This document shows positions 1-62,239 of a DNA stretch of 62,239 nt, one piece after another. The DNA is from a virus. The notes under the pieces are model-generated. The model saw only the letters and a program-made list of their open reading frames with translations, was not told the origin of the DNA and made no database searches. The DNA lies in IMG/VR virus record IMGVR_UViG_3300030202_000729, positions 1-62,239 of that record. One strand, written 5' to 3'. Every line of letters starts with the position of its first letter. Positions within the stretch are counted from its first letter, which is position 1. A program made the translations under genes and the position numbers.

Positions 1-173
1 GGATACGTACTTCGTATCTCTTTGTCTATAGCAGGTTGAAGATAATGGTTTACTACCGTTTCTTCGCTTGTTTCTGTGGATACTCTATGAACACCCATTG
101 GATTGAGTCCTGCATCTATGTGCAAGAATTTTAAATCTTTAGAACAAACGACTTTTACGATTTGTCTTTTCAT
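1..173 (-). CDS. Hypothetical protein, 3' end outside the window
   Basis: An open frame of 57 codons starts at an ATG (171-173) and runs without a stop off the left edge, so this is the N-terminal part only. It begins MKRQIVKVVCSKDLKFLHID and continues with a polar segment containing HRVSTETSEE. It has no signal peptide or membrane segment. It follows the dockerin-like mini-gene by 38 bases on the same strand and would be the most distal gene seen in the late block. I do not recognise the family. Confidence 0.6.
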   Translation of the reverse strand, partial: MKRQIVKVVCSKDLKFLHIDAGLNPMGVHRVSTETSEETVVNHYLQPAIDKEIRSTY

Positions 174-211
174 CACTGCTAAGTTAGGAGGTTACACTAC
201 AATTTCATAAT

Positions 212-403
212 TTACTTTTTAACACTGGTTTCGGTTAGGGTTAGAACGGGCATCGGTTGCTGGCTAAGCATCTGGCATATGTCACTTGAGTCTATGACTC
301 CATTCTCGTTGAAATCAAAGGGAGCTACTTGAGACCCCGGAGTAACGGGGTTGTTGAAATTTACCAACATCAACAAAAAATTCATTATCCATGTACTTGC
401 CAT
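212..403 (-). CDS. Mini-protein with one EF-hand/dockerin-like calcium loop
   Basis: A 63-residue protein. The first 20 residues are hydrophobic (WIMNFLLMLVNF), so a short signal or membrane anchor is possible; a start at the internal Met7 (MNFLLML) is equally plausible. Residues 29-43 read PFDFNENGVIDSSDI, a calcium-loop pattern D-x-N-x-N-G-x-I-x-x-x-D like that of type I dockerins, present once instead of the usual pair. The rest is a Ser/Thr-rich tail ending SVKK. It lies 49 bases after the giant polymerase gene. Single loops of this type are frequent near the ends of secreted Bacteroidota proteins. Function unknown. Confidence 0.6.
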   Translation of the reverse strand: MASTWIMNFLLMLVNFNNPVTPGSQVAPFDFNENGVIDSSDICQMLSQQPMPVLTLTETSVKK

Positions 404-452
404 ATTATGTATACGGCATACACAGACAAAAGGTTACCCTTTTTACCGGGGA

Positions 453-3400
453 TTATTTTTCCAAGAACTTTATCTTCTCCTCCGGAGTCAAGGTCGACAT
501 AATACCATCAACGACTGGGAGCACTCGCTTGATCTTGTTTACAATCTTCCTGTCACCTTTCTCAGCAGTACCGGTACGTCTTTGGTAGAAGATATCTTCT
601 TCGTCCCCAACTCCTACTACGTATCCTAGTTCAGCAGCTCCTTGGTCAATAAGCCCAGTCCACTTTCTCAGCAGGTTAGCTGTAGCTGTAGGCGAGTCAA
701 TGATTCTCATCGCTTCTTTTGGATTAAGGAACTGTAGCATCTCTGTATTCAATCGCTTAGCTTGATACGCAAAGAACCTAAGAGCATAGCTGTCGTCATC
801 GTCATCACTCATCATACCGGCCAAAGCTCTACCGATTGCATACGTAGCTAGTATTACAGCAGTCTCAAAGAATGCACGGCGTATGTTCTGCTGGTCTGTC
901 TCTGAGTAATCGCTTATTGCAAACCTGCCCTGAGTAAACATGTTCTTCAGGTAATCAAGTGCTGACAAGTACATACCCCTAGTTACTGAACCCGCTTCTT
1001 GATCCACGTGGTATCCATCCCCATGACCAAATCTTTTACGGAGTTGTGGCTGCAAGTAGTTACGGAACAAAGTCAACACCTTACCTAGGGCTGATCTCTG
1101 GAAGTGTGACTTATCACGTCTACCTTTTATTTGGTTAGTTCTTTTCTGTACAGAGTTAAGCTTAGATACAAATTTAGCTTTGTCAAAGTTAGCAACACGT
1201 GGGTCTACCACAAGGAATCCTTTCTCGTCCATTACTAGAAGATCCCACAGATCAGCGGGCTTACCTTCTTTGTTGTTGATTACCTTACCATTCTTATCCT
1301 TCAGCTTACCCTCCATAGCTTTCATCAAAGCAATCATTCTTACACCAGAGGTCTGATGCTCTACTGCATGCTGCAGTACGAAGAATGAATCGGTAGACAT
1401 AGACTGCTTCATTTTACCACCGGTAATATTTCTACCTGCTCCGTCTGTCATTTCCACAAGTGCATCAAACATTTGCATAGCCTGTCCAAGCTTAGTTGTT
1501 GGGGCCATCTTACCCAGGTCTGCCATTGCTCCTCCTGAAGCTGCGTACTCTGCTATAGCTGATCTGTAGTTAGCGCGAGTAAAGAACTGTCCTGCCCATG
1601 CTTCTTCCCAAGTCATAAGGTTATCAAGAATTGCTTGGTTACCTGCTTGGAGTGTGTTAAACGATAGCGTGTTGAGTGCAGTCAATACAGACACTGATGA
1701 TGCTATCTTGTTTGCTTCACCAAGTCCTTTTATGTATTGCGGTATATCATACATACCATAGAAGTTGGCATCAACAAATGACTGCAGGTGCTTGAAGGTA
1801 TTAGAGTCTATACCCTTACCCTTTCTGTATACCTGAGCATCCCCTGGGGATAGCTTATTAAGAATCTTAGACCCCGTTGCTGGATCAGTTTCCAACACCT
1901 CTCTACGTGCATGTATGTCAAGCATAGTATTTACTAACCCCTGCATTTCAGCTTTAGCTTCAAACATGTTTGTCATGTGGTGGAACTGCATCAAGCTGGC
2001 TGCTATATCACGACTTACATTCTTAGCATCAACTCTGTTGGTGTACAAGATTGGTACACCTTTTTGTACTACCCCATCTACCTCTTGGAATACACCGTAC
2101 TCTATATCCGTAGCCTGTCTAGTCAAACTGTCTACCACTTGATCCTTAACGCCAGCAATAACTCCTTGCTCTTGTACCCTATCTGCACTATCCTTTCTAA
2201 TAGCAGGCATCTGATACGAGAACTTATCCCATGCATTGGTGTACAGATTAGACTTAGTACCCCTAGCCTGGTCAGCGTGGTATCTATTTACTATTGAATC
2301 GTAGTAAGCTTTCTTTGCAGGATCTGCTTGTATTGCTTCCCACTTTTTACTCTTGTATTCATTACTAGGCTTAGCAAGTGCACCTGAATAGGTCTGGTTA
2401 CTCTTGTTCCATCTAGCTTCATTGATCAACTCACCAAGTTCTTGCTTCAGTACTGAGGCTCTGTCCTGATCGAATGCTGACTCTGACCCCTCTAGCTCTG
2501 CTATCTTAGCTTTAAGCTCCTCCTGTCTTTTTATATTTTCATTGTAAAGACTATCAGCATTTTCTACGGGCTGAGTATTCTCTGCATACCAAGCTGCTCT
2601 ATCTCTATAGTACTGTCTTGCTGCAAGAGAACCTTTTCCTGTTTCATCCATAGACCACTGCTTGTATGCTTCACTATTCCTAGCTACAAACTTACCATTG
2701 TCATCTTTTGGCCACCCGTTGTTCTCCTTAAAACTATTCTCAGCATTGGTACGTGCAGTATAGAACTTATTCACGTCATACTCCTGTACCATGAATAACA
2801 ATTTCTGACCTCTAATATTGTTCTCCGTTAAGAAGGGTGCATTAAACTTGGCAACGTTGATACCTCCACCGGCAGACTCTCTAAATGCATCGTATACTTT
2901 TTGGAAATCAAAAATAGTTTTCCTAGTACCTTCATTTGCTTTAGTTACTTGATCAGTATAAGCAAGAGCAAACAACTGTAGGTTTTGTTCAGATGAGTAA
3001 ACGAAAGGATCCATGTAGAATGAGTACCCAGACTTATCTACATGCGCCTGAGTCATCTCTCTTATCAGCTGCTTCCTACCAAGCTTCTTATTGCTTAGCT
3101 GTTCGATTTTAAGATCAAGAAGTGCCTGTAGTCTTTGAGCATCATTAAGTTCTCCTCTACCGTGCTTGACCTGTATCAAGCTGTACTCAGGATCTCTCTT
3201 GTCAATACCACCTATGTCCTTCGTACGCTTAGTTGCAGCAATAACATTGTCAAGCTCTGCATTTACTTCCTCACTGCCGTAGTTAACAAGGGAGTCTGCT
3301 GCAAGTGGTATAGCTATCTTAAGATATTCATTGTCTAGCTCTTGAGCATCTATCAATGCGTCTTGTAGATCTGCAAGGATATCTTTCTTACGCTGCTCTG

Positions 3401-6400
3401 TACCTTCTTCCCCAACCACCTCACGTAGCAATACTTGTGTTTGTCTTACAAGACTACCACCACCATCTACTCCGTCAATAATTCTGCGTACAGCATCAAC
3501 TTGTTGCAGTACTCTTAGAGCTTCCTTCTTACCAACTGGTGCTTCTCTCTGAGATAGATTTCTCAGATCGTTCATCATAGCCTTGGCTCTGTCCACATTG
3601 AGTACGACATACTCTTGGATCTTCATGAATGCATCAATGTCATTCTTGTTCTCCTTCAGACGCTTAATGTTTTTCTTCAGCTCCTTAAGTCTACGTATCT
3701 GCTCGTTGTCTCTTGTAGCTTCAGGTATCATCTCAAGCTGACGTATCTCTGCATTGACGCTAATGGTAGCAGTCTTGTACAGGTTGTCAACTTCGTTCTG
3801 CATATCCCTAGATCGTTGGACCTTTGGATTGAATATACCAGACAACTGCAATCCACGTAGCTCTCCAGCAAACATCTTCTCAGCAAGAACTGAAGCTGCA
3901 TCAGGTTGTACCCCGAACAGCTTACCTATAGCTCTCATGATTCTGTTGATCAGTCTACGGAATGCACTAGGCTTGTTCTTTTCAATCTTAGCTCCTTCAA
4001 TACCTATAGCTGTTACAAGTATCTCCTTGCCCATCTCGAACTCACTCAGGTTGTCACCTGCATACGCATCTTCTACCTGCCTGACTAGATCTGGACGAAG
4101 CTTTCTCATCTGTGCTATGTATCCTTCTACCTGTGACTTAGGTAGCATGTCTACTATGATGTGCCCAAACTCGTGGTAAGCCGTATCGTCTGTCATCTGT
4201 GATGGATCAAACGTAATAACCTCCCCATCAATCTGACCTTTCACCCCTTTTTCCAGGGAGCCTTCTTCTACGATTACATCAATACCTGCATCTGCAAACG
4301 CAGCTTTCAGTTTAGAAATCTTAGCCTTAGGATCTGCATCACGGCTTAAGCTTGCATCAATCTCTCTACTCTTAGTTGCGTTGTTTTGTACGGGCTGTAT
4401 ACTTTCAGGAGCGGCGCTCTTGTTAGGGTACAGTATACTACGGTCGTTGCCTGCCTCGTTTAACATTCCTTCACGTCCCCTTGTTTCAGTTCTGTGGTAG
4501 GTTACTATGTTCTCACCTCCTGCTATTGTATTGGGAGTCTCTACTCTTTGGTATACGTAAGAGTTTCCAAACCCATCGGTACCTACTATATTGAATGGTT
4601 TTCTTTTCAGTATATCTTTAGTAAGCCTAAACTGTTCTAGCACTGGAGATGGGACACCTCGTACTGTAGTAACCACATTGTCTGCTACTGGGAACATATG
4701 CTTTTTACCAAGCTTCATGTGTCCATAGTCCTGCAGGAATCTAGCCTTAAGATCATTCAGTGCTGATGCGGTAGTCTCTACCTTAACCATCTCTTGTGCT
4801 AAGTATTCTCCTGCACCTACTTCTTTCATTACAGAGTTAGGCAGCATCCCAAACATAGAAGTGGGGGACGTTGCAAATCCTGTAGTAGATATTGAGTTGG
4901 TGATAAGGTCTTTGGCAAACTGTCTTATCTCGTTAGTGGTTTGTGCATCATACCCGAAAGACTCTGGTCTATTCAGCATACGCTCCCACTCTCTCTGCAT
5001 CTTGTTTTGCTCAGCCAGTGTTCTACCCTGAGCATTGTTAAACTCTAGGCTGAAGAACTTGTTTTCAGCATTGTACTGAGTCTCCTTAGGAGTAAGCTGC
5101 TTAACAATACTAAGGTTAGCTATCAATGGCAGCTGTCTCATATTACTCAGACCTGCTATGATGTTTTGATCCTTAGACAAGTGCACTATGCTTAGAGTAT
5201 CCTCGTTCAGGTAAGCAGACTCGCTGAGAGGAGACCCCTGCTTAGTAAGCAGGTGATGAGATATTACCCTATTCAAAGCTTTATGCTGCTCTATAGATAA
5301 GAATCCGTTGCCAGTCAGCTCTTTTACAAAGTTTTTAAATCCAGTAACTGACATCTGTGTGCCAATCATACCTGCTCTATTGGCAACTTCCATTGCTGTT
5401 TCCATAGCCGCATGATATGCAGCTTGGTATCTGTACAGATCTCCTGTCAGTACTCCGTCTACAAAAGATGCTCCTCCATAAGAATCAAGCTGTCCTTCTC
5501 TGATAGCCTCTATCTTATCGAAGTATGCCTGGTGTGCAGCAACACTGCCTGCACCATCTATGTTGTCCACAGACACTGCTGAGTATGTAGTCTGCAATGC
5601 ATTCGCTCCTTTGTACAGAGCTACTAACGAATCCTCTATTTCTCTTGTAGGGGTTTCTTCTGTAATATCTAGATTGGCTGTTGTATTCTTGTCTTTATTA
5701 GTTCCAAAGAATCCTGCCTGCTTAGGATTGTTTACATCCTTTCTTTGCATAGCTTCAGTAACCTTCCTTACATGTGGGTTAGTGAGGAACTTGATAGCTT
5801 GCTGTGGTGTAGCACCTATGCTTAGCAAGTATACTGTGAGCGGTGCTGTCTTAGAGTTATCATTGGCTGCGTTCTGCAGTGGATCTTTCACAGAGTCAAC
5901 AGCTGCAGATAGGTATTGCTTAAGGTAGTGGTCAGTAGGTCTGATGATACCGAATACATCTGGGAATGCTGAGTTCTGTTTTATAGCATTCAATTGTTTA
6001 CCATCAACAGTTACAGTCACAGGGCCTGTGATCTCTTGTCCTGTTGACGTCACTATGTTACGTCCAGCTATAGAGTTAGCGTATATGCCACGGAGTGACA
6101 TAGACAACATGTTCTCGTATGCAGCTGTGATATGCGTCATAGGGTTAAACAAGTCAACATCACCACGCTGTTCTTTACTCATACCTATAGCTTCTAGTCC
6201 TGCCTCAATATCTCGGATACCTTCTGGGTCTAGAACTTCCTGTGCGTGAATAGCATCTACAGCAACCGCCTCCATCACATCTAGTATGATGTTGTTTACT
6301 GCATCTGCTGGGTATGTTGAATCAAGTATCTGTGCCGGGTTAGCTTTGAGAGCATTGTAGTCTGGCATGATTCTACCAGTACCGTCCTTCTTTTGTGACG

Positions 6401-9400
6401 GCATCATCAAGAACATCTTGTCAATGTCAAAGTCAGAACCCATAGCTGTGGTGATCTGCGCTGGTACACGGACAGCAGACTGAGCTCCAGACTTGTTGAT
6501 TCTCTTAATCTTAAGAGTTACCATGAATGACTTACTCGCATTTGGTATACGGTATGCAATCATTCTTCTGTTCTCCTCTGCTACATCTGTAGTATCCAAG
6601 TCTACACCTACAGGCAGGTCAAGTCCAAAGGCTTTCATCTGTGCCTCTCCTATCTCTATCTCTGCATGTGTAACAAAGCCATCGTCATTTACATCCAAGA
6701 ACTTAAGCTCTCCTGTTTCTTTATGAGCTCCAAACTCTGCAAACTGAACCATCTCTAGTCCATTTACTTTCTGCTTGTACACGCCTTTGCGGAATGCACT
6801 AAACAATAGACTGTCAAATGTATTCTGGAATCCAGGGTAGCTAAGTGGCAAGCCAAACATTACGTTGCCTGCTTCATCCAACTCTAGCCTCATGCTTTCA
6901 ATAACATTCTCAGGAAGACCTCTTTCTTTGGCCATGTCCAAGAGTCTGTTACGCATAGTAACCATGAACTTGCTGTCTACGATCTGATCTTTGTTCTGCT
7001 CAAAGAACTCACTGGTAAATCCTAATGCGTTTTTAAGTTCGCTAAGATCATTCTGAACCTTACGCTCAATAGCATTGTGGTATATATCCAGCATTGTAGA
7101 GCCCTTGACTTTCGTAGCCTTACCGGTTCCTACGTTAAGAGTATAGCTGTGTGCACGATCAACGTTAGCTATTTGATTCTTCTTAGGCTGCTTACCAAGG
7201 TTTGTCTTGGTCTCTTCTTTGATACCTATGTCCTGTGGGAATCTTAGACCTCTAGTATCTAGGGTTACTACGTGCAGTTCCCCAAACTGGTTGACTCCGT
7301 TGTTGTCAATTGCGTATGGACGTATCTGCCCAAGCTTGGTAGCTGACTCTGTATTGATAACATTAATAGGAGCTTGCCCTGCGTATTGGTCTCTTGCTTC
7401 CATACGAGCAAGCATGTCCTCAAGAATAGGACGTCCTTCTGCAAGGGCCCTATCAAGAACCATGTAGGAGTTCTTATCCGATATAGGTATGTTTATATCA
7501 GAGAGAGTTCCTCCCATGTTATTCATCGTGTCATACTGAGGCTTCATAGGAACAAGTGGACTACGTGTTACATCCCAGGGTTGTCCTGCTTTGTATTCTT
7601 CGTATACCTCTTGATCAACAGGCATCCACTCTCCTTGCCCTTGCCTAATCTTCCTGTAGTGGTCTATGCTAATAAACGCCTGCGCATCTGTTCCGTTGGT
7701 CTCCTTATATTTTTTTACTGCATCCTCTGCAGCTTTCTTAGCATTCTCTGGAGTAGCACCACGACTTATCAATCCCTTCTCAATAGCAGCACCATACTTC
7801 TCTGCAAGTCCATTAAGATCGTCAGGTGTAATGTCTTTTACTGTTGCAGTAGTGAAGGTAGGATCAGCTCCGTATTGTCCTTGAGGAGTTACATTAAGCA
7901 TGCCACCTGGTGTGGTAACAAGGTTGGCTCTTTTGATAAATGTTCTTCCGTCCTGAGTCCAGTTGGTTGTACCATTGCGCAGCATCTGGTTAGACATTTT
8001 CTTACCTAGTACATCAGTCAAAATAAAGTCATCCAAAAAGTTGTCTAGGTTACCATAGTTAGAGAATATATCTGCACCGAGCTTTGACTTAAGAAGTCCT
8101 TCTAGATTTGGATTAGATTCTTTTATCTCTCCCTTCATTGTAGCTAGAGCATCACTCACATCTTTACCCAGCCTCTCTAGTATCTCAGCATCTATAGGAT
8201 CTTTTGTTTCCAAGTGATCGTAGATGGCTTGAGCTGTCTTCTCGTCGTACTTTAACCCAGGAAGGTTCATCCTTTTGAACCAATCCTTAGTATGGTAGCC
8301 CTCTATAAGTGGGTCGTTATTCTTCTTTGCTTTGTCTATGTACAGCTGTGCTTTGTATGCTCTGTGCATGTCAAGCATGATCTCGTTTTTGATAAGAGAT
8401 GTAGCCGTATCACCACTAAGTCCAAGCGCTTGAAGACCTTGTCTATTTCTGGTAGATACCTTAGGGAAGGTATGAAAGCTCATACGCTTTCTATCTGCCT
8501 GTGTGGTCAGTGCTACGTTAGATGTATTCTGTCCTGCATTGTGAAACTGTGATAGAACAACAACCATTACGTCTTCCTGGCTTAGCTCATCGTATGCTTT
8601 GTTCTGTTCTCCTTTTAGTATTCCAAGGTCTTTAAACTTGAACTTAGCTTTGAACTTAGGAGAGGTGAGAAGCTTTCCACTCATACCTACAACTTGTCCT
8701 TTGACGCTGACACCGTCGGTGCCCAACATATCTACCGCTTGAGTTCCATCCTTTATTCTGTTCTGCAGATTGTTTATCTCTGTACGAGCATTGATTGGGT
8801 AGATAAGCTTACCACCCATGTTGAATGAGGTAGCAGGAGCTGATTCAAAAGGTTCTACTAGGTCCCTTATGACTCTATTGATAGTTGTGCCCTCACTTTC
8901 GAAGATGTTTTCTTTCACCCCTTCACTTGACAACCTAGTAGCCATAGCTGTAAGCTGTGTTCTAGGAGCGCTAATAAGTCTAGATATATCCACCTTACCA
9001 CTAAGCACCTGAGACCTTACACGTTCTCTCGCTTCTTCTCTAGTAGGAGCTATACTCATACCCATGTCCATCAGGAGATCGGCGAGTGTATTAGCATTCT
9101 CTGCAGTGTTTGTACTGTCCTTCTTAAGCTTGGATATGCCTTCCTTTATAGTAGCTGCTTTTTCTTTACTGACACTTAGTACGTCATTGCCTAATGTATC
9201 TTGGGTAACCGTGTACAAGTTTTGATTTGCCTCAGACTTCCACTTCTTTTTAAAGAAAGATGTAGTGCTCTGCGAGTTGGCGTCAAAAGTTCTAGCGGAT
9301 CTTTCAGCTGTTTCAGTACTAAGAGCAGGGTCTATTATTACAAACTCAGTCAGTCCTAAGCTTCCAAAGTTGCTGAACAACAATGATTTTTGCTGATCAT

Positions 9401-12400
9401 TAAGAGAGCTAACGAACTGTGCTACTCCTGCAACTGGATGTGAAGAAGGTAGCTGTCTAAGCTTTTCTACCATCTCAACGCTGTTCTTAGAGTTGTAGGT
9501 AGCACCAAGCACTGCAGCATATATATCTGCTACAGGTACAAACGTATCATATCCAAACACTCCTGTGTTCTTAACGTCTGTGGATACAGGAATCCTACCA
9601 AGCAATCTCTTTACTTTCTCAGTCAGCTTATCGTACGGGTTCTCTTCTAGTCTACCCTTGTTGTATATCCGTTGGTATACTACACCTGCATCTTCTACAA
9701 GTATGTTGGTACCGCTCTTCTCTCGTACTGTATACCCAAACTCTTCAAGCCTGTCCAATACATCAGCTCGCATACCACGGTCTTGCTCCATGCCAGTAGC
9801 GTCGTATGTGCTAAACCACGTATCGTATACCTCTTGTAGATATGCTTTTCTTTGTGGGTCTTCTGTTTTAGCCGCTTCGTCTCTGAACCACTCAGCAATC
9901 ATAGATCCTTCACCTGCTGTGCCTTCTGTAGATTCAGGGTTTCCAAACAACATACCAGCATCTAACGGTTGGTTTTGTTCTACAAGTGCCTTAATTGTAT
10001 TAAGCGTCTTAGCTACTCCTACATCTCTAGCCTCTTCAAATACTCTAGCATTACCAACTCTGTCTAGTGCAGAGAGCTTTGTTTCTACTTGTGGTGCGGG
10101 CTCTGTTTCAATAGGATCACCTTCTACTATAGTAGGCAGTACTTCTATATCTGCTTCCTCTGTTGTCTCAGCTGGTACTGCGTCTTCTTCTATTGGTGCT
10201 GCAGGAGTCTCTTCGTTTACTGCTTCTCTGGTAGCTTCTTCAAGCTTACCATCAGTAGCATTGTACTCCATGGATATACCAGGGTCGTTAAAAAACTGAC
10301 CGTAGGTGCTGTCCATAGCTTTAAAGTCTACGGCCAAAGGACCTACTAGGCCATCGTTGTCCATGATTTTTGGATCAGACAAGTAGTCCAAGTAGCTATC
10401 GTATATAGTGCTGTTGTCTAGAGGTGATACAAACTGTCCCTCTTGGTTAACACTTTGAACACTTATTTGGAACTTGGATTCTCCCAGTCTTTGCTCAATC
10501 AGACTTCTTACACCAGCTGTGTCTAGACCCTGTAAGAACGTAACATCGTACAAGTCCTCGGCTTCTTCAGATACAGCTTCAAAGTTACCGTTGTCGTCAA
10601 ACGAACCTATCGTGTAGTTTATGTTCTCATCTGCAGACTTTGCAAATTGATCAGAGTATACACGATATACCATTTTATTCTCTGCCGTTACAAGCATATA
10701 GTTGTTGTCATTGGTGTCTCTACCAACTTGTAACTTACCTCCTAGTCCTAACAGATCTTTAAGTCTGGTTATAGAGTCAGCATCGTTATTTTGCAAGAGG
10801 CTTCTAGCCTGTTGCATTGCCTTTTTACTATTTTTTAGATCTCTAGTACTCGTAGTCAGTGCTCGATATTTACCGTTTGGTTGTTTTACCAACATGTAAA
10901 CCATACCAGGCTCGAAGGTTTCACCATTTATATTAGAGGCTAGCTCTTCTACTGGAAATGGATCTATCTTTCCGTCCTCTGTAATATTACCGGTATCCAT
11001 GTAGAACTCTCCCCTCTTGGTACCTCTAAGAATACCTATGATAGGCTCCTGATCAGCTTTTTCAAAAGCCTCATTTACAGATACAAACTTCTGATTACCT
11101 TGCTCATCAACCATGTTGTTTGGGTTGCCAAACTTTCTACCGGTAATCTCAGCTGTAACTTTTTCTCCTTTCTGCAGCTTTGCTAAAATCCTATTATAAT
11201 CAGGAGATCTAACATACTCGTCATTTCTTACATGTCCTATGTAGTCGTTACCAACCTTAATGGCAATGGTAGTGCCATTCTTCAGAAGTTCAAATGTAGC
11301 TGTCTTTCCTTCTAGACCAGGTCGGAATAAAGGTTCTCTGTTAAGTAAAACTCCATTTTCTTCGAACAACTTCTCGTCAAACTCTATTCTACCCTTAGTA
11401 GGATTGTTCTGGTCGTTTACTACAATTGTATACTTACCAGATCCTTTGGTTCTATCCATAGTAAAGTCACCAGCATTAATAACAACGCCTGCTTTCTCTT
11501 GAGAGTTGTCATTGCCCTGTTCTGCTTGAGCCGCAGATACTTCTGCGTCTGCAGCACGTTCGTCTGCATCCTTTTGAGCTTGGGCTGCTTCTGTTGCTTC
11601 TGCAGTCATCTCTGCTGCTTCTGCATCAGCTGCTCTTTCTTGTGACTGTGTCAAGTCCGTTGCTTCCCCTCTAACCGGTTCTAGTCTTGCTGTTGTTCTT
11701 CCTTCTTCCTTGGCTTTTTTAACCTCATCCTGCATAATTGATTTACGTACAGGGTCTTCTTCCTCTTTGAGAAGTTCTTCTATTGCAGCTGGAGTCATTG
11801 CCCCAACCTCTTGCCTCATCTTAGCCTCAGCTTCGTGTCGTTCACGCTTGATCTGTGCTATCTCTTCTTGCATAGCAGGAGACGCATTGGTTGTATCTAC
11901 GTCAGCAAGATCAGATTCTTTTACAGTCTCATTGATATCCTCTCTAATAGCTTGGTCTACCTTGTCTTGCTTTGCTTGTTCCGCTCTAGCTTTTTGTCTT
12001 TGCAGATACGCCTCCCTCATTTCAGGAACTGCACTAAGATTATTAAGAGCTCCTACTGCTTTCTTTCTGTCGCTAGCGAGCAGGATCAAGTCATCCATCT
12101 TCTCTTTAAGCTCTTGAGCAGCAACACCCCCTTCATTAACTGTTACTCTCTGTAAAGCATCATTTAGCTTTTCTCTAGTCTGTTCATCTAGTATAGGCGA
12201 CTCTACTGGCAATGATCTGTCTTCTACGTCTAATGTGCCCTCTACAGTTTGTATAGCCTCACGCACACTAGCTGCAGTAATACCAGCTTCAGGATCAGCT
12301 TTATTTATTTCTGCAACAAGATTATCTATTCTACCATCTATGTTCTTAAGACTGGATGTGTTGTTAAACAACATTCTTTTGTAAAAAGTCTCATCAGCAA

Positions 12401-14336
12401 TAATCTCTGCTTCTTCTCTCTTTTGCTCTTTGCTCATGAACAGTCTTGCTGCTCCCTCTGTGCGTTCAGTAGCTGGGAACTTAGACTCTATATTATCGTG
12501 GAGTGTCTGAAGGTCTTCTGCTTTTTTCTTCAGGGCATCAACCAAGGCATTCTTATCTTGTCCCATGAGAGATTCTCCCTCACCAAGATTGTCTTGGATA
12601 AACTGCTCCTCAGTCTTTTCCTTCTCCATCTCCAAGCGCTCAAGGAATACATCCATAGTACCCATCTCTGCATGCATAAGAGCTTCCGCTCTGAGTGCTT
12701 TAAACTGCGCATCAGCATAAGCCTTATGCTTACCTGGTCTGCCGGTAAATCTACCCTTCTCGTCTCGTGCTCTAGTTTGTAGAGCGGCATTCATATCTGC
12801 TACGTGACCTGCTATTTCATTAGCATGCTGTCCTCTCTCAATCATTTTCTGCATGAGAGGACTGTTGTTGATCATCTCAAGAGCTTTGTTTACCTGCTGG
12901 TCTTCTGCGGTTTGTCCTTTGTTTATAGCAGTTTGTACACTGCCCAGACCTCCAGTAAGCATACCGACCATAACACCTACTAGTGTATTGTCAAAACCTT
13001 CCTTGGTGTTGTACGTATCTCCGTAGCCTTTAGCAATTGCTTTAAACCAATCATTAGCATACTCTGGATCTGTAGCTCTGAGAGTTGCAGCTTCTGATAT
13101 TGCAAACTGTGTAGCTTCTTGGAATCCCTCAGATACACCACCTTCAATAGAAGGAGCTATGTATTTCTTAGCTATGTTAAACCATCTAGGATCTTTGGCT
13201 AGTTTGTCTACAGCTTTACCTGCAGCTTTGTCAAGTCCTACTCTAGCAAGAGGTCCTTTACTTCTTGGTATAAACTTAGGGAATAGATGTTGTCCAAATG
13301 TTATAAGGTTTGTACCTGTTAACACTGCCAAGTTCATACCAAACGTTGCATTACCTGCACTTGCAGCCTCACTTCTTAGCTGTGTTTGAATTTCTTTTGG
13401 TACTTGGTTAGGGCTCATACCTCTATCAGCAGCATACTTTGCAATCATAGTATCTGCTACACTGTTCATAGTCTCACGAGCTTCTACAGAAGACTCTGCC
13501 CAAGACATCATCATACCAATGTCCGCTGCTTTAGCGGCTGCCTTAAGGCCACTACTAATCTTTGCACCTGTTTTTACAGCATTTGCTACATCAGCTCCTG
13601 TATCTACTGCTCTAGCTGCAGCCAATGCTGCTTTTGAGTATCTACCTAGACCTGCTGCTTTTCCCGCTAGCTTAAGTCCTTTGCCTGCCCCACCTATAAG
13701 TCCTGTACCACCGGTCAGATATATAGTAGCAATAGAGCCCAGGGAGTATCCTAGACCATTAGCTGCCTTATCTGCCCAGAAGTTTGCAAATCCTAGGGCT
13801 GCAAGACCTTGAGCATTTTGCTCTTGCTGTGTGTAGTAGTTAGGCATAACCTCTTGCATGTAGTTATTGATTTTGTCAATCTTTCTACCTACAGAGTTAT
13901 CAAAGAATTTAGTACCATCCCAATTAACAGCAGCTTCTCCTATACCCACGACCATGCCGAGTGTGTTTTCTGCAACTGCACCTGCAGTGGTTACAAGAGC
14001 TTTTGTAAGACCCCTGCCCCACTTCTCCCCTGTGCTTTGTCTCATAGCTCTTTCCTGGTCAAGGTCTAAGTAGGGAGAAAGTGTAGCCCCATACTTGCCA
14101 TAAGATGCTAGATCGTCTCGAAGATTTACATTAAACTGCATCTTCCTGTTGACACCAAGACTTTTCTTGTTGGTGATATAAGCACTGCCAGTTAACGGGT
14201 TTACCATAGGATCACCTGATGGTGATTTTATAACTGGAGAACCTGTTAACGGATTTACATCTATTGAAGCAGATGTATTAGGTGTGTCTTCTACTGAAGT
14301 ACCAGTAGGTGCATTAGTTGTATTTTCTTCGGCCAT
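453..14336 (-). CDS. Giant virion-type protein with crAss-like RNA polymerase motif and HExxH metallopeptidase motif
   Basis: 4627 residues. Seen in the sequence: an N-terminal duplicated NPLTGS segment (about 28-52); a Gly/Ala-rich part with several hydrophobic stretches (about 120-480); a long charged, Glu/Lys-rich probable coiled-coil part (about 480-1000); a perfect EF-hand loop DVNDDGFVTHAE (2548-2559); the motif RVPAQITTAMGSDFDIDK with Asp2635, Asp2637 and Asp2639; AYHEFGH with His3388, Glu3389 and His3392; and a C-terminal hydrophobic helix beside a run of Asp (about 4440). Known: the DFDID loop after a RxPxQ-type strand is the metal-binding catalytic loop of the virion RNA polymerase of crAss-like phages (phi14:2 gp66 type), which is ejected to transcribe early genes. 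Inference: this is the packaged polymerase, fused to a possible protease and membrane-active segments. It is the last large gene of the late block, after the cargo genes, as expected in Crassvirales. The polymerase call is firm at motif level; catalysis by the HExxH part is a guess. Confidence 0.85.
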   Translation of the reverse strand: MAEENTTNAPTGTSVEDTPNTSASIDVNPLTGSPVIKSPSGDPMVNPLTGSAYITNKKSLGVNRKMQFNVNLRDDLASYGKYGATLSPYLDLDQERAMRQSTGEKWGRGLTKALVTTAGAVAENTLGMVVGIGEAAVNWDGTKFFDNSVGRKIDKINNYMQEVMPNYYTQQEQNAQGLAALGFANFWADKAANGLGYSLGSIATIYLTGGTGLIGGAGKGLKLAGKAAGLGRYSKAALAAARAVDTGADVANAVKTGAKISSGLKAAAKAADIGMMMSWAESSVEARETMNSVADTMIAKYAADRGMSPNQVPKEIQTQLRSEAASAGNATFGMNLAVLTGTNLITFGQHLFPKFIPRSKGPLARVGLDKAAGKAVDKLAKDPRWFNIAKKYIAPSIEGGVSEGFQEATQFAISEAATLRATDPEYANDWFKAIAKGYGDTYNTKEGFDNTLVGVMVGMLTGGLGSVQTAINKGQTAEDQQVNKALEMINNSPLMQKMIERGQHANEIAGHVADMNAALQTRARDEKGRFTGRPGKHKAYADAQFKALRAEALMHAEMGTMDVFLERLEMEKEKTEEQFIQDNLGEGESLMGQDKNALVDALKKKAEDLQTLHDNIESKFPATERTEGAARLFMSKEQKREEAEIIADETFYKRMLFNNTSSLKNIDGRIDNLVAEINKADPEAGITAASVREAIQTVEGTLDVEDRSLPVESPILDEQTREKLNDALQRVTVNEGGVAAQELKEKMDDLILLASDRKKAVGALNNLSAVPEMREAYLQRQKARAEQAKQDKVDQAIREDINETVKESDLADVDTTNASPAMQEEIAQIKRERHEAEAKMRQEVGAMTPAAIEELLKEEEDPVRKSIMQDEVKKAKEEGRTTARLEPVRGEATDLTQSQERAADAEAAEMTAEATEAAQAQKDADERAADAEVSAAQAEQGNDNSQEKAGVVINAGDFTMDRTKGSGKYTIVVNDQNNPTKGRIEFDEKLFEENGVLLNREPLFRPGLEGKTATFELLKNGTTIAIKVGNDYIGHVRNDEYVRSPDYNRILAKLQKGEKVTAEITGRKFGNPNNMVDEQGNQKFVSVNEAFEKADQEPIIGILRGTKRGEFYMDTGNITEDGKIDPFPVEELASNINGETFEPGMVYMLVKQPNGKYRALTTSTRDLKNSKKAMQQARSLLQNNDADSITRLKDLLGLGGKLQVGRDTNDNNYMLVTAENKMVYRVYSDQFAKSADENINYTIGSFDDNGNFEAVSEEAEDLYDVTFLQGLDTAGVRSLIEQRLGESKFQISVQSVNQEGQFVSPLDNSTIYDSYLDYLSDPKIMDNDGLVGPLAVDFKAMDSTYGQFFNDPGISMEYNATDGKLEEATREAVNEETPAAPIEEDAVPAETTEEADIEVLPTIVEGDPIETEPAPQVETKLSALDRVGNARVFEEARDVGVAKTLNTIKALVEQNQPLDAGMLFGNPESTEGTAGEGSMIAEWFRDEAAKTEDPQRKAYLQEVYDTWFSTYDATGMEQDRGMRADVLDRLEEFGYTVREKSGTNILVEDAGVVYQRIYNKGRLEENPYDKLTEKVKRLLGRIPVSTDVKNTGVFGYDTFVPVADIYAAVLGATYNSKNSVEMVEKLRQLPSSHPVAGVAQFVSSLNDQQKSLLFSNFGSLGLTEFVIIDPALSTETAERSARTFDANSQSTTSFFKKKWKSEANQNLYTVTQDTLGNDVLSVSKEKAATIKEGISKLKKDSTNTAENANTLADLLMDMGMSIAPTREEARERVRSQVLSGKVDISRLISAPRTQLTAMATRLSSEGVKENIFESEGTTINRVIRDLVEPFESAPATSFNMGGKLIYPINARTEINNLQNRIKDGTQAVDMLGTDGVSVKGQVVGMSGKLLTSPKFKAKFKFKDLGILKGEQNKAYDELSQEDVMVVVLSQFHNAGQNTSNVALTTQADRKRMSFHTFPKVSTRNRQGLQALGLSGDTATSLIKNEIMLDMHRAYKAQLYIDKAKKNNDPLIEGYHTKDWFKRMNLPGLKYDEKTAQAIYDHLETKDPIDAEILERLGKDVSDALATMKGEIKESNPNLEGLLKSKLGADIFSNYGNLDNFLDDFILTDVLGKKMSNQMLRNGTTNWTQDGRTFIKRANLVTTPGGMLNVTPQGQYGADPTFTTATVKDITPDDLNGLAEKYGAAIEKGLISRGATPENAKKAAEDAVKKYKETNGTDAQAFISIDHYRKIRQGQGEWMPVDQEVYEEYKAGQPWDVTRSPLVPMKPQYDTMNNMGGTLSDINIPISDKNSYMVLDRALAEGRPILEDMLARMEARDQYAGQAPINVINTESATKLGQIRPYAIDNNGVNQFGELHVVTLDTRGLRFPQDIGIKEETKTNLGKQPKKNQIANVDRAHSYTLNVGTGKATKVKGSTMLDIYHNAIERKVQNDLSELKNALGFTSEFFEQNKDQIVDSKFMVTMRNRLLDMAKERGLPENVIESMRLELDEAGNVMFGLPLSYPGFQNTFDSLLFSAFRKGVYKQKVNGLEMVQFAEFGAHKETGELKFLDVNDDGFVTHAEIEIGEAQMKAFGLDLPVGVDLDTTDVAEENRRMIAYRIPNASKSFMVTLKIKRINKSGAQSAVRVPAQITTAMGSDFDIDKMFLMMPSQKKDGTGRIMPDYNALKANPAQILDSTYPADAVNNIILDVMEAVAVDAIHAQEVLDPEGIRDIEAGLEAIGMSKEQRGDVDLFNPMTHITAAYENMLSMSLRGIYANSIAGRNIVTSTGQEITGPVTVTVDGKQLNAIKQNSAFPDVFGIIRPTDHYLKQYLSAAVDSVKDPLQNAANDNSKTAPLTVYLLSIGATPQQAIKFLTNPHVRKVTEAMQRKDVNNPKQAGFFGTNKDKNTTANLDITEETPTREIEDSLVALYKGANALQTTYSAVSVDNIDGAGSVAAHQAYFDKIEAIREGQLDSYGGASFVDGVLTGDLYRYQAAYHAAMETAMEVANRAGMIGTQMSVTGFKNFVKELTGNGFLSIEQHKALNRVISHHLLTKQGSPLSESAYLNEDTLSIVHLSKDQNIIAGLSNMRQLPLIANLSIVKQLTPKETQYNAENKFFSLEFNNAQGRTLAEQNKMQREWERMLNRPESFGYDAQTTNEIRQFAKDLITNSISTTGFATSPTSMFGMLPNSVMKEVGAGEYLAQEMVKVETTASALNDLKARFLQDYGHMKLGKKHMFPVADNVVTTVRGVPSPVLEQFRLTKDILKRKPFNIVGTDGFGNSYVYQRVETPNTIAGGENIVTYHRTETRGREGMLNEAGNDRSILYPNKSAAPESIQPVQNNATKSREIDASLSRDADPKAKISKLKAAFADAGIDVIVEEGSLEKGVKGQIDGEVITFDPSQMTDDTAYHEFGHIIVDMLPKSQVEGYIAQMRKLRPDLVRQVEDAYAGDNLSEFEMGKEILVTAIGIEGAKIEKNKPSAFRRLINRIMRAIGKLFGVQPDAASVLAEKMFAGELRGLQLSGIFNPKVQRSRDMQNEVDNLYKTATISVNAEIRQLEMIPEATRDNEQIRRLKELKKNIKRLKENKNDIDAFMKIQEYVVLNVDRAKAMMNDLRNLSQREAPVGKKEALRVLQQVDAVRRIIDGVDGGGSLVRQTQVLLREVVGEEGTEQRKKDILADLQDALIDAQELDNEYLKIAIPLAADSLVNYGSEEVNAELDNVIAATKRTKDIGGIDKRDPEYSLIQVKHGRGELNDAQRLQALLDLKIEQLSNKKLGRKQLIREMTQAHVDKSGYSFYMDPFVYSSEQNLQLFALAYTDQVTKANEGTRKTIFDFQKVYDAFRESAGGGINVAKFNAPFLTENNIRGQKLLFMVQEYDVNKFYTARTNAENSFKENNGWPKDDNGKFVARNSEAYKQWSMDETGKGSLAARQYYRDRAAWYAENTQPVENADSLYNENIKRQEELKAKIAELEGSESAFDQDRASVLKQELGELINEARWNKSNQTYSGALAKPSNEYKSKKWEAIQADPAKKAYYDSIVNRYHADQARGTKSNLYTNAWDKFSYQMPAIRKDSADRVQEQGVIAGVKDQVVDSLTRQATDIEYGVFQEVDGVVQKGVPILYTNRVDAKNVSRDIAASLMQFHHMTNMFEAKAEMQGLVNTMLDIHARREVLETDPATGSKILNKLSPGDAQVYRKGKGIDSNTFKHLQSFVDANFYGMYDIPQYIKGLGEANKIASSVSVLTALNTLSFNTLQAGNQAILDNLMTWEEAWAGQFFTRANYRSAIAEYAASGGAMADLGKMAPTTKLGQAMQMFDALVEMTDGAGRNITGGKMKQSMSTDSFFVLQHAVEHQTSGVRMIALMKAMEGKLKDKNGKVINNKEGKPADLWDLLVMDEKGFLVVDPRVANFDKAKFVSKLNSVQKRTNQIKGRRDKSHFQRSALGKVLTLFRNYLQPQLRKRFGHGDGYHVDQEAGSVTRGMYLSALDYLKNMFTQGRFAISDYSETDQQNIRRAFFETAVILATYAIGRALAGMMSDDDDDSYALRFFAYQAKRLNTEMLQFLNPKEAMRIIDSPTATANLLRKWTGLIDQGAAELGYVVGVGDEEDIFYQRRTGTAEKGDRKIVNKIKRVLPVVDGIMSTLTPEEKIKFLEK

Positions 14337-14337
14337 G

Positions 14338-16755
14338 TTAGTTTGCTACTATTCGATCTCCAGAGTTGTCTAAGTTAGCTATAAATCCTTTATCACCCAT
14401 AGCTGCATTTATATTCATAATTCTACCTTCTAATGCACCACCTTGTGGAATAATTGTATTGTTATCAAAGTCAACTGCTACTCTCAGTCTTTCACCATTT
14501 GCTTGTAGTATAGTTACTATTGGACGCTCAATGCCGTGGTTTCTTTGCATAGACGCTTGTCTTAAGAACTGATAAGAACTGCCACTAGTGTATTCATTTA
14601 TACTTGGAGCATCTACGTGGGAGAAAGGTACTTGTGCTGAAACTATTCGGTCCTTACCATCTACAGTTACTTTGTATGAGACTTGTACAGTGCCACCTCC
14701 GGCTCCAACATTAGCAGGATTGTATCTTATAATTCCTTCTTGTCTTGCTTCTGCTGCCGCCTCTTGAGATGATTCAGAAACTTTTCCAGTCTGCCATGGT
14801 GTCTCTCCCAGTTCTTCATCTAAGAGCTGGTCAAATCCAATTAGCTCTCCAGTCTTTCTTGATATAAATACACTACCGCTTTCTATAGGGGAGCTATCTT
14901 TATATAATCGGTCAATCTCAGATCTTTGTTTAGTTGTCATACCTGGTACAGATGTGTAGGTAGTTGGAGTAAACTCTCTAGTTCCTACTTCATTAAGGTA
15001 ATCATTTATTGTTTCGTCTGAGAGTTCTATAGCACCATTCATATCATCCAGGATATCATCTACATCTCTACCAGCAAACTGTCTATTTGCTAAATCCTTA
15101 GTGCTAACAACTGAGAGAGGTCCATCAAATAAACCTGGTCTAGTTCGTCCAAATCCTTCGGGATGATCTGCCAATTGCATCACTGCGTCCATGCTAATTT
15201 GATCTGCTCCTTCACCTATCTTACCGGTCATGTAGGCTTTTAGTACTCTCCACTGTTCTTCTTCGTTGGCCTCAGGGAATACTTTTTGAACTACGTCTAG
15301 CAGTTCTTCTCCTCCTGTTACCGCTCGCAGTGATTGCATTCTTGCGGCTGATGTTTGACCAGTAGCCTCCATTGTTTCAGCCATCAATCTATTCATAGCC
15401 TCCACTTCTCCTAATGCCTCTAGTTGAATATTCTTTTGTTGTCTAAAGATAGCAAGTTCTTCTGGCTGAGCTCCACCTCTCATTGCACTGAACTCCTCTT
15501 CAGTCATCTCGCTAAGAGTATCAAACGTTATCCCAGGTAGAGTATTTTCGTAGTAATCAGGCTCTTGCATAGCTTTAAGGACGTTTTCTCTACTCTCTAG
15601 ATACTGTGTCTTTTCATTATATGTAAGACCTGACTTAGCCAGATTCTGTTGCAAAGCACCACTCCTTCCAGCTCCAAGTGGGATTACACCATTGTCTTTG
15701 TTTAGGGCGAGCCATGCTTTGTCGTAATCAAGTAGTCTACTACCACCTGTTTGCTCAACTCCTGGGATTGCCATAGCTGTTTTGAACAATGGGGATTGGT
15801 TATCGTAGTATGTAGCTTCTTGAGCCATACCTCTAATAGCTGCTATATTAGCCCCCTCAGGGTTGTTTAGCTCTGCTTCCATTTTAGCAGCTTTTTCATT
15901 AAGATCTCTCTTCATGTTCTCATCCTCAGTTGCCTCAGCATCCTTTCTAAACTTAGCAGCAAAGTCAGTAGCTACTTTTGTTGCTGTCTCGTCATCCATT
16001 CTATTGACGCTGTACCTAGCGTCTTGTAGCATGAACTCTCTTACGTCAGGCTCGTCCATGATAGAGTTGAATGCTGCTTGTATATCTTCGGGTGGCACAT
16101 ACTTAGTAATGCCTTCTTTGGTCTTGTATGTGTACGTAGCTTCTGGATCATAGCCTACACCAAGCTGACCTGCACCACCTCTTGCTGCTATCTCTTGAGG
16201 AGACAGGTTAAGGTAGTTTACTTCAAACCCACCAACAGCATCTTTGTCAAGCTTCTTGATACGCTCAAAGATTCTCTCGTTTACGTTAACAAACTTAGAT
16301 ACTTGTCTTTCGTTGTATGAGCCTTGATTTGCTACACCACCAGTAGCTGCATAGTCAGCATCCATCTCTCTCATCGCATCATCGTACATACCTGCAGTAA
16401 GATCCCCTTTATCTCTACGAGCTTTGAGATTTTCTGCTATAGAAGCCCTTGCTGCAGCTTGCTGTTTAATAGGGTCGTACTCAGTTTTAAACTTACGTGC
16501 GTCTCTAACTATCTGCATGCCCATGTTTTCATAGTCACCCTTGTCCGCACGTTCATCTAGTATAGATCTGTACTTCTCTTCTAGTAAAGCCTTGGCTCCT
16601 TCGTCAGGGGTCAATGCTATCATGCTAGATATTGATTCAGAGAACTCATCGTCAGCGCTGAAGTTGTCTGCGAATCTAGTTCTCAACGTCTCGGATATCT
16701 TTACAGATCCTGGATCGACGTACGTGCTTTGGTATGGATTGAAATTTAACGGCAT
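14338..16755 (-). CDS. Probable ejected virion cargo protein (805 aa)
   Basis: 805 residues, beginning MPLNFNPYQSTYVDPGSVKI. The first half is charged and helical (long runs rich in Glu, Lys, Ala and Arg). The last 200 residues look beta-rich (VQVSYKVTVDGKDRIVSAQV). There is no signal peptide and no catalytic motif I recognise. Its ATG overlaps the stop of the preceding cargo gene, and it ends one base before the giant polymerase gene, so the three are probably translated together. In crAss-like phages the genes beside the virion RNA polymerase encode internal cargo proteins packed in the capsid and tail and delivered with the genome; position and composition suggest that role here. Confidence 0.6.
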   Translation of the reverse strand: MPLNFNPYQSTYVDPGSVKISETLRTRFADNFSADDEFSESISSMIALTPDEGAKALLEEKYRSILDERADKGDYENMGMQIVRDARKFKTEYDPIKQQAAARASIAENLKARRDKGDLTAGMYDDAMREMDADYAATGGVANQGSYNERQVSKFVNVNERIFERIKKLDKDAVGGFEVNYLNLSPQEIAARGGAGQLGVGYDPEATYTYKTKEGITKYVPPEDIQAAFNSIMDEPDVREFMLQDARYSVNRMDDETATKVATDFAAKFRKDAEATEDENMKRDLNEKAAKMEAELNNPEGANIAAIRGMAQEATYYDNQSPLFKTAMAIPGVEQTGGSRLLDYDKAWLALNKDNGVIPLGAGRSGALQQNLAKSGLTYNEKTQYLESRENVLKAMQEPDYYENTLPGITFDTLSEMTEEEFSAMRGGAQPEELAIFRQQKNIQLEALGEVEAMNRLMAETMEATGQTSAARMQSLRAVTGGEELLDVVQKVFPEANEEEQWRVLKAYMTGKIGEGADQISMDAVMQLADHPEGFGRTRPGLFDGPLSVVSTKDLANRQFAGRDVDDILDDMNGAIELSDETINDYLNEVGTREFTPTTYTSVPGMTTKQRSEIDRLYKDSSPIESGSVFISRKTGELIGFDQLLDEELGETPWQTGKVSESSQEAAAEARQEGIIRYNPANVGAGGGTVQVSYKVTVDGKDRIVSAQVPFSHVDAPSINEYTSGSSYQFLRQASMQRNHGIERPIVTILQANGERLRVAVDFDNNTIIPQGGALEGRIMNINAAMGDKGFIANLDNSGDRIVAN

Positions 16756-19700
16756 TATCTTTTTATTCTTCTGATTCCACCTCTTCTACGAGTGTAGCCT
16801 CCGTGTCTTGATTTTCTTGCATCTTTCAATGCTTGCTTAGCTGCTGTCTTCTGAGCTGCAGCTTCTGCCTGAGCGGCTTCAAATTCTTCTACAGTATCAT
16901 AACCAGCTTTCTTTGCCTTGTCTAGGGCTTTTTTATTTTTTTTAGCTGCTTTGTCTGACTCTTTTTGATCTTGCTTAGCCTGTCGTGCTTTAGCGGTAGC
17001 ATCGCTTAGCTCTTCCTGCATCTCTCTACGCTTTTCTATAGCTGCAATGTTTGCACGTTCAAGAGCATCTTTACCTTCTTTATCTAAGGTATTGGCTACA
17101 TTTGTTTTGGCAACTTTTTGATCAGACTTGTACTTCATTACGTCGCCGAGTGAGCCTGCTACACCTTGTCCCATGGCTTGCAGTGCACCAAACTTATTTG
17201 CAAACTCTTCTTGGTTTTGCATCAGAGCAAGGTTTCTCATGTACTCCTGTGCTCGTTGGTTCTGTGCTATGTTGAACTGTGATGCCTGAGTCTGCATCTG
17301 TGCTTCTCTTGCACCTAGCTGCATGTTAGCTTGCCTAGTCCTTTGATCGATTTGGCCTTTCTGTTGCTGAGCTTGACTCAAAAGATTGGTATAGTTTGCT
17401 GCTGCAGCAGGTCCCATTGCCTGTCCTTCCATACTAGCCAAGAGTGCAGACATATTTTGATCGACTCTATCTTTATCTGCTTCACCACTTACTCGTCCAA
17501 GCTTAGGTGCTTGATAAGATTGTGGTGCATATCCACCAACTCTAGGTGGCTTATTGGTAAGAGCATAGATAGGAGCTACTGCTTGTGCTGCCATAGCAGC
17601 TAGTGCTTCAGGTGGTACAGCTCTATTAGCTTTCTTAAGGTCTCTTAGGCTTTGCTTTAGTGCAGTAGTTTCCTCAACAGTTGATTCACTATCACCCGGT
17701 GTGCTAGCTTTTGCTGCTGCTTCAATTGCATCCTTCTCAGCTTGTACTTCCTCTTCCGTTTCTTTATCCTGTGTAGCTCCCTCAGGTATATCACCTGCTG
17801 CGATTGCATCTATTGCAGACTGTCCTGCAGTTGACTGTTCTTCATCATACGCTTGGTCAGATTGATCTACTTCAAACTCATCCCCAAACTCACCCCATGC
17901 TCTTCTAATGTATGCATTGTTATGTGAGCCTTCTGGGTCAAGATCAAGTCTCTGTGCATCCTCTGGCATATTGGTGTTCAGCCACTGTCTAAATGCATTA
18001 CCCTCCTCTGCATTAGCAAAAACATCAAACTTAGGCTTAGTTGAACTTGCAGTTGTAGGAGGTGTAGTATTAGCCTCTACAACTGCGTTAGTTTCAGATA
18101 CTGGTTGTTCTGTTACATTTCCCCCTCGATTAGTGCTCAGCACCTTAGTGCTAATTCCACTACCTATATTAGGAGAGCCTACAGTTAAACCACTAGTAGA
18201 CAAACCGGTAATAGGATCATTAAATGTTAATGCATTAGTCTCAGTAGATTGTGCTTTCATCTTAGTACCACCATATCTAGCCGCTGCCTTCTTAGCTACC
18301 TTCATAGCTCCTTCATCAACTCCTTCAAAAAAAACATTACTAAGCTTCTTACCTTTACTAAGAGGCTTTTTAGCAGAATATACTAGATTTCCTCCCTTAG
18401 TTGCTTTGGCTGCTTTTGCTGCTTTACCAGCTGCGCTAAGTCCCTTAGTTACTTTATCTCCAAGTATCGCAAGGTTTCCTGCATCTGCTGCAGCCCCTAC
18501 CCCAGGAAGAACTCCCAGAGCAGATCCCCCAGCAAGTGTGCCGTAGACACCAGCTCCAAGCTTATCACCTTTTAGATATTTAACCCCAGATCTTCCTGCA
18601 TACCCGAGAGTATTTAGTACACCAGCCCCCTGACTAATCACTGGTATCTCACTTGCAGCTACACCTTGAATACCAAGTTGAAGTGCATCAAGCTGTAACT
18701 CTGGGTTCTTAGCCATAAGAACAGCAGTATCTTTTATATTGTCCATGACCTTTTTCTCTCTCCTTTTATCCACCAGCCTTTCATTTCTTTTCATATCAGC
18801 CTCAGACATGCTAGTCAGCTTGTCATTCTTCTTAGGTATTGCAGAGGTATCTATGTTAGGACCTATACCTTGAGCTTGGAGCTGTGCTTGCATAGCTCTC
18901 ATAGCTGCCATAGGATCCGCTGGACTCTTGCCGTCTTGTGCCTTTAGCTTTGCAATGCTTTCCTTGAGTCCACCACCTCTCTTGATGTACTTAGAGCCTC
19001 TAGGACCGTATTGGTTTTTACCTTTTTTCTTCATATCGTCTTCTTGGTCTTTGGCTAGTTCTTGATAGTCTGCAACAATACCCCCCTCTTCCATCTTTCT
19101 ATGTATATCCGCGTATGATGTATTAGCTCCTACACCATACTTAGCCTGCATCTTCTTGTTAACCTTGTGGTGTTCACTGAAAATGTAGTCAATAGTCTTG
19201 CCGTCTCTAGCAACAATTGGTCGCTCTGTCTCACCCCCTTCTACCTCTATGTTGTCTCTCTTAAGATCGATGCCTCCTGACTCATGCTTCTTACCAATGT
19301 AATGTTTACCTCCGTCAGGAAGTGGTACTACTTGACCACCAGGTAGCTTCATACCACCTGCCCTAGCAGTAAAAGCTGCATTGGCTTTTAGTATGTCCCC
19401 ATATTGTCCAGCTTGTTCTTTTCTTAAGTTAGCCACAGATGCTACTCTCTCTTTTTCTGCTCTCTTTTTACCTCCAAAAGCACCTCCTACTGCACCAACA
19501 GCACCACCTATAACACCACCAAGTCCTGGAATAATCTTGTTACCTAGATCAAAGCCTTTACCTGCGCCCTTAATAGCTCCGCCTACAGCTGCTCCTGTAC
19601 GTTCTGTTTTATCGTTTCTAAGAGCATCATCAGCTGTACCAGACTTTTTATTTATAAGTGCCGTAGCACCTTTAGCTAAAAGATCTGTAGCTGCAGATAC

Positions 19701-20108
19701 ACCTATCTTACCACCTTTTATACCTTTAAGTAGGTCTTGTCCTTTACCCGCAAGCGACATACCTGCATCTTGGAGCATACCCCCTACATTCAATCCTCCT
19801 CCTGTAACTGCATCTGCTACACTAGCTCCTGGTACTTGTAATTGAGGCACCTGTAGATTCTGCTCAATAGCAGCTGGTTGTATACCTGGTGTCTGAAGCA
19901 TCCCGTCTTGAGCTTTCTTTTTGCTCCCGAGACCTCTCATATTCTCAGCAAATACAGCTTGCCTAACTAGCTTAGGATCTTCACTGGCTTTAGCTTTATC
20001 AATACAGCGTTGAGTTACTCTACCTCCACAGTATTCTGTAAAAGCACCAACAGTTCCTTTCTTTTTCATTTGCTTGTTAGCTTTTTGTATCCACTTTTTA
20101 TTTGCCAT
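16755..20108 (-). CDS. Probable internal virion/cargo protein (1117 aa)
   Basis: 1117 residues. The N-terminus (about 1-65: WIQKANKQMKKKG, then a short segment with two Cys, then LVRQAVFAENMRGLG) resembles the opening block of internal proteins common in Bacteroidota phages. Around 250-310 is a conserved-looking patch containing GGKHYIGKKHESGGIDL and IEVEGGETERPIV. Gly/Ala-rich hydrophobic stretches (about 185-215 and 515-560) could insert into membranes. From about 1000 the protein is an Ala/Lys/Gln-rich helix, ending in a very basic tail (RHGGYTRRRGGIRRIKR) that could bind DNA. It is joined by TAATG overlaps to genes on both sides. It sits between the muzzle-like gene and the second cargo gene, supporting an ejected-cargo role; the exact function is unknown. 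Confidence 0.6.
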   Translation of the reverse strand: MANKKWIQKANKQMKKKGTVGAFTEYCGGRVTQRCIDKAKASEDPKLVRQAVFAENMRGLGSKKKAQDGMLQTPGIQPAAIEQNLQVPQLQVPGASVADAVTGGGLNVGGMLQDAGMSLAGKGQDLLKGIKGGKIGVSAATDLLAKGATALINKKSGTADDALRNDKTERTGAAVGGAIKGAGKGFDLGNKIIPGLGGVIGGAVGAVGGAFGGKKRAEKERVASVANLRKEQAGQYGDILKANAAFTARAGGMKLPGGQVVPLPDGGKHYIGKKHESGGIDLKRDNIEVEGGETERPIVARDGKTIDYIFSEHHKVNKKMQAKYGVGANTSYADIHRKMEEGGIVADYQELAKDQEDDMKKKGKNQYGPRGSKYIKRGGGLKESIAKLKAQDGKSPADPMAAMRAMQAQLQAQGIGPNIDTSAIPKKNDKLTSMSEADMKRNERLVDKRREKKVMDNIKDTAVLMAKNPELQLDALQLGIQGVAASEIPVISQGAGVLNTLGYAGRSGVKYLKGDKLGAGVYGTLAGGSALGVLPGVGAAADAGNLAILGDKVTKGLSAAGKAAKAAKATKGGNLVYSAKKPLSKGKKLSNVFFEGVDEGAMKVAKKAAARYGGTKMKAQSTETNALTFNDPITGLSTSGLTVGSPNIGSGISTKVLSTNRGGNVTEQPVSETNAVVEANTTPPTTASSTKPKFDVFANAEEGNAFRQWLNTNMPEDAQRLDLDPEGSHNNAYIRRAWGEFGDEFEVDQSDQAYDEEQSTAGQSAIDAIAAGDIPEGATQDKETEEEVQAEKDAIEAAAKASTPGDSESTVEETTALKQSLRDLKKANRAVPPEALAAMAAQAVAPIYALTNKPPRVGGYAPQSYQAPKLGRVSGEADKDRVDQNMSALLASMEGQAMGPAAAANYTNLLSQAQQQKGQIDQRTRQANMQLGAREAQMQTQASQFNIAQNQRAQEYMRNLALMQNQEEFANKFGALQAMGQGVAGSLGDVMKYKSDQKVAKTNVANTLDKEGKDALERANIAAIEKRREMQEELSDATAKARQAKQDQKESDKAAKKNKKALDKAKKAGYDTVEEFEAAQAEAAAQKTAAKQALKDARKSRHGGYTRRRGGIRRIKR

Positions 20109-23100
20109 TATCGTAATGATTGTCGGAACTTGGTACCCGCAGCATACAAATATAACAAATTTGTGCTAGAGTTGTCGTTACTAAGTCTTACACCCAGGTA
20201 GTGATCAACAAAACGTCGTCTTTCGTGCCATAGTTTTTCAGTGTCTACGTACGCACTATTCACTACTCCTTCAGATGTAAACATAGGCTCAGTCTCAGAA
20301 GTAGTTACTATTTCTTGAGTTATCTGGCCAACCACGTTGGGAGTCCCTGTGTTTATGTAGCTGTTCGTAACAGCTGCTGTTCTAGAGAAATCTCTGAATG
20401 AGTTAATATACCAAAATTTATCTACAAGTCTGGCATTACTCAAATAATTAATATTTGTTTTAGTACTTGATATTTGAGTACTGTTGTACGTATAAAAGGA
20501 TGTGAAACCAGGTATAGTTCTTGTTTCATATTCTGTTACATACGTACCATCTTTCTTTACTACATCTGCCCAGTATGCAATACTGCTAAACACTTTGGAG
20601 TTAGCTGCGGCAGAGTTGTCTATAAATTCAAACTCGAATGGGTATGTTGTTCCGTAGAAACTACCAGGAGCTGCATTGTTGCTATGCTCCCACATTGTTG
20701 TAGTATCAAAGCTGTAGAAGTTTTCTGGAGTACTTGCATACATCTTAGGCAAGTAACTGTGTCTACTGCCCCAAGTTTCTAGTTCGGGGTAATAAGACAG
20801 TGTCCATCCTCCAGGAACAAAGTAATCTGAGTTATCAAAAGATGCAATGTCAACAGGATTACCAGCAGAGTCGTATATTACAAATACTAGAACTCCTGTG
20901 TAAATAACATCCTCAGCTGTAAAGTTATCTTGCAAAAACTCTTTATCTGGTCTAACGGTTTGTACAAGACCATCACTGACATAGGACAAGAATAAATCTG
21001 TAGGCAGCATCTCCTTCTTAGTCACAAGGATTCGTTTGTACTTAGGGTCATAACCTGAAGTAAATCCAAACGGGGTATCAGAGGTTGGTGCATCTAGCTG
21101 TATGTTAGTGTCCTCTAGATTAATTCCATACTGCTCTACTTGGTAAGGCATGTTTTCCCTGAACCAAGACTCCATTCCCATAGATATCTCCTTAACTCCT
21201 CCTTGGAACATGTAGCATTTAAAGTCTCTTTGAGAGACCCAGAACCTACCAAATGGAGTGCTAATACCAGACAAGATAGATTTAGTTCCACCATGCCCAA
21301 GAGCTGTTTCTAGAGCTTCTCCTGGATCTTGCGTAAAGATATTACCGCTACCCACAAATGCTGTAGCAGCACTAATCTGCAACTCTTCTTTACCTCTTGT
21401 CATAAACAGAGATCGTTCTGTGTGAAGAATCAACTGACCATTCTGCGTGTATATATCCCAGATATCTCCTCTGTTCTTAGGTATATCTCTGAAATCATTT
21501 GCCAAGAACTCTCTATACTTATCTCCAATGAACAGCCCAGTAGGCTTAGATCTTATTACTCTTGTAGCAAACTCGTATATGTTTTCATCTCCAGGCTTTC
21601 TCTTAGGATAAGCTCTAGCTACTTTCTTTTCATTTAGAAGAGAGTAATCATCATTGTATAGCAAGTTGTCTTGCTCTGTATGATCATTAGTAGGTGGATC
21701 AAAAAGAACTTCACTTGCTGTATCCCTGTCAAAGTATTTAACATCCACACCTTTCTCCTTGTCTTCCCCGTGTCTAAATCCAATGTTTATATCAGACTCA
21801 CAAAGGAATGAAAAAACTGTGCTTACTGGATCTACTGTTCCCTGCACAAAGTTATCACCGTTATCCAACAAAGACCGAGTAACTTTATTTCTGTCACCGG
21901 AAGTATTTACTACGTCTAGGTTCGCATTCTGATTACTAGATGTACCCCCAAACCACACGTTCATGTCGTTGGTTTTACCCCACCTTCCAGATGACAATGA
22001 TTGCTTGGTATTTCTTTCGTTAGGAATATCTCCCTGGAATCTTCTTCTAGTACCTTCTGCTAGATGGAAAGCATTCTTATTTTTAATACCACCACTTCCA
22101 GAAGTAGTAAGATCCCCCCCTAAACTAGCGCCATGTTCATTTCCTGGATCTCCTAGACCTGTAGATCCCCTAAAGAAGGTATGACCATAGCCTTGAGAAG
22201 TAGTTCTAAATCCATACCTAGTTATAAATGTATCACCTCCAAAGACAAATCCACTAGTGGCTGTACCATCATAGTAGTTATTAGTGTCTGGATTTGACAT
22301 ATCGTTAGAATCTAAATCAGTTACTATACCAGTATCTAGATCTACACTTTCTATTTCTTTGTAGTATCCTGTCCACACCAACTCTTGCCTATCTAATGGG
22401 TTAAATACATCTGTTTTTATTGCATTGATATTAACCATCCAAGACATAGGCAGGCCGTGGAATTGGTTATTAGGTTCTAGTCCATACCTAAGTCCTCTAA
22501 ACGCTTCAGCTGTAGCTGTATTAAGAGTATTTGGGAAGTTATCTACTGAATTTGCCTCTGCAAAGATATGAGAAGGTATTGTTGTTGTAGGTATTTTAGG
22601 GGCGTCTGGGAATAAGTAGTGATTATCCTCACTCCATTGTACTATGTCTTTTGAAAGCTTCTCCCAATTATCTTGGCTCATACCCTGCAAGAACCCATAA
22701 TCACCCCCGTCTGTATTGGATATGGATGCACGTACACCTTTAAGGTGAGGCAACCCACTAACCAATCCAATAGCTAATGAAGATTCTCCTCCTCTGTTAT
22801 AAAGGATAGAAGCTCCTTGGAAAGAAGAAGAGTCTGGGACTGTGTTGTTTACTTTACCACGTACGTATTTTTTACTGCCTGGATCAATTGCATACATCCA
22901 GAAGTTTTCACGTTGATAGTCACCTCCACTCCATGTCCAATCTCCTCTTATTGAAGTAAAAGAAAAAGAAGAAGCACCATCCCCAAACGCAGAGCCTTTA
23001 GTGCTGCCTCCTTTTATAACAGAAGGAGCTCCCATAGCAACTCCCGGAGGTAGATATCCAGAAGCTATGTTGACTTGGCCTTTAAAAGCTCTAACCATGA

Positions 23101-25990
23101 ACTCGTTGGCTCTAACATCGTTCGAATTATCTGCTATCTTTCTCTGCGAACCCCTCTTTCTTTTATTATCAGTTGCCTCAGTCTGACTAGAAAATCCATA
23201 AGGATTTGTTATATCCTCTGTCTGATCTATTACTTGATCTGTAATGTCATAGACTTCTCCATCTACATTAAAATTAGTAGTATTGCCAAGATCAGGATGT
23301 ACCCAACCTAATGAAGGGAAAGCTGTAACCCTAGTAGCAGTTCCATACTGTTTTCCTGAATCATACAGATTGCTGTTGTCTCCAAACAAACTATTTGTTC
23401 CATCTAAGTCTGCAGTCTTAGCATAAACGCCTGGCCCTCCTTGAAATGCTCTATAGAAAGTAGCATATTGACACGTTATGTGTGTAGCTGCTGTAAGGTC
23501 TGGCTTGTCTCTTAGTAGTTGGAAATCGTGAAATGTAAACACGGGGTCACCAACATATAAACCGTCTGCGGCTGAACCAGCTTGAGTATCTCTATATTCT
23601 TTTGCAGAGCTATAGACAGACATATGGTTGTCATCTGTATGAGTCAGCCCTCCATACAAGTAAAACCCATTCTTATAAGGGCCTTGCTTAGCAATCAACC
23701 TACTTTGTACATCTACAGATGCATATCTAGGTTGAGCAGGAATAGCCATACTTTGTCCGAGTATAGTCTTATCCTCTTGTTTTCTCTTAGCGTAGTACAC
23801 CTTATACCCCCTAACTTGAGATAGTATGGTTTTTGGTATACGAATATTATCTAACCTTACACCTAGAATTCTAGCCTTATCTCTGTTGACTATGTCCCTA
23901 GTTCGATAATCAGCCTGCAAGCCAGGTTTCTCTAGATCTGACCCCCCATCTTCTAGTGGGTTATCAATTAAATCTTGATTGCCTTTAAAACTATTATAAC
24001 CACTCCCGTCAGTCATTTCATCTGCAGTCTCCACAAAACTAAACTCACCTAGGTTAGATGGCATTTTATGGTGTCTAACATTTTGACCTCTAAGATCCTC
24101 TGTCGCACTTGTCTCACTTCCACTGGTAGAAACCCCTTCTGAATGAAAAACAGATTTATTTTTAAAGTCAAGATTAAACGGGTACTTTTCATTTTCGTTT
24201 TCCCAATACCCCATCTTACCTCCTGACAATGATTGCACCAATGGAGATAAGGATGTGTCTGCAAATTGATACACCTTAACTCCAGGACCATATATACCTG
24301 CAAGTTCAGAAGGATATGCTCCTTCAAATGCTCCCTCTATTCGTTGCCATTGCGAAGCATTGTTATTTATTGTAGCGTCTTCGCATATCTCAGTATCAAG
24401 ATCCGCTCGTCCAGAAACTCTAGCACCAAAGTCTGGACACACTGGAGCTCTACCAGGTATGTGGTAAGCGAATGTCTCAGACCCATCTTTGAGTATAAAC
24501 GAGATGTAAAAGGCATATACCTCCCCTCTTCTATAAGACTTGTGTTTCCAATTTAGTCTATAGTTTTTATGCCCCCTAGAAACTTTACCCCCAAGGTTGT
24601 AGTCATCTTGAAAAGAGCCTGAATCTGCTATAAAATCAGCTGAGGTTCCTAAGAGGGCATTACTAGTTTGGTGAACAAGGTGCTCTCTTAGTTGCTCAAA
24701 GAACGTTCGTCGTATAACTCCTTCAACTACACTAGCATCTTGTCTTGCTCCGTCGTTGTATGTTTCTATAGTGAAAGTTTGTTTTCTTGCATAAGTTTGA
24801 CCAATGGTTTTACCAAAAGCTTGAAGCATAGCTGCATATCCCTGGTTTAGAGAGTTTATGTTAAAAACTCGGTTGTCAAACTTAAGTACGGCTTTTTGGA
24901 TAGGCTCAATCTTAATCTCATTGGCAAACCTCTGATATCCTATATCCTTACGGCTACGTAGGTTAGCTAGGTATAGTCTATTGTCTAGCTGCGATAATGA
25001 TTTAGCTGTATCATACTTTACCTTATCTATCAAGATGTCCTCTACTGCAGCAGGAGTTGCATCTTCTAGTCCTGTATAGCTTACCTGTATTACACCACCA
25101 TTTGCAGTAAGTCTCTTAGTCCTTTCTAACTTTACGGCAGTAGTAGATCCTCCAACAGTCTTTATGATTGCAGGTTGTAGAAATGTATAGTTGTTATTTG
25201 TAAAACACTGTACATCGAATACAATAGATTTATTGGTAGGTGTACCAGCAGGTGCTCCTGTAACGGAGTCTACAGGCAACGCTTCCTCAAACTGGGGAAC
25301 TATGTACACTGCATTAGATACTACAAAGTAGTCAGTTTCTAGGAAGTTTTCATCTGAGTAAGCCAGTGCTAGTTGATATGCTCCTGTAGGCAACGCACCA
25401 CCTGCTTTTATATTTACCTGACTTATAATAGAATGTCTCCCAACCTCAGGAAATACATTCAACTTGTTTACATCAAAACTAAAGTCTGCATCGTACAGAA
25501 TCTCACTGTTGCCTTGAGTCTCTATGTGATCTACTTGTCTACTAACATTAAATGCTCTAGGAGGATTAAACGTAGGACCAGCTGCAATACTTTGAGCAAC
25601 AGAGGGTTCTGGTTGTATATGGTAGTTGTCTGTGAAGTATACTATAGTATCGTTCTTGGCATCTACACGAAACTCTCCTGTTATGGGGTACTCTTTTTGA
25701 AAGTTCATTGCAGCATTCCTGTATAGGACCTGCATAACATTACGTTTTGTAAATACCAAAATAATAGTAGACACATCAGCTACTAGAGCAAAAAGGAGTA
25801 TTTGGTTATCCAATAGGGTGATAGAACCAATTACGTCCATACCCACTCCCCCAATCATGCTGTTACCTTCTTCATTGGTAATAGCTCCCTTAGTATAGTA
25901 CAAGTTTGCATTCAATGCATCCCTGTAAGTATTGGGCGGCTGATCGACTCTACCAGAGTCCTTATGCATTCCTTTTACAAACTTCTTCAT
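20108..25990 (-). CDS. Tail muzzle / P22 gp10-like stabilisation protein
   Basis: 1960 residues. It opens MKKFVKGMHKDSGRVDQPPN, followed by a segment with Tyr-Arg-Asp-Ala and Asn-Leu-Tyr, the usual start of the large tail protein in Bacteroidota podoviruses. Many short beta-strand repeats follow. Near 1560-1700 are a stretch with QNGQLILHTERSLF and another with FGRFWVSQRDFKCYMFQGG, which look like propeller blades of P22 gp10-type proteins. Known: in crAss-like phages the protein of this size and start closes the end of the short tail (muzzle). It directly follows the ring-type gene with a 4-base ATGA overlap. The identification rests on the N-terminal pattern, length and order; the fold was not tested. 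Confidence 0.7.
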   Translation of the reverse strand: MKKFVKGMHKDSGRVDQPPNTYRDALNANLYYTKGAITNEEGNSMIGGVGMDVIGSITLLDNQILLFALVADVSTIILVFTKRNVMQVLYRNAAMNFQKEYPITGEFRVDAKNDTIVYFTDNYHIQPEPSVAQSIAAGPTFNPPRAFNVSRQVDHIETQGNSEILYDADFSFDVNKLNVFPEVGRHSIISQVNIKAGGALPTGAYQLALAYSDENFLETDYFVVSNAVYIVPQFEEALPVDSVTGAPAGTPTNKSIVFDVQCFTNNNYTFLQPAIIKTVGGSTTAVKLERTKRLTANGGVIQVSYTGLEDATPAAVEDILIDKVKYDTAKSLSQLDNRLYLANLRSRKDIGYQRFANEIKIEPIQKAVLKFDNRVFNINSLNQGYAAMLQAFGKTIGQTYARKQTFTIETYNDGARQDASVVEGVIRRTFFEQLREHLVHQTSNALLGTSADFIADSGSFQDDYNLGGKVSRGHKNYRLNWKHKSYRRGEVYAFYISFILKDGSETFAYHIPGRAPVCPDFGARVSGRADLDTEICEDATINNNASQWQRIEGAFEGAYPSELAGIYGPGVKVYQFADTSLSPLVQSLSGGKMGYWENENEKYPFNLDFKNKSVFHSEGVSTSGSETSATEDLRGQNVRHHKMPSNLGEFSFVETADEMTDGSGYNSFKGNQDLIDNPLEDGGSDLEKPGLQADYRTRDIVNRDKARILGVRLDNIRIPKTILSQVRGYKVYYAKRKQEDKTILGQSMAIPAQPRYASVDVQSRLIAKQGPYKNGFYLYGGLTHTDDNHMSVYSSAKEYRDTQAGSAADGLYVGDPVFTFHDFQLLRDKPDLTAATHITCQYATFYRAFQGGPGVYAKTADLDGTNSLFGDNSNLYDSGKQYGTATRVTAFPSLGWVHPDLGNTTNFNVDGEVYDITDQVIDQTEDITNPYGFSSQTEATDNKRKRGSQRKIADNSNDVRANEFMVRAFKGQVNIASGYLPPGVAMGAPSVIKGGSTKGSAFGDGASSFSFTSIRGDWTWSGGDYQRENFWMYAIDPGSKKYVRGKVNNTVPDSSSFQGASILYNRGGESSLAIGLVSGLPHLKGVRASISNTDGGDYGFLQGMSQDNWEKLSKDIVQWSEDNHYLFPDAPKIPTTTIPSHIFAEANSVDNFPNTLNTATAEAFRGLRYGLEPNNQFHGLPMSWMVNINAIKTDVFNPLDRQELVWTGYYKEIESVDLDTGIVTDLDSNDMSNPDTNNYYDGTATSGFVFGGDTFITRYGFRTTSQGYGHTFFRGSTGLGDPGNEHGASLGGDLTTSGSGGIKNKNAFHLAEGTRRRFQGDIPNERNTKQSLSSGRWGKTNDMNVWFGGTSSNQNANLDVVNTSGDRNKVTRSLLDNGDNFVQGTVDPVSTVFSFLCESDINIGFRHGEDKEKGVDVKYFDRDTASEVLFDPPTNDHTEQDNLLYNDDYSLLNEKKVARAYPKRKPGDENIYEFATRVIRSKPTGLFIGDKYREFLANDFRDIPKNRGDIWDIYTQNGQLILHTERSLFMTRGKEELQISAATAFVGSGNIFTQDPGEALETALGHGGTKSILSGISTPFGRFWVSQRDFKCYMFQGGVKEISMGMESWFRENMPYQVEQYGINLEDTNIQLDAPTSDTPFGFTSGYDPKYKRILVTKKEMLPTDLFLSYVSDGLVQTVRPDKEFLQDNFTAEDVIYTGVLVFVIYDSAGNPVDIASFDNSDYFVPGGWTLSYYPELETWGSRHSYLPKMYASTPENFYSFDTTTMWEHSNNAAPGSFYGTTYPFEFEFIDNSAAANSKVFSSIAYWADVVKKDGTYVTEYETRTIPGFTSFYTYNSTQISSTKTNINYLSNARLVDKFWYINSFRDFSRTAAVTNSYINTGTPNVVGQITQEIVTTSETEPMFTSEGVVNSAYVDTEKLWHERRRFVDHYLGVRLSNDNSSTNLLYLYAAGTKFRQSLR

Positions 25991-26988
25991 AGGATGTCAG
26001 TCTTTGTGTTCATAGTAGCAAAGTTTGGAGCTCTGTCAAGACTTTCTCTTTCTGCAAGATTCTCAAACCCATTTGCGTATCTATTGATATTGGGTACAAG
26101 CCTAACCCATTGATTCATCCAGTTCTCCATTCTTTCAATGTCTGGGTACACAGCTGCATTACGTGCTTGTGTGCAGTAGTACTTCCACTTGTTGTCAGCA
26201 AAGTCATATGCAATACCATTAGTAGTCTGCATACCTCCAAGCAACATCTTCTTGTATATGTACCAGAACATAGCTTCTTTGTAGCTAATGTCGTCTGGCA
26301 CTAGCGGGAAGCAATCTGCGTCTGTAGGCATAGCCTTGTAAGACAGACATACTTTACCCTCTGCAAATGAAGTCTTGATTCTATCTGCTTCTACCAAGTA
26401 GCACTCTGATGAAGCATGGTAATTCTGTGTACAGTCTTCACAGTGTATTGCCTCTGGAAAATTACCTGTGCAATATCTAAGTGGCTGCAGGTTACCTGTG
26501 CTAGGAGACATGTATTGATTGTACAACACGTAGGAGTTTGCTAACAACTTGTTAAGCGTTTGGTCTGAGGTCTTATTCAACGTATCGAGATCAACCAAAG
26601 TCGCCTTAGCCAATGAGCTACTTATAGTACCATCTGCAAGTTTATTAAGTGTAGCAGAGATAAAATCCTTACTAAACTTGTACGTGCTAGACAGATCTTG
26701 AATATCTTTATTGACTTGATTTATCTGACTAGACACACTAACAGCATCTTGTGACTCATTTATAGACACCTGATTAATGTAGTATAGATCTGCAGGCAAA
26801 GGTCCTTTATGGTCCTTAATGTCAACTATACACGTTCTAGACTCTAGCTGTGCACTAGCCCCTATATGTTCAAGAGCTTCACCAATCCATTCTATTCCGT
26901 CATCAAGCCAGTCAGCGCCCTCAGGATTGAGGTCACGCATAACCTTTCTTAGTATTACTTGTGCGGATGTTGTTTTATATATTGCCAT
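25987..26988 (-). CDS. Tail tubular/ring protein (P22 gp4-like position)
   Basis: 333 residues, starting MAIYKTTSAQVILRKVMRDL and followed by a helix with DWLDDGIEWIGEAL; this opening is typical of the adaptor/ring protein next to the muzzle in Bacteroidota podoviruses. The middle has a cysteine-rich patch (HCEDCTQNY, then SECYLV) and a strand rich in Tyr before PLVPDDISYKEAMFWYIYKK. The C-terminus is helical with many Trp, Arg and Asn. It overlaps the preceding 160-residue gene by 14 bases and the muzzle gene by 4. Probably one of the ring proteins between portal and muzzle. The function is inferred from order and opening motif. Confidence 0.65.
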   Translation of the reverse strand: MAIYKTTSAQVILRKVMRDLNPEGADWLDDGIEWIGEALEHIGASAQLESRTCIVDIKDHKGPLPADLYYINQVSINESQDAVSVSSQINQVNKDIQDLSSTYKFSKDFISATLNKLADGTISSSLAKATLVDLDTLNKTSDQTLNKLLANSYVLYNQYMSPSTGNLQPLRYCTGNFPEAIHCEDCTQNYHASSECYLVEADRIKTSFAEGKVCLSYKAMPTDADCFPLVPDDISYKEAMFWYIYKKMLLGGMQTTNGIAYDFADNKWKYYCTQARNAAVYPDIERMENWMNQWVRLVPNINRYANGFENLAERESLDRAPNFATMNTKTDIL

Positions 26989-27457
26989 GCTTCTTAAATC
27001 TTAGGTATGCTAGCTCATCTTCTTTGAGCAGCTTGGTTAGCTTCTCTTTGTTCCCCTTTATGCCTCTGGTGGGGGTAAACCTATAGGCAGTCTTATTAGG
27101 TATTCTACACTTAGACTTCTGCCAATAGTACTTACAATACCAAGGATCTGTGTAGTAAATAAACCACTTAGATCCTTTTCCAGTCTCAACGTCATATAAG
27201 TCCTCACCTTGAGCTATAAGCTCTTGTTTGTACTTATTACTTTCCCACCAATCAATAGTGGGCTTTGTAGGATTTCTTTCTATTCTGTGTATAGACACAG
27301 ACGAAAGATTGTTTCCCATCTTAAACTCCTTGCCCTCTAACATTTCTTCAACCACTAACATGTTGAATTCCTCACAGAGCTGTTTGAATAAACTAGACTC
27401 TATGGGGTCTTCAACATGTTCTTTGTAGTCTTTATAAATGTTCTTAAGTGTATGCAC
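26975..27457 (-). CDS. Conserved-type phage protein of unknown function, GTG start
   Basis: 160 residues. The frame begins at a GTG immediately after the TAA of the upstream 55-residue gene; no in-frame ATG occurs until residue 33, so the GTG is the likely start. The core contains MLEGKEFKMGNNLSSVSIHR, then KPTIDWWESN, and aromatic strands (WFIYYTDPWYCKYYW) ending in a basic tail. This pattern recurs in Bacteroidota phages next to ring-protein genes, but I know no function. The many aromatic residues and the place between ring genes suggest a virion or assembly protein. Confidence 0.6.
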   Translation of the reverse strand: MHTLKNIYKDYKEHVEDPIESSLFKQLCEEFNMLVVEEMLEGKEFKMGNNLSSVSIHRIERNPTKPTIDWWESNKYKQELIAQGEDLYDVETGKGSKWFIYYTDPWYCKYYWQKSKCRIPNKTAYRFTPTRGIKGNKEKLTKLLKEDELAYLRFKKHGNI

Positions 27458-27625
27458 TTATTTCTTTTTACTCTTACCGTAGTTGTCGATACCAACTTTA
27501 CGACACTTTACAAGTCTACCAGAAGCGTAAGCTGAGGGCCATACTTTGGCAGACGCTTTTACTCTATGATAGCAAGCATCTTTTTTAGCACCTCCAGATT
27601 TATAGTCAAGTTTGGGATATTTCAT
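27458..27625 (-). CDS. Small basic protein (55 aa) of a phage-borne family
   Basis: A 55-residue frame: ATG at 27623-27625, TAA at 27458-27460. It contains KKDACYHRVKASAKVWPSAY, then ASGRLVKCRK, and ends GKSKKK. The pattern (Cys, Lys-rich, KVWPSAYASG, Cys-Arg-Lys) is one I recognise from small proteins of phages and algal viruses; the function is unknown. The upstream bases match the A/T-rich start element of the capsid gene (AATAATCATG). It abuts the next gene with no spacing. Likely DNA-associated or structural, by charge only. Confidence 0.65.
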   Translation of the reverse strand: MKYPKLDYKSGGAKKDACYHRVKASAKVWPSAYASGRLVKCRKVGIDNYGKSKKK

Positions 27626-27627
27626 GA

Positions 27628-29151
27628 TTATTTCTTTTTACGACCAGCTGCTCTCATTGTCTTCTTACCTCCATACATCTTCTTCTTTGCTTTCTTCTTA
27701 GGAGAGAAGCCGTATCTAGCTGCTGCACTTGCATCTGGTTGAGGTTGCTCTTGTCCTCCCATGGGGTTAGAGTTACCAAATGCTCCGCCCTTAAAGCCTT
27801 GCATAGCACCTTGGATACCACCGCCTCCCATAGCACCTTTAACAGCTCCAGCTGCTCTACCAAGCATTCCACCACCAAGTGCTCCTTTAGCAGCACCCAT
27901 GAGCTTCTTACCAAATCCTCCTTCAGCTCCTTTAGCTCCAGCAATAGCTCCTGCTATCTTTCCAAGTCCAAACTGAGCTTTCTTCTTATGGTCGTACCCT
28001 TTCTTCTTAAGACTTAGGTGCTTTTCATAAGTATTTGCTTTTATACCTTTCCCTGTCTTAGGGTCATACATCATATGAGGTTTAAAGTCTTTGGCACCTC
28101 CAGCTCTCTTGTAGCCCATCTTGTTACGGACATTAGTAGAAAGCTTACTCAAGCCCTTACCCTTGCTGCCTTCTGGTACGTCCTTAAGTCCACCAGCTGT
28201 CATTTTACGAGCATCTTTAAGCTTCTGCTTAGCGCTTTTAATTTTATCTCTTTTTACACCACGTGCAGCTTTCTTGTTTTGTCTTTTAGCCCTTCTATCT
28301 GGAGTGGCTGATGGTGCAGGAGTAGATTTTAAATCAGCAATCTTATCTTTTTCTCTTTGTACTCCTCCCATTCCTGATCCTGCTCCTGTATTAGCTCTAG
28401 GTGTAGATTTAGGTTTTGGAGCTGGTGCTGTCTTCTTAGTTTGAAGTCCAGGTCTTTTTACTCCTGAATCAACTGGTCCTGCTTTTTTTGCTTCAACCTT
28501 TTTCATAGATTCGTCTCGTCGTGGTCCTTTTCCATAAGCAGCATTAATTTGATTCTGGACACGATTGTACTCAGATGTACCTTTCTCCAGATTCTTTCTA
28601 CGGCTAATTAGTTTATCCAAATTAGGATTCTTCTTTTTAGCTTTTTCATAAGGACTCAGCTCCTTCTTTGCAGGTCCGGGCATATTACTAAGCTCATCAA
28701 GCTTTTGATTTACTTTTTTAGAATCAGTATTACTTCCGCTCTTCCCCGTTCTATTTGCTCCAGTACCTTGTGGGGTATTTTGCTTTTCTTCTCTAGATGG
28801 ACCTCTTCTGTCTGCTGTTGCTGCATCTTTACTTTTCTTTTGGTCCGCTTTAAATTTAGCTCGTTTTGTAGCTTGTAATGTATACGCACTATCTGCTTTC
28901 ATATATTCTGCAGATCCTTGTATTACAACTTTACCACTAGGAAGCATATATGCGGGTACACCTCCTTTACGAATTTTACCAATTAAGCCTGCTTTTTGTC
29001 CTGGAGTTTTCTTTCCAGCGTCTTGCATCTTTTTAGAAGGCCCACCAAACATGAGTTCTTTAGAGGGCTCCATGTAGCTGCCCCCCATACCCATTTTCTT
29101 TTTACCTGCGGCTCTCATGGTTTTTTTGCCGCCGTACATTTTCTTTTTCAT
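27628..29151 (-). CDS. Lys/Gly-rich basic protein with duplicated terminal peptide
   Basis: 507 residues, strongly basic and low in complexity. The first residues include KKMYGGKKTMRAAG, and the same 14 residues return near the C-terminus before RKKK. The middle is Lys/Pro/Ala-rich and apparently disordered. Near 395-465 is a Gly/Ala/Met-rich hydrophobic part (GKIAGAIAGAKGAEGGFG). No enzyme motif is visible. It follows the 75-residue Cys-rich gene with an ATGA overlap. Charge and disorder suggest binding to packaged DNA, a histone-like internal protein, but this is inference; the Gly-rich part could also act at membranes. Confidence 0.55.
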   Translation of the reverse strand: MKKKMYGGKKTMRAAGKKKMGMGGSYMEPSKELMFGGPSKKMQDAGKKTPGQKAGLIGKIRKGGVPAYMLPSGKVVIQGSAEYMKADSAYTLQATKRAKFKADQKKSKDAATADRRGPSREEKQNTPQGTGANRTGKSGSNTDSKKVNQKLDELSNMPGPAKKELSPYEKAKKKNPNLDKLISRRKNLEKGTSEYNRVQNQINAAYGKGPRRDESMKKVEAKKAGPVDSGVKRPGLQTKKTAPAPKPKSTPRANTGAGSGMGGVQREKDKIADLKSTPAPSATPDRRAKRQNKKAARGVKRDKIKSAKQKLKDARKMTAGGLKDVPEGSKGKGLSKLSTNVRNKMGYKRAGGAKDFKPHMMYDPKTGKGIKANTYEKHLSLKKKGYDHKKKAQFGLGKIAGAIAGAKGAEGGFGKKLMGAAKGALGGGMLGRAAGAVKGAMGGGGIQGAMQGFKGGAFGNSNPMGGQEQPQPDASAAARYGFSPKKKAKKKMYGGKKTMRAAGRKKK

Positions 29152-29375
29152 GATTTTTTATTTTTCCAAGATACCCGTTTACTTGATTGTTTTTTACGCA
29201 TACCTGATCTGGTACATGCGCTGAGTGTTGGACGACAAGCCGGGTATCCCGTCTTCCTTTTCTCGGATGTAGATTTTCTACCACAGGGCACAAATTTACC
29301 AGCGGCTTTGGATGCTTTACAATCCACCCAGCCCCTTCCAGAGTTTTGTTTAAACCAACTGCGTAGGTTAGACAT
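29148..29375 (-). CDS. Small Cys-rich basic phage protein (75 aa)
   Basis: Start chosen at the ATG (29373-29375), giving MSNLRSWFKQNSGRGWVDCK; a TTG 12 codons upstream lies inside the previous gene and is less likely. The ATG overlaps the previous stop (TAATG), a usual coupling here. The pattern WFK...GWVDCK...GKFVPCGRK...YPACRPT is a widespread small family in phages and large DNA viruses, possibly metal-binding through its four Cys; the function is unknown. The tail is basic (SSKRVSWKNKKS). Confidence 0.65.
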   Translation of the reverse strand: MSNLRSWFKQNSGRGWVDCKASKAAGKFVPCGRKSTSEKRKTGYPACRPTLSACTRSGMRKKQSSKRVSWKNKKS

Positions 29376-29743
29376 TATCCTTTTGCCCAGTATCCATACT
29401 CTATGATACAAGAAGATGTATCAGCTCTTGCTTCTACCCCTGCCCCATCGTTTACAGGAAAGAATGCAAACTCTCCTGGACCAAGTCTAGCATACTGTAC
29501 ACTAGCAGTGGTTTGAAGAATGATAAAGTTAGTAGAGTCTAGATTCTTTGCATAAAAATAAAATACTCCGCTAACTGCCTCATCCAAAATTTCTTGGTTA
29601 TCAGAGGTTGTTATTGTTTCTCTTGAGAGTCCCTTTGAGGGTCCTGCTGCCGCAGTTGTAAGTATATCTGTAACAGATATGTTAAGTCTGTTTGACGAGA
29701 TGTCGGTTGATGACAGTGTCAAAGTTGCATTTAAAGTTGCCAT
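29375..29743 (-). CDS. Small beta-rich virion-type protein, paralogue of the 37,967 gene
   Basis: 122 residues, beginning MATLNATLTLSSTDISSN. Alternating hydrophobic and polar residues predict a beta-sandwich. The motif VFYFYAKN, then YARLGPGEFAFFPV, parallels the gene at 37,967-38,368 (LFVFVKN, then ARLKPNEYILLPW), so the two look paralogous. A promoter-like TACCTTTG lies 36 bases upstream. Such proteins are common in Bacteroidota phages and are probably capsid or tail decoration or fibre-tip proteins; this is inferred. Confidence 0.6.
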   Translation of the reverse strand: MATLNATLTLSSTDISSNRLNISVTDILTTAAAGPSKGLSRETITTSDNQEILDEAVSGVFYFYAKNLDSTNFIILQTTASVQYARLGPGEFAFFPVNDGAGVEARADTSSCIIEYGYWAKG

Positions 29744-29778
29744 TTTCGGTCTTTTTAATTAATGTTATTATTGTGATG

Positions 29779-29786
29779 CAAAGGTA
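29779..29786 (-). promoter_or_regulatory. Bacteroidota-type -7 element TACCTTTG
   Basis: The minus strand reads TACCTTTGC, matching the Bacteroidota -7 consensus TAnnTTTG. It lies in the only gap between the thioredoxin-like gene and the 122-residue gene, 36 bases before that ATG. No clear -33 TTTG is present, so strength is uncertain. Confidence 0.45.
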
Positions 29787-29790
29787 GTAA

Positions 29791-30156
29791 TTAAAATGAG
29801 CTCATTATAATTTCATCTACTACTTCTTGAACGTCTTTTTTTGTTGCTTCAAGCTGCATCATAATATTAGCTTGAAAACGTTCTACTTCTTCTCCTTCAT
29901 TAAATACAATAATAGTTGGAACTACAACTATCTTGTGTTCTATCTGCATGCTGGGGTCAGAAGCTATATCAATCCTACGAGCACTGCAATCACTTATCTT
30001 ATCGATCCATGCGACGCCGTTAGCAGCATTAAAGCTGGCATTGAATTCTACAACGCAGATTCCTGAATTATCAATTTCAGGGTCTTCTACCGGTACGGAT
30101 ATATATACTGCTGTAGACAGTAGAACCGTAGATAATATTGCTAGTGTTATTTTCAT
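29791..30156 (-). CDS. Exported thioredoxin-fold protein lacking the CXXC active site
   Basis: 121 residues. An N-terminal hydrophobic segment (MKITLAILSTVLLSTAVYIS) is a signal peptide or anchor. The domain reads ICVVEFNASFNAANGV, then ARRIDIA, then VVVPTIIVFNEGEEVERFQA: the beta-alpha-beta layout and the cis-Pro strand (VVPTIIVF) of thioredoxins. Where thioredoxins have WCxxC this one has FNAAN, so no redox cysteines remain there. It is linked by TAATG to the coiled-coil membrane gene upstream and is the fourth gene of the envelope module. It probably acts outside the inner membrane as a binding or scaffold domain, not as an oxidoreductase. Confidence 0.7.
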   Translation of the reverse strand: MKITLAILSTVLLSTAVYISVPVEDPEIDNSGICVVEFNASFNAANGVAWIDKISDCSARRIDIASDPSMQIEHKIVVVPTIIVFNEGEEVERFQANIMMQLEATKKDVQEVVDEIIMSSF

Positions 30157-30440
30157 TATTTCAATTTATCGATCTTTTCTTCTATGCGGTCAAGATCTTC
30201 TTTTAGTTCTTTAACATCTTCTTGCGTAGTCATGATTGTTTGACGGACCAGCTGATCCTTCATGTCAAACTCCATGCGTGTGATCTCTGGTAGGGGAGGT
30301 TCAGGTAGTTCTTTAGCTAGAGCTATATCAGCTTGTAGCGTAAAGTACATACCAATTAAAGCAGCCAACCCCGCTGCTGCCATCCCTATTGTTTTAAGAT
30401 CTAATGTTACTTTAGTATCTTCTCCTATTTGCTTTGCCAT
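30156..30440 (-). CDS. Single-span membrane protein with coiled-coil tail
   Basis: 94 residues. After a polar N-terminus (GEDTKVTLDLKTIG), a membrane helix spans about 18-36 (GMAAAGLAALIGMYFTL). There follows a proline-rich hinge (LPEPPLPEI) and a heptad-like helix to the C-terminus (EDVKELKEDLDRIEEKIDKL). This layout recurs in phages beside lysis or envelope genes. A cytoplasmic N-terminus with a periplasmic coiled coil would fit an inner-membrane spanin-like subunit or a tether; no partner spanin lipoprotein is visible. It sits one base after the barrel gene. Confidence 0.6.
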   Translation of the reverse strand: MAKQIGEDTKVTLDLKTIGMAAAGLAALIGMYFTLQADIALAKELPEPPLPEITRMEFDMKDQLVRQTIMTTQEDVKELKEDLDRIEEKIDKLK

Positions 30441-30441
30441 C

Positions 30442-31488
30442 TTATAGTAGTATATAATTTATCCCCACAGAGAAGTCGTGCCACTCTCTATTCCAATATC
30501 TGTTATATTTTCCCTCTAGGAACACGCCGAGGCTTTTTGTAATCTTTGTACCAAACACCAATCCTGCTCCAAAGTCAACCCATTGATCGCTGTTGACAAA
30601 GTTGTGGTATGAGTATTCCCCATCTGTATTCAAATGGTAAGGCATCATGTTACCCCAACTATGTACCCAGAAGTCTTTGCTGTAGTGGTAGTAGTCAAAG
30701 CCTATAACAACTGAGTGTACCCATTGGTCTTGAAGCTCTGATCTCTTAGACGCTACGTAATCATCTAGAACTTGAGGTATTATTACCTGTTCCCAAATTA
30801 CAGCATCGTTAGCTACAAGCTCACCCTGAGGGTTAAAGAACTCTTCTGTATTTACATCAATGCTGTACCCTTCTTGCAACGCAAGTGAAGTGTAGTGTAT
30901 TTGATCATTGTCAAGTACCCACTCCTGCAATGGATCGTATCCATAAGGCTCAGAGATTCTTTGCATTACACCTACATTGACTGAGAACTTCTTACCAATC
31001 TTAGCTCGTAGTCTTTGTGATCCCTCGAAGTAACTAATGTCAGCAAAGCCGTCCTGCAGGTATTCTGCTTTTACAACCCACCAATCATCTATGTATCGTA
31101 TGAAGTAATCTTGATCTAGGAAGTTGCGTCCTTGTTGTCTTCTCCAATCTGCTTCTGCAAGGAACTCAAGTCCGTTGAATTTTCCAACTGTTGCTGCGTC
31201 CCCGTACGTTTTCTCAGTGCCATCATAGAATACATTAGCTCTGTTCTCATAGCCAAAACGCGCAATCTTTCGGACCCCAAGCGTAAGAGAGTAGTCAAAG
31301 GGTGTTTCAATAACCCCGGTTGTAAGTGCTCCGGTAGTGACAGAATATACGTCATCATCAGATACCGAGTTGCCGCCATTAGCCGCTGCGTAGAACGTCG
31401 CTCTTCTAAGCACTTTCTTGTAGAAGTCTCCTTGTGCATAGTTTGTAAGTGGGAGTAAAGCCAGTAATATGATTAGTAGGTACCTCAT
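30442..31488 (-). CDS. Phage-encoded outer-membrane beta-barrel protein
   Basis: 348 residues. A clear signal peptide (MRYLLIILLALLPLTNYAQG) is followed by many amphipathic strands alternating aromatic and polar residues (for example FSVNVGVMQRI, WVDFGAGLVFGT, LGVFLEGKYNRYW). The C-terminal strand WHDFSVGINYILL ends in hydrophobic residues, as outer-membrane barrels do. It lacks the DPQF...NPAYAG pattern of PorP/SprF proteins. It overlaps the T9SS cargo gene by four bases (ATGA), so the two are co-translated. Possible roles are receptor masking, superinfection exclusion or partnership with the cargo. Placement in the outer membrane is well supported; the role is not. Confidence 0.75.
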   Translation of the reverse strand: MRYLLIILLALLPLTNYAQGDFYKKVLRRATFYAAANGGNSVSDDDVYSVTTGALTTGVIETPFDYSLTLGVRKIARFGYENRANVFYDGTEKTYGDAATVGKFNGLEFLAEADWRRQQGRNFLDQDYFIRYIDDWWVVKAEYLQDGFADISYFEGSQRLRAKIGKKFSVNVGVMQRISEPYGYDPLQEWVLDNDQIHYTSLALQEGYSIDVNTEEFFNPQGELVANDAVIWEQVIIPQVLDDYVASKRSELQDQWVHSVVIGFDYYHYSKDFWVHSWGNMMPYHLNTDGEYSYHNFVNSDQWVDFGAGLVFGTKITKSLGVFLEGKYNRYWNREWHDFSVGINYILL

Positions 31489-33542
31489 TGCTTTACGATT
31501 GTTTGTTTAAATACTCTGTTCTTGTAATTGATTACTACAGTGTAAACACCTGCAGCTGGTAGCTCTATTTGGGTATCAGCAGTCATCAGTACTTTCTGTC
31601 CTGTAGAACTATACACTGTAGTAAGTGTACCTTCTGGGGCTTGTACATTAATGTAGTCTCTCGTAGGATTAGGATATACTCTTACCTGATCCATATGTGT
31701 AGGTACATTTGTTATTCCGTCGCCGCAGTAGCCGTACATCTCTACACACACCTCATCCCAACCTACTTCACAGCAGTAAGGATCTACAGAGATTACCCAT
31801 GCATAGCACTGGTCATTCAACCAATATGGTTCTCCTGGTCCTGTAATGCATCCTGCATCATAGAAACAATCAGTAGATGTATTGGCCTCTTCGTTGTAGT
31901 TGTATGCGTCTAGGTCCATACATCCTTCTACTATAGCTACACAGCTGTTGTTATCTACGTTAGCTTCAGGCTCGTAGTTTAATGCATCTTGATTAGTGCA
32001 CCCAAAGACTGCTAGTGTTTGACAGCTGCCATCATCGTAGTCAGCTTCAAAGCCTTGCGTATAGTATTCTAGGTAGCCTGCTTGATCACACCCTGGGTTG
32101 TAGTAGCATGTTCCGTCTTCGCTATTTACATCAGGGTTAAAGTTAAATGCTAGGCTATCTGTACACCCGTATGAGAATGGGATACAGCTAGTTCCGCAGT
32201 AGGGAGTAAAGCTGTATACATTCCACTCAGGGTTCTTGAATGGTTGAAGCGCTCCCTGACCATTGTCAAAAAACGGGTTGAGTCCTTCTACCATTAGTGT
32301 GTCTTCAAGCTCGTTTGTTACGAGTATAGAGTTGTGGAGTGTTTGAAACTCCGTCTCTTGGGGAGGCTGTTGGGGGCTGCCTATTTCAAAGTAGTATACG
32401 TCAACCTTTTCGTCAGAGTCAAGAACTAGGTCCCACGACTGAGAGAACTGTCCAGGACCCATGGTAAAGATCCACTGTAGATCACCTTGTTTTACGCCTA
32501 TATGTGAGTTACCCCACCCATCTCCAGCTGCGTCTCCAATTCTTATAGTTGTAAGGCACGGGCTGTTTAGGTCTGAGATTGTAGCAATTGAATCATAGTT
32601 GAATGCTGTTGAATCCATGCAGCCCCATGTATGAAGCACTTCACATGTGTCTTGTGCTGTAGCCAGGGGATTGTAGTCTACGTAGTCATCATTCATACAT
32701 CCGACTATAACGCTATCAGCAGCACAAGGCTCTACGAATACAGGACCAGAGTAGTGGACCATACCATCATTTTCTGAGTAAGCTAAGTCTTCTAGCTCCC
32801 AAACAATTTCTTCATCGCAGGCAGTAATAACTACACCGCCATCCTGCCCACCACTTGAAGAGCCATTAAGACCATCTCCGTATGTATCTGTAAGTATAAG
32901 CTCAAATCCTAGAGCTACACAGAAGTCATAGGTATATGTAGCGAGTTGATCACCAAAGTTAAATCCGCCTGGGAGTACTTGTTCGTAGAATTGACCAACA
33001 GCTAAATCAACAAGAGTGAATCCTGTTTCGTTAGGCCAGTTGTCTAGCGTCAACTCCATGGATACAAATGCTTGACCTTCTGGACACTCACTAACATTGC
33101 AGGTTCCGTTGTCTACCGTAGCCCATGGATTGTAGTTGTTGGATTCATCATTTGTACATCCAGGCACGGGAAGAGCACAAGGCTCTAACATAAAAGGAAC
33201 TGTTATCTGTGCAGTGTTGAAGTCAAATACTGACAAGTCAAGACCACAGTCATTGTTTAGTTTAAACCAACCTTCTCCAAACTGACAGCAAATACCGTCA
33301 CCGAACTGATCGTTCACTACAAGATTGTACTCACCTGATGGTAAGGGTATAAGCTGTTCTGTATAAGACGAGTCAGCATATGGACCTCCAGATGCAAACG
33401 CACTGTCAGATCCAACCATGTATATCTCCCAAGTACTTTCACTTCCGTATGAGTCGGTCTGAAACTCTAGGTTAACCCAGCTTGGTTGTGCTGCTATGAT
33501 ATTAGACAGCCCTATAAATAGTATTGTAAGTAATTGTTTCAT
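31485..33542 (-). CDS. Secreted Cys-rich repeat protein with T9SS type A sorting domain
   Basis: 685 residues from the chosen ATG (33540-33542), which overlaps the previous stop as ATGA and gives the best signal peptide (MKQLLTILFIGLSNIIAAQ); three in-frame ATGs lie up to six codons upstream. Seen: repeats of the type GCTNxxxxNYNPxATVDNGTC near residues 128-150, 281-300, 307-330, 459-480, 513-535 and 541-560; a Cys-rich CC...WDEVC...C block near 575-606; and a C-terminal domain from about 618 (VRVYPNPTRDYINV ... GVYTVVINYKNRVFKQTIVK). The last matches the Por secretion (type A) tail that sends Bacteroidota proteins through the type IX system to the cell surface. Inference: the infected cell exports and displays this protein. 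It is very probably acquired from a flavobacterial host. Confidence 0.85.
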   Translation of the reverse strand: MKQLLTILFIGLSNIIAAQPSWVNLEFQTDSYGSESTWEIYMVGSDSAFASGGPYADSSYTEQLIPLPSGEYNLVVNDQFGDGICCQFGEGWFKLNNDCGLDLSVFDFNTAQITVPFMLEPCALPVPGCTNDESNNYNPWATVDNGTCNVSECPEGQAFVSMELTLDNWPNETGFTLVDLAVGQFYEQVLPGGFNFGDQLATYTYDFCVALGFELILTDTYGDGLNGSSSGGQDGGVVITACDEEIVWELEDLAYSENDGMVHYSGPVFVEPCAADSVIVGCMNDDYVDYNPLATAQDTCEVLHTWGCMDSTAFNYDSIATISDLNSPCLTTIRIGDAAGDGWGNSHIGVKQGDLQWIFTMGPGQFSQSWDLVLDSDEKVDVYYFEIGSPQQPPQETEFQTLHNSILVTNELEDTLMVEGLNPFFDNGQGALQPFKNPEWNVYSFTPYCGTSCIPFSYGCTDSLAFNFNPDVNSEDGTCYYNPGCDQAGYLEYYTQGFEADYDDGSCQTLAVFGCTNQDALNYEPEANVDNNSCVAIVEGCMDLDAYNYNEEANTSTDCFYDAGCITGPGEPYWLNDQCYAWVISVDPYCCEVGWDEVCVEMYGYCGDGITNVPTHMDQVRVYPNPTRDYINVQAPEGTLTTVYSSTGQKVLMTADTQIELPAAGVYTVVINYKNRVFKQTIVKQ

Positions 33543-33814
33543 TTGCATCTGCATCTCCACTTTCTAAGTGCTTTGTTAATACGTGAGTTAGGATCTCTTT
33601 TTCCCTTAGATCCTGTTCGTCTTTTCTTCATACCGCACATACGAGCACAGAATGATTTACGTCTAGACTTTTTCTTGCCTTTGGGGTTCTTCTCAGTAAC
33701 CGCCATAGATAACTTACTGCCTGGATTGGCTTTACGATAAGAAGCAATGCCTTTGCGGTTTAGTCCGCCAGACTTGCTTTTACCCTCTTTCCGTGTCCAT
33801 GCTGCCGTTGCCAT
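33539..33814 (-). CDS. Small basic phage protein (91 aa)
   Basis: 91 residues, with a pattern known from many phages: AWTRKEGKSKSGGLNRKG, ASYRKANPGSKL, then RRKSFCARMCGMKKR and DPNSRINKALRKWRC. It is strongly basic with four Cys near the middle and end (possible metal site). Function unknown. Its ATG overlaps the stop of the 75-residue gene upstream, and its stop overlaps the start of the T9SS cargo gene. One of a set of at least five small basic proteins in this late block. Confidence 0.7.
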   Translation of the reverse strand: MATAAWTRKEGKSKSGGLNRKGIASYRKANPGSKLSMAVTEKNPKGKKKSRRKSFCARMCGMKKRRTGSKGKRDPNSRINKALRKWRCRCK

Positions 33815-34041
33815 TACCTAGGATCTGTATTGTCAGACCAGTCGTCTCCTTTAAGGATAGTACTTATCTCTTCATATGTGTACTCAGTTGTTCCGTCAAG
33901 GAACGAGGGTTTATCTCCAATGTACTTGATAACAACTTGTTGCCCATCCAAAGCATGTCTAAGTTTACTTAAGTTAGTAAACGGTAGTTGAGAAAAGTCT
34001 AATGACTCTGCCGTTGATTTATCTATTATTGTCCAGCCCAT
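33814..34041 (-). CDS. Hypothetical protein (75 aa)
   Basis: 75 residues beginning MGWTIIDKSTAESLDFSQLP, acidic at the end (EEISTILKGDDWSDNTDPR). A small alpha/beta fold is plausible. No motif recognised. It lies between the LamG-like appendage gene (11 bases upstream) and the small basic gene (overlapping stop/start), on the same strand with matching spacing, which supports it as a real gene. Confidence 0.5.
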   Translation of the reverse strand: MGWTIIDKSTAESLDFSQLPFTNLSKLRHALDGQQVVIKYIGDKPSFLDGTTEYTYEEISTILKGDDWSDNTDPR

Positions 34042-34052
34042 TTTAATTTATT

Positions 34053-34862
34053 TTAACTTGGTACACTAGTACTAGCTGTTGGATTTCCTTCCATTGTCAA
34101 TGATACTCCATTAAGACCACGGTCTTCTGAAAGATCACTTTGAGTACTTCCTACAAATCTGTAGTAACGGTTTAATCTATTTGAATTATCATAATTACCA
34201 TTATCTTCTGTAAGATCAAATGGTACTCCTGAGTTATATATAGCTGCTACTGAATCTGAATCAATAGGAATACTAAATATAGCAATCTCATCCATACTTC
34301 CAGTAAAGTGTTGGGACGCAACTCCATTAGAGTCATCTGCTCCAAAAAGCAAACCTCGTCCACTAGTCACTGTTGTAGCCTCTTGAAAGTTTTTTGTTTT
34401 AGTAGCACCAGTACCTACTTGCGATCCATTTATATAAAGAGTATGAGTACCGTTAGTTGAGTCGTCTGCTCCTCTGGCTATTACATACGCCAAATGCGTC
34501 CAAGTGTCATTAGTGTCTGTAAAACTTGGATTGATTAATTGTATAGTTGCACCAGTTGCACCTCCTAATTTTATAAACATTGAAAATACATCAACAGATG
34601 CATTAAGATATTGATACATACACTCAAATCCTCCCGCAAGAACGTTACCCGTATCACTATAACCAAATAGATTAAAGGTGCTGTCGTACGTTGTTTTAAA
34701 CCAAAAAGAAATACTAAGGCCCGTTCCCCTTATCAAAGTTTGAAGATCAGCTTCGGCAAAAATATCTAGAGCATCGCCTGTACCGTCAAACTCAAGTGAC
34801 TGTAAGTTCTCATATCCTCCTAGAACGGAGTACGATGATATTGATGTTCCTAGACCTAACAT
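34053..34862 (-). CDS. LamG/concanavalin A-like appendage protein
   Basis: 269 residues. From about 20 to 220 the order of strands fits a laminin-G/concanavalin A-like jelly roll: LQSLEFDGTGDALDI, then LSISFWFKTTYDSTFNLFG, WTHLAYVIARG, HTLYINGSQVGT, and FTGSMDEIAIFSIPI followed by AAIYNSGVPFDL. These last two are the typical end of LamG_3 domains. There is no signal peptide, so it is probably carried on the virion as a glycan-binding decoration or tail-tip protein. It lies two bases after the 148-residue gene. Confidence 0.75.
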   Translation of the reverse strand: MLGLGTSISSYSVLGGYENLQSLEFDGTGDALDIFAEADLQTLIRGTGLSISFWFKTTYDSTFNLFGYSDTGNVLAGGFECMYQYLNASVDVFSMFIKLGGATGATIQLINPSFTDTNDTWTHLAYVIARGADDSTNGTHTLYINGSQVGTGATKTKNFQEATTVTSGRGLLFGADDSNGVASQHFTGSMDEIAIFSIPIDSDSVAAIYNSGVPFDLTEDNGNYDNSNRLNRYYRFVGSTQSDLSEDRGLNGVSLTMEGNPTASTSVPS

Positions 34863-34863
34863 G

Positions 34864-35310
34864 TTATGATCCTGCTACTGATACTGTTACACCTGCTGCT
34901 GCGTATCCTATCATCTTACCACTATCAAGTTCCACAACTCCAAAGTTGCCGTAGATAGTCATACCCTTAGGTATAGTAAGAGTCCCAGACAAGTCTTGTA
35001 TTGATCCAGAATCATCACTTTCTGTAATGTTGGTATCACCTTCACTTGCATCAATTACTGAATCCTCCAACGCACTGAGTGCATAGAAAGGTCCTGTAAA
35101 AGCTTTAGTGCCGCTTAGCAGGACTGTAGATGTAGGAGCCGAAACTCGGTCCATTCTTTCATCAATAGTATCAAGTACAGCATCAATTGCAGTTAGCAAA
35201 GTATTTGCTGAATCTTGAGCTGTTTTGGTTTCTTCTGTAGCTTTTTGGGTTGCTACAGAGGCCTTTCTTTGTTTGTCGAGAAGTCTTTCTCGTGTTGTAT
35301 TAAGTGCCAT
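34864..35310 (-). CDS. Small fibre-type protein with N-terminal coiled coil
   Basis: 148 residues. Residues 1-55 form a probable coiled coil (RERLLDKQRKASVATQKATE ... IDAVLDTIDERMDRV). The C-terminal half is beta-rich with LTIPKGMTIYGNFGVVEL and GKMIGYAAAGV, a pattern common in small phage fibre or cap proteins. A trimeric appendage is likely. It precedes the LamG-like gene by one base and may anchor it. Confidence 0.55.
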   Translation of the reverse strand: MALNTTRERLLDKQRKASVATQKATEETKTAQDSANTLLTAIDAVLDTIDERMDRVSAPTSTVLLSGTKAFTGPFYALSALEDSVIDASEGDTNITESDDSGSIQDLSGTLTIPKGMTIYGNFGVVELDSGKMIGYAAAGVTVSVAGS

Positions 35311-35312
35311 AA

Positions 35313-35975
35313 TTAGTTTTGTTGTCTATCGTTAGAAGTATCATTTTGTCCAGTGGACATCAAGGTTAGTTCTCCTGTAGCTATGCCGTTAGTGATAATA
35401 CTAACCATATCCATAGGAAGCGGGTAAGGGGACTGGTCATCATAACATTGTCCATCTTCACATGTAGCAAACTCTGCTACTGTTCTAGGGTCTTCAAATA
35501 CCCCTCTTACATTTACCGCCTCAAGTCCTTTAGGGTTGTAGATGTATATGTATTCATCTATAACGTAGAACTTGGTTTGGCCCGCTGTGTATTTATCATA
35601 GGGTATGTATTCAACCTCATAAGGTTCAACTCGTGGGATTGTGCCTGTACCATTGGGCTTACCTATGAATGTAAAGGCGTCTCTAAAGTTAAATCTAACT
35701 GTTCGAGGCAACCTCTCTGACGTCCTATACACAGGACAGTCTTGTGGTAAGTTACAACATTTAGATGCATCTACCTTGATAATATCAAGACATCCTAAAT
35801 CTTGTTCAAGCGAATTAGAGACATAGCCATTTCTAGCATAGTCTCTACGTATAAACATAGCACGGTAGTGCTGTATGTTGAACTTGATCTGGTCTAGCGA
35901 TATGATTTCATCATTACTAGATCTACCAGCCCTAACAAGGTTTAGGATATTGTATGCGATCTCATCTAAAGTCAT
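35313..35975 (-). CDS. Head-tail ring/connector-type protein
   Basis: 220 residues. It opens MTLDEIAYNILNLVRAGRSS and continues with a helix ending HYRAMFIRRDYARNGY, the pattern of small ring/connector proteins in Bacteroidota podoviruses. In the middle are a Cys pair (KCCNLPQDCPVYRTSERLP) and beta strands (FYVIDEYIYIYNPKGLEAVN). The C-terminus is helical with LPMDMVSIITNGI. It overlaps the 98-residue gene by 14 bases. Function inferred from pattern. Confidence 0.6.
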   Translation of the reverse strand: MTLDEIAYNILNLVRAGRSSNDEIISLDQIKFNIQHYRAMFIRRDYARNGYVSNSLEQDLGCLDIIKVDASKCCNLPQDCPVYRTSERLPRTVRFNFRDAFTFIGKPNGTGTIPRVEPYEVEYIPYDKYTAGQTKFYVIDEYIYIYNPKGLEAVNVRGVFEDPRTVAEFATCEDGQCYDDQSPYPLPMDMVSIITNGIATGELTLMSTGQNDTSNDRQQN

Positions 35976-36258
35976 CTAACTTGTCTTTAGCACTGATTAG
36001 CTCAGCACATTTTTCGTATTCTTCACTTTCTTCAAAGTACTTAATCATATCTTCCACAACAAGCTTAAACGTGGACGGATCACTTGGGTCAAAGGGCAAG
36101 AATATCATATCAGGACTTCTATCAAGAAGCTCTGATACTGACATTTTACCAGTTGCCACATCAAAAGCATTTCTGTATGCTTCATCTAAGATCTCCAACT
36201 CCTCTTCAACTGAAGAAGAGAAGTCGTAATCGTCGTCTATGTCGTCAAATTCTAACAT
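35962..36258 (-). CDS. Small acidic protein (98 aa), start revised
   Basis: An open frame extends to 36,462, but the extra 68 residues lie inside the phosphoesterase gene. The ATG at 36,256-36,258 starts MLEFDDIDDDYDFSSSVEEE, a form seen in small acidic phage proteins, and overlaps the phosphoesterase stop by only 14 bases, so I use it. The C-terminal part reads FLPFDPSDPSTFKLVVEDMI, then KYFEESEEYEKCAELI. Possibly an assembly chaperone by charge and place; unproven. Confidence 0.6.
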   Translation of the reverse strand: MLEFDDIDDDYDFSSSVEEELEILDEAYRNAFDVATGKMSVSELLDRSPDMIFLPFDPSDPSTFKLVVEDMIKYFEESEEYEKCAELISAKDKLDDFR

Positions 36259-37384
36259 TTGTTTGTAGATAACCTTCAAGTCCTCTTTGCTTATTCCATA
36301 TATATGCCTGCCCTGTTCGTTTAGCCTCGTACCCCATCTGCTTGTGCCATTCATCGTTAGGACAAATAGATGGTAGAAACCTAACTTTGATACCTCTGTA
36401 CTCATTGACCATTTCTTTGTGGAGGTGCCCACAATGAACTTCACGGTGTTTTGTTCTTGCAAACATCTCCGGGTTTTCAGTAGCCATTATTAGTGGCATA
36501 TCAGCCGGTTTCTCTTTATCTCCGTGTGTAAACAATAACATGTTCTCTCCGTACTCATAGTACTTACGAGAGCTGTAGTTGTTGTCTACATTCACGTTGG
36601 CATCGTTTCTGAACCATCCTGCGAGTACATCTCCTGCATAGAACATGCGCTCGTAATCGTGGTTACCAGATATCACTAGTACATCAACAGGAGCGATAGT
36701 AGTTAGATAAGTTATAGTTCTTACCATTAACTGGCAGTATCCTCTAAACGTATCTTTCCATCCACCGTTGTCTTGTTGTGGTGTTCCTTTGGTAGTTGAC
36801 ATACGAAGTCCTTCGGAGTTCATACCATCATTACCTATTGGTAGTAGAATCTTTTCTATCTGTAGTCCCCTTGCTTTATGTATAAGGTCTCCTACAACGG
36901 CTAGATATTCTTCTTCTACCTCACGTAGTGATAGATTGTGGAGTTTTCCGTAGTGTATATCTGGTAGTGATACCTCATATACTACAGGGTCAGAGTACTT
37001 TTCATACTCGACCTTTGCAGCTTTCGGGCTGTATTCAGCTGCAAACTCTTCAATCTCCTGTTTGATTGCATCCATGCTCATCGATTCCCCCTTTGTTACT
37101 ACGGAGAATCGTTGGTGTCCTGATACCGTTTGCCAGAACTTTACGCTAGATACATCACCAGGTGCGATGCCATTCTTGTCAAGGAACGTTTGGAACTCAC
37201 TGATAACACTTTCATTATTGTTGGCGTTATCATCAGGCTGTTCCTTAGCCTTTTTTCTTGATTCGTAGAGCGCTGTCTCACAAAGTTCAACATCACACTC
37301 TAGTCTTCCTGAGAGTACTTCCGCACTCTTTTTCAAATACCCAGGCTTCCCCGTTAGGAAGTCTTTGATTTCATTTATAGTCAT
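36245..37384 (-). CDS. Calcineurin-like metallophosphoesterase
   Basis: 379 residues. The five metal-binding blocks of the family are visible: DIHYG (Asp142, His144), GND (184-186), SGNHDYER (239-246), THGDKE (His287) and CGHLHK (318-323). Residues 1-110 are an added helical N-terminus that could be a small DNA-binding domain. The first block is D-I-H and the second reads GNDG where GD is usual. Possible substrates are DNA or RNA ends (SbcD/Mre11-like) or cyclic nucleotides; none is shown. It lies among virion genes, between the 43-residue and 98-residue genes. Confidence 0.8.
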   Translation of the reverse strand: MTINEIKDFLTGKPGYLKKSAEVLSGRLECDVELCETALYESRKKAKEQPDDNANNNESVISEFQTFLDKNGIAPGDVSSVKFWQTVSGHQRFSVVTKGESMSMDAIKQEIEEFAAEYSPKAAKVEYEKYSDPVVYEVSLPDIHYGKLHNLSLREVEEEYLAVVGDLIHKARGLQIEKILLPIGNDGMNSEGLRMSTTKGTPQQDNGGWKDTFRGYCQLMVRTITYLTTIAPVDVLVISGNHDYERMFYAGDVLAGWFRNDANVNVDNNYSSRKYYEYGENMLLFTHGDKEKPADMPLIMATENPEMFARTKHREVHCGHLHKEMVNEYRGIKVRFLPSICPNDEWHKQMGYEAKRTGQAYIWNKQRGLEGYLQTNVRI

Positions 37385-37396
37385 GTGTTTGGTTTA

Positions 37397-37528
37397 TTAT
37401 GACCCACAATTTTCACACTCCTCGGGATTTTCTATGTTACACGTTATCTCACCAGATTTAATTTTATCTTCTTGCTTCTTCAGCTTATCCTGATCTAAAA
37501 AGCTAATGTCATCGAATTCATCTTCCAT
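37397..37528 (-). CDS. Small acidic protein with C-terminal CxxC (43 aa)
   Basis: A 43-residue frame with ATG 37,526-37,528 overlapping the holin stop (TAATG) and TAA at 37,397-37,399. It reads MEDEFDDISFLDQDKLKKQE, then a segment with ITCNIENPEECENCGS. The three Cys near the end could bind zinc. Size and ending recur in Bacteroidota phages beside holin genes. Function unknown. Confidence 0.6.
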   Translation of the reverse strand: MEDEFDDISFLDQDKLKKQEDKIKSGEITCNIENPEECENCGS

Positions 37529-37965
37529 TACTTCTTTGCCTTCTTCTCGATAGTTCTACCAGCAAAGTAGGCACCAAATGCTGTAAGCATCAGTAGCTCG
37601 AGTAGAGATACGTAGGAGTCTTTTACGTTGAATGCTACGTTGTCCATGCTGTCTATAAACATAGTTACCATAAACATCCCCATAAGGCATATAAGCGTGA
37701 CAGGACGTATCAGCTTTGCAAGCTTAACATCACTGCCCATATCGGCCTTCCAACGCTCTGTAACGTTCTCCTGGAATCTAACCTCAGCATCAATTACACG
37801 CTGAGCTTCTGCAGGATCTACACCAGGTTCGTTGTCCAAAAGGTTTTTGACTACACCTAGTGCACCACTGTCTGGTAGAAGGTCTCCTACTACACCTAGT
37901 ACTTTCGGTGCTTTGCTTGCTAGCCAAGCTCCTAGCTTTGTATCTTTTATCTTACCCTTACTCAT
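37528..37965 (-). CDS. Holin (3TM superfamily type)
   Basis: 145 residues. An N-terminal amphipathic segment (about 12-45, APKVLGVVGDLLPDSGALGV) is followed by the conserved RWKADM (71-76) and two membrane helices at about 86-106 (IRPVTLICLMGMFMVTMF) and 117-136 (YVSLLELLMLTAFGAYFAGR). This order, with RWKADM before IRP, fits holins of the 3TM superfamily, where the first helix is weakly hydrophobic. It would form inner-membrane lesions at lysis to let the amidase (59,790) reach peptidoglycan. The basic tail KKAKK is typical. Confidence 0.8.
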   Translation of the reverse strand: MSKGKIKDTKLGAWLASKAPKVLGVVGDLLPDSGALGVVKNLLDNEPGVDPAEAQRVIDAEVRFQENVTERWKADMGSDVKLAKLIRPVTLICLMGMFMVTMFIDSMDNVAFNVKDSYVSLLELLMLTAFGAYFAGRTIEKKAKK

Positions 37966-37966
37966 A

Positions 37967-38368
37967 TCAACTAGTCATTTTTGCTGCGAAGTACTCTGCC
38001 CTCACACCATTAGTTGAATCGTTAGAATAGATCTTAACATCATTACTTCCGCTCATTACATGCCAAGGAAGCAAGATGTACTCGTTGGGCTTAAGACGAG
38101 CTATGATTTGTGATCCTATTAGGATAAACAAATTCTTATTAGCTGTACTTGTAGCATTCTTTACAAACACAAACAAAGTTATGTCTGTATCTGTATAGTA
38201 ATCAGATGCATCTACCAGGATAGCTGGTGCCCCTGATGCTTCTTTAATAGTTTTGATGCGTCTGTCCGCATCGCTGCTAACGGCAAAAGACTTATCGTGT
38301 CTTGCACCAATAGCATTGCTGAAAAGGTTTCTAGATCTTACACTTAGTCTTGTCGTAATACTTGCCAT
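37967..38368 (-). CDS. Small beta-rich virion-type protein, paralogue of the 29,375 gene
   Basis: 133 residues, beginning MASITTRLSVRSRNLFSNAI. Beta-rich. LFVFVKNATST, then ARLKPNEYILLPWH, corresponds in order and spacing to the 122-residue protein at 29,375. It is tightly packed between the 136-residue gene (adjacent) and the holin gene (one base). Probably a decoration or fibre-associated protein. Confidence 0.55.
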   Translation of the reverse strand: MASITTRLSVRSRNLFSNAIGARHDKSFAVSSDADRRIKTIKEASGAPAILVDASDYYTDTDITLFVFVKNATSTANKNLFILIGSQIIARLKPNEYILLPWHVMSGSNDVKIYSNDSTNGVRAEYFAAKMTS

Positions 38369-38779
38369 TTATTGGATTATTGTAAGGAGTCTCTCTATGT
38401 GCTCACCGGTAATTTCTTCGGGGAGTTGAGACTCTTTAATCATATGCAGGTAAGCCTCTGTAGGCTCATCCAACATATCTTCTACAGCTTGTAGCTGTGC
38501 TTTCCTTTCTTCAATCAAGGTTTCATTATCCTTCTCGAGCTTCTCCATTGCGTCTGCGTCTTGCGCTTCTACAAGTGATTGCATCTTTACGGACACCTCT
38601 TGAAATTCAAAAGTAGGCTCAGCTGCTTTCTCAAGCGGCTCTAGCTTATGTCTCAACTCTTTCAAGTTCTTACCAACGAGAACACTAAAACGTGCTCCTT
38701 TGATTTGTTTAACTGACTCAAGACCTCTGAAGACCTCAAGCAACTCTCTGTTTGTAGCTTCTATTTTAGTAGTTGCCAT
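38369..38779 (-). CDS. Helical protein of a common phage family (136 aa)
   Basis: 136 residues, mostly helical. It starts with an ATNRELLEVFRGLESV helix, then KGARFSVLVGKNLKELRHKL, followed by Glu/Lys-rich coiled-coil (EKLEKDNETLIEERKAQLQA) and an acidic end. The block KGxRFSVLVxKN is one I know from many phages near fibre genes, without a function. A promoter-like TATATTTG lies 28 bases before its ATG, so it could begin a transcription unit with holin and downstream genes. Confidence 0.6.
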   Translation of the reverse strand: MATTKIEATNRELLEVFRGLESVKQIKGARFSVLVGKNLKELRHKLEPLEKAAEPTFEFQEVSVKMQSLVEAQDADAMEKLEKDNETLIEERKAQLQAVEDMLDEPTEAYLHMIKESQLPEEITGEHIERLLTIIQ

Positions 38780-38806
38780 TTTAATTGTGTTTTATGGTTT
38801 ACAATA

Positions 38807-38814
38807 CAAATATA
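38807..38814 (-). promoter_or_regulatory. Bacteroidota-type -7 element TATATTTG
   Basis: The minus strand reads TATATTTG (consensus TAnnTTTG) in the 40-base gap downstream of the 516-residue fibre gene. The predicted start would leave a leader of about 20 bases before the ATG at 38,779. No -33 TTTG at the expected distance. Confidence 0.45.
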
Positions 38815-38819
38815 TGAAA

Positions 38820-40370
38820 TTAGGCTATTCTATACACACTAACTGCTGAAGAACCTGTACGTCTAATTCTAAATCGTCCAACTCCTGAAGTAAATGCATC
38901 TTCTGCTGCGTCCTGTGCTGATATAACTGCAGCACCTACTAGTGTTACGCCAGTACCTGCAGTCAAGGTTACAAAAGATGTACCATCTGTTGCTAAGTTT
39001 ATTAAGCTAAAGTCAAAAGCGTCGTCATCTGCTGTCAACCCAAGAGTGCTGATGTAGTTGGCTGCAGTGTCTGTAGCCTTACTTCTATCAGCTGTTGGGG
39101 TACATGTTACAATACCAGTCAGCACGTTGGCTGCAGATACTACTGTAGTACCGTCATCTGTTGTAGCAGGAGTATTCTGATGCAATACAACGCCTGCATC
39201 ACCTCTTTGGATAACACCAGCAGCGAATGTCACATTCTGTGAGTTGTCCACAGTTACAGCAGTTGTAGCGGTGCCTGAAGATCCTGTCTTAATTACAACT
39301 GAACCGTCTGTACCAGATCCCGCTCTAAGACCACCATGTATTTCTGTGTCGCCTCCGTTGCCGTTAGTATCACCTGCACCAGCTTGTACAACTACTTTAC
39401 CTCCTGCATTTCCAGTGCCTGATGCACTAGAACCTGATATAGTCAATGCGGGGCTTGATCCTGATGTACATGCATTCATAGCTATTGCCTGAGCTGTACT
39501 TCCATTAGAAGGTCCCAGAGATATGCCAGAGTTGATGTTCAGGTCACTTGTAAAGTAGGGTGTAGGTGTAGAACTGCCTATAAAGACTTTTCCCGTACTG
39601 TCCAGTCTGATACCTTCTGCACTACCATCACCTGACAGGAATCCTGTACCAAGGTCAATAGTGTTGTTAGCCATATCTAGTGAACTTGATATAGTACCAA
39701 TTGCAGATGCAATACTAATACCTCCATCAGAGTTGGTAATAGTAATGTTTGTACCTGCGGTTAGTGTACCTACTGCAGGACCACTGCTTCCCCCAATAAG
39801 AACTTGCCCGTTTGTAGACATTGCTACAGCAGCAAGTGTATCAGTTCCTGAGTCCTGTGTTATGATTACAGACTTATCTGCAAACGCAGTAGCCCCAGTA
39901 CCTCCATTCGCTACTTTCAATGTTCCAGTTACGTGTGCTGAATTGCTGAGTGTAGCTTGTGAAAGGAATGCTGAGCTGGTATTGTTACATGCACTTAGAT
40001 CAAGTTGTGCTTGATTGATGTCCAATACCAAGTTTGTCTTTGTCAGGTCTGAGCTTAGGGTCTCATTCTTAATTTCAAGTACAGTATCATTAGATCTGAT
40101 TCCTTTGAAAATAAGAGTGTTCTTTTCATTACCTGTTATAGTATTACCAAAACCTCCTCCTACAAATAGAGGTGTTAGGGTAGATGTACCCAGTGCGCTG
40201 CCTAGACTCTTAGTACCTGAGGTAGTACTGCCATCTTGTAGCACAGGAAACACATCCTCTAGCTTGTAAGCAGACGACTCTGATGTTTTGCTGTTTTGTA
40301 TAACTAGCCTCTCATTTGATACAGAGGCACTTTTGGATTTTAATCCAAGATCTACGATTCTTTTTGCCAT
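38820..40370 (-). CDS. Tail/head fibre-type protein (516 aa)
   Basis: 516 residues. The N-terminus (MAKRIVDLGLKSKSASVSNE) resembles virion-attachment segments. The rest is a Ser/Thr/Gly-rich beta protein with fibre signatures: LKVANGGTGATAFADKSVII near 153-172 (the VANGGTGAT motif of phage fibres), GTNITITNSDGG, and a Gly-rich stretch KVVVQAGAGDTNGNGGDTEI. It starts one base after the 2106-residue adhesin. Probably a trimeric fibre for host binding or an adaptor for the giant adhesin. Confidence 0.7.
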   Translation of the reverse strand: MAKRIVDLGLKSKSASVSNERLVIQNSKTSESSAYKLEDVFPVLQDGSTTSGTKSLGSALGTSTLTPLFVGGGFGNTITGNEKNTLIFKGIRSNDTVLEIKNETLSSDLTKTNLVLDINQAQLDLSACNNTSSAFLSQATLSNSAHVTGTLKVANGGTGATAFADKSVIITQDSGTDTLAAVAMSTNGQVLIGGSSGPAVGTLTAGTNITITNSDGGISIASAIGTISSSLDMANNTIDLGTGFLSGDGSAEGIRLDSTGKVFIGSSTPTPYFTSDLNINSGISLGPSNGSTAQAIAMNACTSGSSPALTISGSSASGTGNAGGKVVVQAGAGDTNGNGGDTEIHGGLRAGSGTDGSVVIKTGSSGTATTAVTVDNSQNVTFAAGVIQRGDAGVVLHQNTPATTDDGTTVVSAANVLTGIVTCTPTADRSKATDTAANYISTLGLTADDDAFDFSLINLATDGTSFVTLTAGTGVTLVGAAVISAQDAAEDAFTSGVGRFRIRRTGSSAVSVYRIA

Positions 40371-40371
40371 T

Positions 40372-43300
40372 TTAGAATATTATTTCGTTGTCATCAGATC
40401 CAATAATGCCTGTATTAGATTGAATAGGTTTAGTATTGTTTCGGTCTGGTAAACTCGGACCAGGGTCATTAACTATAGTGCAGTTCTGACAGAACTTTAT
40501 CATAAACTCATATAGAGTTCTTAGATAAGTCTGCCCAGACTCATTGTTTATTTTTTGTCCCCGTATGGTCTTACACCTAACCCAGAATTCATTGCTCGTG
40601 GTTTTAGTTGTAGGACTTATTTGTTGTGCTGGTACATCTCTCTTAGCGATGTGGTAAGATGATTTAGTAAGACCTCTTACATTTCTTACTACCCTCACTG
40701 TCTCTCCAGCACTGTATGTGCTCTTTGGTGTCCATCTCTTAGATCCTCCTCTTATCCAGTCTGTTCTACAATCTCTTTCTTGGTACTTGTTCCTAAGAGT
40801 TTTATTATCGTACTCACAACTGTACAAGCAAGACAAATCTAATCCCTGATTGAATAGGTAGTTTATTAGAGTAAGTTTGATTAGATCGTGTTCGCTAGCA
40901 TTCTTTACTCCAGATCTTAGCTTAAACAACATCTTACTTCCTTCTGTTGCAGAGCAAGTCATAGCTTCAGTTCTCCATACGTCAAAAGTTTGACCGTTGA
41001 ACATAGGATCGCATGATATCTCTAAGGTTTCTACCTCCTCTATAATTACGTTTGGATCTTTTATTGGCGGCTCATCAGGGCAATTTCCAAGTTGTATACA
41101 ATCTGGAACAGGGGGTTCAGGACAATCTGCGTCTTCAGGACAAGGATTTATAACAACTGTGTCACAGTCAGGATTGGTAGGATCTGGACACTCTGGGGTA
41201 TCGCAATCTGGATCTACATTACCAAATTCGTCTTCACACTCATCATCATCATTGTTCTCTACGCAAAGTTCTGAATCAGGAGCACAGCTACAATACTCGC
41301 AGTCGCCAGGTACAAATACCTGAGCATCTGGATTATAATTGCATGCTTCTGGATCTCCGCACCCTTCTTCATTACCAAAGGTCTCATCACATATCTTAAG
41401 TCCCCCAGTCTCCTCATCCTCGCACTCTTGGCATTCTGGAAGTTCTGGGTTTGTTATACATGTTTCAGTACCATCGTAATTGCAGTTACCTGCATCGAAG
41501 TTTGCAGCTGGATCGTAGTTAGTAGCTGACTCATCTGTACATCCAGGATTAAAGTCATCACAATCCTGAGGGTTTAACACTTCATTGCACGGCTCATTAC
41601 AACTTCCATTAGGGATGTTGGTTGTATTAAGATCTATAGTGAACGTTTGAAGTTGGTCCAAGAATTGAACCAGCTGGTCCAAACAATCAACTAGAGTTAA
41701 ATCTACAAGAGTTGCTACTGAATGAGGTATACAAACTACAAGGTAGTTACCTGCATACATTCCGTTAGTAGAAAACATCCCTTCGGGAACTGTTGTAACA
41801 TTTGTGGCTAGGAACCCTCCTACTACAACACCGCCTTGTCCAGCTACGATAGGTGGGTCAGTAGCCTCAGAAGCAAGAATAGAATCAGATTGTTGAGAGT
41901 AAAGAGTAAGCAGTGTTTCACTACCAACACTCTGATTTCCATTTATCATAGAAACAATGCCTATGTTAAAATCAGGTGATATCCCATTACCGTCAGGGTC
42001 AGTATCAACTGTAAAGCTAGCTCCCCCTACTGCAGTATCCTGCAAGAAATTTTCTTCAGTAAGATTGCCTTGCCCATCGTCAACAGGCTCTGTTGCACAC
42101 TCTGCTTCACTATGTGTTATTGATATGGCGGTTACAACTGTTGCCTCAAATACGTTAGTACAGTCTTCATATATACATGTGTCATTGTACAAATCAAAGG
42201 GTGTACCGTCATTGTACTCAGTGGTAGCATTTGGGTCGTAGTTAGTTGCTTCTTCGTCATTACACCCTGCAATAAACTCTGGACAGTCTTCTCCTATACC
42301 AACACTCACCAAGCCACCATCTGATCCATCTGGAGTAATACTACTACATAGAGGTAGAGTAGGATCTTGTGATGGGAATGGACTTCCTAATTGAGTTAGA
42401 TAAACGTAGTATTGCCCTTGAGGTATATTGTCAAATAGAATATTTACTGCATTCAGGTTTTGAGGTTCTACACCTCCACTCAACTCCATGTAATCTGCTA
42501 TGCTAAGTACTTGTATAGAGCCCACTGACGCTCCTCCCTCTGCAGGGAATATCTCAATCTCAAATTGGAACAGCTGTCCCTGTGTTACAAGTGCGTACTC
42601 TTGACCAGATATGTCTGATCCTGTGTACACCCCGAATACATTTACAGCAATTTGTCCTGAACCTACGTTTGTAAATCCAGTTGTAACATCTCCTATAAGG
42701 TCACATTCAAAGGAAGTGCTCGTTATACAGAAGTCTATAAAGTTAGTACAGTCTACAAAATCCGGAGGGAAAACACATAGTCCATCTTTGTCATTGGTCC
42801 CTTTAGACTTTTTCCATGTTCTGCTGCTAAGTATACTAGACTGACAGAAAGCGTAAGGATCTTGTGAATATCCTGCAGGGAAAGCGTTAGTGTTGCTCCA
42901 AGGATAACTGAAATCATCCCCCGCCCAGTTATCTGCACTAAATACATCACAGTCGCAGTACAGCACCCAGAAGTTGTAAGGCAAGTAATAAGTAATATTA
43001 CATTGCTTTGGGTTGATAGCCAATACAGCTAGGTATTGTTTGCCTGCTTGAAGTCCAAGTGTTGTATTTCCTAGATCGCCTGGGAAGTTTGTACCAAAAG
43101 ATAAATTCTGCGCTGTCCCATTATTTAAAAGTACATTGACTGTGCTGTAGCCCTCATTGATGGGAAGTGTTGTGTAAACATTACCTCCTACTCCCTGATT
43201 ACCCCACGCATATTGATCGTAGTCAAAAGCATCTATATCATAAATTAGCAGACTATAAGCACCTGCATCAACGTTATTGTTCCAATAGTTCAACCACTCA

Positions 43301-46300
43301 GACGGATCAATTGTAGTCCCCTCACCGTTAGCTGCTGATATAATAGCATTAGTGTTTACCCCTGCTTGAAATTGGAATGAAGTGAACTGTGCAGTACCTC
43401 CTGGGTTATCCCCTGCTATACCTTCGTCTGGTGGTGAGTAGTTTACTGCATTTCCTATGTTACCTACAAGCCACTCTTCATTGGCTACATTTAATCCTCC
43501 ATAAGCAGAACCATTTCCTACTGGGGGTGCATCTATAACGGATGCATTTACCCCGTAAGGTATGAAGTTGTGTGGGTCTACAGCCCCTGCAGGCAAAGTG
43601 TCTTTGCAGTATATACAGCTTCCATCATCTACGGTAGCCAGTTCATCAAAGTTTTGTGCATTTGCGTCTGTACATCCAGGCACCTCTTCAACAACTATTG
43701 GATCTTCGTACTCGGTTTGACCGAATACTACAAACTCATACTCTCTGCTCCAGTCTCCAATACCTGCAGCTCCTGATGTAATACCCCCAATATGATCTAC
43801 TGTTTTAGAAATCTTAATAGAACTAACTGCATTAAATACTACACCATTGTCATTCTGTAGGTTAAATTGCTCTACTGCTATATCTTCTACATCAAGATCT
43901 ATGAAAGGTCTATCAGTGGTAGTATCATTAATTTCTCCCAGCAATCTAAATTCTGTCTCCTGTACGGTAGTTTGGTTAAACAGTATTGTTGTAGTATTAA
44001 AATCCGCAAGACCTATTACTTCATTGTCTGTAGTATTATCTGTATTTATAGGATAGAGAGATCCGTCCAGCAAGTGCCTGCCTGGGGTGTATTTCCAATC
44101 GTATATGTTATACGCATTATCGTCTACAGGTAAAGAACTGCCTGTAACTACACCTGCAGCACTGAGATTGGTTTGAAATTGAATAGTATTTCCCCCAAAA
44201 TCAGTAGAAGTATCAACTCCGTCTATACTTATTGATGATAGAGTTGCACTTGCGTTGTATATATTGGTTTGCAAAAATGTCAACTCTGGATTAGCTGCTT
44301 CTACTCCTGCGGGATTTGTCAAAGTACTCTTTGGGTACAGAGTAATGAACGTTCTCATATTTGACAGAGAGGTTCTTCCTGCTGCATAGCTTAGATCACC
44401 TGTATTGTATACAGAGTTTACTCTTCCCCAAGGCTGCCTAGTATCTCTATCATATCCTACAGTGTGGATGTTTTGAGAAGAGCTGTAGCCGTCTGAGTGT
44501 GTATTATCTATCGTTAATGTAGTATTTGGATCTAGATTAACATGAGTAGGGCTGTAACTAAAAGGAACTTCGCTAAAACCACCTACATTGAAAAGGGTAG
44601 GAATAGAGTTTACTACTACGTTGTTAGCGTTTTTATACTGCTTACTAGTTACATAATCACTTACTCCTTGTGCTGGGGCAAACTCTGTTAAAACGTTTGA
44701 TTGAAAAAGTGTCCCATCTTCATCACCATTAACTCCTGGATATGCTGTCTTGTTTAGTACAGGGAAATCTATGTGAGAGTAAAAGGGCACAAGTGTAACA
44801 GCTACATTTGTTACCAAGTACTCTCCTAGGTTAGTAGGTTCTAGGTTTGATTCAACCCCAAAAGCATGGTCAGCTTCTGCAAAACTCAGCGCTTTGTTGT
44901 ACGGCAGTATAAGCCCAAACTCATCAAAACTTCCATTACCTTCTACATTAAGTATTTGATCGGTGTATGTTTGTTTGTTTCCTTCAGAAGTATTGCCTGC
45001 GTACTTCTTACCCATACAAGCTGCAAATGCTTGATTTTGTATAGTACTTATTCCAGCAGATTGGGTAGTTGCATTCCTAAAGAATTTATCCCTCTTGCCT
45101 ATTAGTAGGTTTACAAAGACATCTCTTGAGCCCCCTGCGTGTCCTTCATCAGCAGAATTATGTGATATATTGATGCCGTTTGCGCCATTATTAAACAAAG
45201 CACTATTTATACCGATAGAATCAGATGGAGGTATTATTCCTCCATTGTAGGGTCCTAGATTAGTCTCTGTTTCCTGCAGGTACTGACCTTTATACAAAGC
45301 TCTTAAGCCAAGTGTAATTTGTTTTACGTCTCTTTCTCCTTCTTGTTGTGAAGTTGGTCCAAGAGACTGGTAAAGATTTTCTCCATTAAGGCTCAAAACC
45401 TTTATGCACATTCCATCATGCATTATAGAAGTTCCTATTCCTGCACCGTACTGGGAGTTTATAGGACTAAATCTATTAGAAGGGTATTGGGAGTAAGTAT
45501 TACTGCCTTCAGCACTATTAAATTTTCCTAGCGCATTGACTTTACACCAATTTATACTTCCGCTATTAAGATTACCATCAGCTAATACTCCTTGGTTATT
45601 GTACTTTACTCCACTAACTGTGTCATATAAAGCAGAGCCTACTGCTGTATTAGCTGCTGAATACGTAAAGCCGTCTGCCCCTGTTTTTCTTGCAAAACTA
45701 TTTGAGAGTGTAGGGTTGTTTCTTCTATTCCAATCCCACATAAACTCACTAATCGCATCTATTCCTTCCCCTATATCCCCGCAGTTGTCTGGATATGTAT
45801 CGTATGTTTGCTGATGAAATACACCAGATAACTTTCCAAAGCTTAAGGGTTTATCATCTACTCTCCAGAACTCATGTTTCAGACCTTGAGATGAAACTCC
45901 TCCTTTAGAGTTACTTCTTATCCAAGCCCCTGCAGATATAAAAATATGCCTATCTCTAGCGTTTATTGGACCTTTTACGTCCCATGAAAGTCCATGCGCT
46001 CCATAATTTGAATCTTTTTCCAAAGGTTTAAATAAAGGATCGCTGTCTTGCGTCCTTAGTGGTATCTTCTCCGCTACTCTATTGTGTACTATGTATTGGA
46101 AAATCTCTTTGTGAGACCCGTCTGAAAATAGTACATTGAATCTTATGCTATATAAATCTTCTCTCCAGCTGCCGCTCTCCCCAATCTCGTATTGTATACT
46201 AATGATTTTATGCCCCCCTGGTCTGTAATCGTAGGTTACACTACGAATCTTGTTTAACAGAGCATCTCCTGTTATTATCTCATCTGAGCCGGCTTTAAGT

Positions 46301-46692
46301 ATACCTGTAGGCAGTATTCCCACTACCTCTGCAAATCCTTGTGTTCTTAAAAACAGGCCATCATTAACATCATTAGATATACTCCCATCAGGATTAGCTG
46401 CTGGACCTATAGATCCCAAATAGGTTCTATATGGAGCTATGATAGCAGTATTTGCATGATAATCATTAGTCCTAGAAGATATTGGGGTGACGTAGAAGTG
46501 CTTGGACGGCTTGTAGTTGACATTAATAGATTCGTCTTTAATGTTAACATCAGCTGCCTTCGCAGCTACAGATACAGAAGTAGAACCCCCTCCAGTTCCA
46601 CCACCACCTGTACCGGATGTGGTTTTAACTGTGGTAGTCTTAGTTGTTGTACTACTTTTAGTAGTCTTTGACGCTTTTGAGTATTTAGACAT
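40372..46692 (-). CDS. Giant adhesin-like virion protein with GCTD repeats (2106 aa)
   Basis: 2106 residues. A Ser/Thr/Lys start (MSKYSKASKTTKSSTTTKTT) is followed by a Gly-rich linker with GGGGTGGG (about 28-36) and no signal peptide, arguing for assembly on the virion. Residues about 60-1000 are beta-rich. From about 1000, copies of a host-type Cys repeat appear: GCTDANAQNFDELATVDDGS (about 1003), GCNDEEATNYDPNA (about 1480), GCTDESATNYDPAANF (about 1718) and GCGDPEACNYNPDA (about 1780). Then comes an Asp/Glu/Pro/Cys-rich stretch and a C-terminal region (about 1900-2106) with further Cys. Such repeats occur in surface proteins of Cryomorphaceae-like bacteria. Probably the main host-binding fibre. 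The gene is 10% of the window. Confidence 0.7.
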   Translation of the reverse strand: MSKYSKASKTTKSSTTTKTTTVKTTSGTGGGGTGGGSTSVSVAAKAADVNIKDESINVNYKPSKHFYVTPISSRTNDYHANTAIIAPYRTYLGSIGPAANPDGSISNDVNDGLFLRTQGFAEVVGILPTGILKAGSDEIITGDALLNKIRSVTYDYRPGGHKIISIQYEIGESGSWREDLYSIRFNVLFSDGSHKEIFQYIVHNRVAEKIPLRTQDSDPLFKPLEKDSNYGAHGLSWDVKGPINARDRHIFISAGAWIRSNSKGGVSSQGLKHEFWRVDDKPLSFGKLSGVFHQQTYDTYPDNCGDIGEGIDAISEFMWDWNRRNNPTLSNSFARKTGADGFTYSAANTAVGSALYDTVSGVKYNNQGVLADGNLNSGSINWCKVNALGKFNSAEGSNTYSQYPSNRFSPINSQYGAGIGTSIMHDGMCIKVLSLNGENLYQSLGPTSQQEGERDVKQITLGLRALYKGQYLQETETNLGPYNGGIIPPSDSIGINSALFNNGANGINISHNSADEGHAGGSRDVFVNLLIGKRDKFFRNATTQSAGISTIQNQAFAACMGKKYAGNTSEGNKQTYTDQILNVEGNGSFDEFGLILPYNKALSFAEADHAFGVESNLEPTNLGEYLVTNVAVTLVPFYSHIDFPVLNKTAYPGVNGDEDGTLFQSNVLTEFAPAQGVSDYVTSKQYKNANNVVVNSIPTLFNVGGFSEVPFSYSPTHVNLDPNTTLTIDNTHSDGYSSSQNIHTVGYDRDTRQPWGRVNSVYNTGDLSYAAGRTSLSNMRTFITLYPKSTLTNPAGVEAANPELTFLQTNIYNASATLSSISIDGVDTSTDFGGNTIQFQTNLSAAGVVTGSSLPVDDNAYNIYDWKYTPGRHLLDGSLYPINTDNTTDNEVIGLADFNTTTILFNQTTVQETEFRLLGEINDTTTDRPFIDLDVEDIAVEQFNLQNDNGVVFNAVSSIKISKTVDHIGGITSGAAGIGDWSREYEFVVFGQTEYEDPIVVEEVPGCTDANAQNFDELATVDDGSCIYCKDTLPAGAVDPHNFIPYGVNASVIDAPPVGNGSAYGGLNVANEEWLVGNIGNAVNYSPPDEGIAGDNPGGTAQFTSFQFQAGVNTNAIISAANGEGTTIDPSEWLNYWNNNVDAGAYSLLIYDIDAFDYDQYAWGNQGVGGNVYTTLPINEGYSTVNVLLNNGTAQNLSFGTNFPGDLGNTTLGLQAGKQYLAVLAINPKQCNITYYLPYNFWVLYCDCDVFSADNWAGDDFSYPWSNTNAFPAGYSQDPYAFCQSSILSSRTWKKSKGTNDKDGLCVFPPDFVDCTNFIDFCITSTSFECDLIGDVTTGFTNVGSGQIAVNVFGVYTGSDISGQEYALVTQGQLFQFEIEIFPAEGGASVGSIQVLSIADYMELSGGVEPQNLNAVNILFDNIPQGQYYVYLTQLGSPFPSQDPTLPLCSSITPDGSDGGLVSVGIGEDCPEFIAGCNDEEATNYDPNATTEYNDGTPFDLYNDTCIYEDCTNVFEATVVTAISITHSEAECATEPVDDGQGNLTEENFLQDTAVGGASFTVDTDPDGNGISPDFNIGIVSMINGNQSVGSETLLTLYSQQSDSILASEATDPPIVAGQGGVVVGGFLATNVTTVPEGMFSTNGMYAGNYLVVCIPHSVATLVDLTLVDCLDQLVQFLDQLQTFTIDLNTTNIPNGSCNEPCNEVLNPQDCDDFNPGCTDESATNYDPAANFDAGNCNYDGTETCITNPELPECQECEDEETGGLKICDETFGNEEGCGDPEACNYNPDAQVFVPGDCEYCSCAPDSELCVENNDDDECEDEFGNVDPDCDTPECPDPTNPDCDTVVINPCPEDADCPEPPVPDCIQLGNCPDEPPIKDPNVIIEEVETLEISCDPMFNGQTFDVWRTEAMTCSATEGSKMLFKLRSGVKNASEHDLIKLTLINYLFNQGLDLSCLYSCEYDNKTLRNKYQERDCRTDWIRGGSKRWTPKSTYSAGETVRVVRNVRGLTKSSYHIAKRDVPAQQISPTTKTTSNEFWVRCKTIRGQKINNESGQTYLRTLYEFMIKFCQNCTIVNDPGPSLPDRNNTKPIQSNTGIIGSDDNEIIF

Positions 46693-46703
46693 CTATATTC
46701 GTA

Positions 46704-47168
46704 TTAACATCCGCAGGCGCAGACTTCCGTACAAAGTTCTTTAGCTTTTAATACCTTGGCATTTGCCAATTCACCTGCACCCAATACTTGTGCTTCATGT
46801 TTTGCAGACTGTAACAATAGATGTATAGTCTGTGCTCTTTTTAAATCTTCAACACACTTGTTGCATTTACACGTACAGTTTATAGCGTCGTGTACGAGTT
46901 TAGCTATGCAACAGTCTATTTCTGCAGTAGAGACTGTATAGTTGTCTTTAACTATTACTCCTTTGCTATCTCGAATTACAGTACGAACAACACCAGTTGT
47001 TTTTAGTTTTACAGTCTTAGTGAAAGTTCCTTTACGTGAATTTTCAGAAAAAGTAGTAGAAGTACCTGTAGAAAGGTCTGTTACCTCAATGGTGTACCTA
47101 GTTCTTGGTTTAAGCTTAGAAGCTTTAACTCTTATTTTGGTGTCGTTATATACTGCTCGTGATGCCAT
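46704..47168 (-). CDS. Cys-rich small structural-type protein (154 aa)
   Basis: 154 residues. The first 90 are beta-rich and Thr/Lys-rich (RTRYTIEVTDLSTGTSTTF, then TVKLKTTGVVRTVIRDSKGV), like an immunoglobulin-type domain. The remainder holds nine Cys in pairs (DCCIAKL, NCTCKCNKCVEDL, ELCTEVCACGC) with a helix between. Clustered Cys suggest metal binding or, outside the cell, disulfides. It lies 11 bases before the giant adhesin and may attach it to the capsid; this is a guess from order. Confidence 0.5.
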   Translation of the reverse strand: MASRAVYNDTKIRVKASKLKPRTRYTIEVTDLSTGTSTTFSENSRKGTFTKTVKLKTTGVVRTVIRDSKGVIVKDNYTVSTAEIDCCIAKLVHDAINCTCKCNKCVEDLKRAQTIHLLLQSAKHEAQVLGAGELANAKVLKAKELCTEVCACGC

Positions 47169-47185
47169 GATTTAAAAGTATTAAA

Positions 47186-47207
47186 GGGGGTGCCCAATTG
47201 CACCCCC
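47186..47207 (-). terminator. Intrinsic terminator after the 404-aa structural gene region
   Basis: On the minus strand an eight-pair perfect stem GGGGGTGC/GCACCCCC encloses a six-base loop and is followed by TTTAATACTTTT. It lies 20 bases past the stop of the 404-residue gene and before the Cys-rich gene, so transcripts of the 404-residue gene should mostly end here. Confidence 0.8.
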
Positions 47208-47227
47208 ATTAATTTATAGATTAATTA

Positions 47228-48442
47228 TTACCAGCAGTACTCAACTGCAGCAGCAGCTGCGTCAGCGTTAAGTCTGCTAAGACCCCATACATCCTCGAAT
47301 GCAAGACCTGTAGCCTCAGCTGCGAATGATACATCGTTTGGAACGTACATAGTAGCTGTGCTAGTGTTGCCTTGTCCGTTGAATCCAGGCATTCCAGCGT
47401 TCTTATTGATGTACTCAATAACGAGTCTGTCATACCCAGTACCAGCAGAACCAGGAGCAGTGCTTGCACTAGTTACCCCACCTGTTGGGAGGTACATTCT
47501 GTTGAAGAACCCTTGAGAGTACTGTGCTTTCTTTTCAGCAGAAAGAACTTCTGCAAAAGATCCAACACCCATCTCTGGAGCAGTAGTCTCACCACAAGTG
47601 TGGCTCTTGTTACCATTAACAACAACAAATGCATCAATGATCTGTCCTTGGAACTTAGCTTCAAGTACCAAATCATTACTGCTTATAGTAGTAGTAATGA
47701 AGTCACTGAAGGAGTTCTTACCACTAGCGTTATCAGCAATTACCAAATCAGCAAAAGCATTGTGCATATCAGCTTCAACATCAGTTGTGCAAACAAACTC
47801 AGAAGATCTGTAGATACGCTTAGGGTTGTCAAATGCAGCAGACAATGCCGGTGTTACGTTAGTCACAGCACCGCTTGGGTTAATCTGTGCTTCGTAGCGA
47901 GCAACATCTCCAGGAAATCTTGTTACCAAAATCAACTGTAGAGTATCACCTGATACAACAGCAGTTGTCAAACCAGAAGCTGCTGCAGTAATCTTGTGCA
48001 ACACTGGTGCATTAAATGGATCCCAACGAAGTCTTTTAACTTGACTAGTGTGGATGATTGGTGAAGCAACTGGCTGACCACTAGGCATAGCCTGAACAAT
48101 TTGGAACGCTTGGTTCAACCACTGCGGGCTAGTAGGTTGAGCTGTAATAACGTGTTGATCTGCTGCAACGTTGCCAGCTTCCCCAATACTATCAGTTGCC
48201 CAAGCGCCATCAGCAGCTGTAATCTTAGCTACGTTGTCTGGTTGTATAAGTGACAATGCTGCCGTTGTTCCGTCTAGGAACTGTTGGCCGTAAGGGTCCC
48301 ATATCCCACACATAGCGGTCTCGTGAACATCACCTCCTGCTGTAACGTGAGCAAGGTTAGACCAATCTTGCTTGGTGCTCCCACTACTTTCAATATTAGC
48401 TATAATAGGTGTAAGAGTGTTCGAAATAAAAACTTGATTCAT
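47228..48442 (-). CDS. Abundant structural protein candidate (404 aa)
   Basis: 404 residues, beginning MNQVFISNTLTPIIANIESS, low in Lys and rich in Ala, Thr and Asn, as stable virion proteins often are. Blocks such as VKRLRWDPFNAPVLHKITAA and AKFQGQIIDAFVVVNGNKSH suggest a mixed alpha/beta shell or tube protein. It is isolated by a strong terminator after it and carries the same 15-base start element as the major capsid gene (CATGATTATTTATTT read on the plus strand). It could be a second major capsid or tail component. I do not recognise a named family. Confidence 0.55.
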   Translation of the reverse strand: MNQVFISNTLTPIIANIESSGSTKQDWSNLAHVTAGGDVHETAMCGIWDPYGQQFLDGTTAALSLIQPDNVAKITAADGAWATDSIGEAGNVAADQHVITAQPTSPQWLNQAFQIVQAMPSGQPVASPIIHTSQVKRLRWDPFNAPVLHKITAAASGLTTAVVSGDTLQLILVTRFPGDVARYEAQINPSGAVTNVTPALSAAFDNPKRIYRSSEFVCTTDVEADMHNAFADLVIADNASGKNSFSDFITTTISSNDLVLEAKFQGQIIDAFVVVNGNKSHTCGETTAPEMGVGSFAEVLSAEKKAQYSQGFFNRMYLPTGGVTSASTAPGSAGTGYDRLVIEYINKNAGMPGFNGQGNTSTATMYVPNDVSFAAEATGLAFEDVWGLSRLNADAAAAAVEYCW

Positions 48443-48454
48443 GATTATTTATTT
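48440..48454 (-). promoter_or_regulatory. A/T-rich start element shared with the capsid gene
   Basis: Read on the minus strand this is AAATAAATAATCATG, the last three bases being the start codon of the 404-residue gene. The identical 15 bases precede the major capsid gene (52,036-52,050). Bacteroidota genes rarely use Shine-Dalgarno pairing and favour A/T-rich sequence here, so this is probably a strong translation start. On the minus strand a tiny frame (Met-Lys-Lys-stop) lies just before it. Confidence 0.5.
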
Positions 48455-48472
48455 TTTCATGATTAAACAAAA

Positions 48473-49654
48473 TTATTCACTTTCTAGGACCTCCCCAGAT
48501 TGTGATTGATATCTAGGAGATTCAATAGCCTCCAAGATGCTTTTAATTGCCATCTCAACTACCTCATCATGGGTATGTTCTGGCAACTCGGAACCAGAAC
48601 CTGTTGCTCTGCGCATAAGGGCTGGTCTCCGTAAATATTTTATTACTGTCGTAGTTGGCAAGAACATTATGTTCGAATACAAATCTACGAAATTTTCCTG
48701 CATTGTATACAAAGGAGATGAAGCTTTTGTCGTTGAAAATGGATCATCTAACACTTTGTATATATCATCTTGCTGAACGTACTTACAAAGTGTGCGTTTA
48801 GTCAAGAACTTAGTGTCGTTTGCAGAGTGCGTTCTTGTCTGGTTAACAAGACTAATAGGGGGCTGCATTACATTTATCGTTTCTTCATTGCCCGCTCTAT
48901 CTTTAAATATCAAGATAGCATAAGCTCCTGCATGTGTTGCATCTTTACCATCTGCACTCATTGAAAAGAATCCTCCATCTTCTGAAGATTCAGCTTCATT
49001 CCTTTTTAGAAATATTTCATTAGCATCTGCAGGTGGAGAATCTGAAGACTTTCTATTGCTAGTCAGATCACTGAATGTGTCATTGGGAGAAAGACTGGGC
49101 TCTATACCAAATGGGTACGTGTCTTCTCTGAGATCATCTATGGTTAATCCATTTTGATTGCTCCTAATTGTATCCGCTCCTCCTTCTTCGTTTGCTATCT
49201 GTATCTCTACTAGATAGTACCCCTGTAGGTTCAGTGTTGTAGGTATTCTTAGGTAATGGTCTGTACTGTTGGTTACAGATATCTGTATTGGCTTATTGCA
49301 TCCATCCTTTACCTCACTACGCACACTGAGTAGATGCATGTAATCTAGCGGCAGCTTGTACCTATCTACGAAGATGTCTCCTCTAGAACTCGATGTATAC
49401 ACCGGTCCCATATAAAAATTTTCGTAAGCAGTAAAGTCCTCCACTAAGTTCCTAAGATCGTCAAGTCTTTTTTGAGACTGTTCAAATCCTTGTTGCTTAG
49501 CATTGGACGTGCTAGAATATCTCTGCTTGATGAAACGACGCTGAGCTAAATTAAGCTCGTGGTCTATCTCTTCAGGCAAGAGATTGTCAACCTGGAAAGA
49601 CCCAATTTTTTGGACTCCCAGGTTGACTGCTATATGCATCTCTTCTATTGTCAC
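48473..49654 (-). CDS. Head-tail connector-type structural protein (393 aa)
   Basis: 393 residues. The N-terminal block (EEMHIAVNLGVQKIGSFQVD, then LLPEEIDHELNLAQRRFIKQ) is a helical opening I associate with connector or ring proteins of Bacteroidota podoviruses. It is followed by beta strands (DRYKLPLDYMHLLSVRSEV, GYYLVEIQIANEEGG), an acidic middle, and a C-terminal helix with a His/Glu pattern (LPEHTHDEVVEMAIKSILEA). It overlaps the 267-residue gene by four bases (ATGA). Function inferred. Confidence 0.55.
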   Translation of the reverse strand: MTIEEMHIAVNLGVQKIGSFQVDNLLPEEIDHELNLAQRRFIKQRYSSTSNAKQQGFEQSQKRLDDLRNLVEDFTAYENFYMGPVYTSSSRGDIFVDRYKLPLDYMHLLSVRSEVKDGCNKPIQISVTNSTDHYLRIPTTLNLQGYYLVEIQIANEEGGADTIRSNQNGLTIDDLREDTYPFGIEPSLSPNDTFSDLTSNRKSSDSPPADANEIFLKRNEAESSEDGGFFSMSADGKDATHAGAYAILIFKDRAGNEETINVMQPPISLVNQTRTHSANDTKFLTKRTLCKYVQQDDIYKVLDDPFSTTKASSPLYTMQENFVDLYSNIMFLPTTTVIKYLRRPALMRRATGSGSELPEHTHDEVVEMAIKSILEAIESPRYQSQSGEVLESE

Positions 49655-50454
49655 TTGACTTCTTTGAGTTTTGCCCTCAGTGCATTTATTGCTCCTGAGT
49701 TCTTTTTATTCTTAAAGTATACGATAGTATCAGTTAAATCTTCTCCTATTGTCTCATCACCGTGGATATGCTGGTTGCCTATCTTACGAATGATGTCCTG
49801 TTGTATCATCTCAGCAATCTCGTCTTTAAGATCAAGATCTTTATCTACGGCTGCTTTATGAAACTTAGCAGGTGATTTAGTTTTCAAATCGTACAAACTA
49901 TTCTCAACTTCCAAATCTGTAAGCTTGTCAGGGTTTGTATCTGTCAACACCCTCAACAATCTCTTCATTCTTGAAACATCTGAAGAAGCTTTAATAAACT
50001 CCTTATCTGCTTGTTTTGCAATTTTAACTCTTGCGTTCTTTTTGATCAAATCCTTTTGAGGATCGTATATGTAGAATCTAGCACCTTGAGTAGTAGCCAA
50101 CTCTTCTTTAGTCTCAACTACCTGTCTGTGTTTCATACACCACTTGTAAGTAATGTAATCTTCAACATTTATAGGACTACCATCTTCGTGGGTACTAATA
50201 TCAAGTTCTTTTCCCTCAAACGGGACCTTGACTCTTAAACTTGCCCAGTAGTCTTTTTCCCGTGAAGGAAAGTCTGGGTGATCATACGGTAGGCCTACAA
50301 GACCTGGTAGGTACTTTTTAGCCTCTTCTCCTTCCACTCCTCTGAGTGGTTGTCGTCCTACAAATATAGAACCAATTGTGACGCGAGCTCCTACTCGGAC
50401 CTCTTTTGGAAGGTAACTTGATGTTTCCTTACGTCGAATATAAATTTTTCTCAT
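49651..50454 (-). CDS. Virion-associated protein of unknown function (267 aa)
   Basis: 267 residues. It opens with a basic stretch (MRKIYIRRKETSSYLPKEVR) and has a Pro/Gly-rich part resembling a capsid-binding loop (LPGLVGLPYDHPDFPSREKD). A charged helical C-terminal half contains KDLDLKDEIAEMIQQD and ends in a basic tail. It lies directly after the capsid gene and terminator, upstream of the connector gene. This arrangement is common in Bacteroidota phages but its role is unknown to me. Confidence 0.5.
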   Translation of the reverse strand: MRKIYIRRKETSSYLPKEVRVGARVTIGSIFVGRQPLRGVEGEEAKKYLPGLVGLPYDHPDFPSREKDYWASLRVKVPFEGKELDISTHEDGSPINVEDYITYKWCMKHRQVVETKEELATTQGARFYIYDPQKDLIKKNARVKIAKQADKEFIKASSDVSRMKRLLRVLTDTNPDKLTDLEVENSLYDLKTKSPAKFHKAAVDKDLDLKDEIAEMIQQDIIRKIGNQHIHGDETIGEDLTDTIVYFKNKKNSGAINALRAKLKEVK

Positions 50455-50542
50455 GTTCTTTTAAAGTTTAGAAAGAATAACTAAGTTGTTCTTTAGTCAA
50501 AGAATAACTCAATTGCTTGGTTTACAAATTTGGCTGCAATCA

Positions 50543-50566
50543 GGGGGACCGCCGTTGCAGTCCCCC
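50543..50566 (-). terminator. Stable hairpin after the capsid gene
   Basis: On the minus strand GGGGGACTGC pairs with GCGGTCCCCC around the loop AACG. All ten pairs form on this strand with one U-G pair, whereas on the plus strand that pair is a C-A mismatch, so the structure is meant for leftward RNA. It starts 20 bases after the capsid stop. No long T run follows, so it may act as an attenuator or as 3'-end protection for abundant capsid mRNA. Confidence 0.65.
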
Positions 50567-50586
50567 CTATGCAAACCAAACACAAA

Positions 50587-52038
50587 TTACGATGCAGTGC
50601 ACTGTAGATCAAGCGAAGTATCGAATCTGCGAAGCAGGATACCAGCTGTTTTCAACATATGCACAGAAGCACCGTCTATATCACTAGCGCGAGTGTCAGA
50701 TCCTGTGAAGCCCTTAGGCACAACAGAACCAGCAACAGCCCAACGCAGCATTTCACGACCCTTCTTGTTAATCATCTGGAGGTTGTTTTCTCCATCATAA
50801 GTAGACTGATCGACGAATGTCATTCTGTACGACTCAATTGGCAATCCGCTTTCTGGATGCTTACGAGAAGCCTGAGCAACAGGACCGTGGTCAAACAAAG
50901 GAACTTTAACTACGTTCACTGTATGCCCATCAATGTGGTCATAAGAGTTAAAGTAACCAGTAACACCAAGGCTACGTCCGCTACCTGTGATGAACTTAGA
51001 CTCTGAAGTCTGCAAGTATCCTCTAGTTGCGCCAGGAGATGATGCACTGCCTGAGCTAGAACCGTAGTAGTTACGCAAAGCCTTATCAAACTCACGTGCT
51101 CCACCGATACCTGTGAACAATGTCACTTGCTTATCAGTAGCGTCAGTCATTCCGTAGAACAAGTCACCAATGACGTCCTCAATCTTCTGCTGTGTAAGCG
51201 TAGAGTAAGTGTCTTTGTTGATGATCTGCTCGAACAAACCAGGACCAGAAACAACTGGCTGGCCATTCTCGTCCACCATGTTAGTTCTACCAGTAGAGTC
51301 ATGAGTCTTCTGGCCATACCAGTAGTACATCTCACACTCTTCCTTGAACTTCAACATATGGCGATACTCTTCATAGTCCATCCACAACTTAGTTGTAGAG
51401 CCCTCCTTCAATGGGAGTTCGAACTCAGCAACGTAGTCTTTTGCATTACCAGAGAACTGGTAAGACTTACGGATAGTACCAATCTTAGATCTCACCAAGC
51501 CGGGTGCACTCCAGTTAGAAGCGTTTCCACGAGAGAAGTCGATTCCAACATTTGCATACAACTGACCCCACATTGCGCCTTCTTCAAGGTCTCCTGTAGA
51601 AGACAAAGCTGCAGCATCAGGAGATACGAGCTTCATTGTGTACTCAAATCCGTCAGCTTTCTGACGAGGCTCTTCCATAATACGTGCAAGAACACCGCTC
51701 TCAGAAACCAACGTGTATGGGAATACAAACCAGCGATCCGGGAAAGTAATAGTAAAAGTTGATCCACTAACTCCTGTTCCACTTGCAGAAACCACGGGAC
51801 GAACGTTTACCTCATGAGTTTTCACTCGGTACTCGTATTCGAAACGATCGATAGATTTAGTGTTACCTACTCCCTCTGTCATGAAAGACAATGGGAATTT
51901 CTTTTCTTCACGACCTGCGAGGTGCGTGATAATTGGAGACAGCTCTTCTGGCTTCTCCATCAACGCATTGACCAACGAATTGGTGTCAGTCATCTGCGAA
52001 TCATTGTAGTACGTTTTCAGTACGTTAGTCAATGCCAT
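50587..52038 (-). CDS. Major capsid protein
   Basis: 483 residues, the usual size for this group. It starts MALTNVLKTYYNDSQMTDTN. A middle helix carries KEECEMYYWYGQKT. A later part holds VTLFTGIGGAREFDKALRNY (aspartate and aromatic pattern seen in Bacteroidota phage capsids), then GYFNSYDHIDGHTVNVVKVP followed by LFDHGPVAQASRKHPESGLP. These last motifs match the family of capsid proteins of crAss-like and related marine phages. It lies between scaffold and connector genes, as expected, and is flanked by a strong start element and a stable hairpin. Confidence 0.8.
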   Translation of the reverse strand: MALTNVLKTYYNDSQMTDTNSLVNALMEKPEELSPIITHLAGREEKKFPLSFMTEGVGNTKSIDRFEYEYRVKTHEVNVRPVVSASGTGVSGSTFTITFPDRWFVFPYTLVSESGVLARIMEEPRQKADGFEYTMKLVSPDAAALSSTGDLEEGAMWGQLYANVGIDFSRGNASNWSAPGLVRSKIGTIRKSYQFSGNAKDYVAEFELPLKEGSTTKLWMDYEEYRHMLKFKEECEMYYWYGQKTHDSTGRTNMVDENGQPVVSGPGLFEQIINKDTYSTLTQQKIEDVIGDLFYGMTDATDKQVTLFTGIGGAREFDKALRNYYGSSSGSASSPGATRGYLQTSESKFITGSGRSLGVTGYFNSYDHIDGHTVNVVKVPLFDHGPVAQASRKHPESGLPIESYRMTFVDQSTYDGENNLQMINKKGREMLRWAVAGSVVPKGFTGSDTRASDIDGASVHMLKTAGILLRRFDTSLDLQCTAS

Positions 52039-52050
52039 GATTATTTATTT
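52036..52050 (-). promoter_or_regulatory. A/T-rich start element of the capsid gene
   Basis: Minus strand AAATAAATAATCATG, ending in the capsid start codon; identical to the element at 48,440-48,454. Probably a strong ribosome-loading sequence without Shine-Dalgarno pairing. Confidence 0.5.
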
Positions 52051-52070
52051 AAATAGATTAATTGCTTGTT

Positions 52071-53180
52071 TTAAAAAAGCGCGTTTATGTCCAGCTGATC
52101 TGGATCAAATGATTTAGGTTGGGTACGTTGAGCTCGTTTAGAATTTTTAACTTGCCCCTCGTTCCTAACAATTCGGTCTCTAAGTCCCTGAACACTCTTT
52201 GTTCTGGCCTTAGTGTCAATTATTTCGTCTAGCTTAAAACCACCATACATTAGGTAGTCTATTGCTAGTTTTACATTCATATCTGCCTCAGAGTAATCGA
52301 TATCTCTCTGAGTTCTGCCTGACTCATCTGCCGGAGCAGAGATGTAGTCAAAGAAGTCGGACTTGTCTGCATCTGGGATTCGTATCCCTGCAAACTCGTT
52401 ACCGCCTTCAATAGTTTCAGCAACTCCTTCCCAGAATTCTTCTTGCTGGGCCTCTAGTTCCTGATACTCTTGTTGTTGTTGTTCCAACATAGACGATCTT
52501 TGTGCTTCTTGAGCTTGTCCAAGAGCTTGTCTAGCTGCCTCTGCTTTAGAGTATAGCTTTCCGCTGTCTTGGTAGTCTTCAAGAAGTTCTTGAATGAACT
52601 CTGGTTCGTGTCCTTTAGCTTGGAAGTACTGTGAAAGTACCGCTGCTTGGACTCCAGTATCACTCTCGTTTATCTGGAAACTACTGTAATCCAAATTAGG
52701 ATTGTATGCTTCAAAGAACTTTTCTGAATCACCTCCTGCAAGGACGTAATCCAAATGCTGTTGTACTAGAGGGAACTGCTGAAACAGATCTTCAATCTGA
52801 TCTTCTGCTACTTCCTGAGATACGTCTCTAACAAACTCTGTCAAGCCCTCTACGGTATCAGCGTAGTTGCTCTCCATTTCAACTCCAAGGGTGTCAGCAA
52901 TTTCTACTGCTACCGAAGAGTCTAGATCATTGTCAGAGTCTTCAACTGTAAGGTCTTCGTCGTCGTCGTTGTATTCTTCGTCGACTCCGTCTTCACGGTC
53001 TTCATCTCCGTAGTCTTCTTGTACGTCCTCAACGTCTTGGTCAAGTTCATTACTAGAAGGCTCCTCTGTGGGATTCTCAACTTCTTGAGTCTCCTCTGCT
53101 AGGTCTAAACCTTGTGCTCCATCACCTACGACACTGTCGAAAGAGATAGCGCTAAAGTCTAATTTTTTTTCATCACTCAT
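52071..53180 (-). CDS. Scaffold-like acidic protein (369 aa)
   Basis: 369 residues, very acidic. Residues about 25-95 are almost only Glu, Asp, Val and Asn (for example DEEYNDDDEDLTVEDSDNDL). The middle is helical and Gln-rich (SMLEQQQQEYQELEAQQEEF). The C-terminus is a short basic helix (KNSKRAQRTQPKSFDPDQ) that could bind the capsid. Placed between portal and capsid genes, this composition is typical of an internal scaffold. A promoter-like TATTTTTG ends two bases before the ATG. Confidence 0.7.
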   Translation of the reverse strand: MSDEKKLDFSAISFDSVVGDGAQGLDLAEETQEVENPTEEPSSNELDQDVEDVQEDYGDEDREDGVDEEYNDDDEDLTVEDSDNDLDSSVAVEIADTLGVEMESNYADTVEGLTEFVRDVSQEVAEDQIEDLFQQFPLVQQHLDYVLAGGDSEKFFEAYNPNLDYSSFQINESDTGVQAAVLSQYFQAKGHEPEFIQELLEDYQDSGKLYSKAEAARQALGQAQEAQRSSMLEQQQQEYQELEAQQEEFWEGVAETIEGGNEFAGIRIPDADKSDFFDYISAPADESGRTQRDIDYSEADMNVKLAIDYLMYGGFKLDEIIDTKARTKSVQGLRDRIVRNEGQVKNSKRAQRTQPKSFDPDQLDINALF

Positions 53181-53182
53181 TG

Positions 53183-53190
53183 CAAAAATA
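53183..53190 (-). promoter_or_regulatory. -7-like element TATTTTTG directly before the scaffold ATG
   Basis: The minus strand reads TATTTTTGCAATG; the motif ends two bases before the start codon. If it is used as a -7 element, the RNA would begin at or inside the ATG, giving a leaderless or alternative start. It may also simply be A/T-rich start context. Confidence 0.3.
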
Positions 53191-53242
53191 TTTGTTTGGT
53201 TTTAAACTTTTGGTATAAAATTATTTTTTATACTCACTATTA

Positions 53243-53683
53243 CTATATATCACTTAGGAATCCACCAAGCCTTGCATAACGTGCTGGGGTTTCCACTACT
53301 GTAGTTGCTCTAGGTCCCATTGGTAGGGATTTAACACCAGGCGGGACAGACTCGTATGACTTCACTAAATGACCTCGGTCATCATAGCCTTTCACGTCCA
53401 GGTTTGCTTTCAAACCTTTATTCGCAGTTGTCATTGTCGCGTTAGGACCGATCTTTGGGAAAACCATACTTTGGTCTGTCCTACCTGCCTGATGAGCGGG
53501 GCCAAGTCCTGCTTGCTGCTGCGACGGGGTGACAGCAATATTCCCCTGCTTTTGTGCTTCAAACTCGGCTATTACGTCCCTACCCTTACGATGTCCTTCA
53601 TAAACATCTATAATAGAACCTGAGTATCCCGAAGCCCTCGCTCTATCTAAGAGCTCCCGTCTTTCTTTATTATTGAGCGTCAT
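53243..53683 (-). CDS. Small portal-adjacent structural protein (146 aa)
   Basis: 146 residues. A helical N-terminus (NNKERRELLDRARASGYSGS) is followed by a disordered part with NIAVTPSQQQAGLGPAHQAG and then SMVFPKIGPNATM, ending VKSYESVPPGVKSLPMGPRA and TTVVETPA. The motif YDxxGHLVKSYxxVPPGVxxLPxGP is one I know from small proteins after the portal in Bacteroidota phages. Function unknown; probably inside the head. It overlaps the portal gene by 14 bases. Confidence 0.65.
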   Translation of the reverse strand: MTLNNKERRELLDRARASGYSGSIIDVYEGHRKGRDVIAEFEAQKQGNIAVTPSQQQAGLGPAHQAGRTDQSMVFPKIGPNATMTTANKGLKANLDVKGYDDRGHLVKSYESVPPGVKSLPMGPRATTVVETPARYARLGGFLSDI

Positions 53684-55856
53684 TCTTTCTATCTAGTTCT
53701 TTCTCCTTTATAGAGAGTTCACGCTGCTTTACTTCATGTTGCTTCAACATCTTCTCGAGGTCTAGGTTTAGTTTACCTGTGGTATCCTGTGCCTCTGCTT
53801 GGATGAGAGCTGTTTCGATCTGTACCTGCCTGTCTTTGTCTTTCTCCAACTGCTCTTGTTGCAATGCCTGTTGCTTGAGTTGCAACTCTTGCTGCTGCTG
53901 TTGCTGTTGAGCTTGTTGCTGCTGTTGCTCCAGTTGTTCTCTAGCTTTTTCAGCGGTTTTGATCTTAGCTTTGATTCCTGTGAAGTTTTCAGTATCAAAC
54001 AAGTTGAGTACATCTGATGTCTTCATACCATTCTGAATCATTGCCTGTGACAACTGCTTAGCTTGGTCCAGCTTCTCAAGGTCTCTGCCTGCATCAGATA
54101 CAAAGATGCCATACTCGCTTTCCATGTGATCTTCTGCCTCAAGGTCGAACATATCGATCTGGTTGTCTGGCATCACATACATAGCTTTCTTTCCACTTAC
54201 CCAAGCTTCTTTAGAGTAGTCAAGTAGACCTTGCATTTCACGTTGCTCAAACCTATTGAACTTACGGAACAAGTCTTCTGTAATATGTGACGATTGCATG
54301 ATGGCCTGTTGTGAAGATGCTTTGCCTTCATAGGGGCCTACCATACCCTGTCTTTGTCTGTTTACCCCAGATATCCTTTCCCACTCGGAGAAGATTGATT
54401 CTAGGAGCTGTATATACTGTCCTACGGTCTTAATAGACATGTCCAGTACTGACTGATGTTGTGGTGAGAGTTGTATACCCTCTTTGTTGTAATCAACCCA
54501 AGCTATACCTGTGCCCTCTACGTAGTACATAAACTTGTCCAAGTCCCACTTCTTGGGGATCATGTTGATGTCGAACTGTGCTATGATGTCCTTACTACGT
54601 GCAAGTGCAAGCTCCATACGGTACTTGAAAATGTTGTAGTTGAGTTGGAATGGTATACCTAGAGATACTAGGGATATGTTCTCTGAGTTTATGTCAGAGT
54701 ATCTTCTACCGTTAATAGGCAGCTTACACAGTGAGGGGTTGTCTAGTGATGTACGCTGGTTTGGGATAGGGTTAATGTTCACGTAGAATCTCCCATCGAT
54801 ACGTGTACCTTCCCATACCTCGTTCACCCACTCGTATCTAACTTTTGCCCCAGTTGCTTTGAGCTCAGCAGGCATACGGAAACCGTCTACAACCTCCATC
54901 TCTTCTTCCATACCGGTTGTTGGGTCGGTGTATGTCAAGAATCCTATACGCTTTCTACTCTTCCAGTATACGGTTATAACCTCTATTGTTCTGTTACGTG
55001 ATACGTTTGCGTCGCCCCCAGATGCTTCTGATCTGTAGAGCAAGTATGTATCTACTGAGGAATGCCTTGGGTTCTCCAGCTCAAGTATCTGTTCGTCTGT
55101 AAGGTATTCTCCGTAATGATCTATAATAGTAGAAGCGTGAGCAAATCTTCTAACCATGGCCCAATCCCCGTCTTCTACAAACTCTAGGTCTGGGTCTTTA
55201 TCATAATCTACGTCTAGTGGATTAATGACATCATAGAAAGGTTCGCTTCTGCGTACTCCCTTGTGTGAGTATGTCTCACCTGCAACGAGGTAGTGGAAGA
55301 ATGCTTTCTGGAATTTATCTGTTAGCTCTTCGTTTTGAACAATATAGTTCAAAGCGTTCTGTCCTTGTATTGCTCGTCTGTCTACATAAGACGCCTCAAA
55401 TTGCTCAGCTACTTTTTCAGGTAGCCCTGTATCTGTTTTGTCTGATCCCTCCAACTCTTCTGCAAAAATCTTGACCATGGCGCCCATGATCTTCTTCTTC
55501 TTCTCTTCTTCTTTCTTACTTATAGCATCTCCATTCTTTACTGTTACTGTAAAGTTAAGTGGTCGCTTAGATTTCTCCCCAGCAAGCAGATCAATGATAG
55601 GCTTGATGATGGGGTAGTTCTTTAGTTTAGAAGGGAAGTTCTCTCTTCTCTTGCCGTACGGCTTAAGTACGTGCTTATAGTCTGTCTCGTCTATTACTCC
55701 GTTGTAGTAGTCATACAAGGACTTGAGAAAACTTTTTCTTTCAGATAGCCCAAATCTTGAGATATCTATAAATGATTCTACACACTGCTCTCTCCACTTT
55801 TTACTTTTCCTAGACAGCGGTAGTCGTTGCTGAGGGATTTTATGAGATCCATACAT
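53670..55856 (-). CDS. Portal protein
   Basis: 728 residues. The N-terminal half shows portal-type order: helix with YDYYNGVIDETDYKHVLKPY, then LKNYPIIKPIIDLLAGEKSK, then YFDV-like core strands (FYDVINPLDVDYDKDPDLEF). The clip and stem region contains WERISGVNRQRQGMVGPYEG followed by KASSQQAIMQSSHI, a motif typical of crAss-like portals. The C-terminal 130 residues are an extraordinarily Gln-rich coiled coil with a run of seven Gln. It lies ten bases after the terminase, as in most tailed phages. It forms the 12-fold DNA entry channel. Confidence 0.8.
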   Translation of the reverse strand: MYGSHKIPQQRLPLSRKSKKWREQCVESFIDISRFGLSERKSFLKSLYDYYNGVIDETDYKHVLKPYGKRRENFPSKLKNYPIIKPIIDLLAGEKSKRPLNFTVTVKNGDAISKKEEEKKKKIMGAMVKIFAEELEGSDKTDTGLPEKVAEQFEASYVDRRAIQGQNALNYIVQNEELTDKFQKAFFHYLVAGETYSHKGVRRSEPFYDVINPLDVDYDKDPDLEFVEDGDWAMVRRFAHASTIIDHYGEYLTDEQILELENPRHSSVDTYLLYRSEASGGDANVSRNRTIEVITVYWKSRKRIGFLTYTDPTTGMEEEMEVVDGFRMPAELKATGAKVRYEWVNEVWEGTRIDGRFYVNINPIPNQRTSLDNPSLCKLPINGRRYSDINSENISLVSLGIPFQLNYNIFKYRMELALARSKDIIAQFDINMIPKKWDLDKFMYYVEGTGIAWVDYNKEGIQLSPQHQSVLDMSIKTVGQYIQLLESIFSEWERISGVNRQRQGMVGPYEGKASSQQAIMQSSHITEDLFRKFNRFEQREMQGLLDYSKEAWVSGKKAMYVMPDNQIDMFDLEAEDHMESEYGIFVSDAGRDLEKLDQAKQLSQAMIQNGMKTSDVLNLFDTENFTGIKAKIKTAEKAREQLEQQQQQAQQQQQQQELQLKQQALQQEQLEKDKDRQVQIETALIQAEAQDTTGKLNLDLEKMLKQHEVKQRELSIKEKELDRKNDAQ

Positions 55857-55861
55857 TGTTA

Positions 55862-55869
55862 CAAAATTA
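55862..55869 (-). promoter_or_regulatory. -7-like element TAATTTTG before the portal ATG
   Basis: The minus strand reads TAATTTTG, then five bases, then ATG (55,856). It matches TAnnTTTG and lies over the end of the terminase gene. A start here would give an almost leaderless portal mRNA. Confidence 0.3.
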
Positions 55870-57819
55870 GTTATAATTGCGCTCGAACCAATCGTCCTGT
55901 GATCTGTCAGATAAAATTTCTACCACCTCTCTATTATATAACTCTCGCGTATGGTACATCCCTACCATAAACGCCATAACTCGGTCAAAGTTGCCTTTGT
56001 GATTGAACTTCATTAGTTCTTGCAAAAGCGCTGGGTCGTAGATTTTATGCAGGTTTAGAGTAGTATTCCCATCTTCGTCTGTGTGTCTTGGTGTCACCAA
56101 CCAGTCTCTGATGTACAACTCTCCCTGTCTTTTACGTTGTTCGGTCATATGCATACCGTACTGACGTCTTACATTTCTGGATCGTAGTTCTCTTTTATCC
56201 AGCATTTCAAACTCTTCTTGTAGCTTATGTAGCTTGCGATATCTCTTTGCGTAAGCAATAAGCTCGCCACGGTCGTTCTCGAATCCGATTTTTGCGTTGT
56301 AGTATTCTGCCAACATAAATAGATTCCGGTTGTATTCATCCTGTGTTTTAGGGCGTCCAACATAGCTTGCTACAATTAAATCATCCGGCTTGGATAGGTT
56401 ATTAGGTCTTTTAATTACGTATGCTGCACCAAGTGACTCATTGGTTGTTGAGCTTGATTGTGCATACGGGTCGTGGCACACAATATACAAATTATGTGGT
56501 ACTTCTTGTTGCTCAGTTAAAAATGGTGATTGATATATAACTACAGAGCCTTCTGTCTTGTCCCCTTTTCTATGTGGGAACTTGTATACAGGGTTGCAGG
56601 TATCACTAGGTCTAAAGGAAGACTTACCACTTTTATCATAGTACATTATACCTGCGGTTCCTTCAACCTCAAGTCCGTGAGCCTTAATCTTGTTATACTG
56701 CTCTTTAAGAGAAGTAACATCAAATAGATTTGCCGTGACCTGGAGCGTCGCCTCCTGCGGTGTGAACGGGTGCTCCGCCGTGTACTGGTCGAGGGCTTTA
56801 GGATCATTTGCCCCCTTCTTTTTCTCCCTTTGTGTTTCCTCATGAGCCCTTGCTTCTTCTTTGAGTGAGTTCCCGTCTTCATCTATAAATCCGTCTAAGT
56901 TTTGTTGTATAGGTACAAAGTATCCGCATGTAGTTCCCATTGCTCCAGCGTCCCAGTCATTGTCAAAGGCCATGCAGTCATAGGAGTCGGGGTGATAGAA
57001 TAGTTCTTCCATGCCGTCAAACCCACTACCTTCCTCACCACCCGTACCAAATGCAATCATAGTACCAAGTGTCTTGGAACCTTGACGCATAGTAGGCATG
57101 GCTACCTCCCAGGCTTTGAGTAGTCCCCCGAATGAACCTGCCTCCTCAAAGAATATCAGATCACCGGCTTTACCACGAACCTTGTCTGGGTTGTCTTTTA
57201 GAGATACCCCAATGATTTGTGATTTCATACCGAGTTCTACATCTGCTCCGTTAACATTCTTCTTGTACCCTGATTGTTTGTGCATCTCACGGTCACGTAG
57301 TCTTGGTTGTGTCCAGGCCGTATTGTCATCGATGAAGGATAGAAAGTCCCATGCTTTGGAGAGTAGGCCGTCCCCGATGAGGTATTCTTTCTGTGAGGCG
57401 AATACGTAGTTCTTAGAGTTACGCATCAAGAAGTAGTTACGTGCTAACATAGCACCAGCCTTATAGGAGAAGCCTTTACGTCTAGCCTTAAGTACGACTA
57501 AATGTTTGTTTGTTTTTCGAGCGGTATCTACGGCAGTGAAGTACTCGTGGTCTCCGTCGTAGAAGGCAGGAAATGTGCGCTCTCTTCTTGCGATCTTGGT
57601 ACCATCGGCCAGGAAGTCGTCCACTACCCGGTCGATTGGGCAGAAGTTTAGATAAAAATAATGATAGCCCGTTAAGTCCTTGTATCCCTTTGTGCACCTT
57701 GTTTTTTGTTCGTCCCAGTAATCATAGTATTCTCTTGTCCCAGGTATAGCATCTGTGTAAAACCCATACTCAAGATAGTGGCTAGCTGCAGGCGAGTACT
57801 TAATACTGTTCTTAAACAT
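55867..57819 (-). CDS. Terminase large subunit
   Basis: 650 residues. The ATPase part has a deviant Walker A (LKARRKGFSYKAG, 110-122) and a Walker B with catalytic Glu (DLIFFEEAG, 220-228), followed by a segment ending IAFGTGGEEGSG. The nuclease part has an acidic residue in LYIVCHDPYAQSS (Asp450) and another acidic group in GFENDRGELIAYA (512-524). These are the signatures of phage packaging motors. It would translocate genome into the head through the portal and cut it. It starts where the preceding 165-residue gene ends (TAATG). Confidence 0.85.
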   Translation of the reverse strand: MFKNSIKYSPAASHYLEYGFYTDAIPGTREYYDYWDEQKTRCTKGYKDLTGYHYFYLNFCPIDRVVDDFLADGTKIARRERTFPAFYDGDHEYFTAVDTARKTNKHLVVLKARRKGFSYKAGAMLARNYFLMRNSKNYVFASQKEYLIGDGLLSKAWDFLSFIDDNTAWTQPRLRDREMHKQSGYKKNVNGADVELGMKSQIIGVSLKDNPDKVRGKAGDLIFFEEAGSFGGLLKAWEVAMPTMRQGSKTLGTMIAFGTGGEEGSGFDGMEELFYHPDSYDCMAFDNDWDAGAMGTTCGYFVPIQQNLDGFIDEDGNSLKEEARAHEETQREKKKGANDPKALDQYTAEHPFTPQEATLQVTANLFDVTSLKEQYNKIKAHGLEVEGTAGIMYYDKSGKSSFRPSDTCNPVYKFPHRKGDKTEGSVVIYQSPFLTEQQEVPHNLYIVCHDPYAQSSSTTNESLGAAYVIKRPNNLSKPDDLIVASYVGRPKTQDEYNRNLFMLAEYYNAKIGFENDRGELIAYAKRYRKLHKLQEEFEMLDKRELRSRNVRRQYGMHMTEQRKRQGELYIRDWLVTPRHTDEDGNTTLNLHKIYDPALLQELMKFNHKGNFDRVMAFMVGMYHTRELYNREVVEILSDRSQDDWFERNYN

Positions 57820-58316
57820 TACTGTGAGTACTTATTGGTAACAACCCCACCACGGTTAGGATTATCTTTCTGCTCATGCTTTTGTACAATAGCCTCAAGC
57901 TCATCAAGTCCATTTACTACTTTACCCATGTTGGCTAGATTCCCTATGAGGTCCTTAGCGTGGTAGATCGGCTTCCCGTTGTCATCCAGTACGTTCAGGT
58001 TTATAGTAGCAAAGTATCTCTCTAGTTTGGTTATTGAGTTACGTGCAGATTTAAGAAGTTTTATGGCTGATGTTTCTGAGAGTTCCTTATACTTGTCTAC
58101 TCCCCCCATTACTTTAGGGGTGAACTTAACCTTCAGATCTTGACTAATCTTAGCCATTCTGTCTTCTTCTTCATACACAGCGTAGGGGGAACGGTGGTCC
58201 GTATAGAAGTATATGGCACCCAGTTCGCCGGCTTTCAGACCCTTAAATTCATTAATGGTCAATGCGTAGGCGCTTGGGACAACTACATTGTTACTTACTG
58301 TTATCAGATCCCTCAT
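57819..58316 (-). CDS. Possible terminase small subunit (165 aa)
   Basis: 165 residues. It begins MRDLITVSNNVVVPSAYALT. Central helices (MAKISQDLKVKFTPKVMGGV, then KYKELSETSAIKLLKSARNS) and a coiled-coil-like C-terminus (LEAIVQKHEQ) precede a basic tail. I see no clear helix-turn-helix. A small-subunit role is suggested only by its place directly before the large subunit. Confidence 0.45.
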   Translation of the reverse strand: MRDLITVSNNVVVPSAYALTINEFKGLKAGELGAIYFYTDHRSPYAVYEEEDRMAKISQDLKVKFTPKVMGGVDKYKELSETSAIKLLKSARNSITKLERYFATINLNVLDDNGKPIYHAKDLIGNLANMGKVVNGLDELEAIVQKHEQKDNPNRGGVVTNKYSQ

Positions 58317-58509
58317 TGCGTTTCTGTAGATACTTAAGTCTTCCGGGCTTTACATGGAACTTACCTAAAAAGGGTAGCCGTACAGCTTCAAATGCACCTG
58401 CTTTAATTACCTGTGAGGTGTACTTAAATTGGTGCATAACTGCTTCTTCTACTCTTGTTAGTGGTAAGTCATGCCTTGTCGCCAGTTTTTGTATTATTGG
58501 TTTGTGCAC
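58291..58509 (-). CDS. IHF/HU-like DNA-binding protein (72 aa)
   Basis: 72 residues: two helices (KPIIQKLATRHDLPLTRVEE, then AVMHQFKYTSQVI) followed by strands VRLPFLGKFHVKPGRLKYL, the order of an IHF/HU-fold protein, where the ...GKFxVKPGR arm contacts DNA. Crassvirales genomes carry IHF-like genes near packaging genes. It probably bends DNA during packaging or transcription. The match is by pattern and length; it could also be a related DNA-binding family. Confidence 0.6.
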   Translation of the reverse strand: MHKPIIQKLATRHDLPLTRVEEAVMHQFKYTSQVIKAGAFEAVRLPFLGKFHVKPGRLKYLQKRNEGSDNSK

Positions 58510-58822
58510 TTTGTCTTTGCTTTTTAGCAGCTCCTCTGCCTACTTTAACTTTCTTACCATCTTTGCCTATTAATACTTGTGGCCACTTCTTTTTGGGACA
58601 ATTGGATGTAGCCCACTTTGCTTTGTGTTCTACAAGGCATCCACATTCTCCACACCTCATGGCTTCTTTCCTGAGGTATTCACATTCATCACAGGTCTTT
58701 AGTCTATAATTGTATTGTTTTTCTGATACGTGCGGTGCCCCTGCCTTTGCATACTCTGCTACATCTTTAGCAAAATTCTTCAGCATCTGGCCCATCGACG
58801 GTAGTTTCTTCTGTTCGCTCAT
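58469..58822 (-). CDS. Zinc-ribbon protein (117 aa)
   Basis: 117 residues. A helix (SMGQMLKNFAKDVAEYAKAG) is followed by CDECEYLRKEAMRCGECGCL and AKWATSNCPKKKWP: Cys-x2-Cys...Cys-x2-Cys-x-Cys...Cys, a zinc ribbon with the CGCxxxxKA pattern seen in many phages. The basic tail (VGRGAAKKQRQSAQTNNTK) suggests nucleic-acid contact. It overlaps the IHF-like gene by 41 bases in another frame. Confidence 0.65.
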   Translation of the reverse strand: MSEQKKLPSMGQMLKNFAKDVAEYAKAGAPHVSEKQYNYRLKTCDECEYLRKEAMRCGECGCLVEHKAKWATSNCPKKKWPQVLIGKDGKKVKVGRGAAKKQRQSAQTNNTKTGDKA

Positions 58823-58928
58823 CGTATATAGTTATTACCAAGAACTCGCCCACGCTACTTTGCATTATACTTATGTAGTAAGGATCAAAGTAGTAACGGG
58901 TTTGTACTATTTCATCTAGTGATCTCAA
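58767..58928 (-). CDS. Possible small gene (53 aa, TTG start)
   Basis: An open frame filling the 89-base gap between the winged-helix and zinc-ribbon genes. From a TTG at 58,926-58,928 it would read LRSLDEIVQTRYYFDPYYIS and continue to a Cys before TAA at 58,767-58,769; from the only ATG it would be 32 residues. It looks protein-like (aromatic strand, acidic tail) and overlaps both neighbours as genes here do, but the non-ATG start leaves doubt. Confidence 0.35.
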   Translation of the reverse strand: MRSLDEIVQTRYYFDPYYISIMQSSVGEFLVITIYDERTEETTVDGPDAEEFC

Positions 58929-59223
58929 TTGTTACTTTATTACTGGGTACTAGTATCTGTGCCAGTTTGTATCCAGCTTTTCCTTTTACTATTGCTCCCT
59001 TGTCCTTAAGTCTCTTTACGTAATTGTTTAGAGTATTTGGATCAAGTATCCCAATTTCATTGGCCACTATCTTCTTAGAATCTGCAGAACAAAATCCATG
59101 TTCAGCATTGTCTACAAATTTAGAAAGCACAAGGAGTTCTTTGTCCGTAAGCTCTAGTATTCCATTAAAGACTTGTAGGAACCTAAAGGTGCTGTCAGCT
59201 TTTATCTTTATAGTTCTACTCAT
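58912..59223 (-). CDS. Winged-helix DNA-binding protein (103 aa)
   Basis: 103 residues: ILELTDKELLVLSKFVDNAE, then SADSKKIVANEIGILDPNTL followed by NNYVKRLKDKGAIVKGKAGY and a wing strand. This is a winged helix-turn-helix of the MarR type, with the recognition helix NTLNNYVKRL. It could regulate phage or host transcription; target unknown. It ends inside the possible small gene and overlaps the coiled-coil gene by eight bases. Confidence 0.7.
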   Translation of the reverse strand: MSRTIKIKADSTFRFLQVFNGILELTDKELLVLSKFVDNAEHGFCSADSKKIVANEIGILDPNTLNNYVKRLKDKGAIVKGKAGYKLAQILVPSNKVTIEITR

Positions 59224-59455
59224 TATTGAAAATAATTTTAGCCCTACCGTTCTCTAACTCGATGGTAGAGTTCTTTGATTGTCTGTTGAACTCTTCTACG
59301 AGGGGCTCCAAGTTTTGCCTTGTACACACAAAAGAGAGGAATACTTCCAGTTCCTTAGTGGCCTGGAGTACCCTCTCTTGTTGTTTCCCTGCTATTGCAG
59401 TAGAGTCTCGGAGTTTATCAAACTCCTTAAGTGGTATGGTTACCGTGCCGGTCAT
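59216..59455 (-). CDS. Small coiled-coil protein (79 aa)
   Basis: 79 residues: VTIPLKEFDKLRDSTAIAGK, then a helix (QQERVLQATKELEVFLSFVC) and an ELENGRAKIIF strand. It starts in the ATGA overlap with the co-chaperonin gene and ends in the winged-helix gene. Probably translated with both. No function recognised. Confidence 0.55.
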   Translation of the reverse strand: MTGTVTIPLKEFDKLRDSTAIAGKQQERVLQATKELEVFLSFVCTRQNLEPLVEEFNRQSKNSTIELENGRAKIIFNNE

Positions 59456-59736
59456 TCTTCATCAGGAATTACTCCACAGATAGAGAATTCATTTACCATG
59501 ATGCATTCTATGTCATCAATAGTAACAAGGAGTCCTTCGGTATTGGGGTGTACCATAACGGTATCATCCTCTTTGACCATGATACATTCTGGTCCGGCAG
59601 CAAGTACCTTAAGAATGTTTGACTGTAGGGACTTCTTTTGCGAGTCCGGTAGAATAATGCCTGCGTCTGTTTGGTCCTTTGATATCAGAGGTAGAACAAT
59701 CCAATCGCGGGTTGGGATGAAGTTTAGATTTGCCAT
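59452..59736 (-). CDS. GroES-like co-chaperonin
   Basis: 94 residues. The beta-barrel order matches Cpn10: FIPTRDWIVLPLI, a mobile-loop-like stretch with GIILPDSQKKSLQS (about 26-39), then ILKVLAAGPECIMVKEDDTV, a roof-like segment, and a final FSICGVI strand. Such phage genes (T4 gp31 type) adapt host GroEL for folding a large capsid protein. It lies in the packaging and capsid transcription unit, which fits that job. Confidence 0.75.
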   Translation of the reverse strand: MANLNFIPTRDWIVLPLISKDQTDAGIILPDSQKKSLQSNILKVLAAGPECIMVKEDDTVMVHPNTEGLLVTIDDIECIMVNEFSICGVIPDEE

Positions 59737-59752
59737 AATGTTTGGTTTATGA

Positions 59753-59785
59753 CAAATATATAAAACTTTACCTTATATACCCAAA
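59753..59785 (-). promoter_or_regulatory. Full Bacteroidota promoter (TTTG...21 bp...TATATTTG)
   Basis: On the minus strand a -33 TTTG (59,782-59,785) is separated by 21 bases from a -7 TATATTTG (59,753-59,760). The predicted start leaves a leader of about 12 bases before the co-chaperonin ATG at 59,736. The best host-type promoter in the window; it would drive the co-chaperonin, regulator, terminase and capsid genes. Confidence 0.65.
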
Positions 59786-59789
59786 TAGG

Positions 59790-60209
59790 TTACAATATAT
59801 CTGCAAACTTTTCTGATACTGTAAAACTAGGGCATGCCTTTGAACTGAATTCATTGTGCCCGTGGATGGTGATGTTCTTATCCTGCACGATACGCAAAGC
59901 GAATATGATCTCTCTCATAGACTTCTCCTGTTCTGCAGTCATCGTATCCTTAGGTGTCTTACCATCCTCTTCTACTCCCCCAACATAGCAGATCCCAATA
60001 GAATCTTTGTTGTGGCCTTTACAGTGAGCTCCTACCTTGTCGATAGAACGCCCAGTTTCTAGATCGCCGTTCAGTCGTATAAGGTAGTGATAGCCAATAT
60101 CTGACCATCCTCTCCCGTTTACATGCCAATCTCTGATTGTTTCTACATCAAAGTCCTGGCCCTCACGGGTAGCAGAACAATGGATTATAATCTTATTAAT
60201 ATCTCTCAT
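59790..60209 (-). CDS. N-acetylmuramoyl-L-alanine amidase (PGRP/T7 lysozyme type)
   Basis: 139 residues from the chosen ATG (60,207-60,209): MRDINKIIIHCSATREGQDF, then DWHVNGRGWSDIGYHYLI, VGAHCKGHNKDSIGICYVGG, and HGHNEFSSKACPSF. The zinc ligands of the type 2 amidase family are expected at His10, His118 and Cys126. The open frame continues 52 codons upstream, but that part reads like structured leader, so I reject it. No signal peptide, so export would need the holin at 37,528. It cuts the amide bond between MurNAc and the peptide stem at lysis. Confidence 0.85.
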   Translation of the reverse strand: MRDINKIIIHCSATREGQDFDVETIRDWHVNGRGWSDIGYHYLIRLNGDLETGRSIDKVGAHCKGHNKDSIGICYVGGVEEDGKTPKDTMTAEQEKSMREIIFALRIVQDKNITIHGHNEFSSKACPSFTVSEKFADIL

Positions 60210-60443
60210 AACTATATAATTTTCCCCCTTGGGTTTTGTGTCTAACGCTGGATTTCCACTCGCCGTGTCTAGCCTGTGTGGGGGCATTTCTGTCAGCCTA
60301 TAGCCTTGTTCCCACCCGAGTTTTATACCAACGCACTTTTTGAAACTACCGGGGACGACGTTCACTGACTATGTTGACAGCTAATAGAACCCGATGTCTA
60401 GGCCCCTTTTTGGTTACCGAGGGCCGGTCACAGAAGTGGTTTC
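60210..60443 (-). promoter_or_regulatory. Long structured leader before the amidase gene
   Basis: About 234 bases between the predicted start near 60,443 and the amidase ATG. It is GC-richer than its neighbours and can fold: a seven-position hairpin with one mismatch (60,413-60,431), a nine-pair bulged stem of 60,315-60,323 with 60,343-60,353, and a small stem (60,376-60,398). It resembles no tRNA or riboswitch I know. It may be a phage ncRNA or a translation control of lysis timing. Confidence 0.45.
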
Positions 60444-60447
60444 GTTG

Positions 60448-60455
60448 CAAATATA
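60448..60455 (-). promoter_or_regulatory. -7 element TATATTTG before the amidase leader
   Basis: The minus strand reads TATATTTGC just past the stop of the 44-residue gene. A start near 60,443 would give the long amidase leader. No TTTG at the -33 distance. Confidence 0.45.
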
Positions 60456-60467
60456 GTCAAACTCTTT

Positions 60468-60602
60468 TTATCTACCTTGTCCTCGATACTTCTTTTTGTA
60501 GTTCTTAGATTTTTTATTGGTGGAATGTCTAGTCTTTGCATGCACTCCAGGACGAGATACGTTGTGCTTAACGTACAAGTTGTTGTTGGTTTTATTTGCC
60601 AT
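60468..60602 (-). CDS. Small basic protein (44 aa), first leftward gene
   Basis: ATG at 60,600-60,602, TAA at 60,468-60,470: MANKTNNNLYVKHNVSRPGV, then HAKTRHSTNKKSKNYKKKYR and four more residues. The YVKHNVSRPGVHAK pattern is one I recognise from short basic proteins of Bacteroidota phages. It is probably nucleic-acid-binding; function unknown. It lies opposite the plus-strand early genes, so it is the first gene of the leftward block. Confidence 0.65.
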   Translation of the reverse strand: MANKTNNNLYVKHNVSRPGVHAKTRHSTNKKSKNYKKKYRGQGR

Positions 60603-60603
60603 G

Positions 60604-60634
60604 TTGCAAATTTACAACATCTTCTTTATATTTA
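60604..60634. promoter_or_regulatory. Divergent promoter region
   Basis: In this AT-rich 36-base gap between divergent genes, the minus strand has TAAATTTG (60,607-60,614) ending four bases before the ATG at 60,602. The plus strand has TTG (60,604-60,606), 20 bases, then TATATTTA (60,627-60,634), ending four bases before the ATG at 60,639. Both fit the Bacteroidota promoter pattern and would give almost leaderless RNAs. Confidence 0.5.
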
Positions 60635-60638
60635 CCCT

Positions 60639-60890
60639 ATGGCTCGTGACTACAAAAAAGAATATCTACGTTTCCAGAAAGACAAGTCTGGCTATAGAGC
60701 TGCTCTTAATAAGAAGAACAGGGAAAATGGTACCTACGGAAATGGGGATGGGAAGGATGTAAGTCACCAATCTGATGGGAGTACGAAGAGTGAACCTGAA
60801 AGTAAAAATAGAGGCCGTAAAGAAAAGAGCCGTAAAAAGGGTAGTAAAAGAAGATTGTTTGGACTATGGGACAGAAGAAAGAAAAAGTGA
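60639..60890 (+). CDS. Small basic protein with HNH-like fragment (83 aa)
   Basis: 83 residues from the ATG at 60,639; the frame is open upstream but only into the divergent promoter. MARDYKKEYLRFQKDKSGYR, then LNKKNRENGTYGNGDGKDVS, HQSDG, and a basic tail. The block GDGKDVxHxxG is the core of a common small phage family with an HNH-type His; here the following NP and NLR residues of that family are missing, so it may be a degenerate member. It overlaps the next gene by 25 bases. Confidence 0.6.
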   Translation: MARDYKKEYLRFQKDKSGYRAALNKKNRENGTYGNGDGKDVSHQSDGSTKSEPESKNRGRKEKSRKKGSKRRLFGLWDRRKKK

Positions 60891-61033
60891 GGGATACAAA
60901 TAAGTGGCAAACTAAGGTCCAGAATAATGCCCCTGAGTTGTTCAAGGTTATGAGCAGGGTTAGATACCTGAATCAAACTATGGACATCCATATAGATTTA
61001 CCAGATCACCATTGGACTAAACTTCCTCGCTAG
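60866..61033 (+). CDS. Small gene overlapping the HNH-like gene (55 aa)
   Basis: ATG at 60,866, TAG at 61,031-61,033: MGQKKEKVRDTNKWQTKVQN, then a helix (APELFKVMSRVRYLNQTMDI) and HIDLPDHHWTKLPR. The stop lies inside the stem of the following terminator. The mixed composition without stops over the whole stretch and its position support a real gene. Function unknown. Confidence 0.55.
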   Translation: MGQKKEKVRDTNKWQTKVQNNAPELFKVMSRVRYLNQTMDIHIDLPDHHWTKLPR

Positions 61034-61050
61034 TAGCGGGGATTTTTTTT
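61025..61050 (+). terminator. Intrinsic terminator of the first rightward unit
   Basis: Stem CCTCGC/GCGGGG (one G-T pair) with loop TAGTA, then A and eight T. It includes the stop of the 55-residue gene. The 122 bases after it (to 61,172) hold the first copy of the 38-bp element and no gene I can find. Confidence 0.8.
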
Positions 61051-61095
61051 GAGAAAAATTTTTTGAAAATTGGGTAGTTTGTGAGAGTGTTACCC

Positions 61096-61133
61096 AACTC
61101 AATCCAAGACCCCACCTACAATGCGTGATTAGG
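61096..61133 (+). repeat. 38-bp early-region element, copy 1
   Basis: AACTCAATCCAAGACCCCAC followed by an 18-base part with AATGCGTG and TAGG. It shares 26 of 38 positions without gaps with copy 2 (61,417). The conserved core is ACTCAATCxAxxACCC and AATGCGTGxxTAGG. It ends 39 bases before the ATG at 61,173. Candidate phage promoter or transcription-start signal. Confidence 0.65.
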
Positions 61134-61172
61134 GGGTCCCCCCCTATGTCTATAACATAACACCCAGAACTA

Positions 61173-61382
61173 ATGGAACCTATGACAGCCCAGATGCCTG
61201 ACACCACCTTGTGGTTCATCTGCATCATCGCCTTCGTGTGCATGGCACACTTCATCTACACTGCTACTATGAGCGAAGAAGCACAGAGCGCACGTGCTCT
61301 TAGAAAGCTGCGACGAGACATCAATCGAAGACGTAGCTTCCAAGACAAGTACTTGGATAAGCTCAGTGACACAGAGATATGA
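61173..61382 (+). CDS. Small single-span membrane protein (69 aa)
   Basis: 69 residues. A membrane helix (TLWFICIIAFVCMAHFIY, about 12-29) is followed by a basic, Arg-rich cytoplasmic-type tail (SARALRKLRRDINRRRSFQD). An internal Met at codon 4 is an alternative start. Small membrane proteins are frequent among early phage genes; possible roles are inhibition of a host membrane process or exclusion. It is GC-richer than the leftward genes. Confidence 0.6.
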   Translation: MEPMTAQMPDTTLWFICIIAFVCMAHFIYTATMSEEAQSARALRKLRRDINRRRSFQDKYLDKLSDTEI

Positions 61383-61409
61383 GAGCCGTGCCCTAACGGG
61401 CACTCTCTC
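61381..61409 (+). terminator. Hairpin after the membrane-protein gene
   Basis: GTGCCC/GGGCAC with loop TAAC, extended by GAGAG/CTCTC around a small bulge; no T run. It lies eight bases before copy 2 of the early element. Confidence 0.5.
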
Positions 61410-61416
61410 ACTATCA

Positions 61417-61454
61417 CACTCAATCAATAACCCTTTCCTTAATGCGTGTGTAGG
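61417..61454 (+). repeat. 38-bp early-region element, copy 2
   Basis: CACTCAATCAATAACCCTTT followed by CCTTAATGCGTGTGTAGG. It ends 27 bases before the ATG at 61,482. Reference copy for the alignment. Confidence 0.65.
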
Positions 61455-61481
61455 CTAACCTCTCCTGCACACAACTACGTT

Positions 61482-61739
61482 ATGCGTACATTTCTAGCGG
61501 TGCTCAAAGAGCGCCATCCCAACGCTGTCTCTGCACAGCCTGTCGTCGGACCTAACGGTGCCTTCGTATCTGTTTCTCTCGCTGACGGCAATAAGCTAAC
61601 CTTCCCTATCGGGAAGAAAAGCTACACGCTTGGTGAGCCCATCGACCTGAAGAGCCTGAACGCTCTGATTGCAGAAGATGGTCAGCTCATCGCTACAGCC
61701 AACGTCTACTCTGACGCAGGTGTAGCTGTCAGCCTGTAA
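61482..61739 (+). CDS. Small hypothetical early protein (85 aa)
   Basis: 85 residues: MRTFLAVLKERHPNAVSAQP, then beta strands (GAFVSVSLADGNKLTFPIGK) and an ANVYSDAGVAVSL end. The frame is open upstream to a GTG at 61,446, but that lies inside the repeat element, so the ATG is preferred. A compact alpha/beta fold is likely. No family recognised. It is followed by a strong terminator. Confidence 0.55.
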   Translation: MRTFLAVLKERHPNAVSAQPVVGPNGAFVSVSLADGNKLTFPIGKKSYTLGEPIDLKSLNALIAEDGQLIATANVYSDAGVAVSL

Positions 61740-61746
61740 GTCTGAT

Positions 61747-61774
61747 GGGGAGGGGCAAAGTGCCTCTCCCCTTT
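61747..61774 (+). terminator. Strong terminator after the 85-aa gene
   Basis: Eleven-pair stem GGGGAGGGGCA/TGCCTCTCCCC with loop AAG, followed by TTT. Confidence 0.75.
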
Positions 61775-61793
61775 CATCTTAAAACCTCATATC

Positions 61794-62006
61794 ATGGCAT
61801 TCAAAGGACCTGACTATTACAACTACCGGCAGTGGGACAACGCAACAATCATGCGTCAAGCACGTGAGATTACAGAGCTTCATCATGAAGCTGCGAAGCA
61901 AGTAGCAAGTCAAAGTGAAGAGCTCAAGAGAGCCTATCAACGAATTCACGAGTTGGAGCAAGACGTCGAGAAGCTCGTGCTCGGCAAGAACAGGGAGGGG
62001 AGCTAA
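61794..62006 (+). CDS. Small helical protein (70 aa)
   Basis: 70 residues: MAFKGPDYYNYRQWDNATIM, then a long helix (REITELHHEAAKQVASQSEE, then LKRAYQRIHELEQDVEKLVL). A coiled coil is likely. Function unknown. The following 224 bases hold a hairpin and two copies of the early element but no gene. Confidence 0.55.
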   Translation: MAFKGPDYYNYRQWDNATIMRQAREITELHHEAAKQVASQSEELKRAYQRIHELEQDVEKLVLGKNREGS

Positions 62007-62044
62007 CGCTTCTCTCACCTCTAGGGCCGTTCCCGAATCAAGTA

Positions 62045-62061
62045 AGAAGCTTAATGCTTCT
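62045..62061 (+). terminator. Hairpin after the 70-aa gene
   Basis: AGAAGC/GCTTCT with loop TTAAT. Weak as a terminator; it may be an RNA 3' end. Confidence 0.4.
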
Positions 62062-62077
62062 GCTTGAAGAGGTAACA

Positions 62078-62095
62078 CACTCAATCAACAACAAT
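62078..62095 (+). repeat. Early-region element, partial copy 3
   Basis: CACTCAATCAACAACAAT matches the first 12 positions of the element almost exactly and then diverges. Confidence 0.45.
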
Positions 62096-62145
62096 AACAT
62101 TCACTATCACCGGTTCAGGTATTCGTTATTGTCTACTACTCTTTA

Positions 62146-62183
62146 CACTCAATCAATGACCCTTCCTTTGGTTGGTGTATTAG
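62146..62183 (+). repeat. 38-bp early-region element, copy 4
   Basis: CACTCAATCAATGACCCTTC followed by CTTTGGTTGGTGTATTAG. The first 20 positions match copy 2 nearly perfectly; the second half is looser. Confidence 0.6.
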
Positions 62184-62230
62184 TCCCAAGGTGATAGCTG
62201 TGGACTCATTATACAGACAAGTGTGTGTGT

Positions 62231-62239
62231 ATGGCAACC
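62231..62239 (+). other. Possible start of another rightward gene
   Basis: ATGGCAACC at the window edge, 48 bases after copy 4 of the element, the same order as in the earlier units. Only three codons are visible, so this is suggestive only. Confidence 0.25.

What the first reader, a model, noticed from the sequence alone, without database searches (positions are those of the whole stretch)
30442..33542. Phage operon with a T9SS cargo protein and an outer-membrane barrel
A protein with signal peptide, host-type repeats and a type A T9SS tail is translationally coupled (ATGA) to a signal-peptide-bearing barrel protein. A phage using the host type IX system to decorate the infected cell is, to my knowledge, not established. 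It could block adsorption of other phages, change aggregation, or protect the cell.
Basis: partly seen in the sequence, partly recalled or inferred. Interest (0 to 1): 0.85.

Follow-up and report, generated by a model that had tools for sequence, protein, structure and literature searches.

The report
Phage cassette decorating host cell surface
Several hundred marine virus fragments, from at least two unrelated families of phages of Bacteroidota bacteria, share a small gene set whose lead protein carries the address tag of the host's own type IX secretion machine and is nearly always encoded next to a phage-made outer-membrane barrel, so these viruses probably repaint the surface of the cells they infect.

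Summary
A 685-aa protein (31485-33542, minus) has a signal peptide, five Cys repeats and a type A T9SS tail (TIGR04183, 28.3 bits, cut-off 23; the model matches the NucA tail solved inside the T9SS translocon). It overlaps by ATGA a predicted outer-membrane beta-barrel (30442-31488). The window is a crAss-like phage.

All four lie together in 80 of 80 well-flanked barrel loci; at least 577 IMG/VR contigs hold the barrel. The cassette jumps between phages whose terminases are only 21-29% identical while barrels stay 58-79% identical; cargo bodies are shuffled freely. The tail, but not the body, tracks the barrel, even where the two lie at opposite ends of the cassette. A divergent barrel subfamily never has a cargo.

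Best explanation: a mobile surface-display cassette whose cargo leaves by the host T9SS and is held by its own barrel, an analogue of bacterial SprB-SprF pairs but not a member of that family. The purpose (probably keeping off other phages) is inferred. Phage T9SS cargo itself was reported in 2020; the dedicated mobile partner set appears new.

The parts
31485..33542 (-). Cargo: 685 aa, signal peptide with +1 Gln, beta-rich body with five GCxD-type Cys repeats, C-terminal type A T9SS sorting domain (residues 622-685)
   Evidence: TIGR04183 over cut-off; PDB tails 8glk/8glj/7pzj/5hfs by profile; fold match 8glk_D TM 0.74; repeats and 30 Cys; invariant Q19
31485..31679 (-). T9SS type A sorting domain (CTD) with YPNPT motif
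31485..31488 (-). ATGA stop/start overlap that couples cargo and barrel
   Evidence: the same -4 overlap in many other loci
30442..31488 (-). Barrel: 348 aa, signal peptide with +1 Gln, 12 predicted strands, roughly 75-residue helical insert between strands 7 and 8 predicted to face outward
   Evidence: AlphaFold2 pLDDT 68.7, pTM 0.61; top 50 PDB hits all outer-membrane barrels; invariant Q19
30156..30440 (-). Coil: 94 aa, one transmembrane segment (about residues 17-35) then a highly conserved coiled-coil-like tail; very likely inner-membrane
   Evidence: present with the barrel in 80 of 80 well-flanked loci; alignment; hydrophobicity
29791..30156 (-). Exported thioredoxin-fold protein without the CxxC motif, 121 aa
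   Evidence: weak thioredoxin matches; alignment shows the VVVPTI cis-Pro segment kept and CxxC absent; in the cassette in 80 of 80 loci

Best explanation
It is a mobile surface-display cassette of phages of T9SS-bearing Bacteroidota. Late in infection the phage makes (1) a Cys-rich secreted cargo with a type A T9SS tail, (2) its own outer-membrane beta-barrel, (3) an inner-membrane coiled-coil protein and (4) an exported redox-dead thioredoxin-like protein. Cargo and barrel cross the inner membrane by Sec; the cargo crosses the outer membrane through the host T9SS. The barrel recognises the tail and keeps the cargo at the cell surface or hands it on, as PorP/SprF barrels do for type B cargo in Flavobacterium. 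The coil and thioredoxin-like proteins probably link the barrel to the inner envelope or help fold the Cys-rich cargo. The decorated surface most likely limits adsorption or entry of competing phages. Shown: tail, barrel fold class, linkage, horizontal exchange, tail-barrel covariation. Inferred: actual export, physical tail-barrel binding, late timing (from the neighbouring holin and structural genes), and the purpose.
For: Tail identity. Barrel. Export: Q19 invariant in both families, the Bacteroidetes Q-rule (PMC5837995). One CTD gene per contig in 27 of 29 contigs, two in tandem in the others, next to or inside the barrel cassette; four-gene linkage 80 of 80, 72 of 77 cargo-seeded loci with the exceptions cut by contig ends, confirmed from coil and thioredoxin seeds. 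Mobility: TerL 21-29% identical against barrel 58-79%, coil 61-95%, cargo 40-79%; TerL tree separates the lineages 100/99, the barrel tree breaks the split in every bootstrap, and the cargo tree is random to it. Cultured relatives lack both genes, so they are accessory. CTD tracks barrel: partial Mantel 0.48 (cargo upstream, n=45) and 0.62 (cargo downstream, barrel and CTD at opposite ends, n=15), p=0.0005 each, while in the downstream order body, coil and thioredoxin show no such partial correlation. Barrel subfamily II (38% identical) keeps coil and thioredoxin but has no CTD in 9 of 9 loci. Precedent: type B cargo is bound and anchored by the barrel encoded immediately downstream (PMC9143113, PMC12618676).
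Against: No experiment. In known systems type A tails are all served by host PorV (PMC12618676), so no dedicated barrel should be needed. Covariation could reflect adaptation of both proteins to the same host. The barrel model is only moderately confident (pLDDT 68.7). Subfamily II shows that the barrel has a use without cargo. Hosts are unknown; the phages are uncultured. The superinfection-exclusion purpose has no direct evidence.
Confidence: 0.58

Rival explanations
1. Lysis or envelope-disruption module: barrel (outer membrane), coil (inner membrane plus periplasmic coil) and thioredoxin-like protein form a spanin-like bridge that opens the outer membrane at lysis; the T9SS cargo is a passenger gene that rides along.
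For: Barrel, coil and thioredoxin stay together without cargo in subfamily II. Barrel and coil covary (partial 0.31 and 0.53). A holin gene (phrog_3427) lies in the same neighbourhood in many loci, often directly upstream. The coil protein has an i-spanin-like layout.
Against: Does not explain why barrel I is nearly always with a CTD cargo, or why the CTD tracks the barrel. No spanin family matched apart from weak chance-level hits. Cultured relatives do without it.
Confidence: 0.2
2. Surface adhesin or enzyme for host behaviour rather than exclusion: the cargo makes infected cells stick to particles or to each other, or adds a binding or hydrolytic activity, raising phage yield or spread.
For: Type B cargo in Flavobacterium are known or predicted adhesins (PMC12618676); Cys repeats and beta-rich modular body; bodies are diverse and swapped.
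Against: No enzyme or lectin domain found in 21 cargo proteins beyond the tail, one DUF5872 fusion apart.
Confidence: 0.2
3. Barrel and cargo are unrelated functions kept together by linkage and host adaptation; the cargo uses host PorV like any type A substrate and the barrel is a decoy porin or receptor.
For: Type A substrates use PorV in F. johnsoniae (PMC12618676); the barrel matches neither PorV nor PorP/SprF profiles.
Against: All-or-none link of barrel subfamily to cargo and tail-specific covariation at a distance.
Confidence: 0.25
4. Virion parts (a tail fibre and its adaptor) with chance signal-peptide-like starts.
For: They lie among late structural genes; tail fibres are also swapped between phages (general knowledge).
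Against: Conserved Sec signals with invariant +1 Gln, an outer-membrane barrel fold and a T9SS tail make no sense inside a virion.
Confidence: 0.03

Closest known systems
SprB-SprF / PG1035-PorP: T9SS type B cargo with a cognate PorP/SprF barrel, often encoded next to it (PMC9143113, PMC12618676)
   Same: Cargo gene immediately followed by an outer-membrane barrel gene; the barrel is thought to collect and hold the cargo by its tail; some such operons add a periplasmic partner (PorE-like)
   Different: Phage-borne; tail is type A (TIGR04183), not type B; barrel has no sequence match to the PorP/SprF or PorV families and is predicted with 12 strands rather than 14; partners are a coiled-coil membrane protein and a thioredoxin-like protein
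Cryophage T9SS type A cargo (PMC7468147)
   Same: Phage-encoded type A tails on exported proteins, variable between phage variants; hijack of the host T9SS and superinfection exclusion already proposed there
   Different: That paper describes tailed enzymes and a PA14 protein in one phage; no dedicated barrel or conserved cassette is described in the passages read. The genome was not in the collections for direct comparison
crAss-BACON ORFs with T9SS sorting domains (PMC6949934)
   Same: crAss-like phages with a T9SS tail gene near the head genes
   Different: BACON repeats; no barrel partner noted in the passages read
Phage-encoded outer-membrane barrels (for example the lambda Lom type; from my own knowledge, not tested)
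   Same: A phage gene that places a barrel in the host outer membrane
   Different: Different folds and sizes; not tied to a secretion-system cargo

Membership tests
T9SS type A cargo | C-terminal TIGR04183/PF18962 domain | tested here: met
   TIGR04183 28.3 bits over cut-off 23; 19 of 21 relatives match; Pfam 24.5, just under 27; fold match 8glk_D
T9SS type A cargo | Sec signal peptide | tested here: met
   Hydrophobic N-terminus and invariant +1 Gln; no SignalP run
T9SS type A cargo | Export that depends on SprA/PorV | not testable with these tools
   Needs expression in a flavobacterium
PorP/SprF or PorV shuttle family | Match to the family profile | tested here: not met
   NCBIfam scan of 32 barrels gave no PorP/SprF or PorV model at E<=1
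PorP/SprF or PorV shuttle family | 14-stranded FadL-like barrel | tested here: inconclusive
   12 strands predicted, but residues 44-59 and 78-104 are of low confidence; FadL entries are among the hits but not the best
PorP/SprF or PorV shuttle family | Encoded with, and specific for, a CTD cargo | tested here: inconclusive
   Linkage and CTD-barrel covariation are met; binding itself could not be tested
Crassvirales (the phage) | crAss-type TerL, portal, MCP and ring proteins | tested here: met
   PHROG TerL, portal and MCP; CrAss_Ring_1 at 9e-54; TerL 37-43% identical to the best-matching gut crAss-like phages
Spanin | Inner-membrane coiled-coil partner plus outer-membrane lipoprotein | tested here: inconclusive
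   The coil protein fits the inner partner; no lipoprotein in the window cassette, only a barrel; no spanin profile match beyond chance level
Superinfection-exclusion protein | Blocks a second phage | not testable with these tools
   Needs adsorption and plating assays

The most novel reading that the evidence does not exclude
The barrel is a virus-encoded T9SS shuttle or anchor of a new family, neither PorV nor PorP/SprF, that captures type A tails and takes them out of the host PorV-PorU route, so that the phage controls what the infected cell displays; body and tail are separate modules, with bodies traded across unrelated phages like interchangeable surface coats.
Probability: 0.35. Interest if true: 0.9.

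Novelty: new variant of a known kind. Interest (0 to 1): 0.74.

Why it matters
If right, a widespread group of marine Bacteroidota phages carries a ready-made kit to rebuild the outside of the infected cell through the host's own secretion machine. It would be, to my knowledge, the first virus-encoded partner of a T9SS cargo; it makes phage-phage competition at the cell surface directly testable, and it offers a new tail-barrel pair for dissecting how T9SS shuttles recognise their cargo. The all-or-none difference between barrel subfamilies I and II is a natural experiment.

Tried and rejected
Relatives in cultured phages: none for cargo or barrel in 50,697 phage records. Relatives in cellular genomes: one contig only, a MAG contig labelled as an archaeon that carries the phage cassette, so probably misbinned; this scan finds close relatives only. 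Solved-structure match of the barrel by sequence: none. SH3_5 Pfam hit in the barrel: under its cut-off and mostly in the helical insert, rejected. Cargo body fold search: only diffuse beta-sandwich hits, uninformative. Plasmid search: weak Vibrio matches to the N-terminal domain only. Top BFVD structural match A0A516LKJ4 (22% identity) could not be named. Idea that barrel loci without an adjacent tail contradict the link: mostly resolved as truncated contigs, cargo at the other end of the cassette, or barrel subfamily II; a few coil-seeded loci with short downstream flanks stay undecided. Body-tail covariation was weak to moderate (0.03-0.34), against simple whole-cargo inheritance.

Full report
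Observation. The cargo (31485-33542) ends in a type A T9SS sorting domain that passes the NCBIfam cut-off (28.3 against 23 bits) and falls just under Pfam's (24.5 against 27). A profile of 21 relatives finds solved T9SS tails in the PDB (7pzj, 8glk, 8glj, 5hfs), and the AlphaFold2 tail superposes on the NucA tail solved in the T9SS complex (8glk_D, TM 0.74, rmsd 2.5 A). The stop of the cargo and the start of the barrel share ATGA. The barrel (30442-31488) has a signal peptide and 12 predicted strands with a helical insert of about 75 residues; its 50 best PDB matches are all outer-membrane barrels (porins, autotransporters, FadL). TM-scores are modest, so the fold class is clear but the strand number is not final. 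Strands alternate in hydrophobicity more than shuffled ones (14 of 2000 shuffles as high).

Export signature. Gln 19 is invariant in 32 barrels and in 21 cargo proteins, right after the signal peptide, whose own residues are poorly conserved (mean 0.42 in the barrels). This is the Bacteroidetes Q-rule for signal peptidase I substrates (PMC5837995). It points to a Bacteroidota host and to real Sec export.

The phage. The window is a whole IMG/VR virus record with crAss-like terminase, portal, major capsid and ring proteins.

The cassette. The barrel has at least 577 relatives in IMG/VR, none in cultured phages and one in a cellular genome set, probably a misbinned contig. In 80 of 80 loci with enough flank, the CTD cargo, barrel, a 94-aa single-TM coiled-coil protein (30156-30440) and an exported thioredoxin-fold protein without CxxC (29791-30156) occur together, usually in that order and often with a holin gene upstream (some of the 80 are overlapping loci of the same contig). 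Searches seeded with the cargo, the coil and the thioredoxin-like protein return the same set; nearly all exceptions are cut contigs. In a second arrangement the cargo lies after the thioredoxin gene. Of 29 contigs, 27 have exactly one CTD gene and two have two in tandem.

Mobility. The contigs belong to different phages. Five (the window included) have crAss-type terminase and capsid; others have terminases only 21-29% identical to the window's and no match to that capsid family, although one long contig (G018) has a distant capsid match. The terminase of one of these others (G006) finds Flavobacterium elemo phages and Cellulophaga phages as nearest cultured relatives. Yet barrels are 58-79%, coils 61-95% and cargo proteins 40-79% identical to the window's. 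The terminase tree separates the groups (100/99); in the barrel tree the split fails in all bootstraps; in the cargo tree the label is no better clustered than shuffled. So the cassette moves between unrelated phages and the cargo moves most. Five cultured or complete members of these lineages lack both tail gene and barrel, so the cassette is dispensable for making virions.

Tail and barrel belong together. Across the sampled contigs barrel distances correlate with CTD distances (rho 0.56) but hardly with the cargo body (0.18), and CTD and body do not correlate (0.03). Physical closeness could explain this where the CTD abuts the barrel. In loci with the cargo at the other end, the CTD is the most distant element, yet the partial correlation of barrel and CTD, with body, thioredoxin and coil held constant, is 0.62 (p 0.0005, n=15), while barrel-body, thioredoxin-CTD and coil-CTD vanish. 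A divergent barrel subfamily (38% identical) keeps coil and thioredoxin but has no CTD gene nearby in 9 of 9 loci and none on the four whole contigs searched, one of 65.7 kb. Limits: Mantel tests do not remove all relatedness, the downstream sample is small, the 70-residue tail is short, the repeat-rich body aligns less well, and common adaptation to a host species could also make tail and barrel covary.

Mechanism. In Flavobacterium johnsoniae and Porphyromonas, type B cargo is collected and anchored by a PorP/SprF barrel, often encoded by the next gene, while type A cargo uses PorV (PMC9143113, PMC12618676). The phage set has the same logic with a type A tail and a barrel that matches neither family. 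I therefore propose a phage-owned surface-display kit: Sec export, T9SS passage of the cargo, capture by the phage barrel. The thioredoxin-like protein may help fold the 30-Cys cargo; the coil protein may tie the barrel to the inner envelope. Freely traded bodies and a constant tail-barrel pair suit a competitive surface coat, hence superinfection exclusion as the most likely purpose, but this last step is inference.

Known or new. Phage T9SS cargo has been reported (PMC7468147, with hijack and superinfection exclusion suggested; PMC6949934), and phage genes obeying the Q-rule were noted in P. gingivalis phages (PMC10367356). I found no report of a dedicated barrel or of this mobile four-gene cassette; the literature search covered open PMC papers only.

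Noticed in passing
window 29791-30156: Exported thioredoxin-fold protein that has lost CxxC but keeps the cis-Pro segment and is strongly conserved in the cassette.
   Followed up: partly
L004 7632-10001: The cargo ORF is fused in frame to an upstream DUF5872-like basic domain, so its signal peptide is internal; re-initiation or an alternative start is likely.
   Followed up: no
window 33539-33814: Small basic DUF6321 protein that wanders around the cassette: upstream, downstream or absent in other loci.
   Followed up: partly
G019:C1:12141-14255 and G029:C1:5276-7378: Terminase matches with in-frame TAA stops, perhaps frameshifts, introns or assembly errors.
   Followed up: no
L080, L111, L114 (contigs of 120-156 kb): The cassette also occurs in much larger phages with only remote crAss terminase matches.
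   Followed up: partly
window 453-14336: A 4,627-aa protein with only a partial match to a PHROG of unknown function.
   Followed up: no
L097 (CALBOT010000064.1): A MAG contig labelled as the archaeon Nitrosopelagicus carries the barrel and a CTD gene of this cassette: probably a misbinned virus contig.
   Followed up: no
L115, L116, L117, L119: Two T9SS-tailed genes in tandem before the barrel.
   Followed up: no
L347 6746-7171: Small heat-shock (Hsp20-like, by eye) protein gene next to a cassette with barrel subfamily II.
   Followed up: no
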